Of a stretch of 56,182 nucleotides of DNA, positions 1-56,182 are shown in pieces (positions within the stretch are counted from its first letter, which is position 1; every line of letters begins with the position of its first letter). Made by a program: the position numbers and the translations under genes. The stretch lies in the IMG/VR virus record IMGVR_UViG_3300024265_000058, positions 1 through 56,182 of that record; one strand, 5' to 3'. The stretch is from a virus. Below the pieces are notes generated by a model. It saw nothing but the letters and a program-made list of their open reading frames with translations, made no database searches and was not told the origin of the DNA.

Positions 1-58
1 ATCTCATGCACCATGTCGATGCGCCCTTGTCCGGGCGCATCGACATGGTGCATGAGAT
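1..58. repeat. Perfect 26-bp inverted repeat at contig start
   Basis: Bases 1-26 are the exact reverse complement of bases 33-58, around a 6-base loop. The right arm lies in the annealing-protein gene and recurs at the other end of the window. The first 21 bases of the left arm do not match the flank at that other copy. The simplest reading is a foldback or chimeric contig end. A real hairpin telomere is possible but less likely, because the gene reads straight through when the ends are joined. Confidence 0.85.
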
Positions 59-460
59 CGACTGGCCTGATGAATGCCCGAGGATCGTTTCGAGATGGAC
101 CTCGCCCTCAATGATCGAGGGTATCTGGATCAGCGCCAGCTCATTCTCGGCCAGTGGCTTGCGGATTACCTCGAGGCAGGCCGCAAGGTCAGCATACTTG
201 TAGCTGTAGCTGCCGGCGTCGGCGGTCTGCGTGGCCTCGGCTGCCTGAATCTCACCCTGCGCCACGGCCAGCGCGGCGTATAGAGCATCGAGTTTTGGCG
301 CGGCTGGCTTTTGCTCCTCGATGTAGGCCTCGACTCCATTGAGCCGCTGAGTGAGCCTGAGCGCTCCCTCCTGCAGGCCATCGACTCGTTTTTTTATCGG
401 CATTAAAGCCTCAAGGATTTGATTTTCTGCTGGTGTGTAGACTCCGGGTTCTTCACTCAT
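2..460 (-). CDS. ERF-family single-strand annealing protein, N-terminal part
   Basis: This is the first part of a gene split by the contig ends. Reading leftward from ATG at 460 and joining base 22 to base 56056 gives one frame of 303 codons ending at 55584. The N-terminal 60 residues are charged and helical; then comes the ERF domain, with SYSYKYADLAA near residues 85-95. ERF proteins anneal complementary single strands during phage recombination. The start overlaps the stop of the upstream coiled-coil gene as ATGA, so translation is probably coupled. The last codons before base 1 come from the foldback and are not real protein. Confidence 0.85.
   Translation of the reverse strand, partial: MSEEPGVYTPAENQILEALMPIKKRVDGLQEGALRLTQRLNGVEAYIEEQKPAAPKLDALYAALAVAQGEIQAAEATQTADAGSYSYKYADLAACLEVIRKPLAENELALIQIPSIIEGEVHLETILGHSSGQSISCTMSMRPDKGASTWCMR
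22..147. repeat. Terminal direct repeat, left copy
   Basis: These 126 bases are identical to 56057-56182. The redundancy joins the window ends into a circle of about 56,035 bp and restores the reading frame of the ERF gene. It fits a circularly permuted or concatemeric phage genome, or a circular-assembly overlap. Confidence 0.9.
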
Positions 461-1482
461 TCCATTTCTCCTGCGTAGTGTCGGATGTTGTGGGCTATCG
501 CTTTGAGTTCTGATTTCACGTAGCTCAGCACATCCTCTGCTTGTTGCGAAGCGACCGCGGGCAGCTCGGTCGCCTCGATTATGTTGGCCAGCCTTTCAAG
601 TTTTTCCTTATCCGGCGCCAGCTCCGCTTGGCGGGTTGCCGCTGCCTCGGCCTCTGCTTTTTCACGCTCCTGTTTTTCCTCCTCCTCCTTCTCTGCATTC
701 TGCTTGTCGATCTCAGCCTGCTGCGCATCGAGCTCGGCCTGACGCTCGGCATCCTTGGCCTCTTGCTCCTCGCGAGCCTTGGTGTCGGCGGCCTCCTGGG
801 CCTCGCGCAGCTTGCGCTGACCCTCCTCGATCTCGGCCTGCTGTGCGTCCAGTTTCTCTTGCTGCTCGGCCTGCTCCTTGGCCTGCTGTTCCAGCTTGGC
901 GGCCTCCTCCTCGGCGGCCTGCTTGTGGCCGATGGCGATGCGTAGGCGTGATTCACTCTCAGCCTTGGCGCCGACTGCCTGCTCGCGAGCCTCCTGAAAA
1001 ATTTCCTCGGTGATCTCAATGGCGGCGAGATCGTCCTGCCATGCCTGCAGCTCGGCCAGCGTCTTGCCGTCCGTGTCTTGTCCGTAGGCGCGGAGCACTG
1101 CGAGCTGAGCCTCGAGCGTGGCGAGCCGCTGGTCCTCCTTGATTTTCTCGGCGTCATCGATCTCCTTGATGCCGTCCTTGATCGGGTCCTCGATCTTGAC
1201 GATGGCGGCCTTGATCCTGTTGGCCTCGCCATCGACGGCGCGACCGTACTCGAGCGCATCCTTTTTCAGCTCGACGCGCTTCTCCTCGAGGCCCTTGCGG
1301 AGCTGCTGGCATTCCTTGGCCGCCAGCTTGGCGGTGTCGTAGTCTTTGTGGGCATCCACATCCTTGTGCTTCTCGGCCAGCTCGGTCAGCGCAGCGTCGG
1401 TAATGTTGTACTCGATCACATGCTTGGGAGTGGTGGCGATGGCATCGCCTGAGTCATATTCTGTGGGGATTTCGTTGGCCAT
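457..1482 (-). CDS. Coiled-coil protein of the recombination operon (DUF1351-like)
   Basis: A 341-residue protein. The ATG at 1482 follows the leader motif CTACGAGGAAA, which is why it is preferred over an ATG 19 codons upstream. Residues 1-170 are helical and charged, resembling DUF1351-type phage proteins that accompany annealing proteins. Residues 180-290 are an extreme coiled coil of Ala, Glu, Gln and Lys, with the segment LDAQQAEI appearing twice. It is the first gene of the leftward early operon, and its stop overlaps the ERF start. The molecular role is unknown; a scaffold for the recombinase is a guess. Confidence 0.75.
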   Translation of the reverse strand: MANEIPTEYDSGDAIATTPKHVIEYNITDAALTELAEKHKDVDAHKDYDTAKLAAKECQQLRKGLEEKRVELKKDALEYGRAVDGEANRIKAAIVKIEDPIKDGIKEIDDAEKIKEDQRLATLEAQLAVLRAYGQDTDGKTLAELQAWQDDLAAIEITEEIFQEAREQAVGAKAESESRLRIAIGHKQAAEEEAAKLEQQAKEQAEQQEKLDAQQAEIEEGQRKLREAQEAADTKAREEQEAKDAERQAELDAQQAEIDKQNAEKEEEEKQEREKAEAEAAATRQAELAPDKEKLERLANIIEATELPAVASQQAEDVLSYVKSELKAIAHNIRHYAGEME

Positions 1483-1548
1483 ATCGGTTTCCTCGTAGGT
1501 TGATTTTTCGCATCCGGGCATTGAACTTTTTCCTCGCATGCGTGAGTG

Positions 1549-1577
1549 TTGATTGTCCTGACATTTGTCAGTACAGT
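1549..1577 (+). promoter_or_regulatory. Divergent control region: operator palindrome and candidate rightward promoter
   Basis: The 100-bp gap between the divergent genes holds the perfect palindrome CTGACATTTGTCAG (1558-1571), with near-symmetric flanks. A candidate rightward promoter has -35 TTGATT (1549-1554) and -10 TACAGT (1572-1577), 17 bases apart, so the palindrome fills the spacer. Predicted transcription would begin at about 1584, the A of the next ATG. The palindrome is clear; the promoter is a weak match. Confidence 0.45.
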
Positions 1578-1583
1578 CAAGTT

Positions 1584-1742
1584 ATGGGCATAAAAACGAA
1601 ATCCAAGAAATTCCAGATGCGGCTGTCTCCCTTGGAGCTGGCCGCCCTGTATAAGCTGGCTCAGCGCGATGGCGTCACTGCGTCGTCCTGGCTGACCAAT
1701 CACATCCGGGCTCAGGCCCAGAAAAAGGGAATACCGACATGA
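1584..1742 (+). CDS. Small basic protein, possibly DNA-binding
   Basis: A 52-residue basic protein. The sequence FQMRLSPLELAALYKLAQRD followed by helical segments resembles a ribbon-helix-helix or Arc/CopG-like fold: a short strand, then two helices. It is the first gene rightward from the palindromic control region, so it may be its regulator. No Shine-Dalgarno sequence precedes the ATG; the upstream frame stays open but lacks a better start. The stop overlaps the next start as ATGA. Confidence 0.6.
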   Translation: MGIKTKSKKFQMRLSPLELAALYKLAQRDGVTASSWLTNHIRAQAQKKGIPT

Positions 1743-2029
1743 ATGACCCACAACCATCAGGATTAAACACGGCATCAACAGCGTCCGATCACTTACTGGA
1801 CGCCGCCACAAAGCGGGTGCGCACATCCATTGGGACAGCAGGCGGGCATCGAGAAACGCTTGCCGGCATCCGGGCCCGCGTGTTGGGCGAGCACGTTGAC
1901 GGCAAAGTGGAGGAGGAGGCGCCCGAGCCGGTGCGCCATGCTATCGAGGAGCTGAATCACCAGATCACCATTCTGCAGGAGCAGCAGGACATAATCGGCC
2001 AGCACATCGATGCCCTGATGCAGCTATGA
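1739..2029 (+). CDS. Hypothetical protein, helical C-terminus
   Basis: A 96-residue protein that I do not recognise. The first 40 residues are rich in Ser and Thr. The C-terminal 45 residues form a likely amphipathic helix or short coiled coil (IEELNHQITILQEQQDIIGQ). It is coupled by ATGA overlaps to both neighbours in the early rightward operon. Confidence 0.65.
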   Translation: MNDPQPSGLNTASTASDHLLDAATKRVRTSIGTAGGHRETLAGIRARVLGEHVDGKVEEEAPEPVRHAIEELNHQITILQEQQDIIGQHIDALMQL

Positions 2030-2214
2030 CCAAGGTCGCCAAGTGCCGTAGCTGCGGCGAGTATATCGTCTGGGTTAAGACTGACGCCGGCAACAATATG
2101 CCAGTCGATGCCGATTCATTCGAGGAGGGCGACGAGCTGCTCTACGACAAGGACAAGCACATCAGCCACTTCGCGACCTGCCCGAATGCTGACCAGCACC
2201 GGAGATCGAAATGA
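2026..2214 (+). CDS. Small zinc-ribbon protein
   Basis: A 62-residue protein with CRSCGEYI at residues 7-14 and a C-terminal H..H..TC pattern, consistent with a single zinc site. The segment VKTDAGNNMPVD is common in small phage zinc-ribbon proteins of unknown role. It overlaps both neighbours by ATGA. Confidence 0.7.
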   Translation: MTKVAKCRSCGEYIVWVKTDAGNNMPVDADSFEEGDELLYDKDKHISHFATCPNADQHRRSK

Positions 2215-2399
2215 AAATCATCAGCATGATGACGGCCCCGGAATTGCGCGAGGAGCTGAAAAAAGCGCTGCTGCTGCTGGCGCTTGCCCGGTGCCCGGAC
2301 GATGAGTGCATCAATGGGCATGTGATGGGCCGGCTGGCCGAGAATGATTCTCGCTGCCAGTGGTGTACCGAAAAATCCGAGCTTGCGGCAGTCGAGTGA
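2211..2399 (+). CDS. Hypothetical small zinc-binding protein
   Basis: A 62-residue protein with an N-terminal helix (ELREELKKALLLLALA) followed by Cys residues in CPDDEC and CQWC, which could bind one metal. It is the last gene of the first small early group; a strong hairpin follows 20 bases after its stop. Confidence 0.65.
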   Translation: MKIISMMTAPELREELKKALLLLALARCPDDECINGHVMGRLAENDSRCQWCTEKSELAAVE

Positions 2400-2420
2400 T
2401 TTCGATAGTCTCAAATGATG

Positions 2421-2452
2421 AAGCCCCCGCCTCTGTTAGTCAGCGGGGGCTT
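2421..2452 (+). terminator. GC-rich hairpin, terminator-like
   Basis: A perfect 10-bp stem (AAGCCCCCGC / GCGGGGGCTT) with a 12-base loop sits directly after the 2211-2399 gene. No run of T follows on either strand, so it may be a weak terminator, a pause site or an RNA-stabilising end. Confidence 0.55.
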
Positions 2453-2694
2453 CGGTATCTGGTATCAGCACGGCCGCTCCCACCAGATTCGCGCATCTTA
2501 CACAAGATGTTGTGTCTCTGCCAAGGCCCTACCGCTACCAGCGGCGTTTTTGAGAGGTCTTACCGAAACTCAGACCGAGAAAAATCCGGGGTAGGTTCCA
2601 CGGCCGACCGTCTGATCCCGGTCCCAATACGGCAACGATGCGAGAAGGGGAGCCTACCGCTATTCCGATGCGGGAAGGGCCGGCGGTGCGTCTT
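2453..2694. other. Structured intergenic region without a convincing gene
   Basis: These 242 bases hold no good coding frame but several structures: ACACAA-GATG-TTGTGT (2500-2515), CCGCT-ACC-AGCGG followed by CGTTTTT (2532-2551, a small terminator-like hairpin), and GGTCT...AGACC (2556-2576). The 10-mer CCTACCGCTA occurs near 2528 and 2653. It may contain an operator, a small RNA or a regulated leader for the next gene. No consensus promoter is obvious. Confidence 0.4.
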
Positions 2695-3012
2695 ATGAGT
2701 GAGCAGCAGGATCTATTCGGTGCAAAGCAGGCGCGTGATAGCGCGCTCGATCAGGTGTCAGGCAACACTGGCGAATGGATGCACAAGGCGTTGTTCGCTA
2801 TCTCAATTATTGATACCGAATTTGAGCTGACTGGCGAGGATATCCGGTTGCGAATAGCCGACCGCGTCGGCAATCCGCACCATCACAATGCCTGGGGCGC
2901 CCTAATCAAGGCCGCCATCAAGCAAAAGTTAATCACACCGACCGGGAAGCAGCGGGCGATGCAGACCGTTAAAAGTCATGCCCGTAGCACACCGGTTTAT
3001 TACATTAGATGA
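2695..3012 (+). CDS. Probable winged-helix DNA-binding protein
   Basis: A 105-residue protein. The segment LTGEDIRLRIADR...NPHHHNAWGALIKAAIKQKLI matches a widespread phage family with a winged-helix-like core: a G-D-I-R helix, then N-A-W-G-A-L-I, then a K-L-I turn. It ends with a basic strand HARSTPVYYIR. ATG 2695 was chosen because the family-like region starts soon after and the upstream frame is repetitive and unlike protein. It is the first gene after the structured gap. Confidence 0.65.
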   Translation: MSEQQDLFGAKQARDSALDQVSGNTGEWMHKALFAISIIDTEFELTGEDIRLRIADRVGNPHHHNAWGALIKAAIKQKLITPTGKQRAMQTVKSHARSTPVYYIR

Positions 3013-3021
3013 GGAACTGAC

Positions 3022-3297
3022 ATGAGTTTAAGAAAAAGACTGCGCGAGCAGGCAGCCGGCCAACTGGATGGCTTGGTCGAACAAATACAGGAGCGAGCTA
3101 CCGAGCTGACGAGGGACATCGATCAGATGTGGGGCGCCGACCTGCTCAAGCTGGCAGCAGGCGGCCGTACCGATACCATCAAGGATAAGCTGGTCACTCG
3201 GCTCACGAATCACAAGGAGGCCGAGCTGGAAAAGTTTTTCAATCAGCAGCAGCAGATGGATTTGGTGCCGAGCAAAAAAGGAGGGAGCGAAAAATGA
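3022..3297 (+). CDS. Hypothetical helical protein
   Basis: A 91-residue, highly charged and probably all-helical protein that I do not recognise. GAGGAACTGAC before the ATG is a good ribosome site. It overlaps the ParB-like gene by ATGA, so the two are likely produced together. Confidence 0.65.
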   Translation: MSLRKRLREQAAGQLDGLVEQIQERATELTRDIDQMWGADLLKLAAGGRTDTIKDKLVTRLTNHKEAELEKFFNQQQQMDLVPSKKGGSEK

Positions 3298-3995
3298 AAA
3301 TGCACTGCGACACCATCGAGGCCACCGAGGCCACGCAGGTCCGCGCCAAGCTGTCCGAGGAAACCATCGACCAGTACCGCGAGGAGATCGAAACCGGGGC
3401 CCAGATGCCGCCTATCGTGGTATTCGCGGAGGATGGATCACAGCGCTACATTCTGGCTGACGGTCATCACCGCCTGTACGCCCACATCCATGCCGGCCTC
3501 GAGGAGATCGACGTTGATCTGCGCGTAGGCGACATGCACGACGCGCTCGAGTTTGCCCTGCAGGCGAACCGGGCCCACGGCCTGCGCATGACCAATGCCG
3601 ACAAGGTCAAGGGGGTCAAGATGGCGCTGGCCGATCCTGAGCTCAGGCAGCGCACTCAGCAGGAGATCGCTGACATCGTCGGCATCACCCGTGAGGCGGT
3701 CAATCGCATCAGCCGGCGCGATACCCTGGACTCTACCAAGGAGGTCGATGGCGAGCCCGGTGAGTCCGAGGAGAATTCGGACGGCAATGTGCGGGCGACC
3801 AAGCCCGAGCCGACACAGCAGGAGATCGAGCGCGGTGAGATCAGGCAGGCGGCGTCACTGGTCAAGGCCCTGCCCTACGGTGGCGAGGAGACTGTGCATC
3901 TCGAGCTGACGCCTGATGACGTTGCCGATCTGGAATACATCTCGACATGGTGCGCCCATGCGGTGCTGGCGCATCGAAATTCGACTGCCGAATGA
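3294..3995 (+). CDS. ParB/sulfiredoxin-fold nuclease-like protein
   Basis: A 233-residue protein. Residues 5-95 form a ParB N-terminal domain with the motif ADGHHRLYAH (G57-H58-H59-R60). Residues 118-145 look like a helix-turn-helix (TQQEIADIVGITREAVNRI). An acidic linker and a helical tail follow. In phages such proteins act as CTP-binding DNA clamps, nucleases or regulators. No ParA partner is nearby, so plasmid-style partitioning is unlikely. It is coupled to both neighbours in the early operon. Confidence 0.85.
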   Translation: MKMHCDTIEATEATQVRAKLSEETIDQYREEIETGAQMPPIVVFAEDGSQRYILADGHHRLYAHIHAGLEEIDVDLRVGDMHDALEFALQANRAHGLRMTNADKVKGVKMALADPELRQRTQQEIADIVGITREAVNRISRRDTLDSTKEVDGEPGESEENSDGNVRATKPEPTQQEIERGEIRQAASLVKALPYGGEETVHLELTPDDVADLEYISTWCAHAVLAHRNSTAE

Positions 3996-4234
3996 GCATG
4001 CACTACGGCATCTGGCATGAGGCGTGGTGGGCCTGCTGCCGCATGCACAAAATCGAGTGGTCGGCCAAGGAGGAGGAGCGCGTCACCGAGGCGGCGAAAG
4101 CCTCCTACTACCGGAAGCATGACGCTAATGCCAAGGCGCTGGTCGATGTCTGCCATGAACTCGGCCGCCGCGCCAACATGCACCCGGATGAGGTTGGCAA
4201 AATGATCGACAAGATTAAGCCGCCCGGTGATTGA
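3992..4234 (+). CDS. Hypothetical protein
   Basis: An 80-residue protein. The ATG overlaps the previous stop as ATGA and is preferred over an upstream ATG buried in the ParB-like gene. The N-terminus is rich in Trp, His and Cys (HYGIWHEAWWACCRMHKIEW); the rest is helical. No family recognised. It lies directly before the helicase gene and overlaps it by 8 bases. Confidence 0.6.
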   Translation: MSMHYGIWHEAWWACCRMHKIEWSAKEEERVTEAAKASYYRKHDANAKALVDVCHELGRRANMHPDEVGKMIDKIKPPGD

Positions 4235-5792
4235 GGAGCGCCAGTACCAGCTCGATGATGTAAACCATGCAATGAATCATGGCCTCGAAATGCGGCCGAT
4301 TCACTGCGCACCGACCGGGTCCGGTAAAACCGTGATCCAAGCACTGCTCGCTAAGCGCAGCATGGACCGCGGCGATCCGACCGCGATCCTCACGCCTCGC
4401 AATGAAATTTTCACTCAGACGCAAGGCATCACCGGCGAGGTATGCGGCGAGCACAATGTTTCCGTGCTCCGCGCCAAGCGCGAGGGTGAGTCATGGCGAG
4501 CTGACCGGCCGATCCATATAGTCTCCTGGCCTACCCTGATCTCGCGCACCAAGCGCTCAAAATTCTGGTTTCCTGATGTGAGGCGGGTGCTGGTCGATGA
4601 GGCTCACTTGTCGATGGCGCCCAAGATTCTGGAAATCCTCGAGCACTACGCGCCCAAGGCTATTGTCGATAGTTATACGGCAACCCCCGCCAGAATGACC
4701 GGCAAGGGTCTTGGGCGTTTTTACACGACCATCAAGCATGTCACGACCGTCAGGCAGCTCATGGCCGAGGGCTATCTGTGCCCGGTTGAATACTGGGGTG
4801 GCAACACGCCGGATATGGCCGGCATCAAGATCAGCCGCGGTGATTACGAGGTCAAAAAGCTATCCGATGCCTGCGTTGTGCTGGTCGGTGACGCCGTCGA
4901 TAACTGGCTCAGGCTGGCCAGTGATCGCCATACGATTGTGTTCGCCGTCGATATAGCTCACGCCGAGATGCTGGCGCACCGATTCAAGGAGGTAGGGGTC
5001 AAGGCTGCGGCCCTGCACACCCGGCTCGATGTCGAGGAGCGCGAGGAGGTCAATTACCTATTCAAGTCTCAGGCGTTGCAGGTTCTCGTCAATGTCGGCA
5101 TCGCCAGCTATGGCTACGATGCGCCGAGCGTCAACTGCATCCAGATATGCCGGCCGACCAAGTCCATTGTGCTGCATCTGCAGATGATCGGCCGCGGCAT
5201 GCGGCCCGGAATTGACGAGCACGGTGAGCGGATCACCGATCCTGATGACCCGAATTTCAAAACCTGCATGGTGCTCGATCATGCCGGCAATGTGGCGGCC
5301 TTGGGCATGGCTGACGATCTGTTTCGCTGGCGCCTCGATGAGGGCAAGAAGGCCTGCGTCAACTGGTCAAAGCGCGAGGAGTCAGGCGAGCCTGATCCTA
5401 CCGTGCATACCTGCGAGGAGTGTGGCCACCTGTTCTCACAGCGCCGCGTATGCCCGAAATGCGGCTGGAAAGTGCCCTACTCCAAGCGCGACGTTGCGGC
5501 CACTGAGGCCGATCTGGTGCCGATAGGCAAGAACATGGTCAAGCGGCTGCCCGAGGGCTGGCCGTCGCATGAGGTCTTATTCCAGATGCTCCTGCACAAG
5601 CAGCGTGAGAAAAAATACGCCAGCGGGTGGGCCCGGAATCAATTCAACAGAAAGGTAGGCTGCTACCCGCCCGGACACTGGTCCGATCTGGCGGCCATCC
5701 CTCCCAACAAGCGGGTCCGTAACTGGATCACATCGAGGAACATAGCTTATGCAGCAGTCCAGCGAAGGCTCAAAGCACAAGGCCACGGTTAA
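4227..5792 (+). CDS. Superfamily 2 DEAH-box helicase with zinc ribbon
   Basis: A 521-residue protein with a GTG start. It has the Q-like motif RQYQLDDV, Walker A APTGSGKT (residues 28-35), DEAH at 124-127, a TATPAR motif III, and motif VI QMIGRGMRP (319-327). A four-cysteine ribbon follows (C396, C399, C409, C412), then a basic tail. The architecture is that of phage SF2 helicases that unwind or translocate on DNA. It is the only helicase and the main replication-type enzyme in the genome. The GTG overlaps the previous gene by 8 bases. Confidence 0.92.
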   Translation: MIEERQYQLDDVNHAMNHGLEMRPIHCAPTGSGKTVIQALLAKRSMDRGDPTAILTPRNEIFTQTQGITGEVCGEHNVSVLRAKREGESWRADRPIHIVSWPTLISRTKRSKFWFPDVRRVLVDEAHLSMAPKILEILEHYAPKAIVDSYTATPARMTGKGLGRFYTTIKHVTTVRQLMAEGYLCPVEYWGGNTPDMAGIKISRGDYEVKKLSDACVVLVGDAVDNWLRLASDRHTIVFAVDIAHAEMLAHRFKEVGVKAAALHTRLDVEEREEVNYLFKSQALQVLVNVGIASYGYDAPSVNCIQICRPTKSIVLHLQMIGRGMRPGIDEHGERITDPDDPNFKTCMVLDHAGNVAALGMADDLFRWRLDEGKKACVNWSKREESGEPDPTVHTCEECGHLFSQRRVCPKCGWKVPYSKRDVAATEADLVPIGKNMVKRLPEGWPSHEVLFQMLLHKQREKKYASGWARNQFNRKVGCYPPGHWSDLAAIPPNKRVRNWITSRNIAYAAVQRRLKAQGHG

Positions 5793-6012
5793 ATTTCTGG
5801 CTGATCGCACGGCCATACTGATGACCATTTGTATTGTCGATCACGGCGGTAAGCTGAGCCCGTTTTTCCGGGATGGGTTCTATGCCGGTGAGGCCGGCAA
5901 CGAGATCAGGGAGATGCCTGAGTATGCCCAGTCGATGCAGATAGTCAGGAATATGGTTAAGCGGGAAATTGCCCGGTCGGCCGCCGAAGATCACAAATCG
6001 GCAAACCCATGA
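5749..6012 (+). CDS. Hypothetical protein
   Basis: An 87-residue protein overlapping the helicase 3' end by 44 bases. GAGGAAC precedes the ATG. It has a possible strand-helix core (TAILMTICIVDHGGKLSPFF) and a charged C-terminus. Not recognised. Confidence 0.6.
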   Translation: MQQSSEGSKHKATVKFLADRTAILMTICIVDHGGKLSPFFRDGFYAGEAGNEIREMPEYAQSMQIVRNMVKREIARSAAEDHKSANP

Positions 6013-6053
6013 AAAGACGGAAGCGCGACCGGGACCAGGGGATCATAGCATGA
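6009..6053 (+). CDS. Possible 14-codon coupling peptide
   Basis: An ATG overlaps the previous stop as ATGA and reads 14 very basic codons (MKRRKRDRDQGIIA), ending in a TGA that overlaps the next gene's ATG, again as ATGA. It may exist only to pass ribosomes between its neighbours, or it may be chance. Confidence 0.25.
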   Translation: MKRRKRDRDQGIIA

Positions 6054-6409
6054 GACGATACGCGAACATCAAAAAGCACCAGCACCCTGACGGCACTAAG
6101 CTGGATTCTGGGCGCGAGCTCACGCGGTACTGCGAGCTCCTCCTCCTGCAGCGGGCCGGCGAGATCAGCCTGCTCAAGGTGCATCCGAGGTTTCCGATTG
6201 AGATTGCCGGGGTGCCGATCATGATTAAGTCGAAGCGCTACCACAACGGGCGCCAGCTCACCTATGTCGCTGACTTCACATATTTGGACAAGCAGACTGA
6301 CAGCTTCGTGATCGAAGATGTCAAAATGCAGTCCGGGTTTCGCACGGAGATTTACAAAATAAAACGGGCACTCATGGAGGCAATGGGCAGCCCGATCACG
6401 GAGTATTGA
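6050..6409 (+). CDS. DUF1064-family nuclease / putative Holliday junction resolvase
   Basis: A 119-residue protein. It opens with MRRYANIKK...GTKLDSGRELTRYCEL and continues with YVADFTY and FVIEDVKM, followed by YKIKRALM. That is the D...E-x-K pattern of a small PD-(D/E)XK-like nuclease (DUF1064), a family often annotated as phage resolvases. The start at 6050 matches the usual family N-terminus; an earlier frame extension does not. It would resolve branched recombination intermediates before packaging. Confidence 0.8.
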   Translation: MRRYANIKKHQHPDGTKLDSGRELTRYCELLLLQRAGEISLLKVHPRFPIEIAGVPIMIKSKRYHNGRQLTYVADFTYLDKQTDSFVIEDVKMQSGFRTEIYKIKRALMEAMGSPITEY

Positions 6410-6410
6410 A

Positions 6411-6680
6411 ATGGGACGAATCTATTCAAGAACAACGACCTGCAATGAGCTGATATCAGCCAAGCAGCGCGAGCTGGTCATCGAGCTGTACACCGAAACC
6501 AATAAGACCTTTCATGAGATGTCGCAGGTAACGGGGGTGCCGGTAGCCAAGATCAAAAAAATGTCACACAGCCTGCATCGGCCGGCGCGCTCGAGGCCGC
6601 TGACTGATCTGCAGCGCACAAGATTGCTCATGAACTGGGAGCGGCCGAATGACCGTCATGGATTTTTTGGAGCTGGTTGA
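6411..6680 (+). CDS. Putative helix-turn-helix protein
   Basis: An 89-residue protein. TFHEMSQVTGVPVAKIKKMS (about residues 33-52) looks like a helix-turn-helix of the transposase or sigma-region-4 kind. The tail is basic. It overlaps the next gene by 32 bases. Role unknown; a regulator or DNA-binding accessory is plausible. Confidence 0.6.
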   Translation: MGRIYSRTTTCNELISAKQRELVIELYTETNKTFHEMSQVTGVPVAKIKKMSHSLHRPARSRPLTDLQRTRLLMNWERPNDRHGFFGAG

Positions 6681-6984
6681 TTCGGTCACGTACAAGCCCG
6701 GTGAAGTGCTCCGGGTGATCGGCCGGGACGATCCTGAGTATATGTATGACGGCCGGATCAGGCTGGTGCTGGATCGCACTGTGCCTGACGCCAAGCGGCC
6801 CGGTGAAACTATCAACATCCTGCACAATCTGGTGCTGACCGAGTACGATCTCGACGCCCTCGATGACGACCATGCCAAGTATTGGATTTATAACCATCTG
6901 CGCACGGCCGAGATACATGAGTGCGAGGAGTTCCTGAAATTCGGCGGCGTCCAGTACCGCGATCCTCACGCCAATGGTGGGTAG
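6649..6984 (+). CDS. Hypothetical acidic protein
   Basis: A 111-residue protein, acidic in its second half, with a strand-rich centre (YDGRIRLVLDRTVPDA). GGGAGCGGCCGA precedes the ATG. It overlaps both neighbours, as expected in this packed operon. No family recognised. Confidence 0.65.
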   Translation: MTVMDFLELVDSVTYKPGEVLRVIGRDDPEYMYDGRIRLVLDRTVPDAKRPGETINILHNLVLTEYDLDALDDDHAKYWIYNHLRTAEIHECEEFLKFGGVQYRDPHANGG

Positions 6985-7438
6985 CACCGAGCCGATCCGG
7001 CCCAAGGACAAGCGCCGTTTCCTGATTATCAAAACGCACTGCGGCTGCCTGTGCTGCCTGCTCATGGGCTGGCCTGATGTGCATGCGACCATCGAGCATG
7101 TCACCGAGGCCGGCCGGCGCAAGGGCCATCACGCCAGCCTGGGCCTGTGCGGCTGGCATCATTTCGGCTACTGTCACCGCGGCAAGCGCGCCGATTACAT
7201 GACCGCTGAGCTCGGGCCCTCACTGGCCAATGGCCGCAAACCATTCGAGGAGTTTTTTGGCGATGAGTCCGAGATCCTGCTGCCGATCCAAAACTACCTG
7301 CTCAAGAGATTTGCCGCCGATCCGTGGCCTGAGTACAATCTGCCCGGTAATGTAGCAATCGACACTCGCACCAAATGGATAGAACTGAATCATGCGACCG
7401 CTCAATCACTGTCACGACCAGCCGATCAGTCAAACTGA
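6974..7438 (+). CDS. Ref-like HNH nuclease
   Basis: A 154-residue protein. A cysteine cluster (C23, C25, C27, C28), IEHVTEAGRRKGHH (40-53), and LCGWHHFG with C59, H62 and H63 make up the zinc-bound HNH core seen in the recombination enhancement function (Ref) family, whose P1 member cuts DNA at RecA-coated loops. It lies near the end of the early operon and complements the annealing protein, exonuclease and resolvase. RecA dependence is a family property only. Confidence 0.8.
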   Translation: MVGSTEPIRPKDKRRFLIIKTHCGCLCCLLMGWPDVHATIEHVTEAGRRKGHHASLGLCGWHHFGYCHRGKRADYMTAELGPSLANGRKPFEEFFGDESEILLPIQNYLLKRFAADPWPEYNLPGNVAIDTRTKWIELNHATAQSLSRPADQSN

Positions 7439-7551
7439 ATCCGCTCTGGCCGAAATATTGGATGGTGTGCGGCGAGGTAAATCGCATCCTGACCGATCAG
7501 GACGCTCCTGAGCGCCTGATAGGCTCACACTGGCACCCAGACCGAGGATGA
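7375..7551 (+). CDS. Small hypothetical protein overlapping the HNH gene
   Basis: A 58-residue frame starting inside the HNH gene (64-base overlap) and ending 4 bases before the next gene. Composition after residue 20 is protein-like (KLNPLWPKYWMVCGEVNRIL) and it bridges the only gap in the operon. No strong ribosome site is visible. An internal ATG at residue 30 is an alternative start. Confidence 0.5.
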   Translation: MDRTESCDRSITVTTSRSVKLNPLWPKYWMVCGEVNRILTDQDAPERLIGSHWHPDRG

Positions 7552-7555
7552 AATT

Positions 7556-7912
7556 ATGGCACTCGTAGGCAACCCGCAAGAGCGTGGACAAACACTCATC
7601 GTCATTGGCGTAGATCAGGGCGGCGCTGCCGTCTGCATCGAGCTGGATGACGTTTCCAAATTCAATGAATTTTCTTTGCAGTGCAGCGCTGGCACCATGA
7701 ACTGTCAGGTAAGCCTCGACGGCGTCATTTACACGGCAAACGACATGGCCTGGGAGGATGAGATGTCCACCACTCCGCAGACTCGGGTCATCGCGTTTGC
7801 GGCTGGCAATTTGTATGTAATGCGCGCCAGCATCAAGTCGATCCGTATTCAGTCGAGCGCCGGTGGCGTCGTCAATCCGCGCCTGATGTGCGGCACAGTC
7901 GGGCGCCGATAA
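7556..7912 (+). CDS. Hypothetical beta-rich protein
   Basis: A 118-residue protein, probably all beta, with alternating hydrophobic strands and Gly turns (TLIVIGVDQGGAAVCIEL, VIYTANDMAWEDE). GAGGATGAAATT precedes the ATG. The composition resembles small phage structural proteins, although it lies far from the late genes. Function unknown. Confidence 0.6.
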   Translation: MALVGNPQERGQTLIVIGVDQGGAAVCIELDDVSKFNEFSLQCSAGTMNCQVSLDGVIYTANDMAWEDEMSTTPQTRVIAFAAGNLYVMRASIKSIRIQSSAGGVVNPRLMCGTVGRR

Positions 7913-8200
7913 GTGTCTCAAAAGCTGGCCGATCTGCCCAGTGTGCAGTGGCAAGTCGATAACTGGGATGAGATGCAGGACTTCATCAAGGATTTCGAGG
8001 CGCGCTGCATCCCTGACGGCGACAACCTGCTGCTGCAGGCATGGGGTGGCCTGAATACGGTGCTGCATCCCGGTGACTGCTTGGTGCTCCGGGATAACAG
8101 TGTCGGAATAATTCGAGTGCCGACCGAAGTCGATACGGCCGGCCCGCAGGGGCCGGCAGAGATTCAGACTGATAGCACTAAGCACTCAATGGCGAATTGA
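7913..8200 (+). CDS. Hypothetical protein, end of rightward early operon
   Basis: A 95-residue protein with a GTG start immediately after the preceding TAA. The centre is beta-rich (LVLRDNSVGIIRVPTEVD). Its 3' end overlaps the convergent XRE-type gene by 37 bases, so the two operons collide here without a visible terminator between them. Not recognised. Confidence 0.6.
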   Translation: MSQKLADLPSVQWQVDNWDEMQDFIKDFEARCIPDGDNLLLQAWGGLNTVLHPGDCLVLRDNSVGIIRVPTEVDTAGPQGPAEIQTDSTKHSMAN

Positions 8201-8397
8201 ACCGTGTAATCGAATTGGCGCTGACCGGACAGCCAGCGCCGAATGGTTCGCTCATCTACTCCAATTTTCCGCGCAAGCGCGGCCTGAGTGAGCCCTGTCG
8301 AGCCGATCAGCTCGGCAAGGTACTCAGGCCGCGGGTCATACTTTGAGGCGTCAGGTTTCACGCGGTTGCTGCCCCATTTTGTCCCACACTCCACCAT
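8164..8397 (-). CDS. XRE-family helix-turn-helix regulator
   Basis: A 77-residue protein. LIGSTGLTQAALARKIGVDERTIRRWLSGQ (about residues 30-59) is a Cro/CI-type helix-turn-helix. It is the last gene of the leftward accessory operon. A GTG 12 codons downstream is a possible alternative start giving 65 residues. It could regulate the divergent promoter at 14.45 kb or the early rightward operon, by analogy with other small XRE proteins; no direct evidence links it to a site. Confidence 0.8.
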   Translation of the reverse strand: MVECGTKWGSNRVKPDASKYDPRPEYLAELIGSTGLTQAALARKIGVDERTIRRWLSGQRQFDYTVQFAIECLVLSV

Positions 8398-8548
8398 TCA
8401 GGTAGTGAACTCGGGCCGCCGCTCGCGTCGTGCTGTCATGATCTGACTCGGCCTCGAATTTGCCATCAGGCTTATAGAATCCGACCGTCCATAGTCGGTG
8501 GCGCTCGCCGGCCTCGCGGAAGTCCTCGCTCAGGATGTAGATATACAT
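8351..8548 (-). CDS. Hypothetical small protein
   Basis: A 65-residue protein. ATG 8548 is preceded by GGGAGAACGTCA, a good ribosome site, and starts MYIYILSEDFREAGERHR. A strand followed by charged segments; no family recognised. It overlaps the zinc-ribbon gene upstream (19 bases) and the XRE gene downstream (47 bases). Confidence 0.65.
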   Translation of the reverse strand: MYIYILSEDFREAGERHRLWTVGFYKPDGKFEAESDHDSTTRAAARVHYLNGGVWDKMGQQPRET

Positions 8549-9483
8549 TGACGTTCTCCCGTGTCGATGTAGTTCTGACTGCAGGCTGAGTGCCCGCATT
8601 CAGGCCCGGACTGAGTGAATGGCTTGGCCTCTTTGACCTCGACCATGTAGCGGCTCTTGCCCTTGTCGCCATCGTTGCCGTCATTGTCGCATTGCGGGCA
8701 CCACACCGTATCGAGCGGGCCCTCGTCATTGATGACTGAGCAACCGTTTACCTCGACCCATGCACTGGTCTGGATATCCGTGCAGCCGCAGTCCGGGCAG
8801 GCCTGCAGCGGACCCTGGCCGGCCGATCCGTCGCTACCGGACTGGCGCAACCTGTACAGCAATGCGATCACTTCCAGCATTTCCTCGGTATCGAGTCGCA
8901 CCCTCACATCGCCCACAGAATTGAAGTCGATGCTGACCGTCTCGCCGGGGAGCTCGCGCATAAAAAAGCCCCTGTGACCGTTCGGCTTGTACTCGTTGCC
9001 AGTGGCCTCTGCGAGCCGCCTAAGCCCGCTCTGCGTCCGATCCTCGTAGGTCTGGGCCTCGGTAGCCCGCTCGGTCAACCGCTTATAGATGCGGTCATAC
9101 TCGGGAAACAGCCGCTCGATCTGCTTGGCGACCAGCCGCGTCTCGCGGTCATAGGCGGCCGTGCATTGCGGCAGTGCTTCCTTTGGATTCCACAGGTTGC
9201 TGATGTACTGGGTCTGCTTGTTGCCGCCCGCGTCGGTGTAGCTCGGCCAGCCGCAGGCCTTGAACTCGATGCGCTGCTTGCTGGCGGCCAGATAGGGGCC
9301 GGCGCTGAACTGCCTGCCGCTATCCTTCTCGCTGATTATGCGCCAGCACGGAAAGCCGTCGCCGTCATAGGCGTCGAGCTGCCAGTCACCGGGCAGGTCA
9401 TCCATGACAGCCTCTAAGATCGCGGCGAATTCATCGGCCCGCCGCTTGGCCTTTTGTTGGTACTCGTTGAGTCCTTCAATCAC
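8530..9483 (-). CDS. Hypothetical protein with C-terminal zinc ribbon
   Basis: A 317-residue protein. The GTG at 9483 follows CTACGAGGAGAAAAATC; an open extension upstream only translates the structured RNA element and is rejected. The N-terminal 200 residues are mixed helix and strand with many aromatics. The C-terminal part carries CPDCGCTD and WCPQCDND, a four-cysteine ribbon, then further Cys and His. It may be a nucleic-acid-binding protein. No family recognised. Confidence 0.65.
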   Translation of the reverse strand: MIEGLNEYQQKAKRRADEFAAILEAVMDDLPGDWQLDAYDGDGFPCWRIISEKDSGRQFSAGPYLAASKQRIEFKACGWPSYTDAGGNKQTQYISNLWNPKEALPQCTAAYDRETRLVAKQIERLFPEYDRIYKRLTERATEAQTYEDRTQSGLRRLAEATGNEYKPNGHRGFFMRELPGETVSIDFNSVGDVRVRLDTEEMLEVIALLYRLRQSGSDGSAGQGPLQACPDCGCTDIQTSAWVEVNGCSVINDEGPLDTVWCPQCDNDGNDGDKGKSRYMVEVKEAKPFTQSGPECGHSACSQNYIDTGERQCISTS

Positions 9484-9490
9484 GATTTTT

Positions 9491-9545
9491 CTCCTCGTAG
9501 TGGGATGATTCCCGTGCAGCCGCCTCTCACCCGGCTGCCCGTGCG
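9491..9545 (-). ncRNA. Structured intergenic element, copy A
   Basis: In transcript sense: a CACGGGCAGCCG stem with loop GGTGAGAGG closed by CGGCTGC, then CACGGGAATCATCCC (a GGGA/TCCC hairpin), then the ribosome site CTACGAGGAG. It begins right after the TGA of the upstream gene and ends at the ribosome site of the next. Three other copies lie at similar junctions. Confidence 0.7.
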
Positions 9546-9722
9546 TCACCGTTTCGTGTAGATATTCAGGCCGATAATCGCGTCGGTGCCTTCGATTGCC
9601 TTGTTGCCTGAGCTGGTCGCGATGATGATGGTTTTGCCGCTCTTGCTCGGGCCGTGATCCTTGCTCAGGTCCACGGTTATCGTCAGCTTGTTGCCGTCCA
9701 CTTTCAGGGCTGCATTTTTCAT
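9546..9722 (-). CDS. Hypothetical small protein
   Basis: A 58-residue protein starting MKNAALKVDGNKLTITVDL, predicted as beta strands with a Gly/Ser/Lys turn (SKSGKTIIIATSSGNKAIEG). CTACGAGGAG lies 7 bases before the ATG. Similar short proteins with this strand pattern occur in many phages, with no known role. It is flanked by two copies of the structured element. Confidence 0.7.
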   Translation of the reverse strand: MKNAALKVDGNKLTITVDLSKDHGPSKSGKTIIIATSSGNKAIEGTDAIIGLNIYTKR

Positions 9723-9729
9723 GGTCGTG

Positions 9730-9787
9730 CTCCTCGTAGTTGCGGGATGATTCCCGTGCAGCCCGCTCTGACCGGGCTGCCCGTGAG
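9730..9787 (-). ncRNA. Structured intergenic element, copy B
   Basis: In transcript sense: GGGCAGCCCG, loop GTCAGAG, CGGGCTGCACGGG, then the GGGAATCATCCC hairpin and the CTACGAGGAG ribosome site. Relative to copy A, a G:C pair near the loop is rearranged while pairing is kept. It starts immediately after the stop of the small membrane-protein gene. Confidence 0.7.
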
Positions 9788-9898
9788 TCACCGCCGCCGC
9801 GGCTTGATGTAGTCCAGATATATCGCCAGCCCGAGCGGGACCAGCACTGAGACGGCCGTCAATCCGGCCAGTATGTAGGCGAGCATTGGGTCAATCAT
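9788..9898 (-). CDS. Small single-pass membrane protein
   Basis: A 36-residue protein, MIDPMLAYILAGLTAVSVLV..., with one membrane helix (about residues 4-28) and the basic end YIKPRRR, suggesting a cytoplasmic C-terminus. ATG overlaps the upstream stop as ATGA. The stop is followed at once by structured element B. Role unknown. Confidence 0.6.
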   Translation of the reverse strand: MIDPMLAYILAGLTAVSVLVPLGLAIYLDYIKPRRR

Positions 9899-10113
9899 GT
9901 GTCTCCTCCTCCGAATAGGTCGCCTGTGACCTGATCCATCTGGGCCCTGAATCGCCGGCGATCCTCGCCGCTGGCGACGGCCTCGGCGCTGACGCCGTCA
10001 CTGCTCAGCCACGCGGCCTCGCATTCAACGCACTGGTGCGCCGTAGTTCCCGGCATCGGGGGCCTGAGCTCCTGCTCGTAGGTGTCCGAGCTGCAGCATT
10101 CCGGGCAGTTCAT
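9895..10113 (-). CDS. Small zinc-ribbon protein
   Basis: A 72-residue protein. MNCPECCSSDTYEQE and HQCVECEAAW give two CxxC pairs typical of a zinc ribbon. The start overlaps the upstream stop as TGATG, and an upstream extension lies inside the neighbouring gene, so ATG 10113 is chosen. A nucleic-acid or protein adaptor role is possible. Confidence 0.65.
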   Translation of the reverse strand: MNCPECCSSDTYEQELRPPMPGTTAHQCVECEAAWLSSDGVSAEAVASGEDRRRFRAQMDQVTGDLFGGGDT

Positions 10114-10571
10114 CAGATGGCCCTCACTATGGTTGCCGGCTCGCAGTGCAGGATCGCCGCCACTTCCTTGGCGAATCCACACAGCTCATCGAAGTCACTA
10201 AAAGCCGAATCACAGACCTCGACAATTTCCTCGTCGGCGGCAAATTTCCCGCCGAAAACCGTGTGATAGTCCGAGCAGCATTCGAGGCTGAATCGCCACG
10301 GCAGTACCTCCTCGGGCGTACACCTGACCAGCCTGTAGATCATTCCATCCTCAAGCAGCTCGGCCCACTCGTTGACCAGCATCTCGGGCTTGGGCTCGAA
10401 TGCCTCAGTCTGTGACGGCAGGCCCAGGCTCTCGCGAATCCACGCCATTGCGGTGCAGATATCGTCCCAGTCATCCTCGATGATGTGCTGGCTGTCCTGA
10501 TGCGCATGCAGCGCGTCCCAGATGACCTCAAGCCAACTCTCGGTGTTGCCCTTGGTGACATCGACGCTCAT
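10113..10571 (-). CDS. Hypothetical acidic protein
   Basis: A 152-residue, strongly acidic protein rich in Trp and Glu, probably helical, with a few Cys (LECCSDY, ILHCEP). Start and stop both overlap the neighbouring genes. No family recognised. Highly acidic early phage proteins are sometimes DNA mimics, but nothing specific supports that here. Confidence 0.65.
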   Translation of the reverse strand: MSVDVTKGNTESWLEVIWDALHAHQDSQHIIEDDWDDICTAMAWIRESLGLPSQTEAFEPKPEMLVNEWAELLEDGMIYRLVRCTPEEVLPWRFSLECCSDYHTVFGGKFAADEEIVEVCDSAFSDFDELCGFAKEVAAILHCEPATIVRAI

Positions 10572-10843
10572 GATTCCTCCCGGACGGCCTCTAAGCCTTT
10601 GCGGTTCAGGCTGCCGTCATCGTTGTAGGTGCGGGGGTCGGCTGCAGGGACATGCCAGCCAAACATCGAGCCGGCAAACATGGCCTCACGCTGCGGCACG
10701 GTGACGCCGATCTCCGCGTTAAGCGCGTCAACGTCCTGCATGCCGAGCGGCCTGTAGCCGGATTCTCCTCGGGTGATCTTGATGGCCTCGCCGGTGCTCG
10801 GCAGGCTTGCGATGCAATACTCCGGTAATGTGTTGCTTGTCAT
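10568..10843 (-). CDS. Hypothetical protein
   Basis: A 91-residue protein with the leader CTACGAGGAGCACCATC before its ATG. The centre (PLGMQDVDALNAEIGVTVPQREAM) is helical; the end contains DPRTYNDDGSLNRKG. This gene pair has no copy of the structured element: the ribosome site follows directly after the PAPS-reductase gene's stop. Confidence 0.65.
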   Translation of the reverse strand: MTSNTLPEYCIASLPSTGEAIKITRGESGYRPLGMQDVDALNAEIGVTVPQREAMFAGSMFGWHVPAADPRTYNDDGSLNRKGLEAVREES

Positions 10844-10860
10844 GATGGTGCTCCTCGTAG

Positions 10861-11676
10861 TTAAAACAGCTCACGCTGCTGATTGACCAGTCGCTCAGCA
10901 AGCGAGCCGGCCGCGAACATGGTGAAACCTGTACGCTCCTCCATGTCGATGTATTTCTGTAGTAATTCGGGGTTCTGGCGCGCTGCATTCCTGAGATCGC
11001 CGTCGCATCCCATGATGCAAAATTGACAGCTCAGGCGCTTGTTGCCGTCGCCATAGGCGTGGTGCTGTGTCATGCCCTTGGCGGCGACGTAGTCGAACAC
11101 GCGGCGCTCTTTCCAATCCTTGATAGGTAGCCAGTCCCAGACCTTGCGGCCCAGTGTCGGGGCTGTGAATCGGTCATTAAGTTTCAGCGCCGGCTTTTTG
11201 GCCCGGTTGTCGGACTCCTCGGCGCGCAGGCCCATGACATTGACCGCCTCGGTGATGCCGCGGCGTTTCATGTCGGCCTTGATGAATTTGTCGATGGGGC
11301 CCACTTTCAGGTCACTGGTGCAGGTCCGATATTTCGGGCTCGGCCAGCAGGGTTTATCCGGGTAGAGCTCATGCCGGCGCTCGACCATGCTTAGGAAATC
11401 CTTCGGGCTGCCGTCTTTGAATATGGCGCTGACCACTGTCAGCGGGTGCTCGATGTTGGCCTCGATGTGCTCGACAATGCCATCCCACTCGACCTCGCCC
11501 AGATTGGCGTGGACTACTGTGATCCGGTCAGCCGGCACCAGCTCGCAGACCGTGGCATAGGTGGCAAGCGAATCCTTGCCACCTGAATGACTCACGTAGA
11601 AGTGAGCGCCGTCGATCAGTCGCCCGAGCTCACCGGTCGCCCGGTTAGCTGGACCCTGGCCTTTGCTGGTTGTCAT
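10861..11676 (-). CDS. PAPS-reductase / PP-loop ATP pyrophosphatase family protein
   Basis: A 271-residue protein. The PP-loop motif SGGKDS lies at residues 31-36; downstream are KPCWPSPKYRTCTSDLKVGPI and a late CQFCIMGC cluster, the Cys arrangement of the phosphoadenosine phosphosulfate reductase superfamily. Members either reduce activated sulfate or, as in DndC, take part in sulfur modification of DNA. ATG 11676 overlaps the unknown upstream gene as ATGA. With a methyltransferase-like gene two genes upstream, a DNA-modification role is attractive but unproven. Confidence 0.85.
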   Translation of the reverse strand: MTTSKGQGPANRATGELGRLIDGAHFYVSHSGGKDSLATYATVCELVPADRITVVHANLGEVEWDGIVEHIEANIEHPLTVVSAIFKDGSPKDFLSMVERRHELYPDKPCWPSPKYRTCTSDLKVGPIDKFIKADMKRRGITEAVNVMGLRAEESDNRAKKPALKLNDRFTAPTLGRKVWDWLPIKDWKERRVFDYVAAKGMTQHHAYGDGNKRLSCQFCIMGCDGDLRNAARQNPELLQKYIDMEERTGFTMFAAGSLAERLVNQQRELF

Positions 11677-12365
11677 GCTGCGGCCTCCGGGAATGGGATG
11701 CGCACCGTGCTGCGCTGGCCCATACCGATCCAGTCGGTCATCTCGGCGGCACGGATCGCGGCCAGCCATTTGCGGGGCACCCGGTTGTAGCTGACGGCGG
11801 TGTAGGCGCCGACCATCTCGGTGCCGATAGTCCGCTGAATCCTGAGCGCGCTGCTCGGCACGGCCGGGTGACGGTACTGACCAGTGCGCCGGTTGTAGCC
11901 CCACTGGCTGGTAGTTCCCGGCATCTCGTACTCAAGGATAATCTCGTCGCCAAGTGTGGCCAGTACGCAACCCTCACGCTCGGCCTGATTGGCCCATACC
12001 TCGATGCTGTCATTGGCCTGCCAGAATGTATCGGGGCTGCCGTTCAGGCGCTCGAATATCCAAGCGATCAGGTCGGTGATGTAGAGATTGGAGATCGGCC
12101 CGCGATGCTGTTCCTCGTCGCCGTGCCTGTGGTCCGGTTTCTGGAACTCAATCAGCACGTTCCTGCCGATCTCCTCGCCGGGGAAAAGGGGCAGCCCGGT
12201 GCGCTTGTTGACCCGGACCTCGTCAATCTTGTACGGCCTGATGGCGACAATACCGTGCTCGGTCTGCAGGTGCTCGGTGTGGCCGGCGTCAAGGGCGCGG
12301 CTTATGTCCCGGTATTCGGCTCGCCTGTAGCTGCCGTCTTTCCGTTTCAGTGTGTCAATGCTCAT
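11673..12365 (-). CDS. Unknown partner of the PAPS-reductase-like protein
   Basis: A 230-residue protein that I do not recognise. It is rich in aromatic and charged residues (IRPYKIDEVRVNKRTGLPLFPGEE; SNLYITDLIAWIFERL), suggesting a compact mixed fold. It is coupled to the PAPS-reductase-like gene by an ATGA overlap and preceded by structured element C, so the two proteins probably act together. The leader is CTACGAGGTAACACT. Confidence 0.65.
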   Translation of the reverse strand: MSIDTLKRKDGSYRRAEYRDISRALDAGHTEHLQTEHGIVAIRPYKIDEVRVNKRTGLPLFPGEEIGRNVLIEFQKPDHRHGDEEQHRGPISNLYITDLIAWIFERLNGSPDTFWQANDSIEVWANQAEREGCVLATLGDEIILEYEMPGTTSQWGYNRRTGQYRHPAVPSSALRIQRTIGTEMVGAYTAVSYNRVPRKWLAAIRAAEMTDWIGMGQRSTVRIPFPEAAA

Positions 12366-12371
12366 AGTGTT

Positions 12372-12432
12372 ACCTCGTAGGTTGTGGGATGTGTCCCGTG
12401 CAGCCGCCTGTCACCCGGCTGCCCGTGAAACA
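12372..12432 (-). ncRNA. Structured intergenic element, copy C
   Basis: In transcript sense: CACGGGCAGCCG, loop GGTGACAGG, CGGCTGCACGGG, then GGGACACATCCC and CTACGAGG. The small second hairpin keeps its GGGA/TCCC stem with a changed loop. It lies just after the TGA of the methyltransferase-like gene. Confidence 0.7.
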
Positions 12433-13380
12433 TCAGAATAGTGCCAGTTGCGTTACCTCCCTGAGTGCTGCCGGCGGCGCCGTGATGGCGGCGCTGATGC
12501 CGCCCCAAGTGTCAGCCATCGCCTCGGCAATATTGTCGAATGTCTTGCTGCGCAGTTTCCAGCGATCAGGTCCGGGGCTCTTGTTGTCAGCGCCGCAGAG
12601 TGACTGATTCGCCCATCGATTCACCATCTTGCCGTTGTAGCGGACCCGGCGCGGCTTGATCCATTCGGACTCAGGCGGCACGGGTAGCAGCGGCAGATTC
12701 TCAAGCCACAGGCCGGTGTTCTTGCTGGCGTCGTGGCCAAATTGGTAGGGCTGCACGTACTGGCTGGCTGGCCGGATCGCGGTGCCGATCCTGCTCACCG
12801 GGTTCTCGATTGCCTGCCTCGGGATCGGTGCGGCCATCAGGTCCCTGACGAATTCGAGCGCCTCGTCAGAATTGTGCTGGCGCTCGGGATAGTTGGCGTC
12901 GTGTTTCGGCTGGCATCGCCACAGTTGACTGGCGGCGAGGTACTGACATGGCGGGTGGGCGATCATCAGGTCAAAGCCGTCGCCCAGAATGTCTCTCACA
13001 TCGCCCTGATAGTGCTGTCCCGGCGTCTCGGTCGGTAGCAGGTCGCAGGACATGGCCGAGTGACCGCGAGCCGTCAGCGCGTCCCTGACGGTGCCCGAGA
13101 ATTCACAGGCGACCAGTACGCGGCTGAGCATGTAGCCGGCTGCCTGTGCCCGCTCGATGGCCGTCACGATATCGCCGCCGTAGTTCTCAAGGTCGGCGCC
13201 GGGGCGCTGGCTGTGGACTGCCTGAGCGGCGAGCTCGCCGGTATCGAGGTAGTCGTCAGCGACGGCGTCACCGCGTCGGATATTGAGCATCTGGGAATCC
13301 GTCAGCTCGGCCCGGACGGCCGCGGAAAAGTCCGCGGCCAGCCGGGTAACGTCGAGCGCCGGCAGCTTGATAATGCTCAC
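12433..13380 (-). CDS. Cytosine-methyltransferase-like protein
   Basis: A 315-residue protein with a GTG start overlapping the previous stop as GTGA. Residues 88-97 (VLVACEFSGT) resemble AdoMet motif I; CDLLPTETPG follows; HPPCQYLAAS places Pro-Cys-Gln at 144-146, the catalytic PCQ motif of C5-cytosine methyltransferases. ENPVSRIG resembles the ENV motif. The fold is shorter than a standard enzyme and has an extra helical 85-residue N-terminus. It may modify phage DNA against restriction; activity is uncertain. Confidence 0.75.
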   Translation of the reverse strand: MSIIKLPALDVTRLAADFSAAVRAELTDSQMLNIRRGDAVADDYLDTGELAAQAVHSQRPGADLENYGGDIVTAIERAQAAGYMLSRVLVACEFSGTVRDALTARGHSAMSCDLLPTETPGQHYQGDVRDILGDGFDLMIAHPPCQYLAASQLWRCQPKHDANYPERQHNSDEALEFVRDLMAAPIPRQAIENPVSRIGTAIRPASQYVQPYQFGHDASKNTGLWLENLPLLPVPPESEWIKPRRVRYNGKMVNRWANQSLCGADNKSPGPDRWKLRSKTFDNIAEAMADTWGGISAAITAPPAALREVTQLALF

Positions 13381-13793
13381 GCTCGGCCCTCCATACCCTT
13401 GACGGTCATGGCGACGATTTCCTCGCCGGCCACGGCGCTCTGCATGGCAGTCTTGAGAATGCCCTGATAGTTGGACAAGCAGCGGTAGCCGTAGCCGTCC
13501 ATCGTCTCAGCGCCGGGGCGCACATCTCGGTGCGCTGCGCTGCAGTTCATCAGCTTGGCCTCGATGCTGCCCTTGCTGCGGTCGGCCAGTTTGCCGGCGT
13601 AGTCGCTGGCGTCTCCGGTGTAATCCTCGTCGCCGGGTTTTGGTGTGCCCTGAGCGGCCCGGATCATGTGGGCCTTGTACTTGGCGCCCGGTGCTGTGGT
13701 GGCGATTTCGAGCATCTGGAAATAGAGCTCACAGATGGCTCGGTTCTCGTCGTCGGTCCACGGCCCGAGTGTTGCTTTCTTGGTTGTGGTCAT
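13377..13793 (-). CDS. Hypothetical protein
   Basis: A 138-residue protein. ATG 13793 follows GGAGGCAAACCC. It opens TKKATLGPWTDDENRAICELY, a SANT/Myb-like or helical motif, with a later SKGSIEAKLMNCSA segment of the type seen in HTH-containing phage proteins. A DNA-binding role is possible. It lies between structured element D and the methyltransferase-like gene. Confidence 0.6.
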   Translation of the reverse strand: MTTTKKATLGPWTDDENRAICELYFQMLEIATTAPGAKYKAHMIRAAQGTPKPGDEDYTGDASDYAGKLADRSKGSIEAKLMNCSAAHRDVRPGAETMDGYGYRCLSNYQGILKTAMQSAVAGEEIVAMTVKGMEGRA

Positions 13794-13800
13794 GGGTTTG

Positions 13801-13857
13801 CCTCCATTGTTGTGGGATGATTCCCGTGCTGCCGTCTCTGACACGGCAGCCCGTGAG
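13801..13857 (-). ncRNA. Structured intergenic element, copy D
   Basis: In transcript sense: CACGGGCTGCCGT, loop GTCAGAG, ACGGCAGCACGGG, then GGGAATCATCCC. The main stem differs from copy A at several positions on both sides (GCTGCCGT/ACGGCAGC against GCAGCCG/CGGCTGC), which is compensatory change. The ribosome site here is GGAGG instead of CTACGAGGAG. Confidence 0.7.
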
Positions 13858-14289
13858 TCACACCTCGAAACGGTCGTGGACCGGGATCGGTGAGGTGACT
13901 GGGAAACGGCTGTCACTGGTCGAGATGTAGTGACCGCCAAACATGCCGCCGCGCCGTGGCCTGCCGTCAGCGTCAACCGGTCGAGCGACCACATTGACAA
14001 TGCGGTGGCGATCCACGTAGCCCTGCGGATTGCGCAGCACTTCAAAGTCGCCCACTGGCCGGGTATCAATCCCGAGCTCTTTCAGCCATGCCGGCTTGGC
14101 AACGCTGAGCTGACCGGCCTGCAGTGCAGGCTCGAAATCGTACTCAAGGATAACCGCCGGGGCGTCGTCGCTCGGCTCGAATGGGCCGCGGATTCCGTCA
14201 CCGATCAGGGTGACATGGCGGCGCCCAGATGTGACGCCGTTGGCAGTGCAGTCCGTACCGTGGACTGAAACGTGTAGGCCATTAGTCAT
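13858..14289 (-). CDS. Hypothetical protein
   Basis: A 143-residue protein, probably beta-rich, with Gly and Pro turns (HVTLIGDGIRGPFEPSDD; GMFGGHYISTSDSRFP). The leader is CTACGAGGAGAAAAGCC. No family recognised. It follows the small membrane-protein gene, whose stop it overlaps by a few bases. Confidence 0.65.
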   Translation of the reverse strand: MTNGLHVSVHGTDCTANGVTSGRRHVTLIGDGIRGPFEPSDDAPAVILEYDFEPALQAGQLSVAKPAWLKELGIDTRPVGDFEVLRNPQGYVDRHRIVNVVARPVDADGRPRRGGMFGGHYISTSDSRFPVTSPIPVHDRFEV

Positions 14290-14419
14290 GGCTTTTCTCC
14301 TCGTAGTGCTGTGATCGGATCACAGCGGAATGGTGGCGGTAATATGCCGCCTGCTTGATGACCAGAATGACGGCCCAGAAAAGGCCGCCGGTCAAAGTGA
14401 TGTAGTCGAGTGCTGTCAT
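14282..14419 (-). CDS. Small membrane protein, first gene of the leftward operon
   Basis: A 45-residue protein, MTALDYITLTGGLFWAVILVI..., with one membrane helix (about residues 5-25) and a basic or polar tail. GGACGGCAAACCC precedes the ATG, similar to the leader of the 13793 gene. Its 3' half overlaps a 19-bp palindrome and the next gene's ribosome site, so its tail sequence is shaped by regulatory DNA. Confidence 0.55.
   Translation of the reverse strand: MTALDYITLTGGLFWAVILVIKQAAYYRHHSAVIRSQHYEEKSHD
14308..14326. promoter_or_regulatory. 19-bp perfect palindrome, candidate operator
   Basis: GCTGTGATCGGATCACAGC is a perfect palindrome about the central G. Its 13-bp core GTGATCGGATCAC recurs between a terminator and a start codon at 17024-17036, and a degenerate form lies at 54244-54260. 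It sits just before the ribosome site of the 14289 gene. A protein-binding site or a short RNA hairpin would both fit. Confidence 0.45.
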
Positions 14420-14454
14420 GGGTTTGCCGTCCAAGTTGTGTGAAATCGTCTCCG

Positions 14455-14483
14455 ACGATACCGGACCATTGGCCCGGTGTCAA
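14455..14483 (-). promoter_or_regulatory. Strong sigma-70-type promoter with operator in the spacer
   Basis: On the minus strand, TTGACA (14483-14478) and TATCGT (14460-14455) are separated by exactly 17 bases. The spacer CCGGGCCAATGGTCCGG is a near-perfect palindrome, ideally placed for repression. A second palindrome, ATCGTC-TCC-GACGAT (14445-14459), covers the -10 and start site. It would drive the leftward operon from 14419 to 8164. Confidence 0.75.
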
Positions 14484-14539
14484 GCACAACAGGGACCGGG
14501 TAAGATGCAGCCTTCTGCAGGCAATGGATACAGCAGGCA

Positions 14540-15145
14540 ATGAGCGAACCTACCCAAGCGAACAGCGCCCCAAGTCTCCCAGTTTCCCGCCCTCGTCTCC
14601 GGGGCGCGCTGGTCAAGTTCAATGACACGGTAGCGGACCAGATATGTGGGCGCATGGCAGAGGGGGAGACACTGCGGCAGATATGCAGGGACGCAGCCAT
14701 GCCGGCAAGGTCAACGGTATACCGGTGGCTGAGCAGAAATCCTGACTTCGCGGACCAGTACGCGCTGGCGCGGGAGTGCCTCGTTGCTGCATGGGCCGAT
14801 GAAATCATTGACATTGCTGACGATGGGACTACCGACTATGTCGAGAAGGTAGGCCGCAACGGCACTGAGTACATGGCCGTGGATCAGGAGCACATTCAGC
14901 GCAGCCGGCTGCGTGTGGATACCCGGCGCTGGCTGCTGTCCAAGCTGAACCCCGGCCAGTACGGCGATCACATGGAGGTCGAGCACACCGGGGCAGTCGA
15001 TCACCGACACCATATAAGCGACACCGAGAAGGTACGGCGCTTGGCCCTGTTCCTGCTGCAGTCACCCGGCGGCAGCACTGTCATCGATGGCCACGCCGAG
15101 CCGATCCCTGCTGAACTGGAGCCCGACCAGCCTGACGATGAGTGA
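14540..15145 (+). CDS. Terminase small subunit
   Basis: A 201-residue protein. An N-terminal helix-turn-helix (ETLRQICRDAAMPARSTVYRWLSRNPDF, about residues 43-70) is followed by a helical centre with EEYMAVDQEH...RLRVDTRRWLLSKLNPGQYGD-type sequence, the hallmark of phage small terminases that recognise packaging sites. It is the first late gene, divergent from the leftward operon, and the large subunit lies 2 kb downstream. Confidence 0.85.
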   Translation: MSEPTQANSAPSLPVSRPRLRGALVKFNDTVADQICGRMAEGETLRQICRDAAMPARSTVYRWLSRNPDFADQYALARECLVAAWADEIIDIADDGTTDYVEKVGRNGTEYMAVDQEHIQRSRLRVDTRRWLLSKLNPGQYGDHMEVEHTGAVDHRHHISDTEKVRRLALFLLQSPGGSTVIDGHAEPIPAELEPDQPDDE

Positions 15146-15268
15146 TGGCGAGCATTTGAGAGAATGCCTGCGCCCTGTGTGGCCGACCCCCCCCGGACCC
15201 CTGTGGCTGCAGCGCTGAGCCTGGAGAGGGCGACCTGCTCCAGTTTTTCCAGAATTTCCACGCGCTAT

Positions 15269-15300
15269 TGTTAGTGTTTACAGCCCATGTTAGTGTTTAC
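15269..15300 (+). repeat. Tandem 13-bp direct repeats, candidate activator site
   Basis: TGTTAGTGTTTAC occurs at 15269-15281 and 15288-15300, 19 bp apart, directly before the ATG at 15303. The 157-bp gap from 15146 also has a C-run and a pyrimidine-rich stretch but no coding signal. Two identical sites spaced near two helical turns suggest a dimeric activator or iteron-like element for late transcription. Confidence 0.45.
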
Positions 15301-15302
15301 GG

Positions 15303-15572
15303 ATGGATGCCCCGAAGTGTCAGAAAATACCCGGATGTGGCAGGCGTCACTACGGGGATTGCGCGGAAAGCGGCAACGCGGCGAAAACGGAAAGAGTGCC
15401 CGCCAAGTCGGAGGATGCCCCACGGGTCATGCGGCCCGCGGCTCAGTTGCCTTTGCAGGATCGGGTTGTGGCGCTGGAGCAGATCGTGGATGAGCTGCTG
15501 GCGGGAAAGCGCAAGCGCTCGGAGTACATGAAGGCTTACATGCGAGATCGGAGGGCCCGAGATGCGGGTTAG
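15303..15572 (+). CDS. Small hypothetical protein with Cys-rich start
   Basis: An 89-residue protein starting MDAPKCQKIPGCGRRHYGDC and ending in a basic helix YMKAYMRDRRARDAG, a combination common to small phage proteins near terminase genes. The ATG abuts the direct repeats with no clear ribosome site, hinting at a leaderless or unusual start. Confidence 0.55.
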   Translation: MDAPKCQKIPGCGRRHYGDCAESGNAAKTERVPAKSEDAPRVMRPAAQLPLQDRVVALEQIVDELLAGKRKRSEYMKAYMRDRRARDAG

Positions 15573-15855
15573 CAGGAGAGAATTTATAGCGGCGATGGCG
15601 GCTGGCATGGTTATGACGGCCGAGGGCTTGTGGATGCCCGGTCAGAAATTGATTTCGATTCCGAGCAGAAAAATATTTTTGCCGGCTGGCAAGCTGGCCT
15701 GGATGGAGGATGGTGTCATGTATATGTACACCGGCGGCTTGCGCGGCGGCAAAACTGAGCCGACCTTGATCCCGAAATATTTCGATGTGCATGTTCGCGG
15801 TGCCGAGATCGTGCGTGACAAGTTGCAGCGCGCCTCCGGGGTCATGGCGCAGTGA
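15562..15855 (+). CDS. Small protein with twin-arginine-like N-terminus
   Basis: A 97-residue protein. MRVSRREFIAAMAAGMVMTA resembles a Tat signal (S-R-R-E-F-I plus a hydrophobic stretch), then LWMPGQKLISIPSRKIFLP. The Tat reading is inferred from the motif only. The rest has short strands and no family match. It overlaps the previous gene by 11 bases. Confidence 0.55.
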   Translation: MRVSRREFIAAMAAGMVMTAEGLWMPGQKLISIPSRKIFLPAGKLAWMEDGVMYMYTGGLRGGKTEPTLIPKYFDVHVRGAEIVRDKLQRASGVMAQ

Positions 15856-16019
15856 TCGGCCGCTGGAAATCGCGCAAAAATAAAAAACGTGCCCGCGGCA
15901 AGCGGTCATTTATCAAGTCGGAGGCCGGCAGTGGTCGCATGAAGGCGCCGCGGCCGGAATTGAGCGCCGTGGGCAAGGCGCTGCAAAAAATTGCCCGGAG
16001 GGGAGATCGCGGTGCGTAG
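15852..16019 (+). CDS. Small very basic protein
   Basis: A 55-residue frame with a GTG start overlapping the previous stop as GTGA. It is rich in Arg and Lys (WKSRKNKKRARGKRSF), with a possible helix near the end. It fills an otherwise empty gap between coupled genes. It could bind nucleic acid or be a minor head protein. Confidence 0.5.
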   Translation: MIGRWKSRKNKKRARGKRSFIKSEAGSGRMKAPRPELSAVGKALQKIARRGDRGA

Positions 16020-16027
16020 GGGGATTT

Positions 16028-16372
16028 ATGAAATATTCACGACGACGCTGGCTGGACCGGAATGGGTGGAACAATTTGAGGGCTCGCGCTCCGAAGCTCG
16101 CGCTCATTGCCGAGCGCTTGACACGAAAAAAGACGGCGACCGACGACGCGGGCAGACCTCAACCCCGCGCTTTGTCAGGTATCTCTGAGCGGGAGTTTCA
16201 GAAGGCTGCCCGGACTCTCAGGCTTGGCGGCCTGCCGCCTGAGCCGGTTGTTGCCGAGCTTATCGAGCGGTGGGAGCGTGAGGATTTCGAGGACTGCCTG
16301 CCGCCGTGGCATCGCATGAATCTGTGGCGCCGCCGCGCCCACTGGGAGCGAGATTACGTTTTTCGCTTCTGA
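16028..16372 (+). CDS. Hypothetical basic protein
   Basis: A 114-residue basic protein rich in Arg and Trp, with GGGGGATTT before the ATG. The second half (FQKAARTLRLGGLPPEPVVAELI) is helical. Not recognised; it lies among minor genes between the terminase subunits. Confidence 0.55.
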   Translation: MKYSRRRWLDRNGWNNLRARAPKLALIAERLTRKKTATDDAGRPQPRALSGISEREFQKAARTLRLGGLPPEPVVAELIERWEREDFEDCLPPWHRMNLWRRRAHWERDYVFRF

Positions 16373-16377
16373 GGGCG

Positions 16378-16383
16378 TATAGT
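16378..16383 (+). promoter_or_regulatory. Candidate -10 box upstream of the 16432 gene
   Basis: TATAGT matches the -10 consensus at 5 of 6 positions and lies about 50 bases before the start codon of an apparently virion-like gene. No good -35 is present, so the call is weak. Confidence 0.25.
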
Positions 16384-16431
16384 CGGCCCGGACATTCCTA
16401 AGCACCGATAACAAGCAGTTAGGAGACTTCA

Positions 16432-16959
16432 ATGGGCGCACCGCAAATTTTAACGAGTATTCATGGCCGGCTTTTCGGAATCGGTCCCAAAGGCGAGATG
16501 ATCGTCAATTCAACCGCCGGCAATTTGGAAAATGCGCAGGCGGTGGTCAACGCCGTCGAGCGAGTGACCATAGCCAATGCCTTGGTACTGGCACTCAACG
16601 CCACGCCGTTTGAGATAGTGCCGTCACCGGGGCCCGGTAAAACGCTGATCGCAAACAGGATTGTGGCCTCAAAGGCGGCTGGTACGGCGTTCGCCGCTGG
16701 CGCGGGCGAGGACCTGGCCGTGCAGTCTGAGGGTGGTGGCGTGGTTTTTGCTGCCATCGATTCGGCCAGTTTCTTGGATTCGGCGCTTGACGAGATTCGC
16801 TTTGGCGACCGCGTCCCGGTCAATCCCGAGGTACTGGATGTGACGGCGCTGCAGGATTTGGCGCTCGAGGTAACGATACTGGTGGGCGAGGTCATCACGG
16901 GTGATTCGGACCTGATCGTGGAGGTCCATTACCAGACGTTTGACGACCTGCTCAGCTAA
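16432..16959 (+). CDS. Putative virion structural protein
   Basis: A 175-residue protein with TTAGGAGACTTCA before the ATG. It alternates strands with Gly/Ala turns; FEIVPSPGPGKTLIANRIVASK is a pattern seen in small phage virion proteins with a jelly-roll or immunoglobulin-like fold. It is closed off downstream by a strong terminator, suggesting it is expressed separately from, and possibly more than, the terminase gene. Confidence 0.6.
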   Translation: MGAPQILTSIHGRLFGIGPKGEMIVNSTAGNLENAQAVVNAVERVTIANALVLALNATPFEIVPSPGPGKTLIANRIVASKAAGTAFAAGAGEDLAVQSEGGGVVFAAIDSASFLDSALDEIRFGDRVPVNPEVLDVTALQDLALEVTILVGEVITGDSDLIVEVHYQTFDDLLS

Positions 16960-16978
16960 AAGAGCACGTTCCTGATTG

Positions 16979-17020
16979 GGGTGGGTTGCGCCGTTGATTT
17001 CGTGACTCACCCATTTTTTT
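16979..17020 (+). terminator. Rho-independent terminator inside the late region
   Basis: Stem GGGTGGGT (16979-16986) pairs with ACTCACCC (17005-17012), with one G:U pair and a loop of 18 bases, followed by A and seven T. It sits between the putative structural gene and the large terminase gene. Confidence 0.7.
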
Positions 17021-17023
17021 GGA

Positions 17024-17036
17024 GTGATCGGATCAC
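17024..17036. promoter_or_regulatory. 13-bp palindrome between ribosome site and start codon
   Basis: GTGATCGGATCAC, the core of the 19-bp palindrome at 14308. GGAG lies directly before it and the ATG of the next small gene 3 bases after it. A hairpin would bring GGAG closer to the ATG; protein binding is the alternative. Confidence 0.4.
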
Positions 17037-17039
17037 ACC

Positions 17040-17183
17040 ATGCCCGAGGACAGCTTTTTGTGGGGTCAGTATCGCTGGAACACAGCCGACTGGCCCTCGC
17101 GCCTGACTTTCGTCGCATCCGGCACCCTGCCGGCCGATTGCGTCATCACCGAGGTCAAGCAGCAGGTAGCAAACGATGAGTAG
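17040..17183 (+). CDS. Small hypothetical protein before terminase
   Basis: A 47-residue protein, MPEDSFLWGQYRWNTADWPS..., with a W-x-x-Y-R-W pattern and a strand-rich centre. It overlaps the large terminase start by 8 bases. The palindrome in its translation start region suggests control. Not recognised. Confidence 0.55.
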   Translation: MPEDSFLWGQYRWNTADWPSRLTFVASGTLPADCVITEVKQQVANDE

Positions 17184-18771
17184 AGAATCGGCGCTCATTG
17201 ACGACCTGATGGAAAAATATCTGGCGCTGCCGGATGAACAGCGCGCCGAGCTCGATCAGTATGTCGAGGATGAGTCCAAGGGGCATTTGTGGTTTCCCAC
17301 GGTCGGCCCGCAGCTCAATGCGGTGGACTGTCAGGCCGACATTCTGCTGTACGGCGGTGAGGCCGCTGGCGGCAAAACCGACCTGATACTGGGCTGCGCA
17401 TTCGAGCACCATCAGCGCACCCTGATAATCCGCAAGCACTATGTAGATCTGACCGCGCTGACTGACCGCGCCAAGGAAATCAACGGCACCGACAAGGGCT
17501 ACAAGGGCTCGATCCCGCCACGGCTAAAAACGGTCAATGGCAAGATCATCGATTTCGGCGGTCTGGCTCAGCTCGGTGACGAGAATCACTGGCAGGGTCA
17601 GCCGCACGATCTCCTGGCCGTCGATGAAGTGGTGCAAAATCGCGAGGCGCAGATTCGATTCCTGATGGGCTGGCTCAGGACCACCGATCCGGGCCAGCGC
17701 TGCCGCGCCATATTCGCCTCAAACCCGCCGACTGACCCGAGCGGCGACTGGATTATCCCGATGTTTGCGCCGTGGCTCGATCCACGGCACCCGGACCCGG
17801 CCGCTCACGGCGAGCTCAGGTGGTGCGTCTCGGACGCCGATGGCAAGGATTTATGGGTCGATGGGCCTAATCCCATTGAGATCAACGGCAAGGTGCAGCG
17901 GCCGATGTCGCGCACCTTTATCCCGGCGCACCTGTCTGACAATCCGTTTCTTGCAAAAACCGGCTATGCCGCGCAGCTCGATGCGCTGCCTGAGCCGCTC
18001 AGGTCCGCAATCCGCGACGGCAATTTCATGGCCGCACGGCAGGATCAGGCCGACCAGCTCATCCCGACTGAATGGGTACGCCGTGCTCAGGCCCGCTGGC
18101 AGTCGCTCCCGCCCTACGGGGTGCCGATGTGCGCAATCGGCGTCGATGCGGCACGGCAAAAGGACAAAACGGTGCTGGCACCGCGTCACGATGGCTGGTA
18201 TGCGCCGCTGATCGCGGTGCCCGGACATGAGACGCCGCACGGCACCGATGTCGCAGCGCTGGTGGTCAAGCACCGCCGGCATGAGGCGGTGGTCATTTTC
18301 GACTGTGGCGAGACAAACGGCGCGCAGGCCTATGCGCACTGCAAGGAAAACGGCATCGAGGTCAGGCGCCATATCGGCATGGACAAGTCCAGCAGCCGCA
18401 CCGCGGAGCGCCAGCTCAGCTTTTTCAACAAACGATCCGAGGTCTTGTGGCGATTCCGCGAGGCGCTCGATCCGGGGCAGGATGGCGGCTCACCGATAGC
18501 GCTGCCGGATGACCCGGAGCTGATTTCCGATTTGACCGCACCGCGCTGGACCCTGACGCCAAACGGCATCAAGGCCACCAATAAGGCCGATGTCATCAAG
18601 ATGCTTGGACGCAGTCCAGACAAGGGCGATGCGGTGGTCATGGCCTGGGTGGCAGGGCCGAAAGCGCAGACACATCTGCAGGAATGGCGGCCCGATCAGC
18701 GAGTTGGTAAGATTCCGGGCGGCGGCAAGAAAAACCCGGTGGTGAACATGGGATCAAGGAGACGGAAATGA
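17176..18771 (+). CDS. Terminase large subunit
   Basis: A 531-residue packaging ATPase-nuclease. Walker A GGEAAGGKT lies at 60-68, Walker B LLAVDE at 146-151, and a coupling motif (ASNPP) follows. The nuclease domain starts IGVDAARQKDKT with Asp324; further acidic sites include FDCGE and DKGDAVVMAW (Asp482, Asp485). It cuts concatemers and pumps DNA into the prohead. Length is normal for the family. Confidence 0.93.
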   Translation: MSRESALIDDLMEKYLALPDEQRAELDQYVEDESKGHLWFPTVGPQLNAVDCQADILLYGGEAAGGKTDLILGCAFEHHQRTLIIRKHYVDLTALTDRAKEINGTDKGYKGSIPPRLKTVNGKIIDFGGLAQLGDENHWQGQPHDLLAVDEVVQNREAQIRFLMGWLRTTDPGQRCRAIFASNPPTDPSGDWIIPMFAPWLDPRHPDPAAHGELRWCVSDADGKDLWVDGPNPIEINGKVQRPMSRTFIPAHLSDNPFLAKTGYAAQLDALPEPLRSAIRDGNFMAARQDQADQLIPTEWVRRAQARWQSLPPYGVPMCAIGVDAARQKDKTVLAPRHDGWYAPLIAVPGHETPHGTDVAALVVKHRRHEAVVIFDCGETNGAQAYAHCKENGIEVRRHIGMDKSSSRTAERQLSFFNKRSEVLWRFREALDPGQDGGSPIALPDDPELISDLTAPRWTLTPNGIKATNKADVIKMLGRSPDKGDAVVMAWVAGPKAQTHLQEWRPDQRVGKIPGGGKKNPVVNMGSRRRK

Positions 18772-19004
18772 GCGGATTGAAAAATACCGGCAAACGGATG
18801 ATGAGTTTCTCCAAGGGCAAGGGCTACAGCACCGGCGCCGAGCGCCAAGCCAAGGCCGATGCCGCCGAGAAAGGCAGGCTGGACGCTATTTATCAAGGCG
18901 CCGATTTGCCTGACCCGGAGGAGGGTCGCCGCAGGGCACGTAGGAAACAGGCCGCGAAGCGCGGCAGCCGTGCTCAATCTGTCCTGACCGATCAACTGGG
19001 ATAA
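18768..19004 (+). CDS. Small basic protein with C-terminal AQSVLT motif
   Basis: A 78-residue protein with a Lys/Gly-rich start, an acidic middle (LPDPEEG) and an Arg-rich tail ending RAQSVLTDQLG. A second small gene (21936-22187) ends in the same AQSVLT motif. Similar small proteins ending in S/T-x-L-T motifs flank portal genes in other podoviruses. Role unknown; capsid or portal accessory is likely from context. Confidence 0.65.
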   Translation: MSGLKNTGKRMMSFSKGKGYSTGAERQAKADAAEKGRLDAIYQGADLPDPEEGRRRARRKQAAKRGSRAQSVLTDQLG

Positions 19005-19009
19005 GGCCG

Positions 19010-20665
19010 ATGAGGCCACGCGAGCTCATTGAACGTGCCACGGGCATGTTTAACGTCCGAAAGGCGATCACTACGCTGTGGCAGGAAATTGCCGAGCATT
19101 TTTACCCGCAGCGCGCTGACTTCACGCTGACCCGCTATATCGGTGAGGAGTTTGCCGAGCAGCTCTATTCGAGCTATCCGCTGATTGTGCATCGCGAGCT
19201 CTCGAGTGCCTTCGCCGCCATGCTCAGGCCGCGGCGTAAGGACTGGTTTGGCATCACCGTCGATGACGAGGACCAGCTCGCCAAGGGCTCCAAGGAGTGG
19301 CTCGAGTGGGCCACCAAGCGCATGAAATTCGCCATGTATGACCGCAAGGCGAATTTCGTCCGCGCAACCACTGAGGGCGATGCCGACTTTGCGGCCTTCG
19401 GCCAGTGCTGCATCACCCGCGAGATCAACTGGGCCGCTGAGCACCCGCACTTGGTCTATCGCACATGGCATCTCAGGGATGTGGCCTGGGACGAGATGGC
19501 CGATGGCTCGGTCGGTGAAATCTATATCAAGTGGAAACCGACGATTAAGCAGCTCAAGCAGCAATTCGGTGAGGATGCGCTGCACCCGAATCAGCAGGGC
19601 ATGAAGGACGATTACCGCACCGACACCTACATCCAGCCCAATTACATGCGGGCAGCGCTTTCCACCGATGTCTACGAGGGCCAGAATGGCGAGGGCAAGG
19701 GCTATCCGTGGGTGCTGGTGTACATGGACACCCTCAACAATCACATCATTCACGAAATGGGCACGTTCTCGCACGGCATCACCCTGCCGAGATGGCAGAC
19801 CGTATCCGGCTCCCAGTATTCCTACTCCCCTGCCACTGTTGCCGGGTTGCCGGATGCGCGTCTGTTGCAGGCGATGACTGTGACCCTGCTCGAGGCCGGC
19901 GAGATGTCGGTGCGCCCGCCGATGATCGCCACGCAGGATGTGATCCGATCCGATGTGCAGCTATATGCCGGCGGCATCACCTGGGCCGACGCTGAATACG
20001 ACGAGCGCAAGGGCGATGTATTGCGCCCGCTCAATCAGGACCGCTCAGGCCTGCCGATGGGCTACGGCGAGCACGATCAGCAGATGCAGATGCTTGCCAG
20101 CGCTTTCTACCTGAACAAACTGACGCTGCCGCCGCCCGAGGGCGATATGACGGCATTCGAGGTCGGCCAGCGGGTCGAGGAGTACGTCAGGGCCGCGTTG
20201 CCACTATTCGAGCCGATGGAGCACGAATACAACGGCCAGCTCTGCGAGGACACGTTCGATGCGCTGCTCAGGACCGGCAGCTTCGGCGCACCGCAGGATA
20301 TCCCGCGTGAGCTGCAGGGCAGGGATGTCCATTTCCGCTTTATTTCACCACTGCATGAGGCCATCGAGCGCAAGAATGCCAGCGAATTCCTCGAGTCTGC
20401 CGATCTCATTGAGCGCGCAATGGCACTCGATCCGACTGCTGGCGCGAACTTCGATGTCTCCAGCTCACTCAGGGCTGCACTCGAGGGCATAGGCCTCGAG
20501 CAGCGCCACATTCGCTCCGAGGAGGATGTCGAGAGAATGGTCGAGCAGGCCCAAGCGCAGGCTCAGGCACAGCAGGAGGCCGAGCTTGCCGCAACTGCCG
20601 GCGGCGCGGTCAAGGATTTTGCGGCCGCCGAGGAATCTGCCGGCGCCGGTGCGAGTCCGTTTTAG
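19010..20665 (+). CDS. Portal (head-to-tail connector) protein
   Basis: A 551-residue protein matching the podovirus head-to-tail connector family: N-terminal LWQEIAEHFYPQRADF, then SSAFAAMLRPRRKDWFGI, a central KPTIKQLKQQFG, and a C-terminal crown rich in Ala, Gln and Glu (VEQAQAQAQAQQEAELAAT). It forms the dodecameric ring through which DNA enters and leaves. It lies right after the terminase, as usual. Confidence 0.93.
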   Translation: MRPRELIERATGMFNVRKAITTLWQEIAEHFYPQRADFTLTRYIGEEFAEQLYSSYPLIVHRELSSAFAAMLRPRRKDWFGITVDDEDQLAKGSKEWLEWATKRMKFAMYDRKANFVRATTEGDADFAAFGQCCITREINWAAEHPHLVYRTWHLRDVAWDEMADGSVGEIYIKWKPTIKQLKQQFGEDALHPNQQGMKDDYRTDTYIQPNYMRAALSTDVYEGQNGEGKGYPWVLVYMDTLNNHIIHEMGTFSHGITLPRWQTVSGSQYSYSPATVAGLPDARLLQAMTVTLLEAGEMSVRPPMIATQDVIRSDVQLYAGGITWADAEYDERKGDVLRPLNQDRSGLPMGYGEHDQQMQMLASAFYLNKLTLPPPEGDMTAFEVGQRVEEYVRAALPLFEPMEHEYNGQLCEDTFDALLRTGSFGAPQDIPRELQGRDVHFRFISPLHEAIERKNASEFLESADLIERAMALDPTAGANFDVSSSLRAALEGIGLEQRHIRSEEDVERMVEQAQAQAQAQQEAELAATAGGAVKDFAAAEESAGAGASPF

Positions 20666-20667
20666 TT

Positions 20668-21039
20668 ATGCTCAGGGAGAAAATTGAGGAATGCCTACCG
20701 CACAAGGATCCGCTGGAGCGCCCCGATTACATCGAGGCCGAAGTACAGGCATTGAGGGCGGTGCATCGCGGCGATGCAAACGACCGCCAGCAGCGCATGG
20801 TGCTGGATTTCCTGATGCGGGCTTTCGGCACTCACGATATTTCATTCCGGCCGGCAGGCGAACACCTGACGGCTTTTGCAGAAGGCAAGCGATTCTGTGG
20901 AACTACGATAGTATGGATGCTCAAGGCAGCCCCGGTCAGGACTGACCCCGACAAAATAGCAACCAGAAAGGTAGAAGAACATGGCACCAGAACCAAGCAG
21001 CCCACCAGCAAACGACCCGCCAGCAAACATTCTAAGTGA
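20668..21039 (+). CDS. Conserved phage protein downstream of portal
   Basis: A 123-residue protein. RQQRMVLDFLMRAFGTHDISFRPAGEHLTAFAEGKRFCGTTIVWML matches a short phage family usually found next to podovirus portals (R-x-x-L-x-F...SFRP...F.EG.RF.G). No clear ribosome site. Role unknown. The 3' end overlaps the scaffold gene by 59 bases. Confidence 0.7.
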   Translation: MLREKIEECLPHKDPLERPDYIEAEVQALRAVHRGDANDRQQRMVLDFLMRAFGTHDISFRPAGEHLTAFAEGKRFCGTTIVWMLKAAPVRTDPDKIATRKVEEHGTRTKQPTSKRPASKHSK

Positions 21040-21925
21040 TGACGGCGGCCCGACCTGGCAGGAAACAATGGCCGGCGATAACCTCGAGCGGCTCGAGTCC
21101 CTGAACGCGCATGAAAGCACTGATGCGTTTTTCGAGCACTACGATGGCATGGTCAATCGAAACTGGCGCGACGAGTACGCTGGCGACGATGACAAATTCA
21201 AGTCCACGCTGGAGCGCTTTAACTCGCCCGAGGACATGGGCAAAGCGTATCGCGAGGCGCAGGCGTCCCGCCGTTCGCAGCACCAGCATCCGGGCCCGGA
21301 TGCGTCCGAGGCTGATGTGGCCGCATTTCGCGATGCCAACAACCTGCCGGCCGAGCCCGCCGGCTACATGGATGACCTGCCTGATGGCCTCGTCGTCGGT
21401 GAGGAGGATCGCGAGCTCATGGGCGATTTCATGGGTGTGCTGCATGGCCTGAATGTGCCCCGCGAAGTTGGCCATGCGGTGATCGACTGGTACAACCAGT
21501 TCTCTGAGCAGGCGCAGGACGACCTGGCCGATAATGATTCGGCGCACCATCAGGAAACCGAGGATGCGCTCAGGCAGACATGGTCCGGTGATTATCGCGC
21601 CAATATCAACCTGATCGGATCACTGCTCGACTCGACATTTGGCGCCGAGGGCAAGGAGGTCATTCTGAATGCGCGTGACCCGGACGGCCGCGCCATCATG
21701 AATATACCGGGCGTCCTCGAGGGCCTTGCGGAGCTGTCGCGCAAGATCAATCCGGTGGCGCAGCTCGCACCGAGCGGTGGTGATCCGGCGCAAACCCTGA
21801 ACTCAGAAATCGCGGAGCTGGAAAAATACATGCGCTCTGACCGCAAGGGTTACAATAACGACGAGCCGGCGCAGGCGCGGCTCAGGCAGTTGTACGATAT
21901 CCGCATCAAGCATGAGGCAGCATAA
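20981..21925 (+). CDS. Putative scaffolding protein
   Basis: A 314-residue acidic protein placed between portal and coat genes. The N-terminus is Pro-rich and disordered, the centre is helical (AYREAQASRRS; VPREVGHAVIDWYNQFSEQAQDDL), and the end has a charged helix with MRSDRKGYNND. These are scaffold features. It would guide prohead assembly and be removed later. Confidence 0.75.
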   Translation: MAPEPSSPPANDPPANILSDDGGPTWQETMAGDNLERLESLNAHESTDAFFEHYDGMVNRNWRDEYAGDDDKFKSTLERFNSPEDMGKAYREAQASRRSQHQHPGPDASEADVAAFRDANNLPAEPAGYMDDLPDGLVVGEEDRELMGDFMGVLHGLNVPREVGHAVIDWYNQFSEQAQDDLADNDSAHHQETEDALRQTWSGDYRANINLIGSLLDSTFGAEGKEVILNARDPDGRAIMNIPGVLEGLAELSRKINPVAQLAPSGGDPAQTLNSEIAELEKYMRSDRKGYNNDEPAQARLRQLYDIRIKHEAA

Positions 21926-21935
21926 GGAGATTGCG

Positions 21936-22187
21936 ATGGGTAGCCTTTTCAAAGGCAGTGGCGCTATCGGCAAGGCGTTCGCACGGGCGAGGACGGCGCA
22001 GCAAGGCTCACAGCCGCATACCGGCATCGATCCGGCAGCTCCCGGAGTGGATCGATCACAGCTACCCGCCGAAGCGGGCAGCATCGATGACAATACTGAG
22101 GGCCGTCGCCGGCGTGGCCGGGGGCAGGGCTTGGGCGGTCGAAGGAAAGGCCTGGGTGCGCAATCGGTTCTGACGAGCACCTACTGA
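21936..22187 (+). CDS. Small basic protein with C-terminal AQSVLT motif (second copy)
   Basis: An 83-residue protein after AAGGAGATTGCG. It is Gly/Arg-rich (EGRRRRGRGQGLGGRRKGLG) and ends AQSVLTSTY, sharing the terminal motif and basic stretch of the 18768 gene. The shared tail suggests both bind the same partner, possibly portal or coat. Confidence 0.65.
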   Translation: MGSLFKGSGAIGKAFARARTAQQGSQPHTGIDPAAPGVDRSQLPAEAGSIDDNTEGRRRRGRGQGLGGRRKGLGAQSVLTSTY

Positions 22188-22363
22188 TGAGCGGCCTGTT
22201 CGGAGCAAAATCGCCCTCTGCCAGCTTCAATCTGTGGCAGTCCAGTAAGGGCAAAAAGAAGCAGTTGCCGGCAGGCGTGGTGAGTCAGACAGCACTGCCG
22301 CCGGGGCCGCCAAGAGCCCGGACGCCAATGACACCGCCAAAACACCGCGTCGATTATGGCTGA
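22187..22363 (+). CDS. Small hypothetical protein
   Basis: A 58-residue frame starting with TGATG overlap. MSGLFGAKSPSASFN is followed by a Lys-rich and a Pro-rich half (LPPGPPRARTPMTPPK). Probably disordered. It is one of four short basic genes between scaffold and coat. Confidence 0.55.
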   Translation: MSGLFGAKSPSASFNLWQSSKGKKKQLPAGVVSQTALPPGPPRARTPMTPPKHRVDYG

Positions 22364-22679
22364 GACATCCTTTCAGACGCATTACCGAGGGAGTAGGAAA
22401 ATGCCTTATCACAATTCACCAGCCGATCCCGGCATCAAGAAAGCCATGATGGGTGGCCACTCGCAATCGGTGACGGCCAACTATTCCGGCAGCACACCGC
22501 AGGGCGACAAATTCAACACCAAGGGCGGCATGAAGGTCATCAAGGATGCCGGCATGGGCCACAGCTACGGCTCAAACAGGGTCGCCTCGAGCCCGATGAT
22601 GAAATCCCCGAAAAAGTCGTGGAGATCGTCAGGCTCCAGATCGCGGCATAGTCGCTCGGAGTCAGGCGGCTCGTACTGA
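22356..22679 (+). CDS. Small Gly/Ser-rich basic protein
   Basis: A 107-residue frame; an ATG at 22401 (MPYHNSPADPG...) has a better ribosome site, GGGAGTAGGAAA, and may be the true start, giving 92 residues. The first 11 codons of the longer form (MAETSFQTHYR) match the coat protein start (MAETAFQIQYR) at 8 positions. The tail is Ser/Arg-rich. Role unknown. Confidence 0.6.
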   Translation: MAETSFQTHYRGSRKMPYHNSPADPGIKKAMMGGHSQSVTANYSGSTPQGDKFNTKGGMKVIKDAGMGHSYGSNRVASSPMMKSPKKSWRSSGSRSRHSRSESGGSY

Positions 22680-22843
22680 TGCCGTTCAAGAAGGTCAAGG
22701 GCGGTGGCTACAAGTCACCGTCAGGCCGCAAGTTCACGCGCCGTCAGGTGGCGCGCTACTACGCCACTGGCGGTTTCAAGAAGCGTAAGGCCACGACTGG
22801 CGGCACCAAGCATGTGATTTCATCACAGGGCCTTGGTGCCTGA
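22679..22843 (+). CDS. Small very basic protein
   Basis: A 54-residue protein: MPFKKVKGGGYKSPSGRKFT, then RRQVARYYATGGFKKRK. Highly basic, so DNA or capsid-interior binding is plausible. Coupled to both neighbours by TGATG-type overlaps. This short basic class is common in phage head gene clusters. Confidence 0.6.
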   Translation: MPFKKVKGGGYKSPSGRKFTRRQVARYYATGGFKKRKATTGGTKHVISSQGLGA

Positions 22844-23442
22844 TGGCCCGGATGCCGCTATTCACCGATCAGGCACCGGGCGGCATCTCAGCAAAACAGC
22901 CCAAGCCCAAGGGCACCCTCAAGGAGCGGCTCCTCGCCTCGGTGTCAATCGCACCGCCGGAAACCGTCGCGCAATTCAATTTCGTCAATCCAGATACAGG
23001 CGCGGAAAACTGGGGCGATGTAATGCGCGGTGAGGATCGCATCGATCCACCGGACGACCGGCCGCAAGTGTTTATCAACGACAAGGCATTCGAGGCTGCT
23101 GGTGCAGGGCCGAATTACCGCGAAAAAGTGATACTGGGCGAGTCCCTGCACAACCTGAAAAACATCGATCCTGAGCGCTATGACCGCATGGAAAAGGCTG
23201 CACTTTCCGATCCCGGCTACCGACACTGGGCCGAGGAGTCGGCGCTCCGCGAGGGCGTACACCCGGATAATTTCGATGAGTGGCACCGCCGCTCACGTTT
23301 CGATCAGGTGATCGGTGGCTGGCTGCAGGCCGGCGACACGGATATCCCGACCATGAGCAACTGGAGCCGCGACGATCTGCCATTCGGTGAGCCGCTCGAG
23401 GCTGAACTGAAAAAACTTGCCAATGATCTGGACATGCAGTAG
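22843..23442 (+). CDS. Hypothetical head-region protein
   Basis: A 199-residue protein, Pro-rich at the start, then helical (YREKVILGESLHNLKNIDPERYDRM). It lies directly before the coat gene. I do not recognise it. It might be a protease, decoration or tail-completion factor; no catalytic motif is visible. Confidence 0.65.
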   Translation: MARMPLFTDQAPGGISAKQPKPKGTLKERLLASVSIAPPETVAQFNFVNPDTGAENWGDVMRGEDRIDPPDDRPQVFINDKAFEAAGAGPNYREKVILGESLHNLKNIDPERYDRMEKAALSDPGYRHWAEESALREGVHPDNFDEWHRRSRFDQVIGGWLQAGDTDIPTMSNWSRDDLPFGEPLEAELKKLANDLDMQ

Positions 23443-23513
23443 ATTTCGGACTCACCACAGGCCAGCTAACCTCGCAAGAGCCCTGGCCGCCCAGACCGGC
23501 CCCTCGCGGCACC

Positions 23514-23545
23514 GCCATCAGCCCCTTTAAGGCTAACCTGATGGC
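23514..23545 (+). promoter_or_regulatory. Hairpin in the leader of the major capsid gene
   Basis: GCCATCAG (23514-23521) pairs with CTGATGGC (23538-23545); a nested AGCC/GGCT stem offers an alternative fold. It lies in the 166-bp gap (23443-23608), the largest in the head region. No clear promoter is visible there. It may stabilise coat mRNA or separate it from upstream genes. Confidence 0.4.
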
Positions 23546-23608
23546 CCGCCAAACAGGCCAACCCGATTTAGTGGACACGGACTTTCCATCAAATTGGAGG
23601 ATAGCCTC

Positions 23609-24460
23609 ATGGCTGAAACTGCCTTTCAAATTCAATACCGGCAAGAGTTCATTGCAGGTTTTGAGCAGCTCCAGTCGCTCCTGCGTGATTGCGTCACAAC
23701 CGAAGCAGTCATTAAGGGCAACCAAGCGACGTTTTTGGTAGCTGATTCCGGCGGCGCGACCGCCAAGACCCGCGGCGTTAATGGTCTGATTCCCGCTCGC
23801 GGCGACAACCTTTCACAGCCCGTAGCGACCCTGATCGAATGGCACGATCTGGTTCGCAAAACGGATTTCAATATCTTCGCCTCGCAGGGCAACCAGCGAG
23901 CGATCATGCAGCAGACCTGCATGGGTGTCATCAATCGTAAAATCGATCAGGACATCATCGGGGAATTGAATACCGGCACGGTCAACACCGGCGTCAGCGT
24001 CACTGCTGACCTGGGCCTGACCCTTCGGGCGAAAACCATCCTCGGCAACAATGAAGTTCCGTGGGATTCCAACATCTGCATGCTGGTAACGCCGGCCTAT
24101 GAGGCGTTCATGATGCAGGTCCGGGAATTCTCCTCACGGGAATACATTGACGGTGGCCCCATGCGCAACGCTGATCCGGCGTGGCGTGACCGCCCCATCT
24201 CGTACTACTGGCTCAACATGATGTGGGTTGTGCATCCGAATTTACCGGGTGCTGGCACCAACGCCGAGAAATGTTTCTGCTTCCACAAGTCCGCGATTGG
24301 CCATGCTTATAACGCTGACAATCTGGAAGCTCGGGCCGGGTACGATGAGGAGCAGGATTACTCATGGTCCCGGTGTTCCATTTACATGGGCTCGCAAGTC
24401 CTCCAGAATAGTGGCATTGTGGTGATTAACCACGATGGCTCGAGTCTGGCAGCCGCATAA
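23609..24460 (+). CDS. Major capsid protein
   Basis: A 283-residue protein after TTGGAGGATAGCCTC. MAETAFQIQYRQEFIAGFEQLQSLLR is followed by a mostly beta body with VTPAYEAFMMQVREFSSREY and DYSWSRCSIYMGSQVLQNSGIV, in keeping with small HK97-type podovirus coat proteins. Placement after scaffold, with the strongest ribosome site in the area, supports the call. It forms the icosahedral shell. Confidence 0.85.
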   Translation: MAETAFQIQYRQEFIAGFEQLQSLLRDCVTTEAVIKGNQATFLVADSGGATAKTRGVNGLIPARGDNLSQPVATLIEWHDLVRKTDFNIFASQGNQRAIMQQTCMGVINRKIDQDIIGELNTGTVNTGVSVTADLGLTLRAKTILGNNEVPWDSNICMLVTPAYEAFMMQVREFSSREYIDGGPMRNADPAWRDRPISYYWLNMMWVVHPNLPGAGTNAEKCFCFHKSAIGHAYNADNLEARAGYDEEQDYSWSRCSIYMGSQVLQNSGIVVINHDGSSLAAA

Positions 24461-24472
24461 GGGAGAGTTGAA

Positions 24473-24763
24473 ATGGCTTATGACACAAATTCGCTGAATA
24501 TCCAGCTCCCCCGCATGGGCGAGGGCGAGAATCTGGCAAATGCCGGGTTCACCGCGAACCAGTTCGTGTATCGCTCTGACGACGATTTCGCCACAGTGAT
24601 CGCGGCTGCGTACATCGATGACGGAGATGACAAGGGCATTCGCGTGAATGATTATGTCCTGGTCATCGATCAGAACACCCCGAATGCCCAGTGGGCGCTC
24701 GTCACGGTAGTAGATGTCTCCACGAATCCGCTCGGTGACGTAACGATGATCGCGTTCACGTAA
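24473..24763 (+). CDS. Putative head decoration or completion protein
   Basis: A 96-residue beta-rich protein with GGGAGAGTTGAA before the ATG. It lies 12 bases after the coat gene and before a strong terminator, so it is probably made at similar levels. Short strands with acidic turns (YIDDGDDKGIRVNDYVLVID) suggest a surface protein. No family firmly recognised. Confidence 0.6.
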   Translation: MAYDTNSLNIQLPRMGEGENLANAGFTANQFVYRSDDDFATVIAAAYIDDGDDKGIRVNDYVLVIDQNTPNAQWALVTVVDVSTNPLGDVTMIAFT

Positions 24764-24797
24764 TTGGCATAAGGAACTCGCTTAGGCGACAATGCGA

Positions 24798-24829
24798 GGG
24801 CAGGCTCATCTGGGCCTGCCCTTTCTTTG
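24798..24829 (+). terminator. Strong rho-independent terminator after coat genes
   Basis: GGGCAGGC (24798-24805), loop TCATCTGG, GCCTGCCC (24814-24821), then TTTCTTTGT. A classic intrinsic terminator that would limit readthrough from abundant coat mRNA into tail genes. Confidence 0.85.
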
Positions 24830-24845
24830 TTTGGAGAACCTAAAA

Positions 24846-25442
24846 ATGGCCGCGACAGCAGCAGCAACCAAGAAAAAGACAGGCTCGAAATCCAAGCCGG
24901 CACCTATACCGGCGGGCGAAGTACAGTCACAGGTAATCAGCCCCGAGCTGGAGACAATACCGGAAGTCAAGGACGCGCCGGCCAAAAAGCAACTACTCGA
25001 CAAACCCCTCGATATCAGGGCCAAGGCAGTAAACGTGGCCCGGATCGGCCTGCTGGAGCAGGCGCGCAATACGTGGCTGGTGAATGTCGATATGGACACG
25101 ACGCCCGAGCATTGCCTCGATGGGTCGTTCTGGGAGCACGTAGCCAAGATGATGCAGCCCGGTGACAACATCCACGTATTACCGGATGATATGTCGTGGG
25201 AGCTGGTACTCCACGTAGCCGGTCAGGAGCCTCTGTTCCTGCATGTCGTTGAAAAGCAGCGCTACGCGCTGGTGCCGGCGACCGCCCCAGTCATCATACC
25301 CTCGAGGTATAAAGTCCAGTTCGCAGGCGCGCACCACAAATGGCGCGTACTCAGGGATGACAAGCCACTCAAGGATGGATTTGCAACTGCCGATCTTGCT
25401 CGGCGCTATGCCGCTAATCACCAAGCAGCGGTAGCACGGTAG
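24846..25442 (+). CDS. Hypothetical head-tail region protein
   Basis: A 198-residue protein. An N-terminal Lys/Ala-rich disordered stretch (AATAAATKKKTGSKSKP) is followed by a compact domain with SWELVLHVAGQEPLFLHVVE. ATG 24846 follows TTGGAGAACC. I do not recognise it; context suggests a neck or head-closure role. Confidence 0.6.
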   Translation: MAATAAATKKKTGSKSKPAPIPAGEVQSQVISPELETIPEVKDAPAKKQLLDKPLDIRAKAVNVARIGLLEQARNTWLVNVDMDTTPEHCLDGSFWEHVAKMMQPGDNIHVLPDDMSWELVLHVAGQEPLFLHVVEKQRYALVPATAPVIIPSRYKVQFAGAHHKWRVLRDDKPLKDGFATADLARRYAANHQAAVAR

Positions 25443-25462
25443 CCGATCAAGGAATGAACACA

Positions 25463-25478
25463 GGCGCAGGGATGCGCC
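25463..25478 (+). promoter_or_regulatory. Short hairpin before the tail tubular A gene
   Basis: GGCGCA-GGGA-TGCGCC forms a perfect 6-bp stem with a tetraloop, 8 bases before the GGAGG ribosome site. No T-run follows, so it is more likely a leader structure than a terminator. Confidence 0.35.
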
Positions 25479-25493
25479 GGCCTGGAGGCCGAT

Positions 25494-26132
25494 ATGACGG
25501 ATAAGCTATCGATTTACAACGGGGCGCTTAACATCATTGGCGAGCGCCGGCTGGCGAACGTGACCGAGAATCGCGAGTCACGGTTCAAGCTGGATGACAT
25601 TTTCGACAACGATTTCAAAAACCGGATTCTGCAGATGGGGCAGTGGAATTTCGCCGCTCGCTCGGTAAAGATTCCGGCATCCACCACTGTCACGCCGACC
25701 TTCGGCTTTGAGTTTGCATTTCCCAAGCCGGATGATTTCGTGCGCACCATGCGCATCGCGTTTGACGATTTTTTCAAGCAACCGATCACACGCTACAACG
25801 ACGAATCTCAATTCTGGTTCATGAATGAGGAGGAGATTTTCGTCCAGTACGTCTCCAATGACATCCAGTTCGGCGGTGACTTCTCGCTGTGGCCCTTCAA
25901 TTTCACCGAGATGGCCGAGCACTATCTGGCCTACAAGGTGGCGCCGCGGCTGACCGGGCTCGACCTGACGGCCACGGAATTGCTCGGCAAGTGGAAAATG
26001 GCACTCAGGGAAGCCAAGGCGGTCGATGGCATGGAGGCGCCGGCAAGATGGGCACCGCAGGGCGCATGGGCCAGCTCACGGCAGGGCTTCCGCTCTGGCG
26101 AACGGGGCAAACGCACTCAACTGATAGGCTGA
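25494..26132 (+). CDS. Tail tubular protein A (T7 gp11-like)
   Basis: A 212-residue protein. LSIYNGALNIIGERRLANVTENRES at the start and ILQMGQWNFAARSV (about residues 44-57) are diagnostic of podovirus tail tubular A proteins. It forms the adaptor ring below the portal and binds tail fibres. GGAGGCCGAT precedes the ATG. Confidence 0.9.
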   Translation: MTDKLSIYNGALNIIGERRLANVTENRESRFKLDDIFDNDFKNRILQMGQWNFAARSVKIPASTTVTPTFGFEFAFPKPDDFVRTMRIAFDDFFKQPITRYNDESQFWFMNEEEIFVQYVSNDIQFGGDFSLWPFNFTEMAEHYLAYKVAPRLTGLDLTATELLGKWKMALREAKAVDGMEAPARWAPQGAWASSRQGFRSGERGKRTQLIG

Positions 26133-26136
26133 TCTG

Positions 26137-28851
26137 GTGGCCTTTCAAGATAAAAAAATGCTGGCCTTCAATCGGGGGGTCATCTCCAAGATAGGCCTTG
26201 CGCGGATCGATCTCGACCGCATGGGCATGTCGGCCGAGCGGCAATCGAATTTCATGCCGCGGGTACTGGGCTCGATGATGCTCAGGCCGGGGCTCGAGTA
26301 CATCGATAACGTCGCCTCTGACGCCAATTTCACCCGCAATCTGCCCTTTACCTTCGGTGTCGATGACAATGTGCTGATCGAGATGGGCAACGGCAGCATC
26401 CAGTTCCGCGTGGATGACGAGCTGATCGTCAAGCCCACGGTCACGGCTGTCATTGCGAATGATCTTTTCACGGCGGTAGTGCCGGATGCCAACTGGCTCG
26501 ACGGCTCAGGTGCCGGCGGCACCGCGTCGTGGGATGCTTCCGGCAAGGCCCTGGTCAAGGGCGACGGTACGGACTTCGGCATTTTGCGCCAGACCGTGAC
26601 GCTCAACGAATCCGGCGTCGAGCATTTCGTCAATATCAATGTCGATGTCGGCCCGGTCAGGTTCAAGATCGGCTCGGCGTCTGGCCTCGATGACTACGTG
26701 CAGGAGACGCGGCTCGGGCAGGGCCAGAATTTCCTTGCCTTCACGCCAACAACGGATTTCACCGTCGAGATCGCCAATGAGCGGGAATTCTTTGCGGTGG
26801 TTGACCTGTGTCAGGTCAGCGCGGCGGGCACCCTGCTACTGGTGACGCCGTACACTTCGGCCGATCTGCCGCTGCTGCGGTGGGCGCAGTCAGGCGATAT
26901 CATCTACATTGCCGGCGGCGCCTTCGGGGAAAATATGTTTAAGCTCGAGCGCCGCGGCACTGGTCGCTCATGGAGTTTCGTGCTGTACCTGTCCGAGGAT
27001 GGGCCATTCAGGATTCAGAATGTCTCGGGTGTCACGATCACACCCTCGGCCATCAACGGCGATATCACGCTGACCGCCAGTGAGTCGATTTTCAGAAATG
27101 AGCATGTCACCGGACGCTCCCTGTGGCGCATTGCCTCGACCGGTCAGGTCGTCACCAAGGCGATCTCGAGCGAGGATGATTTCACCGATGAGATTCGCGT
27201 TACCGGCAGCGGGGATGCGCGGCAATTCAGCATCTTTGTCGAGGGCACGTTCGATGCAACTGTCAATCTGCAGTTTGCCTTTGATGCTGGTGGCCCGTGG
27301 AATGACCAGGGGCTCAGCTTTACCACGCCGACATCGACCACGTTCAACGATCAGCAGGATGGCTCGATCATTTTCTACCGCATTGGCGTCAAGACTGGCG
27401 ATTATGTATCCGGCACCGTGACCTGCACCCTGAGCTTCCAAGGTGGCTCGATTGAGGGCATCGCGAGAGCAAACGGCTTCCAAAGCGCGACGGTGCTCGA
27501 TGCCATCGTATTGAAGGATTTCGGCGCCATCACCGCCAGCAAGGACTGGTCGGAGGGCGAGTGGTCAGATTTCCGCGGCTTCCCCAGTGCCGTCGATCTG
27601 TTTGAGGCCCGCCTGTTCTGGGCCGGCAATGACAAAATCTGGGGCTCTATCGTGGATGCTTTCGAGTCCTTCGATGACACTTTCGAGGGCGATGCAGGAC
27701 CCATATCGCGCTCGGTCGGCTTTGGTCCGATCCGTGTGATCCATTGGCTCAAGAGCCTCGGCCGGCTGATGTTCGGTACGTCCGAGAATTCAGCACAGGT
27801 CGATGCTGCCAAGATGGATGGCAACAGTGTCCTCGGCGCCCGCTCGAATTCATTCGAGGAGCCGCTGACACCGTTTAATTTCAACATCAAAACCGCGTCC
27901 TCGAGGGCGGTATTCGTGGATCGCACTGAGCAACGCCTGTACGAGCTGCTCTACGATCTCGACCAGCAGGACTACCGCTCGATGGACCTGAGCGTGTTCG
28001 CGCCTGATTTCAACGAGGCCGGCATTACGCAGATCGCGGTGCAGATGAAACCGGATATCCGGGTGCATTGCGTCAGGACTGATGGCACCGTGGGCGTACT
28101 GGTGTATGACCGGCTCGAGAATGTGATCGCCTGGGTCGATGTTGAATCACCGGGGGCTGACGGCACTATCGAGGATGTGGCAGTGCTTCCGGGCACGGTC
28201 GAGGATCAGGTCTACTACATCGTCAAGCGCACCATCGATGGCGGCACCGAGCGTCACATCCAGAAGTGGGCGCTCGAGCGTGAGGCCCGCGGTGAGGCGC
28301 TCAGCAAGATTGCTGATGATTTCGCGGTCTACACCGGGCCGGCGACCTCGCTGCCATTCCAAGGCCCGCTGTCACACATCGTCGGTGAGACGGTGGTGGT
28401 GTGGTCTGATGGCGAGGATATCGGGACCTACGTTGTGGATGCTCCGGGGCATCTGGATATCTCACCCCTGACGACAACGAATTGTGTCGCCGGCCTTGCC
28501 TACACGGCGCAGTTCAAGTCAGCGAAACTGGGCGAGCTGCAGGGTATTGGCCTGCTCGAGCGCAAGAAGGTCACGCGACTGGGATTCATTGCCAAGTGGC
28601 TGCATTACCAAGGGCTGCAGTACGGGCCGACATTCAGCGAGCTGTACGATCTGCCGCTGGTGGAGGATGGCATGACCACGCCGGCTAACACGGTTTGGGA
28701 GGACTACCATGAGGATGATTTTTCCTTTGGTGGCGATTGGGATACGGATTCAAGAATATGCTTGCAAGCAGCAGCACCGAGGCCATGCACCCTGTTGGCG
28801 GCTTTAGCGGTCATGGAGTCAATCGAGAGGCAGAGCAACCGCCGCAGATAA
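26137..28851 (+). CDS. Tail tubular protein B (T7 gp12-like nozzle)
   Basis: A 904-residue protein with a GTG start 4 bases after the previous gene. AFNRGVISKIGLARIDLDRM and the PRVLGSMMLRPGLEYID stretch are typical. A beta-rich body follows, and a C-terminal nozzle region ends DTDSRICLQAAAPRPCTLLA. It is longer than T7's protein, as in larger podoviruses. It forms the tail nozzle. No frameshift is visible. Confidence 0.9.
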   Translation: MAFQDKKMLAFNRGVISKIGLARIDLDRMGMSAERQSNFMPRVLGSMMLRPGLEYIDNVASDANFTRNLPFTFGVDDNVLIEMGNGSIQFRVDDELIVKPTVTAVIANDLFTAVVPDANWLDGSGAGGTASWDASGKALVKGDGTDFGILRQTVTLNESGVEHFVNINVDVGPVRFKIGSASGLDDYVQETRLGQGQNFLAFTPTTDFTVEIANEREFFAVVDLCQVSAAGTLLLVTPYTSADLPLLRWAQSGDIIYIAGGAFGENMFKLERRGTGRSWSFVLYLSEDGPFRIQNVSGVTITPSAINGDITLTASESIFRNEHVTGRSLWRIASTGQVVTKAISSEDDFTDEIRVTGSGDARQFSIFVEGTFDATVNLQFAFDAGGPWNDQGLSFTTPTSTTFNDQQDGSIIFYRIGVKTGDYVSGTVTCTLSFQGGSIEGIARANGFQSATVLDAIVLKDFGAITASKDWSEGEWSDFRGFPSAVDLFEARLFWAGNDKIWGSIVDAFESFDDTFEGDAGPISRSVGFGPIRVIHWLKSLGRLMFGTSENSAQVDAAKMDGNSVLGARSNSFEEPLTPFNFNIKTASSRAVFVDRTEQRLYELLYDLDQQDYRSMDLSVFAPDFNEAGITQIAVQMKPDIRVHCVRTDGTVGVLVYDRLENVIAWVDVESPGADGTIEDVAVLPGTVEDQVYYIVKRTIDGGTERHIQKWALEREARGEALSKIADDFAVYTGPATSLPFQGPLSHIVGETVVVWSDGEDIGTYVVDAPGHLDISPLTTTNCVAGLAYTAQFKSAKLGELQGIGLLERKKVTRLGFIAKWLHYQGLQYGPTFSELYDLPLVEDGMTTPANTVWEDYHEDDFSFGGDWDTDSRICLQAAAPRPCTLLAALAVMESIERQSNRRR

Positions 28852-29192
28852 CAACACGGCAGGCTACACGGCTCGATCTCGAGATTTTTTATGGCGGCCC
28901 GCAAGCCGGCTCTATGCGGGCATTTGTCGCGGAAATGGACGGCGAGCTGGTCGGCATCGTCGGCGTAGTGCGCGAGCGAAATTACGGCAAGTATTTCTGC
29001 GATTTCAAGCCTGAGTTGCAGCCGCACCTGAGAAGTATCACTATAATGCGCGCAGTCAAGGCCTCGCTCAGGCTCGCTGACGAGTACCGTGGCCCGCTGA
29101 TCGCGGTTGCTGACGATGCCGAGAGCTGCAGGCTGCTGAATAGGCTTGGGTTCACTCACATACAGGGAGCGTTATACGGATGGCTCAATTAG
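28785..29192 (+). CDS. GNAT-like acetyltransferase (T7 gp13-like)
   Basis: A 135-residue protein. The fold follows the GNAT order: ITTRQATRLDL strand, FVAEMDGELVGIVGVV central strands, then ITIMRAVKASLRLADEYRGPLIAV and CRLLNRLGFTHI. Podovirus gp13 proteins share this fold and are needed for virion maturation. The exact start is uncertain: an in-frame ATG 16 codons upstream also exists, and both lie in the nozzle gene 3' end. Confidence 0.75.
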   Translation: MHPVGGFSGHGVNREAEQPPQITTRQATRLDLEIFYGGPQAGSMRAFVAEMDGELVGIVGVVRERNYGKYFCDFKPELQPHLRSITIMRAVKASLRLADEYRGPLIAVADDAESCRLLNRLGFTHIQGALYGWLN

Positions 29193-29704
29193 CGGTAGCG
29201 GCTGTCATGTTTCTGGGCTCGGCCTACAAGGGTGCGCAGGCCAAGAAGCTCAAGGACAAAGAGGCGCTCGCCTACGAGGATGCGCGTGATCGCCGCATGG
29301 CGGCAGCCACTCGCGAGGTAGCCGAGGAGAAGCGCAAGAAGGAATTCATGTACTCCCGAGCGCTGGCGGTCGCTGGCGCGCAATCGGGCAACACATCCGA
29401 TCCGGGCATTACCACGCTCTTGGCCGATCTTAATGCGGAGGGCGAATACCGCATGATGTCGGTGCTGTGGACTGGCCAGAATGAGGCCGAGGGCCTCAGT
29501 TTCCGGGCAGAAGCGGCTCGCCGTGAGGGCGAGTCAGCCTACGAGGCCGGCATTATCAACGGCATCACCAGTGCTGTCTCGGGCTACATGGGCATGGGCG
29601 GCTTTGGTGGGGGTTCTGTTCCCCAAGGCGCCTCGGTCACTGGCGGCGGTGGCGCTACGATCCCCAGACCATCAGGCTTTGAAGCCTCGCGGTGGGGTTT
29701 CTGA
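29180..29704 (+). CDS. Internal virion protein (T7 gp14-like)
   Basis: A 174-residue protein. AVAAVMFLGSAYKGAQAKKL gives a membrane-active N-terminus; a long helix of Ala, Glu and Arg follows and then a Gly-rich tail (MGMGGFGGGSV). These are traits of the ejection protein that forms the outer-membrane channel. It overlaps both neighbours. Confidence 0.8.
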   Translation: MAQLAVAAVMFLGSAYKGAQAKKLKDKEALAYEDARDRRMAAATREVAEEKRKKEFMYSRALAVAGAQSGNTSDPGITTLLADLNAEGEYRMMSVLWTGQNEAEGLSFRAEAARREGESAYEAGIINGITSAVSGYMGMGGFGGGSVPQGASVTGGGGATIPRPSGFEASRWGF

Positions 29705-31599
29705 TGGCCACTATCCCGCAAGTAATTGATTACGGCTCCAGACCATCGCTGAGATCAAGCCGCGTCGATATACCGGGGCAGGGCGAGCTGGCGACCGCTG
29801 ACGCCATCGAACGTGCCGCCAATACCTTCGGCCAGGTCATGGTCGAGCGTAAGGTCAAGCAGGACCGTTTCAATTACTCGATGGCCAAGCAGGAGTTTCT
29901 GACTGCCGATCTGGCGCAGCGTGAGGCGCTCAAGGATGACCGGGACTATGAAAGTTTCGATGAGAAGTACCGCACCGGGCTCGGCGCCGACCGTGATCGG
30001 ATCACAGAAAAGTACCGACTGACGCCGCATGACCGGGCCATATTCGATGCCGAGGCAGACCTGATCCGCGAACGCGGCGCGGCCGGCGTGGGCGAGTTCG
30101 GTCGCAAGATCGAGATTGACGACAAGCTGGCCAAGCTGGATGCCTCGCTGGCAATGGCTCGCGAGAAAATACAACTGGCAGACCCGATGACCCGCAACGA
30201 TATCCTGCTGACGACGCTGGATTCGATCACCGCGCTCGAGGATGAGCTGCTGCTGACCGACAAAGAGGCCGAGGCCAAGCGGCAGGAGTTTGTGCAGGAT
30301 GTGGCGCTTGCTTCGCTGACCTCGATGGACCCGGAGGAGCGCGAGAAGGTGCTCGAGGCCTCGCTGGCGGGCCGCAAGGCCGGCGGCGCGCTATCGCCCG
30401 ATGATATCCGTGCCAACAAGGGCACCGGATCGATTGCCGATTTCCTGCACACCGACACCGCAACCAAGCTCTTGAAGGCAACCAAGAAGGAAAACGAGCT
30501 CGACCACACGCAGCGAGATGCCTACGCCGTCGATGATGCGGCATGGTCGATATTCCCGGAGCTGGAGAATAACGCCGACCGCGAGGAGTGGATTCGCCAG
30601 CAGACCAAGGACGATCCGAAGGTCCGCAAGGCGGCACTGGAGGCCAATCGTTTGCGGCAGAATGGAGCGATTCAGGGCGAGGCACTTAACCATCAGGCGC
30701 TTATGGATCAGGGCGAGTCCATGATGGATGCGGGCGAAACGTACACCGGCCTGCCGTCAGACCTGAAATCGAAGCTCACCGATGCCGAAAACAAAAGGCT
30801 GCGGGAATACGGCCAGACCACCGCCGAAAACAGGGGATTCGCTGACGATAATGACTGGGATGCGCAGGAGCTCTGGTCCGATATGTCACAGGCTGAGCGC
30901 GCAGCGACCGATCTGAATGGCTTCTTGCCGCTCGATCCGAATAATCCGGGTCAGGAGCAGGTCAAGTGGAAAATGCTATTCACGCGGGCTCGAATGGACC
31001 TGATGCAGCGCCAGAAGGCAGCAGCCGAGCAAGGCATCGCGGCCGGCAGCGTCGAGCCTGGGCTCACCCAGACACAGGCGCTCGAGAATTACCTGCTGTC
31101 CACGCCGTACTTCGATCACAGGCCGACTGCCACCAGCGACAAGGAGTATCAGGATCGCTGGAGCCGGATTTTCAACGCCTATGATCGGGCCGTCATCAAT
31201 GAGGGCGTAGACCAAAAGCTGACGCCGACACGGCGCCGCGAGATCATCGAGGAGGTCATGCGATTCGAGGTATTCGTGGCCAAGGACTGGGCCACCGATA
31301 AGAAATTCCCGCTGGCGGCACTGTCCGATGAGCAGACCAAGAATGCCTACATCCCGCTCGATGAGCCGCTCGGGCCCAACAAGCAGACCGCCTACACCAC
31401 CATGATTAAGATACCGCCGACCGAAACAGGTCCGGGGTATTCAGGCAACGCATATACGTGGCTGGTGAACACCGGTAGGGCACTCGATAAAAACAATGAA
31501 ATCCCGGATGAGGAGCTGCTCGAGCAAGCGTATTTCTATCTGGTCACTGACGGCGTCGATGCCGCCACAAGGCAGCTCGCATCACCTGAGAGTTACTGA
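29704..31599 (+). CDS. Internal virion/ejection protein (T7 gp15-like)
   Basis: A 631-residue, largely helical protein. ATG overlaps the previous stop. The start IPQVIDYGSRPSLRSSRVD and long charged helices match gp15-type ejection proteins, which extend across the periplasm during infection. A 13-bp palindrome at 29993-30005 lies within the gene and is probably incidental. Confidence 0.8.
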   Translation: MATIPQVIDYGSRPSLRSSRVDIPGQGELATADAIERAANTFGQVMVERKVKQDRFNYSMAKQEFLTADLAQREALKDDRDYESFDEKYRTGLGADRDRITEKYRLTPHDRAIFDAEADLIRERGAAGVGEFGRKIEIDDKLAKLDASLAMAREKIQLADPMTRNDILLTTLDSITALEDELLLTDKEAEAKRQEFVQDVALASLTSMDPEEREKVLEASLAGRKAGGALSPDDIRANKGTGSIADFLHTDTATKLLKATKKENELDHTQRDAYAVDDAAWSIFPELENNADREEWIRQQTKDDPKVRKAALEANRLRQNGAIQGEALNHQALMDQGESMMDAGETYTGLPSDLKSKLTDAENKRLREYGQTTAENRGFADDNDWDAQELWSDMSQAERAATDLNGFLPLDPNNPGQEQVKWKMLFTRARMDLMQRQKAAAEQGIAAGSVEPGLTQTQALENYLLSTPYFDHRPTATSDKEYQDRWSRIFNAYDRAVINEGVDQKLTPTRRREIIEEVMRFEVFVAKDWATDKKFPLAALSDEQTKNAYIPLDEPLGPNKQTAYTTMIKIPPTETGPGYSGNAYTWLVNTGRALDKNNEIPDEELLEQAYFYLVTDGVDAATRQLASPESY

Positions 31600-34073
31600 T
31601 GGCCGAGCTCACAGAATACGAGAAGCTGCAGCAGAATTTTCAGGAGGACATGCGGCTCACGGTGGGCTCGGATGTAGCGCCCGATCCAGAACGCGCAACA
31701 AGGGTGCTGAATGTCGGTTCGCACACCGGCATGCCCTACGACCTGATCGATGCGAACCTCGATGAGCTCGAGCGCGAGGTCCAGCGCGGTGGATTCAGCG
31801 CAGACCAGTGGATGCGGGAAAGCCCGAAATTCGCTGAGTTTGCGGCCGAAAACCCCTATCACATGGCGGTACTCAAGCAGGACGAGGAGAATTTAACCAA
31901 GTGGGAGCGGGCGTGGAATCCGATCAGCATGGGCTGGCAGTCCACCTGGGCGCAGGTCGAATCCTCGAGAATCAATTCGCGCCGTGCGCACGGCGATTTT
32001 CGCGAGGGCGACGAGGACAAGCTCGCCACCTACGAGAAGTTGCTGCAGCCGCACGATTTCGGGGCCACGTTTACACCGCATAAGTGGCTGGTGTGGACCG
32101 CCAAGAATCTGGGACCAATGCTCTACACCATAGGGCAGGCCGGCGATGAGGGCATGTTGGGCCTCGGTATGGGGGTGACGCTCGGCGGCACCCTCGGGCT
32201 TAGTGCCGGCGGTGTTGGTCTGGCTCCGGGAATGGTTCTCGGCGGCACTATCGGCATGAGTGTCGGCTTTAAGACCGGCCTTGCAATGGGCTCCTACGAG
32301 CTCCTGACCGGCGAGGCCTATGGTCGCTACATCGATGCTGGATTCACACATGAGAATGCCGCCATTGCTGCCAAGTCTGCCGCCGCTGTTGGTGCAGGCC
32401 TTGAGGCCTTCGGCATCAATATGTTTCTCAAATACATACCCGGTGCCGGCCGCGTAACGAGCAATGCAGCCGCCTCGGTGGCTGAAAAGCTCACCGGCGA
32501 TGTGCTGGCCAGACAAACGGTAAAAGGCGCATTCGGCAATGTGGTGGCACGATACGGCCTGCTGCAGGGCACTGAGATTTCGACTGAGGTTTTGCAGGAT
32601 TCGGCCATGACGGTAGCCCAGAACATACTGGCGTCGGCCGAGAATAAGCCTGAGCTCAGAGTTTCGTGGGAAGATTACAAGGATCAGGTAGCCGAGACGG
32701 TTGTGGAAACCGCCAAGGCGGTGGTACTGATCTCAGCCCTTGGCCCGACCATGGCGGCGCCGGGTGACATCAGGCGAGCGCGCAACGCACAGCAGATGCG
32801 TGAGGTCTATCTGGCGCTTGGTGAGGCCTCGAGCGATTCCGAGCTCAGGAAAAATGTGCCTGCGAAATACAAGGAATTCGTGGAACGGCAAACCAAGGAT
32901 GGCCCGGTCGAGCATCTGCTGATCGACGTTGACCGATTCAGCGAGTATTTCCAAGAAGTTGGGCAGAATCCCGACAAGATCGCCGCCGATATGGGTATCA
33001 ATCTCGAGGAGGCCCGAGCCATCGGCACCGATCTCGAGATACCGGTAGCGGAATACGCCGAGAAAATAGCGCCCACGATCCACCATGAGCCGCTATCGCG
33101 TGATCTCAAGTCGGATGCGGGCCAGATGAGCGCCCGCGAGGCTGAAATCTGGTATGGCAATGCCGATGAGCTCGCCAAGGCGATGTTTGACGAGGAGCCG
33201 CCGCCTGACCATGAGGCGGTGCAGGCGATCCTCGATACCGTGCGTGACCAGCTCGTTGAGGCTGGCACCGAATTCACCGCCGCCGAAAAGCAGGCAGCAC
33301 TCACCGAGCATGCCTTTTCGGTGCTGGCCAAGCGCAACGGCATGGAGCCGCAGGAGTTATTCGATAAATACTGGGGTGGGGTGCAGCGCGATGTACCGGG
33401 CATCCTGCAAAAGGCTGATATAGATATCTTTGTCGATCCGCTGATCGACCGGCTGCGCACCGGCGATGTGCCGTCGCAGCGCGATATCTTTGGCGATTCG
33501 CTCAGTGATTTCCTGAAAACCAAGGGCGGCCTGATCGATCAGGGTGGTGAGCTGGCGGCCCGCGATGTGGCTACGGAGATCAAGGGCCTGATTAAAGAGG
33601 GCGGCCTGACGTTCGATGCGGCAGCCGAGCTCGCGTTTGAGGCGGGGTTTCTGGCTGAATTCGATACCGACCAGCTACTCGAGGCACTCGATCAGGAGCT
33701 CCGTGGCGATCCGGTATTCGGCCGCGGTGCGGACCCTGAGCAGGCAGCCCTGGCCAAGAACCTCGAGGACTTGGGTGATCTGATCGACCAGCTCGGGCTC
33801 GATCTGGAGAAAATGACGAATCCCGAGATTCGCGCTGCGCTGACTGGCGAGCTCATGCTCACTCAGGATCAGAGTATCGAGATTCCCGGCGTGTTGCCTG
33901 ACAACATCGAGCTGGTACAGGATTTCACTGGTATCACGATCACCGAGGACGTAGGCATAGCTGGCCGTCCGGGCGATTTTGTGGGAATATCGCGGCCAGC
34001 GCAGACATCGTTTGACAGCGCCGCCACGCGGTTGCGGTCAATGCAGGATCTTTTGGAGTGTGTCAATGGCTGA
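31599..34073 (+). CDS. Large ejection-type protein with membrane segment
   Basis: An 824-residue protein in the gp16 position. Residues about 185-235 are Gly-rich and hydrophobic (GMGVTLGGTLGLSAGGVGLA), a likely membrane insertion segment, followed by GEAYGRYIDAGFTHENA, common to phage ejection proteins. Near residue 640, FLKTKGGLIDQGGEL resembles a domain of polyvalent proteins. No lysozyme motif is seen. It is probably injected with the DNA. Confidence 0.75.
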   Translation: MAELTEYEKLQQNFQEDMRLTVGSDVAPDPERATRVLNVGSHTGMPYDLIDANLDELEREVQRGGFSADQWMRESPKFAEFAAENPYHMAVLKQDEENLTKWERAWNPISMGWQSTWAQVESSRINSRRAHGDFREGDEDKLATYEKLLQPHDFGATFTPHKWLVWTAKNLGPMLYTIGQAGDEGMLGLGMGVTLGGTLGLSAGGVGLAPGMVLGGTIGMSVGFKTGLAMGSYELLTGEAYGRYIDAGFTHENAAIAAKSAAAVGAGLEAFGINMFLKYIPGAGRVTSNAAASVAEKLTGDVLARQTVKGAFGNVVARYGLLQGTEISTEVLQDSAMTVAQNILASAENKPELRVSWEDYKDQVAETVVETAKAVVLISALGPTMAAPGDIRRARNAQQMREVYLALGEASSDSELRKNVPAKYKEFVERQTKDGPVEHLLIDVDRFSEYFQEVGQNPDKIAADMGINLEEARAIGTDLEIPVAEYAEKIAPTIHHEPLSRDLKSDAGQMSAREAEIWYGNADELAKAMFDEEPPPDHEAVQAILDTVRDQLVEAGTEFTAAEKQAALTEHAFSVLAKRNGMEPQELFDKYWGGVQRDVPGILQKADIDIFVDPLIDRLRTGDVPSQRDIFGDSLSDFLKTKGGLIDQGGELAARDVATEIKGLIKEGGLTFDAAAELAFEAGFLAEFDTDQLLEALDQELRGDPVFGRGADPEQAALAKNLEDLGDLIDQLGLDLEKMTNPEIRAALTGELMLTQDQSIEIPGVLPDNIELVQDFTGITITEDVGIAGRPGDFVGISRPAQTSFDSAATRLRSMQDLLECVNG

Positions 34074-34479
34074 GATGACAGCAAGGGAAGTGCTTAAACT
34101 GGTCCTCGATGACGAGACTATTCCACTCGACAAAGCGCCACGATCCATTGATGGATTCGATCAGCTCCTCGAAAAAATGGACCGCCTGTGTGATGCGATC
34201 ACACATAGGAATAACGGCGAGGGCAGCATGGAGGGCGAGGAATATGGCGATAACGCCTCGCATACCGAGCTGATGACGGCCCTGACCGAGAATATTCAGG
34301 CACTCAGGGAGATTGCGCACACGCACCCGGAGCCTACCCAGAATGACGAAATGCAGAAACTCCTGCACATGATCGCCAAGAACACCATGCGGCGCGAGCG
34401 GTCGTGGGAGTTCGATATTCAGCGCGATAGGCGCACCGGGTTCACCGACAAAATCATTGCAAAACCAGTGGGGGCTTAG
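34066..34479 (+). CDS. Hypothetical virion-region protein
   Basis: A 137-residue helical acidic protein. ATG 34066 overlaps the previous stop. The tail RRERSWEFDIQRDRRTGFTDKIIAKP matches a short motif common to phage proteins in fibre or tail clusters (W-x-F-x-I-x-R-x-x-x-G). Function unknown. Confidence 0.65.
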   Translation: MAEMTAREVLKLVLDDETIPLDKAPRSIDGFDQLLEKMDRLCDAITHRNNGEGSMEGEEYGDNASHTELMTALTENIQALREIAHTHPEPTQNDEMQKLLHMIAKNTMRRERSWEFDIQRDRRTGFTDKIIAKPVGA

Positions 34480-34668
34480 ATGGCCGAGCGAACAATCACA
34501 ATGGACGAGCTTGCGGCGATGCCCGAGGCTGAGCAGCAGGCGATACTGAAACATCCTGCGGTCAAGATGAAGGGCACCGCGGTCGTGCGCAAGGCTGACG
34601 GCACCATCAGGTACGATGAGGACGCTGAGCCCGGTAAATACCATGAAAAGGGAGATGGAGATGGCTGA
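34480..34668 (+). CDS. Small hypothetical protein
   Basis: A 62-residue protein beginning directly after the previous stop. A helical start (TMDELAAMPEAEQQAILKHP) is followed by a short strand region. Not recognised. Confidence 0.55.
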   Translation: MAERTITMDELAAMPEAEQQAILKHPAVKMKGTAVVRKADGTIRYDEDAEPGKYHEKGDGDG

Positions 34669-34990
34669 CGAGAAACTGAGCATCGAGGAGCTGCAGCAGA
34701 AGCAGACAGCCCTGCAGGAGTCTTTCGAGCATGAGCAGGGCAAGTTCCAAGCCGCTCGGACGAAATACGCCAATAAAAAGCAGGCGCTAACCGATTTCAA
34801 TAACAAGTACGGCCGGATGCTCAAGCTGGTGGTCGTGCAAGCGGAGCAGGCCGAGCACCTTGCGGAGGCCGAGGCCGAGCAGAAGGCTCAGGCCGAGGAG
34901 TCCACGCTAACAAAGACTGACGATGTTGAAGGCCCCGCAGTCGATGAAATTGTCAACGATCCACCTGTAGATGACACAGCCGAGGAGTAA
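34661..34990 (+). CDS. Coiled-coil hypothetical protein
   Basis: A 109-residue protein. The first 80 residues form a coiled coil (LQQKQTALQESFEHEQGKFQ); the tail is acidic and disordered. ATG 34661 follows AAGGGAGATGGAG; an ATG 6 codons earlier is possible. It could be a chaperone or small scaffold for fibre genes. Confidence 0.6.
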   Translation: MADEKLSIEELQQKQTALQESFEHEQGKFQAARTKYANKKQALTDFNNKYGRMLKLVVVQAEQAEHLAEAEAEQKAQAEESTLTKTDDVEGPAVDEIVNDPPVDDTAEE

Positions 34991-34993
34991 GGG

Positions 34994-35368
34994 ATGGCTC
35001 TCACACTGGAAACAACGCTGCGGGATGACCTGGCGAACCAGATCGATGATTCCGTAAACACTGGCGGCGGCACCGCCAATATGAAGTTTGAGACTTCGAC
35101 CGATGTCGAAGTCGCGACCATCGATTTTCAGAATCCCGCTTTCGGCGCCGCAGCCACAGGCGTTATCACGCTGCAGGGTACGCCGCTCGAGGACAACAAT
35201 TCAGATGCCGGCACCATCGAGCATTTTTCCATCTATGCCCGGTCAGCCGCCAAGCTGCTCGAGGGCGTAGTCTTGGTCGCTGGCGGTGATATCAATATCA
35301 CATCGCTGGTGATCGCATCCGGGGATACCATTGAGCTGACTTCGTTCTCGATCACCGTCCCGGCCTAA
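34994..35368 (+). CDS. Putative small virion protein, beta-rich
   Basis: A 124-residue protein starting MALTLETTLRDDLANQIDDS, followed by beta strands with Ser/Thr turns. The pattern of paired strands (ATGVITLQGTP, GDINITSLVIASGDTIEL) is common in phage tail and decoration proteins. Precise role unknown. Confidence 0.65.
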   Translation: MALTLETTLRDDLANQIDDSVNTGGGTANMKFETSTDVEVATIDFQNPAFGAAATGVITLQGTPLEDNNSDAGTIEHFSIYARSAAKLLEGVVLVAGGDINITSLVIASGDTIELTSFSITVPA

Positions 35369-35382
35369 CATGAGGGCCAAGC

Positions 35383-35775
35383 ATGGCAGTGACCGATACA
35401 GTCGTCTGGGTCTTTTCGCCTGACCTTGGTGAAACCAATGAGTTTGCCGATGTCGCGCATACCGATGTCGATGGCCTGAGCAGTAGCCACGCGGCCGACA
35501 AGCAATTTGCGCCACTGCTCGGCACCCCGGCCGAATACCGCAAGGCCTCAAAGCAATACTGGAAGCTGACGCAGGTGCAGGCCGACGAGCTGCAGTTCCT
35601 TCCTGCCGACCAGATCGCCGTGGTGCCTGACTGGCAGCATGTTGCGGCGCTTATTGTCATTGGCGTCCGTAATGATTTTGTAGGCCCAGTAAACGAGCTG
35701 AATCTACCGCAGCTCGCTCAGGATCGGCTGGTCCTGCTCAGGGCCGGCAATCCGACCCTCGGGACGCCGCTCTAA
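35383..35775 (+). CDS. Hypothetical virion-region protein
   Basis: A 130-residue protein with GAGGGCCAAGC before the ATG. It mixes strands and helices (YRKASKQYWKLTQVQADELQ; LVLLRAGNPTLGTPL). The neighbouring gene starts on its last base. Not recognised. Confidence 0.6.
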   Translation: MAVTDTVVWVFSPDLGETNEFADVAHTDVDGLSSSHAADKQFAPLLGTPAEYRKASKQYWKLTQVQADELQFLPADQIAVVPDWQHVAALIVIGVRNDFVGPVNELNLPQLAQDRLVLLRAGNPTLGTPL

Positions 35776-36854
35776 TGCCGCTGGTCTTTGAAAGCATCAC
35801 CGCCAAGCTCGAGGCTGGCGCGGTCGATACCACCGATGTCACCGGCATTCCGGCCGGCGTCAATATATTCCATCTGGTCGCCATCGCCATCTACACATCG
35901 AACGGCACTCCCGGCACCAGCGATGTCGATACGCTCAGCGGCGGTGGCCTCACCTGGGCGCGTGTTGCCGGCACAACCGCCTGTAATGGCCGCATCAGTC
36001 AGGGCCGTGGCGAGCTGTGGTGGGCCTTCGGCTCGCCCGCGGCCTTTACCCTGACGGTCGATCTGACCGATGTGGTCAGGGATGCTGCCGGCCTGCATGT
36101 CACCGTCAGCCGCATCTCAGGCGCCGGGGATGTGGCGCCGATCAATGCCGATTATTCAAACCTGAACGCCGATAGCGGCGGGCCCTCCTGCACAGGTGGC
36201 TCCGACAATGACCTGCCGACGCTGGATATGACGGTCACAGATTCCGATTCGATGGTCCTGAATATGCTCTGGCCGCGCAACGAGACAGTGGACACGTTCG
36301 ATGCCGACTACACCGAGGAATACTTTGTCGAGCATACCGATGGCGGTGATTCGACCACAATGGGCATCTACACGCGCATTGGCGGCGGTGGACCGACTGA
36401 CGAAATCCAGCACTTACTCGATTCGGATAAGCCGTGGTACATGATCGGCTGCGAGATTCAGATAGGCGGCGTCACTCACACCGCCAGCGGCGCACCGTCA
36501 ATCACCGAGCCGACTGCGACCGGCGTGGCTCGGCGCATCGTCACCGCGACCGGCACCCCGGCGATCACCAAGCCCACTGCAACCGGCTCAGCGCTCCGCA
36601 AGGTCACGGCGACCGGCACACCTGAGATCACCAAGCCGGTATCGAATGGCACAGCTCGGCGCATCGTTAAGGCCAGTGGCTCACCGTCTATCAAGAAACC
36701 GACTTCTCAAGGGCAGGTCGGCTACATCGAGGCTGGCCGGGACCTGCAAAAGTACGGCGATGAGCAGTACCGCCTGCGCATGGAGCAGGAGGAGGCCGAG
36801 ATACTTGCTATAGTCATCGCCGCCACCACTGCCATCATCGAAGATCAGGACTGA
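35775..36854 (+). CDS. Putative tail/virion protein with 21-residue repeats
   Basis: A 359-residue protein. Residues 1-230 form a beta-sandwich-like domain (VTGIPAGVNIFHLVAIAIYT). Residues about 236-316 carry four repeats of the form TASGxPSITKPTATGxARRIV, a linker type common in phage fibres. A helical C-terminus ends in ILAIVIAATTAIIED. The repeat motif recurs in the 46738-49011 protein. Confidence 0.7.
   Translation: MPLVFESITAKLEAGAVDTTDVTGIPAGVNIFHLVAIAIYTSNGTPGTSDVDTLSGGGLTWARVAGTTACNGRISQGRGELWWAFGSPAAFTLTVDLTDVVRDAAGLHVTVSRISGAGDVAPINADYSNLNADSGGPSCTGGSDNDLPTLDMTVTDSDSMVLNMLWPRNETVDTFDADYTEEYFVEHTDGGDSTTMGIYTRIGGGGPTDEIQHLLDSDKPWYMIGCEIQIGGVTHTASGAPSITEPTATGVARRIVTATGTPAITKPTATGSALRKVTATGTPEITKPVSNGTARRIVKASGSPSIKKPTSQGQVGYIEAGRDLQKYGDEQYRLRMEQEEAEILAIVIAATTAIIEDQD
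36480..36722 (+). repeat. Four 63-bp coding repeats
   Basis: Nearly in-phase 63-bp units encode 21-residue repeats with a conserved S/T-G-x-P-x-I-x-K/E-P core. The third and fourth units are more diverged. Such repeats can gain or lose units by recombination. Confidence 0.7.
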
Positions 36855-36855
36855 C

Positions 36856-39800
36856 ATGGCGCTCAAGGACTGTTTCAAACAGCTAGGGAAAGCGATCAGC
36901 TCGGAGGACCGGGCTCAGATCGAGTCCGATGTGGCTGCTGGCATGTCCGAGCATGATGCGGTTATAGCGTCCCTTCGCGATTCCAGTCAGGATTTAATCG
37001 CCATCGTTGAGCGAATCGAGGAGGCCGGCGGCAATGTGCAGCGGCGCCCGAATCCTCTTGTGGATGCCCGCGAAATCCAGATGCGCAACCTCGACAAGCT
37101 GCAAAAAGAGCGCGCCACGGTACAGGAGAAAATGGCGAAAACCCTCGAGACTCTGCAGGAGATCGAGGCCATCGAGAATTTTGTCGCCAACTACCCGGAT
37201 CGCCGCGGTTTCTTTGTTGCCGAGCAGATCGATCTGGCCAATGACCAGCACTTGACCGCCATACTCAGCGCGATGCTGTTCGATCCAAACCAGCGTGAAA
37301 TCCTTGCGGCCGGCAGACTGGGGCTCAAGGGCGATACACCGGTCGCACTGGTCGGCAGTTTCCGGGCGATGCAGGACAAGGCATTCGGACAGCATGCCAA
37401 GCTGCGCGCCTATCAGGAACAGAATGCCAGCATCGATGACCGAATTAAAACGGTGTTCCACGGGGAACGCCGCAACCCGGTGCTCGATCAGCGTGGTGAC
37501 TACATCATCATGGAGCCGATCAAGCCGGCTGGCCCGGACCAGGGCGACCTGTTTTCCGATGCTGATGTACCCCAGTCACAGAAGGCCGTCGAGGCCAAGG
37601 CCAATTACAAGATACGGGTCAGGAATGAGGAGACTGGCACCCTGCCCACCGGGCTCGATATCGTTAAGAGCGCCGAGGACGCCGCGCACGTTATGGCGCC
37701 GATACGGCGCAATGCTCAGGAGGGCATGTGGGCACTGGTGCTGGATGAGAATGACCAAGTTATCAGCGCGATCATTCACACCAAGGGCACCTATGACGGC
37801 ACCAGCGTTTTTCCGAGTGTAATGGCCGGGGCGATCCTGACCACACCGGGCGCGAAAAAGGTCTGGTTTGCCCACAATCATCCGTCAGGCGTATCAGCGC
37901 CGTCGCAAGCCGACGAGCGCATCACCAAGAAGCTGGTTGCCACGCTCACGGATACTGATATCGAGATCGCCGGCCATGTGGTGATCGGTGCCGGCGGTCA
38001 GGGTTTCAGTGAGCTCGGCAATAACGGTCTGCCAGTAGGGCAGGTAGCAAGGCCGATCAGGGCGCTGCCACGGCGCAAGCAGGTATCGATCACCGAGCGC
38101 CGCCTGCGAGCCAATGTCAATGACGTTGAGGCCCTGACCAGTCCATCAGCTACCGAGCGACTGCTCAATGAGATGGACCCGCCCGAGGGCATCATGATCC
38201 TGAACAATCGCCACAAGCCCTTGGGCTATCTGGCGATGTCACCGGATGAGATGCGATCACTCAGGACCACCGGGGGCCACCGGCGGCTACTGCAGGCATT
38301 CAGCGAGCTCGGTGGTGCGGCAGGCTTTATCATCACCAAGGCCGACGATCCGGCGATCACCGAGAATCTGGGCCACTGGGCTGGCAGTAACGATTTCAGG
38401 ATGCTCGATCATTTTTACACCGATGCTGCCGGCAACCTGAAAAGCAAGTCATCTCAGGGCGCGGGCCCGCCGGGGCGTGAGGGCACCTACTACCAGTCGC
38501 AAGAGCCCCGGCTGCAGGCGATTCATAACCTGACTTCCGAGAATCTCGAGTTCTCCGACAATCTCGGTGGCCTTGCTGTGCCATCGATTGCGATTGCGCC
38601 CGAGGGCAAAGACCTGCAGGGCTTTGGTGAGATCACCCTGATCGGTACTCGCGAGCTCGGTGATCCGCAGCAGGTCCCACTATTCGATGCCGACGCCTAC
38701 GCCATCAGGTTCCCGAAAGCGCAGTACAAGGAGGCCAAGCACGACACCGTGCAGGAGCTCCTCGATGAGGTCGAGGAGTGGGCCATGCGCATCGCCGGCT
38801 CGAAATACAGCGGCCTGCCTGATTACCTGTGGGAGTACATGCGCCGGCACCCGGACCCTGACCGCCTGATCCAGCACATGCTGACCGACAACACCGCGAA
38901 AGCGTGGTTTCTGGCTGAGCGGCATGGCGAGAAACCCGAGCCCACGCTCGATGATGTAATGCCGCGTTATACGTGGGGGTGGCACGATGCCATTGTCAAT
39001 TTTTTCGAGGGCGACCTGAGCGCCGAGGAGCTCACCTGGGAGCACTCGCGGCGCATTGCCCACATGAAAAAAGCTGGCCGGGTCGTCACCAAGGCCATAC
39101 GTGAGCATTTCATCAAGAAAATCGGCGGGCGGCCGACGACCGAGGGGCAGGTTATACGCGCCGAAAAAGTGTATGCGCTGTCCCAAGAGTTCATAAATCG
39201 CGCCGGCATCTTTAACGAGGATGGCAGCCTGACCATTCAGGCCTACGACCGCCTGAAAGCCGATGTGGCGCGCAAGGGCAGCCAGAACATCAATGACGTT
39301 GATACGCAGACCTATCTGGATTCCCGGATCGAAAGGCTCGGCGCCACGAATCAGTTCAAGGTCTGGGCGCAGCAGAAGGTACTGGGCCGCATGGGCGAGC
39401 CGCGTATCAAGATCGGCAACCGGTGGCAGCCTTACACGCTGGCCAATGTGGTGCGCAAAATGAAGCGCAAGCTCAGGGGCACCGAGACGTTCTTTCCGAG
39501 CGAGGGGCTGATTAGGGCCAAGGCCGCCGCCAGAATCAAAACCATGCCCGAAGCACGGCAGCGGGCGATTGAGCAGATCGGCACACCCGAGCAGGTCGAT
39601 GCAGCTCGGCAGGAAGCGCAGCGCATGGTTTTCGACTGGACGACGCAGATGGCGCCATTCTGGCGATACCCTACGTCCAGCACTGATGTATTCGACCGGT
39701 CCCTCGATGCAGCGCGTGAAGCGATTGCCTACACCGCACAAGCCATGCACCGCATGAATGCTGAGAAGGCCCTCGAGGTCGGCTTAAAGCGCGCCGGGTT

Positions 39801-42800
39801 CGATGGTCCGTTTCCTGACTGGCTGATCTCCGAGGGCCTCGATGCGATTGCCGCGTTCATGCAGGCGCCAGTACCGTATTTCGAGGCCAAGCCGCAGCGG
39901 GCGGTGATGCTGGATGAGTTTGCAGGAGCGGTGATCCCGGTGGACGCCAGCCCTGCCACGCGGGCGATCCTCGCCAAGCACGGCATTCCGTTCAAGGAAT
40001 ATCAGGGTGGCCGCGAGGGCCCACAGAATCGCACCGCCGCCGTGGATGCGCTGCAGCAGCAGCTCAGTGATGCCGGCGAGCGCACCCTGTTCCAGTCCGA
40101 GATCGGGTTCACATCCGGGCTCGAGAATGCGGCCCGTGCCATGCCTCGCGAGAAGGGCAACGCCGCCGACATGATCGGTACGCTCAAGAAAATGCCGGGG
40201 GTCACTAAGGCCGAGCTCGAGGCGCTCGATGTGGAGGCCTGGATGAATGCCAAGGGCACCGTGACCAAGGACGAGCTGACCGCCTACATCATGGCCAATG
40301 GCATCGAAGTGATCGAGACACAGCTCGGCGGTGAGCACATTCCGACACCTGAGCTGACCGCAGAACCAAACAGCGATTTCGAGACTTACGAGAAGTACGG
40401 CATGGAGGATATCTGGAATGACGAGTATCTCTACAGCCGCACATCCATCTGGGATGTAACTGATTTTTATTCAGATTTCACATTCCAGATGATCGAGGAT
40501 CGCGATGCCGGCAATATCTCGGTGACGCCTGATGACGGCCAGACATGGCTCGATATCGATGCGCCGATCAATGAGCAGACACAGGCGCATGGCGAGGATG
40601 CCATCGAAAAATACATCCTCGAGAATGCCCCTGAGCAGAAGTTTGACCGGATTGCCGAGAACGTAGGCCAGCAGATTCCCGGCGGCACCAATTTCCGTGA
40701 GATCGTCCTGCACATGCCACCGGTGCCGCAGGAGGGCAGGCCATTTCAGTGGAATGATTTTGAGGGCGGCCACCACGATGAGAACAACATCATCGCGTTT
40801 TTCTTGGCGACTGATCGTGAGGGCCCGAATGGTGAGCGCATCCTGTTCCTCGAGGAGGTCCAGTCCGACTGGCACCAGCGCGGCAAGCGCTTTGGCTATC
40901 GCAGGGACCTCCTGACAATCCCTGACTACAGGATCATGGAGACTGAGAATCAATGGGTGGCTGTCGATGCCGAGACAGGGAGCCCGATCTCATACGGCAC
41001 CCTGGACAGCGGGCAGCCGCGATATATCTCGGTCGGCAAGGGTGTGGTCGGTCATGGCGAGATGGACAACGTCTCGGCCGAGGATGTTTTACGCGCTCAG
41101 GCGGCGGCAAGGGCCTACATCTCGAATCACCTGAACACCCTGCGCAGCGAAAGGGCTCGCGCTGACGTTGACAAAGTCCCGAAAGGTCCATTCAGCGGCA
41201 ATGCGTGGGTCACACTGGCCATGAAACGTGCCATCAGGCTGGCGGCCGAGCAGGGCTACGACCAGCTCGCATGGTCAACCGGTGCGATCATCAACAACCG
41301 CGGCGGCTTTGCCACCGAGATTGACGAGGTCAGTATCGATCCGCGCAGGGCTCAGGTGTCGGCCTACGACAAAGAGGGCATCCTGATCGAGACTGACACC
41401 TACAACGATTCCGACCTGATTGAATACATTGGGCAGGAGAATTTCGACAAGCTGCAGACGCAGATTCAGGAGCATGCCAATCGTTACGACATCCTTGGCG
41501 GGGTCGAGGCTGACCTTGGCAATGAGAGCCCGACCATGATCTCGTATGCGGAGCAGCCGCTCGATAGTCAGCTCACCAGACTCATCATCAGCGATGGGCC
41601 GACTGCAGCCGCGGAGTTCCTGAAAAACGAGGCCGAGGCCGGCGATCTGTTTATGGCTGTCGATGAAAATGGTGAGCTCTATCGCGACCGCCTGAGCGGC
41701 GATATCCTCGTCTCCAAAACTCGAGCTTTTCTGAGCGAGTACATCGAAAATGAGATGTACGACGATGCAAACAACCACCCTCGCCTGACTAACATGGGCT
41801 ATACGTTCATGAGCAAGCGCGGCAGGGCGATGCTCCAGCACTACGACAAGGCAATGGTCAACCTGACCAACAAGGCGGTGCGCAAGCTCGATCCCAAGGC
41901 CAAGGTTAATAGGTTCGGGCAGCAGCTCGAGGACCCTGACAAGGCCATTAAAATAGCGAGTCTGCAAACTCAATACCTGAGCGCCAGCAATCAGGCCACT
42001 GCACTTGCCCGTGGCGGCCGGCATTCAGAATCGATGCGCCAGCGTAACCGGGCCTATGAGCTGGAGCGTCAGATACGTGAGGCCGATGCCCAGACTGGCG
42101 GCGGCCCTGCGATCCACGTACTCGATATCACCGAGCCGGTGCGCGAGGCAGCGATGCTCGGGCAAACGCTATTTCAGGATACGCACCGTGGCTCGATCAC
42201 TTTCGATCTCGAGAATCGTGCCGTCATCCGGCTCGGTCAGGCATCGAACCTGTCCACGTTCCTGCATGAGTCAGGCCACCTGTATCTCGAGATCATGGGC
42301 GACCTGGCTGAGCAGGCAGTCGGCCCGCGGCAGGTTATTGGCGACTATCAGAAAATCCTCGAATACCTTGGCGTCAACAGTCGCCGGGAGATCACCCGCG
42401 AGCACCATGAAAAGTGGGCCAAGGCATTCGAGGTTTATCTCAAAGAGGGCAAGGCGCCCAGTCAGGATATGCAGGGCATATTCGCAGCATTCAGCCAGTG
42501 GCTCACCAAGGTCTACGAGCGACTGCAGACCCTTGCCGGCGTCGAGCTCACTGACGATATCCGTGGCGTCATGGACCGCATGCTGGCGACTGATCTGGCG
42601 ATCACTAATGCTGAGCAGACGCAGGAATTCCGGCCGATGTACTCGACTGCCGAAGCGATGGGCGTCAGTCAGGAGCGCTTTGAGGTCTACAAGGATCTAA
42701 TTACCCGAGCACATCAGGATGCGTTCGACAAGGAGGCCCGCAAGATGCTGGCCTATCTCGAGCGCGAGGCCAAGGTGGTGTGGCAGACCGAGCGCAAGAA

Positions 42801-45800
42801 GGTGCTGGCCGAGGTCCAAGCAGAGATATGGGCTCAGCCGGTGTACCGGGCGCTGGCCATGTTCCAGCGTGGTGAGAATCCTGATGGCACCACACCTGAG
42901 CGCGCCATCTTCAAGCTCGACCGCGATGACCTGATCGCCCGTTACGGCAAGGATTTCATCAAGGGCCTGCCCAAGCCGTGGGTCTACACGATCAAGCACG
43001 GCGTCGGTGTCAATGCCGATGTGGCCGCAACCATCTTTGGATTCTCCAGCGCTGACGAGATGATTCAGGAGATGATGCGCGCCGGCAGGATGGATGCCGT
43101 GATCGAGGCCGAGACTGATACTCGCATGCGCCAGCGATTCCCTGATCCGCTGGTCGATGGCACCCTGGCCGCCGATGCGGTGACTTCCGTGCATAACGAG
43201 AAACGCGCTCAGTTGCTCGCTGCCGAGCTCCGGGCCCTCAGAGTGCAGATGCGCAAGGACCGCAAGATCGTCTCAGCAACCGAGCGTGAGTCAGCCAGAA
43301 CGGATCGTGAAGCAAGGGCGGCGAATGCAGGCATGCTGCCCAGTCGTGGCGAGCTCGCGATCATCAAGAAGCTGGTCAGTGACACCATCGATGCCATGCG
43401 CATCCGGGATGTGAACCCGAATAAGTACCGGGTCGCTGAGCAGAAGGCAGGCCGCAAAGCCTTTGAGGCCAATGGCAAGGGTGACTATGAAACGGCCTAC
43501 GCCGAGAAGCTCAAGCAGATTCGCAATCATGAGCTGTTCCGTGCTGCCGTCCGGGCCAAGGAGGAAGCCGGCAGAACGCAGAAATACCTCAAGAAATTCG
43601 AGTCAAAGACGGTGCAGCGCCGGCTTGGCAAGTCCGGGATGCTGGATCAGATACTTGCGGTCATCGAGGGCATGGATTTCCGCACCGTGTCACTGGCTCA
43701 GGTAGATCGCGATGCCGCTATGGCAGAGATGCTGCAGGCTGTTGAGGATGGTCGGCTGGTCGTGCCGCCTGCCACCCTGAACAAACTGCGCAACATGGGC
43801 ACCAACTGGAAAGATTTTACGGTTGATGAGTTCCGTGACATACGCAACATCGTGCGCCAGCTCGAGCATCAGGCCAAGCGAATGGCCGAGGGCGTGGTCA
43901 ACGGCGAGAAGGTACTGCTGCAGGACGCGGTCAATGACGTAGCCGATAGCATCCTCGAGAATAATAAATTCATCCCGGCCGGCATCAGCGAGCCGACACT
44001 GGGCGAGAAGGGCAAGCGATCACTCAAGCAGGGTGTTGCGTCCTGGCTGCGTCCGGGCGCGATTGCACGGGTGCTCGATCAGTCAGGATTCGGTGCGCTC
44101 ACGCGCCGCATCATCGTGCCGATCCGCAAGGCCTACTCTGAAAAACTGATTCCGGGCCTCAAGAAGGCTCAAAAGGATGTCTCGGAGATTTACCTCAAGC
44201 ACTACACCAAGGCCGAGCTCGGCAACATGCACAAAAAAGTATGGGTGGAGGCGATGGGCGAGAGCCTGTCCCTTGCCGACATGCTTTCAATCGCACTGAA
44301 CTGGGGCAATGCCGGCAACCGCTCCGCAATGCTCGGAGGCATCAAGCGTGACGGCTCGCCGGCCTATACCGAGCAGGGCATACAGGCGGTGCTGTCAATG
44401 CTGGATGCCAAGGATGTGGGATTCATCAATGATGTCTGGGCATACCTCGATTCCTACTGGCCAGCGCTGAGTGAGGCTGAGCAACGGCGCCGCGGCATCG
44501 CGCCGCAGAAAGTGGAAGCCTTGCCGTTCACATTCAGGGGTAAAAATAATCAGGAGCTCACGGCCAAGGGCGGCTATTACCCACTGAAATATGACCGCCG
44601 GCACTCCGAGCGCATCAAGGATGTCGAGCTCGAGGATTTATACAAGAAAATGGGCAACGGTGTATTCATCACTGCCCAGACCCGAGCCGGATCGACATTC
44701 GAGCGGGTGCAGAATCACGGCATGGTGGTGAAGCTAGGCCTGCACACCATCGACCTGCACCTGCGCGAGATCGTGCGGGACATTGCCATTGGCGATGAGG
44801 TCAATTTCATCAAGCGCCTGCTCAACGATAAGCAGGTCCGGGCGGCCTTCAATAACACCGGCAACGACACCTCGCTCGAGGCGCTCAACCTGTGGCTGAC
44901 TGATGCGGCCGTTGGTGAGCTGCCAGCCGAGGGCATTGCCGAGCAGAGCGTGGCATGGATTCGCACCGGGTTCGTCAAGGCCAAGCTCGGCTGGAATCTG
45001 ATGACCACGCTGCTGCAGTTCACGGGCATATTCCAGACCATTGCTGTGATTGGGACTCAGGCCTACGCTCGGGGCTTCGGCAAGTTCATGCAGAATCCTC
45101 GAGCGATGTATCGGTTCGTCATGGAGCAGTCGTCCTTTATGCATGCTCGCTATGTCGATTCGACCGCATTCGACAAGGACGTACTGGACACACAGGCGCA
45201 CCTGAATTCCGTATTCGGTGCTGCTCCGACCCGCTTCAAAACATGGTCGCTGGCAGCCTCGGCTACGTTTTTCTATCCGATTGCCAAGGCCCAGTCGATA
45301 GTCGATGTGTCAACCTGGCTCGGCGCCTACTGGAAAGGCCGCAACGTCAAGAACCTGAATGATGCTGACGCGATTATCTATGCCGATGTGCAGGTCGAGA
45401 ATGCACAAACGTCAGGTTTCTACTCGGATCGATCCGGGCTGGAGCGTGGCACTACCGGCACCAAGAAAAACCGGCAGTCTCAGTTCATACGCATCTGGAC
45501 TACCCTGATCTCCTACATGCTGGCCAAGAGCAACATTGCCTACGAGAAGGGCGTTTCATTGAAGCGCAAGCCAAGCCTCAAGGCGGCGGTGTACTTCGCG
45601 ACTGACCTGATGCTGCTCTACACGATGGAGGGCATTGCCGCTGCGATCATCTACAACCAGCTCCCGGATGAGGATGACGATGAATCGTGGGGTTGGTGGG
45701 TAGCCAAGGCGACGGTTGACTCCGCGGTGTCAGGCATCCCGTTCGTGCGCGAGATACCGGCGGCCCGGTTCGGCGGCGGCAACACGGCAATCGGATCACT

Positions 45801-45993
45801 GGGCGATGATATCTATTCGCTCGGGCAGCAGATCAATCAGGGCGAGATCGATGAGGCCCTGCTCAAAACTCTCAACAATGTTGGGGGTACACTATTTCAC
45901 TATCCGAGCAGCCAGACGAATCGGTTGCTGGATGCCTACTGGGCCGAGGGCGATGCAGAGTTTTACGAGTGGCTCACTGGCGTAAGGGACTAA
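36856..45993 (+). CDS. Giant polyvalent protein (JAB/RadC, zincin and other domains)
   Basis: A 3,045-residue protein, 16% of the genome. Residues about 270-390 are a RadC-like JAB domain with HNHPSG at 340-345 and S350/D353. A middle domain, about 1170-1720, includes FLEEVQSDWHQ (residues 1332-1342), a motif typical of large polyvalent proteins. A metallopeptidase-like HESGH lies at 1804-1808. Long helical regions follow, and the C-terminus has hydrophobic helices. Related giants in Bcep22-like phages and P1 DarB are packaged and injected to protect or prepare infection. That role is inferred. Confidence 0.85.
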   Translation: MALKDCFKQLGKAISSEDRAQIESDVAAGMSEHDAVIASLRDSSQDLIAIVERIEEAGGNVQRRPNPLVDAREIQMRNLDKLQKERATVQEKMAKTLETLQEIEAIENFVANYPDRRGFFVAEQIDLANDQHLTAILSAMLFDPNQREILAAGRLGLKGDTPVALVGSFRAMQDKAFGQHAKLRAYQEQNASIDDRIKTVFHGERRNPVLDQRGDYIIMEPIKPAGPDQGDLFSDADVPQSQKAVEAKANYKIRVRNEETGTLPTGLDIVKSAEDAAHVMAPIRRNAQEGMWALVLDENDQVISAIIHTKGTYDGTSVFPSVMAGAILTTPGAKKVWFAHNHPSGVSAPSQADERITKKLVATLTDTDIEIAGHVVIGAGGQGFSELGNNGLPVGQVARPIRALPRRKQVSITERRLRANVNDVEALTSPSATERLLNEMDPPEGIMILNNRHKPLGYLAMSPDEMRSLRTTGGHRRLLQAFSELGGAAGFIITKADDPAITENLGHWAGSNDFRMLDHFYTDAAGNLKSKSSQGAGPPGREGTYYQSQEPRLQAIHNLTSENLEFSDNLGGLAVPSIAIAPEGKDLQGFGEITLIGTRELGDPQQVPLFDADAYAIRFPKAQYKEAKHDTVQELLDEVEEWAMRIAGSKYSGLPDYLWEYMRRHPDPDRLIQHMLTDNTAKAWFLAERHGEKPEPTLDDVMPRYTWGWHDAIVNFFEGDLSAEELTWEHSRRIAHMKKAGRVVTKAIREHFIKKIGGRPTTEGQVIRAEKVYALSQEFINRAGIFNEDGSLTIQAYDRLKADVARKGSQNINDVDTQTYLDSRIERLGATNQFKVWAQQKVLGRMGEPRIKIGNRWQPYTLANVVRKMKRKLRGTETFFPSEGLIRAKAAARIKTMPEARQRAIEQIGTPEQVDAARQEAQRMVFDWTTQMAPFWRYPTSSTDVFDRSLDAAREAIAYTAQAMHRMNAEKALEVGLKRAGFDGPFPDWLISEGLDAIAAFMQAPVPYFEAKPQRAVMLDEFAGAVIPVDASPATRAILAKHGIPFKEYQGGREGPQNRTAAVDALQQQLSDAGERTLFQSEIGFTSGLENAARAMPREKGNAADMIGTLKKMPGVTKAELEALDVEAWMNAKGTVTKDELTAYIMANGIEVIETQLGGEHIPTPELTAEPNSDFETYEKYGMEDIWNDEYLYSRTSIWDVTDFYSDFTFQMIEDRDAGNISVTPDDGQTWLDIDAPINEQTQAHGEDAIEKYILENAPEQKFDRIAENVGQQIPGGTNFREIVLHMPPVPQEGRPFQWNDFEGGHHDENNIIAFFLATDREGPNGERILFLEEVQSDWHQRGKRFGYRRDLLTIPDYRIMETENQWVAVDAETGSPISYGTLDSGQPRYISVGKGVVGHGEMDNVSAEDVLRAQAAARAYISNHLNTLRSERARADVDKVPKGPFSGNAWVTLAMKRAIRLAAEQGYDQLAWSTGAIINNRGGFATEIDEVSIDPRRAQVSAYDKEGILIETDTYNDSDLIEYIGQENFDKLQTQIQEHANRYDILGGVEADLGNESPTMISYAEQPLDSQLTRLIISDGPTAAAEFLKNEAEAGDLFMAVDENGELYRDRLSGDILVSKTRAFLSEYIENEMYDDANNHPRLTNMGYTFMSKRGRAMLQHYDKAMVNLTNKAVRKLDPKAKVNRFGQQLEDPDKAIKIASLQTQYLSASNQATALARGGRHSESMRQRNRAYELERQIREADAQTGGGPAIHVLDITEPVREAAMLGQTLFQDTHRGSITFDLENRAVIRLGQASNLSTFLHESGHLYLEIMGDLAEQAVGPRQVIGDYQKILEYLGVNSRREITREHHEKWAKAFEVYLKEGKAPSQDMQGIFAAFSQWLTKVYERLQTLAGVELTDDIRGVMDRMLATDLAITNAEQTQEFRPMYSTAEAMGVSQERFEVYKDLITRAHQDAFDKEARKMLAYLEREAKVVWQTERKKVLAEVQAEIWAQPVYRALAMFQRGENPDGTTPERAIFKLDRDDLIARYGKDFIKGLPKPWVYTIKHGVGVNADVAATIFGFSSADEMIQEMMRAGRMDAVIEAETDTRMRQRFPDPLVDGTLAADAVTSVHNEKRAQLLAAELRALRVQMRKDRKIVSATERESARTDREARAANAGMLPSRGELAIIKKLVSDTIDAMRIRDVNPNKYRVAEQKAGRKAFEANGKGDYETAYAEKLKQIRNHELFRAAVRAKEEAGRTQKYLKKFESKTVQRRLGKSGMLDQILAVIEGMDFRTVSLAQVDRDAAMAEMLQAVEDGRLVVPPATLNKLRNMGTNWKDFTVDEFRDIRNIVRQLEHQAKRMAEGVVNGEKVLLQDAVNDVADSILENNKFIPAGISEPTLGEKGKRSLKQGVASWLRPGAIARVLDQSGFGALTRRIIVPIRKAYSEKLIPGLKKAQKDVSEIYLKHYTKAELGNMHKKVWVEAMGESLSLADMLSIALNWGNAGNRSAMLGGIKRDGSPAYTEQGIQAVLSMLDAKDVGFINDVWAYLDSYWPALSEAEQRRRGIAPQKVEALPFTFRGKNNQELTAKGGYYPLKYDRRHSERIKDVELEDLYKKMGNGVFITAQTRAGSTFERVQNHGMVVKLGLHTIDLHLREIVRDIAIGDEVNFIKRLLNDKQVRAAFNNTGNDTSLEALNLWLTDAAVGELPAEGIAEQSVAWIRTGFVKAKLGWNLMTTLLQFTGIFQTIAVIGTQAYARGFGKFMQNPRAMYRFVMEQSSFMHARYVDSTAFDKDVLDTQAHLNSVFGAAPTRFKTWSLAASATFFYPIAKAQSIVDVSTWLGAYWKGRNVKNLNDADAIIYADVQVENAQTSGFYSDRSGLERGTTGTKKNRQSQFIRIWTTLISYMLAKSNIAYEKGVSLKRKPSLKAAVYFATDLMLLYTMEGIAAAIIYNQLPDEDDDESWGWWVAKATVDSAVSGIPFVREIPAARFGGGNTAIGSLGDDIYSLGQQINQGEIDEALLKTLNNVGGTLFHYPSSQTNRLLDAYWAEGDAEFYEWLTGVRD

Positions 45994-46003
45994 GGAGACG
46001 CGC

Positions 46004-46738
46004 ATGGCACTGGACACCACAGAAGATCGATTTAACGGTGTGATCGCATCACTGGCGATCAAGGCGCCCTGCATCGCAGTGCAGCTCACGCCACTGACTG
46101 ACCTCGAGGGCCTGCTGGTAGTCGATGGCTTTCAGACGGCTGAGTTCGACCGGGTGCTGGTGATCGCGCAGACCGATGCGGTAGAGAATGGCATCTACAA
46201 CGTGCGCACATCCGAGTGGGATCGAGCTGCTGACTTCGACGGCAACCGCGATGTGGCACAGGGCACGATAGTCAATGTGGAGCGCATCACTGGATTCAGC
46301 CAAGTGTATGAGCAGCGCGAGGTCGAGCCGGTCATTGGTACTGACGATATTACATGGCGGCTCTGGTATGACGCCTCGACGGCGGCTGCTTGTGGCATCG
46401 TAAACTCGCTCGGGTTCACGATTCTCAATCAGTCGCTTGGCAGTGTGACCAACACCGTCACCATTGACTACCAGCTCGGGCAGGGCATCACGCTGACGCT
46501 GACCGAGGATGTGACCAACATCGTTTTTCAGAATATCTGCCCCGGCAATGTGACGCAGCTCGAGTTTGACATCCGGCAGGATTCGGTGCCCTGGACAATC
46601 ACATGGCCGGCGACAATCAAGTGGCGCAATGGCACGGCGCCTGATATCTCAAGCGCCGATAGCATCACGCAGGTCCATCTGCGCAGCACCGATGGCGGGC
46701 TCGAGTGGCTCGGCACCTTCTCGGAGAATCATGGCTGA
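46004..46738 (+). CDS. Putative tail fibre adaptor
   Basis: A 244-residue protein after AAGGAGACGCGC. Residues 1-100 (TEDRFNGVIASLAIKAPC) are paralogous to the start of the 534-residue fibre protein at 49024. The remainder is beta-rich (TVTIDYQLGQGITLTLTED). A virion attachment domain plus a short tip is likely. Confidence 0.75.
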   Translation: MALDTTEDRFNGVIASLAIKAPCIAVQLTPLTDLEGLLVVDGFQTAEFDRVLVIAQTDAVENGIYNVRTSEWDRAADFDGNRDVAQGTIVNVERITGFSQVYEQREVEPVIGTDDITWRLWYDASTAAACGIVNSLGFTILNQSLGSVTNTVTIDYQLGQGITLTLTEDVTNIVFQNICPGNVTQLEFDIRQDSVPWTITWPATIKWRNGTAPDISSADSITQVHLRSTDGGLEWLGTFSENHG

Positions 46739-49011
46739 TGGGAATGATCCTCGGCCATCACATTCCCGGTCGGACTGGCGCTGCGCCAGCCGCGGATTCC
46801 TGCTCGTATTCAGTCAAGTCGGATGACCCTACGCCTGAGCCTTTCAGCACTCCGGGCGGCAGCCGTCGCGACGTTCGTTTCAGGCAGGATGGCTTACGTG
46901 CGTGGACACACTGGACGGTATCGGTCGGTGGCGACGATACGCACCAGTACGATATATCTCCTGCGTGGTCATTGCTCCAAGCCGACTGGACGCCAAACGG
47001 TGGCATACTCCGCAACACCAGCCTTAACCGCTCGATGGAGTGGCACGACAACGGCACCAAGCTGACATTTCTCTCCCGCTGGTTCTCAAGTTTTCGGAGG
47101 ATAGATACCTTCGATCATTCAGCAGCTCCCTACGATATTTCAGGTGGGCTTGGTCCGGGGCTCGGGGGCTTTACAGCGCTGACCGGTGTTGGCGAATACA
47201 TGGCCCGCTGGAGCCTCGATGGATTCAGTCTCTTTGTCGATACGCAATCGGTCAACATGCAGCGGTACATCATGACGACCGCGCATGACATCACGACCAT
47301 CACCGGGTTCGATCAGTTCTGGAATTACGGGGCCTTTGTCGGCGGCACTAATACGTGGGACTTCTCAGCCGATCACACCAGAATTTACTTTGCCCCGAGC
47401 GGCGGCGACATCAAATCAATGGACCTGACGGCGCCGGATGACATCTCGGCACCGTTCAACTTAATCACTGGTCCCGATACGGACCTGCCCTCCAATTTGC
47501 AGGTCCCGAGGGGGCTGAATATCCGAGCGGATACCGGCGACATCATCCTGCTTGGCGACCAGAATAATCAGCGCATCAGGTGTTGGTCCGGGGGCGTGGC
47601 TCCTACGACTGACGCTGATTTCAATGATGTAGTGCTGCTGCTGGATTTCGATGGCCCGGACCAAGGCACCAACATCACCGACCTGTCGAATTCCGGCCAT
47701 AACGAGACGTTTTTCGACAATGCTCAGATTGATGTTACTGGCAGGTCACTGGGAAAAAACACGCTGCTGCTGGATGGCGCCGGTGATTTCATCACATTCC
47801 CTGACAGCGCCGACTGGGATTTTGGCACCGCTGATTTCACGATTGAATTCACGGTGGACTTTGACGCTATCTCTACCGCTCAGACATTCATGGGCAACTA
47901 CCTGACCGGTGCCGGCGACGACAAGGGCATCTCGGTCGAGATCGATGCGTCCAATAATATCCGCGTGTTGAATGGCGACTCGGTCCTGTATTCAGAGGCT
48001 TGGGCGGGCGCGGCGATCAACACCACGTTTTTCATATTGGTCAGCCGGTCTGGCACTGACCTGCGGGTATTCATTGACGGCGTCCAGCTCGGCAGCACGG
48101 TGGTCGATTCGACAAATTTCACTGGCTCGGTCCAGCCTTGGCGCATTGGTACGCTGGATGGAGCGGCGCAATTTGTGGGCGGCAACATGGGTTCGGTGCG
48201 AATCACCAAGGGCGTGGCGCGTCAGACTTCAAACTTCACGGTGCCGGGTTGCTTCTATCCACACGATCCAGTGCCGGCATCGCCTGTCACCGCGTCAGGC
48301 TCACCGTCGATCACTAAACCGACCTCGGCCGGCGAGGCCCTCGTCATCTCAAGCCCCGCGATTGAAGCGGGCGCCCCACTCATTGGCCCCGGTATCAACG
48401 TACTGATTCCCGCATCACCGACCGAAACGGTAGATGATAGGCTTTTTGTCTATTCAAACGTCTCGTCAGGGGCCATTGTGGATGGCACCTGGACAGCGCT
48501 TGCCACTGCGCCTGCTGGTTTCGAGGTACTGACCAAGATAGCAGCGGGCGATGCGACGGATGAGGCCCGTTCTGGCAGCGCGTTAGTCCATGCGGTTTAT
48601 ATAAAATTCACCATGAAGGATATCGCGGGGGCAGGGTCATGGGATTTCAACGCACAAAGCACCCTGCGCAACACTAACCGCACTGCATTCGATTGCAATT
48701 CGCTGGCCTCGTTCGGTACGCCAGCGCCGAGCTGCTCATTTTTTGCAGGCGTCAGGGTTGCAACTGGTAATGATGCTGATGGTATTGGCGATTTCTCTGA
48801 TGCGGCGTGGAATGCACCGCCGAATGGCGGGACAATCCTGAAAGTGAGGACATTCAATCCGCTACCGACCACAAGCACCCATTGGTCAGCGATCAGTTTC
48901 CTTTGCGAGCCGACAAAGGTGAGCTATCCCACTGGCATGTTCTGGGCCAGTGCAGGGGCGCCAAGCAATTACCTGACAAGCACTCGCGGTTGGCGGTACG
49001 ATCACGATTAG
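46738..49011 (+). CDS. Tail fibre/spike with LamG-like domain
   Basis: A 757-residue protein starting at the ATG that overlaps the previous stop. The N-terminal 290 residues contain repeated beta motifs suggestive of a propeller. Residues about 297-512 match a concanavalin/LamG jelly roll (VLLLDFDGPDQGTN...TLLLDGAGDFITFPDS...VFIDGVQLGS). A TASGSPSITKPTSAG linker is at about 518, followed by a C-terminal beta domain. Sugar or receptor binding is likely. Confidence 0.8.
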   Translation: MGMILGHHIPGRTGAAPAADSCSYSVKSDDPTPEPFSTPGGSRRDVRFRQDGLRAWTHWTVSVGGDDTHQYDISPAWSLLQADWTPNGGILRNTSLNRSMEWHDNGTKLTFLSRWFSSFRRIDTFDHSAAPYDISGGLGPGLGGFTALTGVGEYMARWSLDGFSLFVDTQSVNMQRYIMTTAHDITTITGFDQFWNYGAFVGGTNTWDFSADHTRIYFAPSGGDIKSMDLTAPDDISAPFNLITGPDTDLPSNLQVPRGLNIRADTGDIILLGDQNNQRIRCWSGGVAPTTDADFNDVVLLLDFDGPDQGTNITDLSNSGHNETFFDNAQIDVTGRSLGKNTLLLDGAGDFITFPDSADWDFGTADFTIEFTVDFDAISTAQTFMGNYLTGAGDDKGISVEIDASNNIRVLNGDSVLYSEAWAGAAINTTFFILVSRSGTDLRVFIDGVQLGSTVVDSTNFTGSVQPWRIGTLDGAAQFVGGNMGSVRITKGVARQTSNFTVPGCFYPHDPVPASPVTASGSPSITKPTSAGEALVISSPAIEAGAPLIGPGINVLIPASPTETVDDRLFVYSNVSSGAIVDGTWTALATAPAGFEVLTKIAAGDATDEARSGSALVHAVYIKFTMKDIAGAGSWDFNAQSTLRNTNRTAFDCNSLASFGTPAPSCSFFAGVRVATGNDADGIGDFSDAAWNAPPNGGTILKVRTFNPLPTTSTHWSAISFLCEPTKVSYPTGMFWASAGAPSNYLTSTRGWRYDHD

Positions 49012-49023
49012 AGGTCAAAGGAT

Positions 49024-50628
49024 ATGGGACTCAATCAATCAGAAGATAGATTCAACGGCGTCATCGCCTCGCTCGCCATCAAGGCACCCTGCAAAACGGT
49101 AACTGACGGCGTCGGCAACATCCTCCTCGAGGGCGAGCAGACTATCAACGCCATCGCGGTAGTTGTAGATGATCGGGTGCTGGTCATGGAGCAGACTGAC
49201 CCGGTCGAGAATGGCATTTACAACGTGCGGACCTCTACCTGGGAGCGGTCGGCCGACTGGGATGGCAACCGCGATGTGGTCAAAGGCACCCTCGTCACCG
49301 TCAACCGGCCGCCGAATAATCTGACTTGCTATGTGCAGGTCAATCTGGGCGTCGGTCAGGATGAGCCGACAATCGACACCGATCCGGTCAACTTCTCGAT
49401 ATTTTTCACTCAGACCAGCAGCCTCGATGACCTCGATGATGTTGACCTGACCGGCTGCACCGACGACGACCTGATGTACTGGTCAGGCGGGGTGCTGGTC
49501 TGCACCCTTGGCGACCTGACCTGGGACGGCCTCGACTTAACCATCAACGGGAATTTGGAAATGCCCGTGCTCGGGGCGCCAAGGCTTATCAATGCAAACG
49601 GCTCCATCGCAGCGCCCAATGTCCTGTTTAATAATCTCGATGATGATAGTGGCGTCGTCACCAGCTTGGATTCAATGTGGCATGTGGTCGGCGGGTTTAC
49701 TGCGGTCAATTACCGCGAGCGCAGTGACCATGTAATTGTGACCAGTGAGGCGCACGTAGGCCTGACGGCCAGCACCACACAGACTCAGGCCGGCGCTCTG
49801 GAACTGCTATCGACTTACAATCAGATCACGACCGTCGCAAATTCGGGCGATGCCGTGCGCCTGCCTACCGCATTCCAAACGCTTAATCAGGGTCGCCGCA
49901 TGTTGATTATCAATGACGGCGCAGAATCCATGCAGATGTTCCCGACAACCGATCAGGATATCGGCGCCGGTCAGGATCAGCCGCTCGACTTGGCGGCCGG
50001 TCAGAGTGCGTATTTTCTTGCAGTCAGCAATAGCATACCGTCAGTAAATTGGCGGCAGATTTTCGTGGCCTCGGCCAGCGGCAGCGTCGGCAGCCTTGCC
50101 CCGCTACGTGGCTGCAAGGCTTATAAGACTGCGGGCTTTGCGTGGCCTCGCAACGACCTGCCCGGATTCACGATCCCAGATAATGCACCGGGCGGCACTT
50201 CGGTTGTGATCGATTTCAATGCGGAGGTTTTTGATACCGATAGCATCCATGACAACGTCACCAACAACAGCCGTTTCACGATTCCATCCGGCATCACTCA
50301 GGTCGAGATGATTGTCGGCTATATGCTGGACTCTCTCGGCACCGCTCAGGCTGGTCTGGGGCATGTTTACTTGCGGAAAAACGGTATCCAGCGGGGTGTT
50401 GTGGATACCATCATGCCATCTCGGTGGCCGTGGAATTCGGACAACAATGGTGGCGGCACAAATGATGTAGGCGGTGGCACGACTGGCGAGGCTGGCATGA
50501 TCGGCTGGTATTCAGGTGTCATCAACATCACCGATTCTGATTACTTGGAGGTTCTGGTGCTCAGCCAAGCGGGCAGCAGGGATACACCGGCCAATGGAAT
50601 CTGGGCTGAAATGAGGTTACTGGCATGA
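49024..50628 (+). CDS. Tail fibre protein, paralogous N-terminus
   Basis: A 534-residue protein. Its start (SEDRFNGVIASLAIKAPC) and the following VENGIYNVRTS...W.R..D.DGNRDV region match the 46004 protein. The middle is coil-like and beta (PRLINANGSIAAPNVLFNN), and the C-terminus is a likely receptor-binding beta domain. Two fibres with the same anchor suggest co-assembly or alternative host binding. Confidence 0.8.
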   Translation: MGLNQSEDRFNGVIASLAIKAPCKTVTDGVGNILLEGEQTINAIAVVVDDRVLVMEQTDPVENGIYNVRTSTWERSADWDGNRDVVKGTLVTVNRPPNNLTCYVQVNLGVGQDEPTIDTDPVNFSIFFTQTSSLDDLDDVDLTGCTDDDLMYWSGGVLVCTLGDLTWDGLDLTINGNLEMPVLGAPRLINANGSIAAPNVLFNNLDDDSGVVTSLDSMWHVVGGFTAVNYRERSDHVIVTSEAHVGLTASTTQTQAGALELLSTYNQITTVANSGDAVRLPTAFQTLNQGRRMLIINDGAESMQMFPTTDQDIGAGQDQPLDLAAGQSAYFLAVSNSIPSVNWRQIFVASASGSVGSLAPLRGCKAYKTAGFAWPRNDLPGFTIPDNAPGGTSVVIDFNAEVFDTDSIHDNVTNNSRFTIPSGITQVEMIVGYMLDSLGTAQAGLGHVYLRKNGIQRGVVDTIMPSRWPWNSDNNGGGTNDVGGGTTGEAGMIGWYSGVINITDSDYLEVLVLSQAGSRDTPANGIWAEMRLLA

Positions 50629-51017
50629 GCGATGATCGTACATACGTGGTACTGCATACGGGTGCTGATCCGGCGTCATTCAATCATTTTATCAACAATG
50701 ACCTTGGCTTTTTCGAGTTCGAGCCTGCGACCGATACCTTTGGAGTCCTCGAAAGTTTCATCAATCAGGCGGCGCTCGATGGCAGGGCGACTGCCTACCA
50801 AGCGCAGCAGGCTCAGGCCGATCAGGACCATCAGGACGCTCGGGCTGCCGCGGCCACTGCCGGCCTGCAGAATCAATATGGCAATGACATAAACCTCAAC
50901 GCGGTGGTTGAGGTCATGCGGGTCGAGCTGAATGAGCTGCGGGCCTTACATTCACTGCCAGACATAACGGAGCCAGCAATGGACGCCAAGGTTAGAGCGG
51001 AGATCGCAAACCCATGA
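50625..51017 (+). CDS. Hypothetical protein after tail fibre
   Basis: A 130-residue protein with ATGA-type overlap to both neighbours. The second half is a Gln/Ala-rich helix (AYQAQQAQADQDHQDARAAAA). Small proteins at this position can be fibre assembly chaperones. Not recognised. Confidence 0.6.
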   Translation: MSDDRTYVVLHTGADPASFNHFINNDLGFFEFEPATDTFGVLESFINQAALDGRATAYQAQQAQADQDHQDARAAAATAGLQNQYGNDINLNAVVEVMRVELNELRALHSLPDITEPAMDAKVRAEIANP

Positions 51018-51481
51018 ACATCACAGCATTCGACATCGCGCAGCGATTCACAGGCATGAAGGAAATCGGCGGCTCGGTAGACAATCCACAGATCATGGCC
51101 ATGCTCAAGCTCGATGCTGACTGGCCCGAGGAGGACGAGGTTCCGTGGTGCTCTGCATTCGCGAACTACGTCTGCTGGCTGCTCAGGCTGCCTCGGTCCA
51201 AGAGTCTGCGGGCTCGATCATGGCTACGGATCGGCAAGGGCATCCTGTTGAATGAGGCGAGGGCGGGTGACATCGTCATCCTGCAGCGGGGCAAGGGCGA
51301 GCAGCCTGGGCCCGAGGTTATCGAGGCACCGGGGCATGTAGGATTTTATGCCGGCTACATTCCCGGCCCTGTTGGTGGCGAACTGGGGTTGATCGAGGTA
51401 CTCGGCGGCAATCAATCTGACACGGTGAAGGTTTCGCGGTATCCTGCCGACCGCCTGCTTGGTGTGAGGAGACTGACATGA
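51014..51481 (+). CDS. Endolysin, NlpC/P60-CHAP-like peptidase
   Basis: A 155-residue protein. VPWCSAFANYVCW gives the catalytic Cys46; EAPGHVGFYAGY gives His108; LGGNQSDTVKVSRY follows. This is the TIGR02594-type cysteine peptidase fold of phage lysins that cut peptidoglycan. No signal peptide is visible, so release depends on a holin, encoded just downstream. Confidence 0.85.
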   Translation: MNITAFDIAQRFTGMKEIGGSVDNPQIMAMLKLDADWPEEDEVPWCSAFANYVCWLLRLPRSKSLRARSWLRIGKGILLNEARAGDIVILQRGKGEQPGPEVIEAPGHVGFYAGYIPGPVGGELGLIEVLGGNQSDTVKVSRYPADRLLGVRRLT

Positions 51482-51897
51482 AAAAGCTCATTCAGTGTGT
51501 GATCGCAGCACTCCTGTTCGGATCGATAACGATTTCGGTGGCGCAAGCGCCAAGCTACCCTCGCGATGCCATTGTCTGCTGGACGCATCCCACTGAGTAC
51601 GAGCTGCTTCCCGGTCAGACCGTAGCGGATCCGATCCTCGACGGCGATCTCGCCAACACGCGCATCACCGCCGAGCGCCAGAATGCACTGGTGGTCATCG
51701 ATGAGCTGGTGCCCGTGACCGGGGTTCCCGGCAGTGCCCAGTGCAAAACTTTCGTCGGCGCGATCCCGCAACCTGGGACCTACACTTTCGTTGGCTACAG
51801 CATCACAGTCGATGACATCAGCTCGGACGCCAGCGCAGCGGCGGTCAAAAAGTACACGGGAAAACCGAATCCCCCAAACGGTCTGGGTGTTCAATAG
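51478..51897 (+). CDS. Secreted protein of the lysis cassette
   Basis: A 139-residue protein with a signal peptide (MKKLIQCVIAALLFGSITIS, cleavage likely after AQA at residue 24). The mature part is beta-rich with two Cys, like a fibronectin/Ig domain (AIVCWTHPTEYELLPGQ...AQCKTF). It overlaps the endolysin gene. A periplasmic role in lysis or superinfection is possible. Confidence 0.7.
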   Translation: MKKLIQCVIAALLFGSITISVAQAPSYPRDAIVCWTHPTEYELLPGQTVADPILDGDLANTRITAERQNALVVIDELVPVTGVPGSAQCKTFVGAIPQPGTYTFVGYSITVDDISSDASAAAVKKYTGKPNPPNGLGVQ

Positions 51898-51909
51898 GAG
51901 GTTAGCGTA

Positions 51910-52167
51910 ATGGAATATGTGTTCCTGATAATCGCACTACTCGCGGGCACCGCCACGCACATCGTCAAGAAAGTGGTGGAGGTCCGCAAAACCGATGAGG
52001 ACTACCAGCTCAAGGACTGGCTGACCAAGTACCCGTACCGCACCGTGCTCACGGCGATGGCCGGGGCCGGGGGCTTCCTCGGGCTGATGGCAGCCGGCGA
52101 GCTGAGCTATGCCTCGTCATTCATGGTGGGCTTCATGGCGAATAGCCTCGGCGGTGTCGCCAAGTGA
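51910..52167 (+). CDS. Putative holin
   Basis: An 85-residue protein with two predicted membrane segments (VFLIIALLAGTATHIVKKVV and LTAMAGAGGFLGLMAAGELS) separated by a charged loop. TAGGAGGTTAGCGTA is a very strong ribosome site. Position next to the endolysin supports a holin that permeabilises the inner membrane. Confidence 0.7.
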   Translation: MEYVFLIIALLAGTATHIVKKVVEVRKTDEDYQLKDWLTKYPYRTVLTAMAGAGGFLGLMAAGELSYASSFMVGFMANSLGGVAK

Positions 52168-52460
52168 AAAAGTACCTGTACGCCGCGGCCGGCGGGCTCG
52201 CTCTGCTGGCCTTCTGGATTCTCGGCGGTCCCTCGAGGGCTGCGACCAAGGCAGGCAAGCAGCGCGATGACCTGATCCTCGAGGGCTCAGGTAGGGCCAA
52301 GGCCAAGGCGCACAAGGCTGGCATCAAGGCCGATGCTCACCAGAAAAATGCAGTGGTGGCTGGCGAGCAGGGCAAGAAAATCATGGACAGCGTAGGGACA
52401 AATGATGAATCGATGGCTGATCTACTGGATTCTTGGCGCAAGCCTGTTGACGGCGTGTAG
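52164..52460 (+). CDS. Membrane-anchored lysis protein, i-spanin-like
   Basis: A 98-residue protein with a GTG start overlapping the holin stop. One N-terminal membrane segment (YLYAAAGGLALLAFWILGG) is followed by a charged helical periplasmic tail. A lipoprotein gene starts inside its 3' end in another frame, the usual Rz/Rz1 layout. The coiled coil is short, so the call is tentative. Confidence 0.6.
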   Translation: MKKYLYAAAGGLALLAFWILGGPSRAATKAGKQRDDLILEGSGRAKAKAHKAGIKADAHQKNAVVAGEQGKKIMDSVGTNDESMADLLDSWRKPVDGV

Positions 52461-52836
52461 TACCACGCCGACTGAGCTGCCTACCTGCGAGATTCCGGGG
52501 CCCTCCCCGGAGGTCGGCCAGCCCGTGAGTGTCCCTGAGATGCCCGTAGAGGCCTCGCGCACTTTGGACACTGCAACCTTCGACCGGGATGGCATCGTGC
52601 AGCTCACGCAGCTACGTGTGGCTGCAGTGACAAATGAGACGGTCGCCGCGGAGAATGCTGCAGCGCTCGAGGCGCGCAACACCGAAGTCAACGAGCTGAT
52701 AGAGTGCGCCCGCTACGCAGGCATCTGGATGGAGGTTCGTGAGGAGGCGCTCGAGCAGGAGCGGCAGGATCACCTGATGGATAACATGATGCGCAATGGT
52801 TTGATCCTCTTACTGGCGGCGGGGTTGGCACTATGA
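52402..52836 (+). CDS. Lipoprotein nested with the i-spanin-like gene
   Basis: A 144-residue protein with the lipobox LLTAC (Cys19), Pro-rich after the Cys, then helical. Unusually for an o-spanin, it is long and has a C-terminal hydrophobic segment (GLILLLAAGLAL). The start lies inside the previous gene (59-base overlap). It could be an outer-membrane spanin partner. Confidence 0.6.
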   Translation: MMNRWLIYWILGASLLTACSTTPTELPTCEIPGPSPEVGQPVSVPEMPVEASRTLDTATFDRDGIVQLTQLRVAAVTNETVAAENAAALEARNTEVNELIECARYAGIWMEVREEALEQERQDHLMDNMMRNGLILLLAAGLAL

Positions 52837-53555
52837 TGACTTTGAAACGATTCAAATGGCTTATCTTGGCCCTGATCGTGTTGCTGATCTTGTTCCTGAT
52901 CGGTCCTCCAGCAGCCCTGGCCAGCGATGATGAGCGCGGGCCCAATGTCGATGTCGTGACTGATGTGACGACCGATGTGGTCACTGATGTCACGACCAAT
53001 GTGACCGGCGGCGACATGGTCAATCAGATTGACGGCGATTCATACTCCTCGCGGGCGTATGGGTTCTCGCACTCGCTTGGCGACGTTGATATCAACCAGT
53101 GCATCGTGACCAAGCAGACCGGCACATTCATCGTGAGCTGGCAGGGCTATGACTACAATCTGTGGTGCATGGGCGAGGTATTCGACGCCAAGGGCCTGTT
53201 TAAGATGGGCGCCGAGATGCGCTGCGATATCCCGCCGATTGCCAGCAAGTTTGAGTTTCGTTCGGACTGCCTGCTGGCCAACACCGTCGATCAGGAGGTC
53301 ACTGAGTCACCGGCGCATCTGGAACTCTATCAGCAGGCGGCCAGATTCGAGGTACTCGAGGATGAGCATGACGAGGAGCTGGATCGGGTGCAGGACAAGC
53401 AGGCCATGTTGATCGAGCGACTGGACAGCTACGAGCAGCAGCTCGCGCAGCGGCCCGAGCCGGTCTACGTGCAGGCCGAGCCGCGGATCAGCGAGGAGCA
53501 GATCGAGGAGGCGTGGCAGATCATCAAGGGAGCAAAAGGGGAGCCGGAAAAATGA
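52833..53555 (+). CDS. Secreted/membrane protein with Asp-Val-Thr repeats
   Basis: A 240-residue protein. A hydrophobic N-terminus (residues 9-30, LILALIVLLILFLIG) may be a signal peptide cleaved after ALA. DVVTDVTTDVVTDVTTNVT near residue 40 is a short tandem repeat. Several Cys follow (QCIVTK, LWCMGE, RCDIPP, DCLLAN), then a coiled coil. I do not recognise it; a cell-envelope role during lysis is likely. Confidence 0.65.
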   Translation: MMTLKRFKWLILALIVLLILFLIGPPAALASDDERGPNVDVVTDVTTDVVTDVTTNVTGGDMVNQIDGDSYSSRAYGFSHSLGDVDINQCIVTKQTGTFIVSWQGYDYNLWCMGEVFDAKGLFKMGAEMRCDIPPIASKFEFRSDCLLANTVDQEVTESPAHLELYQQAARFEVLEDEHDEELDRVQDKQAMLIERLDSYEQQLAQRPEPVYVQAEPRISEEQIEEAWQIIKGAKGEPEK

Positions 53556-53851
53556 GTACGTGGGAACAGCTCAAGGATATCAAGGGATTGCTTGCGAGCC
53601 TCGCTGCGCTGGCCACGGTGCTTATCGTGATCGGCAGTGTGCTTATGGATTGGCGCGTCTCAGTCGCGGTTGCAGCCGAGCTGGCAAAGCAGGACATCGC
53701 GACCGACACCAAGATCATCTCGATGGATGATGAGATCGATGAGAATGGTGCGGGGGTGGCGGCCAACAAGGACAACATCGAGGACAACGAGCGCCGGGTC
53801 GAGCAGGCCTTTGCCGTGTTGCTCGGTCGCGATCCTGACGAGACGCCATAA
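53552..53851 (+). CDS. Small membrane protein at the end of the late operon
   Basis: A 99-residue protein with ATGA overlap. One membrane segment (LLASLAALATVLIVIGSVL) is followed by an acidic helical tail. It ends at a terminator shared with the convergent gene. It may be a holin-type or envelope accessory protein. Confidence 0.65.
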   Translation: MSTWEQLKDIKGLLASLAALATVLIVIGSVLMDWRVSVAVAAELAKQDIATDTKIISMDDEIDENGAGVAANKDNIEDNERRVEQAFAVLLGRDPDETP

Positions 53852-53873
53852 AAAAGGGCGCCCGAAGGCGCCC
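53850..53873 (-). terminator. Terminator at convergent ends
   Basis: GGGCGCC-CGAA-GGCGCCC with six A at its left side: an intrinsic terminator (T6) for leftward transcription from the 53880-54098 gene. The rightward side lacks a good T-run but the hairpin may still slow late transcription. Confidence 0.85.
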
Positions 53874-53879
53874 CCGTTC

Positions 53880-54098
53880 TTACCTCCTCCGCTTGCCGCG
53901 CTCGATGAACTCCAAGGCCGTATCGCAGATCGCGATATTCGATCCGTAAAACTTCATCATCTGCACTCGCAACTGACAGTAGCGGCCTTTCGGGTTCCAC
54001 CGCTCGGCCAGCTCGAGGCCTGATGCCGAAGCCTTCCGTATTACTTCCAAGCGCGCCCGGAATTTTGCTACACTTGGTTTACCCGTAGATTGATACAT
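53880..54098 (-). CDS. Small basic protein, separately transcribed
   Basis: A 72-residue basic protein (KFRARLEVIRKASASGLELAERWN; end ERGKRRR), mostly helical. AGAGGAGATTTTGG precedes the ATG. It is framed by its own extended -10 promoter and its own terminator, so it is a single-gene unit, probably expressed early. Function unknown. Confidence 0.7.
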   Translation of the reverse strand: MYQSTGKPSVAKFRARLEVIRKASASGLELAERWNPKGRYCQLRVQMMKFYGSNIAICDTALEFIERGKRRR

Positions 54099-54131
54099 CC
54101 AAAATCTCCTCTGTGGGTATCCAGAACACAG

Positions 54132-54155
54132 CCCCGGCCCAGTGCCGGGGTTTTT
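54132..54155 (+). terminator. Rightward terminator and leftward leader hairpin
   Basis: CCCCGGC-CCAGT-GCCGGGG followed by five T on the plus strand terminates rightward readthrough from the late operon. Read leftward, the same hairpin lies in the 5' leader of the 54098 gene, before its ribosome site. Confidence 0.75.
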
Positions 54156-54166
54156 ACTGCCCAGTT

Positions 54167-54175
54167 AGTATAACA
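54167..54175 (-). promoter_or_regulatory. Extended -10 promoter for the 53880-54098 gene
   Basis: On the minus strand TGTTATACT matches an extended -10 element (TG-n-TATACT). The -35 is poor. Start of transcription would be near 54160, giving a 60-base leader containing the GC hairpin. Confidence 0.5.
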
Positions 54176-54265
54176 TCCTCAGTTTTTTCATAGACTTGCG
54201 TGGGTTTTGGGCCCGAGCCTCGACCGAGGCTGCTGGCCTGCAGAGTGATCCGATCTCACTTGCGC
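54176..54265. other. Gap with hairpin and degenerate palindrome
   Basis: No gene seen. AGCCTC-GACC-GAGGCT (54216-54231) is a perfect 6-bp stem. AGTGATCCGATCTCACT (54244-54260) resembles the GTGATCGGATCAC palindrome of 14.3 and 17.0 kb. They lie just downstream of the recombination operon terminator. Confidence 0.35.
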
Positions 54266-54291
54266 AAAAAAAAGGGCGCAGGTATGCGCCC
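54266..54291 (-). terminator. Terminator of the recombination operon
   Basis: GGGCGCA-TACC-TGCGCCC on the minus strand followed by eight T. A strong intrinsic terminator about 45 bases after the 54335 stop. A 7-bp palindrome (54330-54346) also covers that stop codon. Confidence 0.85.
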
Positions 54292-54334
54292 CTTCCTCCC
54301 GCCACTCAGCAGCCGGCTGGCGGGTGCCGGTTTC

Positions 54335-54655
54335 CTACGAGGAAACTGGTCGCGGGGCCCGGTTCCATGCAGCCTTGGCCCGCTCTGCCATCTTATCCTT
54401 GTCCACGTTGTAGTTGTTGCTGAACTCGACCATCCATTCGCTGCAGCAATCTCCGAATACGTGGCCGCGCTTCTTGTTGTTGTCCAGCTCGAGCATCAGC
54501 ATCATCGGCTGCTTGCCGCAGGGGCAGGGCTCCAGATGGATGCGCACAAGGCCATCATCCTCGTCGGCCGGTGGCGTGAACTCGTCGCGCTTCTGCCGGC
54601 GCGGCTCCTGTGTTGCCGGGTCGATCTCGATATCGTTGGGTTTATCTTGACTCAT
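54335..54655 (-). CDS. Lar-like restriction alleviation zinc protein
   Basis: A 106-residue protein. After a polar N-terminus it has LEPCPCGKQPMM, GDCCSEW and a final AERAKAAWNRAPR, the P-C-x-C-G...C-x-x-C...A-x-x-x-W-N-R layout of the Lar family. Lar proteins soften type I restriction. The call rests on the motif layout, and spacing is slightly unusual (CPCG rather than CPFCG). Confidence 0.65.
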   Translation of the reverse strand: MSQDKPNDIEIDPATQEPRRQKRDEFTPPADEDDGLVRIHLEPCPCGKQPMMLMLELDNNKKRGHVFGDCCSEWMVEFSNNYNVDKDKMAERAKAAWNRAPRPVSS

Positions 54656-55313
54656 ATTCCAGCTCCGCTCGCTCGTAACATTCCTTCATGAATTCGATGG
54701 CCCGCTCCTCCATCCTGTCGATCAGCTCTTGGTCGCGGGGCACCGGGACGCGGTGAATCTTCTGCACCTGGCCGCCCTCCATGTCGTCACCGATATAATA
54801 ATTCACGTACCACCAGAAGGCATAGCCGCTCACCCACATCGCACCCTGAACCTGATGCCGGTCGGCCGCGGGGCAGCATCGTCTCGTGCCCTTGTGCAGG
54901 TCGGCGTCGGCCACGGTCGTCCGGTAGTTTTTGTAGAGCTTGCGAATTTTCATCTCGCCGCCCTCGTCATACTGGCCCTTGTCGTTGATGTGCAGAAAAT
55001 CCGGCGAGGCTGCCAGCCAATCATATTGTTTATGTATTAGGAAAATATTGTGCTCGAGCTTCTGCTCGAATCTCCACTGGTAGCCGGCCAAGGCCTTGGG
55101 CTCATGCTCGCGGCCCTCACGGGCCCACTCGGGCGATTCCTCGACGTTCTTATTGCCGAGCAGCTCGAGCACGATCTCCTGCCTGTACTTGGTGTAGGCC
55201 TTGGTGTCTTTCTTGGCCATGACCTTGCGCAGGCAGGATGCCGTGATACGGGTGCGCCTGAGATCGAGCCACTCGTCCGATCCCTGCTCGACCTGAATGA
55301 TGCGGCCCTCCAT
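54642..55313 (-). CDS. YqaJ-family exonuclease
   Basis: A 223-residue protein of the lambda-exonuclease/YqaJ group. GSDEWLDLRRTRITAS (11-26), WAREGREHEPKALAGY (63-78), Asp105 in ASPDF, and Glu120-x-Lys122 in GGEMKI provide the PD-(D/E)XK site. It resects double-strand ends to feed the ERF annealing protein. It overlaps the Lar-like gene by 14 bases and abuts the upstream small gene. Confidence 0.9.
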   Translation of the reverse strand: MEGRIIQVEQGSDEWLDLRRTRITASCLRKVMAKKDTKAYTKYRQEIVLELLGNKNVEESPEWAREGREHEPKALAGYQWRFEQKLEHNIFLIHKQYDWLAASPDFLHINDKGQYDEGGEMKIRKLYKNYRTTVADADLHKGTRRCCPAADRHQVQGAMWVSGYAFWWYVNYYIGDDMEGGQVQKIHRVPVPRDQELIDRMEERAIEFMKECYERAELEYESR

Positions 55314-55591
55314 CAGGCGTGGCCCACATCTTCATCGAGCGGCTGCACGTAGCCGTAGACTGCGCCCCGCGCTACGTTCGGGCAGCTCTCCATCTGCTCG
55401 TCGGTCAGCTTCGACATTGAGTACCGCTGAAACAGGTCTTGCTTTGGATCATCCGGCTTGGCCTCGCGTACCTCCTCGCCATCGAACACGATGAATTCCG
55501 GCGGCGGCCAGTCAATGTCGATATCCTCTATCTGCATCCTGACCTTGCCGAAAAACATCGTATCGAGCTGGATGAAATCGTGCTCAGCCAC
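55313..55591 (-). CDS. Small acidic protein between annealase and exonuclease
   Basis: A 92-residue protein with a GTG start overlapping the ERF stop (GTGGCTGA). Mixed strands and acidic loops: FFGKVRMQIEDIDIDWPPPE, then LTDEQMESCPNVARGAV. The upstream open frame is Arg-rich and lies in the ERF gene, so it is rejected. Not recognised; operon position suggests help to the recombinase. Confidence 0.65.
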   Translation of the reverse strand: MAEHDFIQLDTMFFGKVRMQIEDIDIDWPPPEFIVFDGEEVREAKPDDPKQDLFQRYSMSKLTDEQMESCPNVARGAVYGYVQPLDEDVGHA

Positions 55592-56182
55592 CCTTGTCGT
55601 CGTCCGATCCGGGCTCGCGATCCTCGGCCTCTTGTCGTGACGCTGGTGGCAGGCCGTCCTGATCTGTCTCCTCGGGTGGCTTGGCCTTCGGCTTGGGCTT
55701 GGCCTTCGGCTTGGCAACCGGCGCCTTCTCTGCGTCGGCCGCCTTCTTGGCCTCACGGTCGGCAGTGTTCTGCATCCGGTTAAGCGCAGTCTTGAGCTGG
55801 TCGGCCGGCACATCAGCCAGATGCTTGACGTTGAATACCAGCGTCACCATCTGCTCGATTACAAAATCTGCTTTGTCCGCGAACAGCTCGTCGGCCTTCT
55901 GCAGAATCTCGTCAATGTCCCGCGGGCTCAGGCGGTCATACTCGTCCGGGCTCTTGACTGCGCTGGCGGCGTCGTCATCGTACTGGGCGACACCGAGCAT
56001 GGCTGACAGGCTGTACCGTCTCAGGTAGGTCATCACGGCGCCGATAGCCTGGGGCCCGCCCTTGTCCGGGCGCATCGACATGGTGCATGAGATCGACTGG
56101 CCTGATGAATGCCCGAGGATCGTTTCGAGATGGACCTCGCCCTCAATGATCGAGGGTATCTGGATCAGCGCCAGCTCATTCT
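55584..56182 (-). CDS. ERF-family single-strand annealing protein, C-terminal part
   Basis: This is the continuation of the gene that begins at 460 across the circular junction. It holds the diagnostic ERF stretch: KGGPQAIGAVMTYLRRYSL near residues 145-163 of the joined protein, followed by an AMLG..QYDDD segment. The C-terminus is a low-complexity tail rich in Lys, Pro and Ala, then acidic; such tails in annealing proteins often contact partners. The gene sits just upstream of a YqaJ-type exonuclease, the usual two-component recombinase arrangement. The annealing role follows from the family and has not been shown here. Confidence 0.88.
   Translation of the reverse strand, partial: NELALIQIPSIIEGEVHLETILGHSSGQSISCTMSMRPDKGGPQAIGAVMTYLRRYSLSAMLGVAQYDDDAASAVKSPDEYDRLSPRDIDEILQKADELFADKADFVIEQMVTLVFNVKHLADVPADQLKTALNRMQNTADREAKKAADAEKAPVAKPKAKPKPKAKPPEETDQDGLPPASRQEAEDREPGSDDDKGG
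56057..56182. repeat. Terminal direct repeat, right copy
   Basis: Exact copy of bases 22-147. The sequence just inside this copy (before 56057) is the true continuation of the ERF gene, whereas bases 1-21 at the other copy are a foldback. Confidence 0.9.

Follow-up and report, generated by a model that had tools for sequence, protein, structure and literature searches.

A putative RNA hairpin family at gene-cassette borders in the leftward operon of a tailed phage

The leftward operon of a tailed phage carries, at four of its gene junctions, an element that is very probably an RNA hairpin, judged from the nucleotide sequences and the way they vary together. The element is a real, unnamed RNA family of one phage lineage, and the kind to which it belongs, the intercistronic mRNA punctuation hairpin, is already known, for example from phage T7. 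The window, which is the whole stretch of viral DNA analysed (56,182 nucleotides), is one entire IMG/VR virus record, from a phage with a recognisable terminase, head-tail adaptor, tail proteins and helicase. By analogy with T7, the element may act in the sense transcript as mRNA punctuation for the processing or insulation of gene cassettes; this is a tentative preference, held at somewhat less than an even chance.

All four copies lie on the minus strand, as do the genes around them, and each is situated between the stop codon of one gene and the ribosome site of the gene that follows. Copy 1 (13814..13863; long hairpin 13816-13862; loop GTCAGAG at 13836-13842; competing hairpin GGGA..TCCC at 13814-13825) follows a gene of 143 aa (family F11, 13858..14289), whose stop TGA at 13858-13860 is inside the 5' arm. 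Between copies 1 and 2 is the F1 gene (138 aa, 13377-13793), and the DNA methyltransferase gene F0 (12433..13380), which stops with TGA at 12433-12435, precedes copy 2 (12386..12435; loop GTGACAG; long hairpin 12388-12434). The F33 gene (230 aa, 11673..12365), seen in this phage group alone, comes after copy 2. Copy 3 (9744..9793) has the loop GTCAGAG in a long hairpin at 9746-9792, and the gene before it stops with TGA at 9788-9790; copy 4 (9502..9551) has GTGAGAG in a long hairpin at 9504-9550, with the preceding TGA at 9546-9548. The two enclose a one-gene cassette, the F13 gene (58 aa, 9546..9722), and copy 4 is followed by the F2 gene (320 aa, 8530..9492). The last gene of the operon (8164-8361, minus strand) encodes a small helix-turn-helix protein (HTH_3), after which there is a GC-rich hairpin near 8130-8160.

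The four copies, with the stems, loops and positions ascribed to them in an earlier note, were confirmed. In the window, CACGGG-N(15-35)-CACGGG matches four times against 0.35 expected and GYSASAG-N11-GGANNYA four times against 0.11 expected; no shuffle reached four for either pattern. A model of the element, R2, was run on the window, on control phages and on the T7 early region. In the 56-kb window it recovers the four copies together with weak matches to the complement of the same sites; there were no further copies elsewhere in the window and none in the control phages at E up to 1. That no named family matches also holds: Rfam 15 gave no gathering-score match in the window or its relatives, and a permissive Rfam 15 scan of 8000-15000 returned only chance-level matches, at other places. 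Of the boundaries first drawn, at stop and ribosome site, the placement at gene junctions stands, and the 5' boundary should be moved to take in the stop codon, because pairing begins at or before it.

Pattern and protein scans of viral contigs yielded about 20 further distinct copies (contigs L002-L006, L008, L010-L016 and L031-L032), and a distant 53-kb phage, L040, has four at consecutive gene junctions. Four copies alone would be thin evidence; the case is solid because 18 were aligned and because L040, with its four, and L032 contribute more. Other pattern matches (L007, L009, L036-L039, L041-L043, L047-L050 and L052-L058) were judged by fold and context to be chance. Against 50,697 cultured-phage records, neither a megablast search with the region nor a blastn search with the elements gave anything beyond chance, and a pattern scan and a gene-E profile found no recognisable copy in bacterial and archaeal genomes. 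At junctions that bear the element in other phages, two-hairpin structures of unrelated sequence are seen in L032 (8248-8310 and 10391-10430) and L031 (7719-7788). There is no clear sign of homogenisation within a genome, the identity being 0.83 within a genome, 0.79 at the same junction and 0.81 otherwise.

The main fold is a single irregular hairpin of approximately 20 positions: 8 bp, a G.A mismatch, 2 bp, an A.G mismatch, 2 bp, a further mismatch and 5 bp. The lower stem, which the first reading of the sequence had missed, is formed when the 5' arm that contains the upstream gene's stop codon pairs with CGGGAAUCAUC. Here, G-G-U-G-A pairs with U-C-A-U-C, U-C with G-A and C-G with C-G, with single mismatches in between. 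The A.G and G.A purine mismatches are invariant in all 18 close copies, and five of the 18 carry one more G.A mismatch within the lower stem.

The 18 copies align almost without gaps, and their stems change on both sides. In the upper stem A-U is replaced by U-A in 8 copies and G-C by C-G in 7, and G-C also becomes U-A or A-U. In the lower stem A-U becomes C-G, U-A or G.U, G-C becomes A-U or G.U, U-A becomes C-G, and another G-C becomes A-U. Across the long hairpin 94.4% of cells pair, compared with 84.4% in shuffled alignments, and eight pairs have two-sided changes against a shuffled mean of 4.5 (1 of 500 shuffles reaches eight). Its score is 0.297, versus 0.123 for shuffles and at most 0.048 when the structure is slid along the alignment. 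The lower stem alone has five double-change pairs against 1.6 in shuffles, and none of 500 shuffles reaches five. A further null, which preserves the tree and how many changes each column has undergone, was applied to approximately 1,100 column pairs. The top six are all facing positions of the long hairpin (five base pairs and the covarying mismatch 7-44); two column pairs have E < 0.01 and pair 12-39 has E = 0.11, and most lower-stem pairs are individually non-significant. The claim that stem covariation indicates RNA function is thus upheld with more copies aligned (n = 18), and in stronger form than it was made, the upper stem lying well above the tree-aware null.

The two-hairpin model proposed at first fares differently in its two parts: the first hairpin covaries, but the GGGA..UCCC hairpin, which could form in every close copy, has no pair changed on both sides in the 18-copy alignment, and the long single hairpin is better supported. 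When the 50-nt element is folded, the long fold is the more stable of the two in 17 of 18 copies, and in 16 of the 18 it is favoured over the two-hairpin fold by 2.3-5.3 kcal/mol. Once downstream sequence is added, the predicted minimum is the two-hairpin fold in copy 9785, in L010, in two copies of L032 and in one of L040. When the first 13 nt are kept single-stranded, which mimics a terminating ribosome, the second hairpin is predicted to form in 15 of 16 copies, among them copies of L031 and L032 in which its sequence is unrelated (CUGGC..GCCAG and GUGGA..UCCAC). These predictions suggest that GGGA..UCCC is a competing fold of a two-state element, the support being formability and not covariation. 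Two other pairings, the kissing of GUCA and UGAC loops and the pairing of the loop with the stop region, were inconsistent across the aligned copies and were rejected.

In 19 of 19 copies examined the 5' arm holds the upstream gene's stop codon or comes to within about 4 nt of that codon. At two different junctions, in L006_5196 and L012_1640, UGA is replaced by UAA and the C that faces it by U, while the window copies at those junctions (9502-9551 and 13814-13863, matched by flanking genes) retain UGA with C; compensation therefore extends to the stop codon itself. On the other side, 17-26 nt separate the end of the 3' arm from the following start codon in almost every copy. This distance, and the GAGGA ribosome site left unpaired outside the hairpin, make shielding of that site, one of three functions offered in the earlier note, unlikely.

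The likeness to T7 is one of layout. At the T7 0.4-0.5 junction, folding gives an irregular hairpin whose lower stem includes UGA and which ends about 18 nt before the next start, and we take this hairpin to be one of the RNase III cut sites. In both phages an irregular hairpin begins at the upstream stop and lies between genes of a polycistronic message, which in T7 is split at several sites; the early mRNA of T7, approximately 7 kb, is cut by RNase III at five of them (PMC4858673). The phage element is likewise irregular, about two helical turns long and placed between the stop and the next ribosome site, and the leftward operon is probably an early one. The likeness does not extend to sequence, as the T7 early region (L064) has no match to model R2 and no similarity to the element. 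The conserved heptaloop, the two purine mismatches and the competing second hairpin belong to the phage element, for which cleavage is proposed by analogy with T7.

Of the three functions first considered (processing, partial termination and shielding), processing is the one that we prefer. The hairpin would be a cis-acting punctuation mark between gene cassettes in the early-operon transcript, signalling endonucleolytic processing or 3'-end stabilisation in the manner of T7 RNase III sites between early genes. Each cassette would thereby gain its own mRNA ends and an expression independent of its neighbours. A host or phage protein may read the loop and the purine mismatches. A ribosome that terminates at the embedded stop would open the lower stem, the GGGA..UCCC hairpin could then form instead, and translation of the upstream gene would in this way gate the element.

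The heptaloop, consensus G(U/C)(C/G)A(G/C)AG, is conserved beyond the close copies. The L040 stems GAGCGUC/GGCGCUC and GGCCAUC/GGUGGCC share little with those of the window, and in both L040 and L032_9869 the loop and its exact 11-nt spacing to GGAAUYA are kept despite wholesale change of the stem. This loop-spacing pattern occurs four times in L040 and never in a reversed control. Since loop and spacing persist across unrelated stems, the loop is probably read by some factor. RNase III is not known to require loop conservation, and for this reason RNase III alone does not explain it.

These same features, the kept loop and spacing and the purine mismatches found in every close copy, would be expected if the element were bound by a phage or host RNA-binding protein through which the cassettes are repressed, activated or antiterminated as a regulon, with no processing involved. 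However, no such regulator or other candidate RNA-binding protein was recognised among the proteins scanned, the ribosome site is outside the paired region, and the element keeps to the upstream stop codon as well as to the downstream start. We consider this reading possible but rather unlikely. Doubtful, too, is a more elaborate proposal, in which the element is a bistable, stop-codon-embedding RNA family: a dedicated RNA-binding protein or nuclease would read the heptaloop, termination of the upstream ribosome would set the fold, and the portable border would keep swapped cassettes independently expressed.

A switch could also operate with no trans-acting factor. Here, refolding of the stop arm after termination would block re-initiation or coupling between cassettes, making the element a translational insulator. 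Such a role would suit the constant nearness of the stop, the second hairpin predicted in nearly every copy once the 5' end is open, even where its sequence is unrelated, and the arrangement of the genes, which overlap or abut within a cassette and have the element at cassette borders. It leaves the conserved loop unexplained, and the second hairpin lacks double compensation among close copies, so that we judge it improbable.

Gene-order comparison shows that one-gene units bounded by elements come and go between phages: with E for the element, the orders are F10-E-F2 in L059, F10-E-F28-E-F13-E-F2 in L006 and F10-36aa-E-F13-E-F2 in the window. In addition, the element precedes F12 in L006 and L003 and does not do so in the window. 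The early regions of phages are mosaics built from small genes that are exchanged, and the question is how a newcomer avoids disturbing the neighbours with which it shares a transcript. An RNA border that is conserved in structure, contains the stop and travels with cassettes is a testable object for studying how newcomer genes are expressed.

Exchanged genes bounded by elements in different phages might suggest a DNA-level element, with cassette exchange driven by a recombination site or by single-stranded DNA that folds in an attC-like or REP-like way. Integron attC sites are folded imperfect palindromes at the borders of gene cassettes, and to that extent are alike. The phage element, however, is without an integrase, and the attC core boxes RYYYAAC ... 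GTTRRRY are present in 0 of 25 copies. The window has no tyrosine recombinase or REP-type transposase; the Y1 transposase of REP/RAYT systems (PF01797) is absent from the record, although a partner elsewhere is possible. All copies are oriented along the transcript, and the sense strand has 18 G.U cells against 3 A.C cells, an excess that argues for RNA rather than DNA. Stem sequence varies among the copies of one genome, which is hard to square with binding of a single DNA-binding dimer. Ordinary homologous recombination at the repeats could give exchange as a side effect. A DNA-level role is very unlikely. Least probable of all is that the element grades expression along the operon as an intrinsic terminator or attenuator, the partial termination of the earlier note: the element is a GC-rich stem-loop between genes, but a T-run of at least 4 follows the stem in none of 25 copies and none of the four window copies is in the terminator-scan list.

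The start-associated sequences and their extended form (SAS/ESAS) in Cluster K mycobacteriophages, which have analogues among the Microbacterium phages of clusters EC and EF, offer a further comparison (PMC3203893, PMC7302621). They too are found in intergenic gaps before some, mostly non-structural, genes, and their presence at the same gene varies among relatives (PMC3203893, PMC7302621). According to their authors, there is little to support RNA hairpins in these repeats, and the ESAS of Adephagia hold putative SigA-like promoters (PMC3203893, PMC11373665). In contrast, the phage element keeps its pairing while the stem sequence changes; the covariation points to RNA here, unlike in the SAS/ESAS, which have no settled role. 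The 13-bp SAS GGGATAGGAGCCC, which in Cluster K is found at start codons, has no match with up to two mismatches, a promoter scan finds no SigA-like promoter in the four elements, and the same fold was not seen in the ESAS of AnnaSerena (conserved GTAGAG).

The leftward operon begins at one promoter, TTGACA-17-TATCGT, at 14455..14483 (minus strand), with a spacer palindrome GGGCCAATGGTCC; this promoter recurs in L014, L059/L060, L013 and L032. A second palindrome, ATCGTC-GGA-GACGAT (14445-14459, minus strand), overlaps its -10 and varies symmetrically, being CGTCGC..GCGACG in L014, ATCGTCC..GGACGAT in L013 and AAGGTC..GACCTT in L032, as expected for the operator of a dimeric repressor, which it may be. 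The palindrome GTGATCCGATCAC is present at 14311-14323 and 17024-17036 (minus strand), in one case directly preceding the 143-aa gene's ribosome site, and is possibly a second operator. Elsewhere in the window, the contig end (positions 1-58) is taken up by a 26-bp inverted repeat whose arms match perfectly across a 6-nt spacer, possibly an assembly fold-back, and a 3045-aa open reading frame (36856-45993, plus strand) lies among the structural genes.
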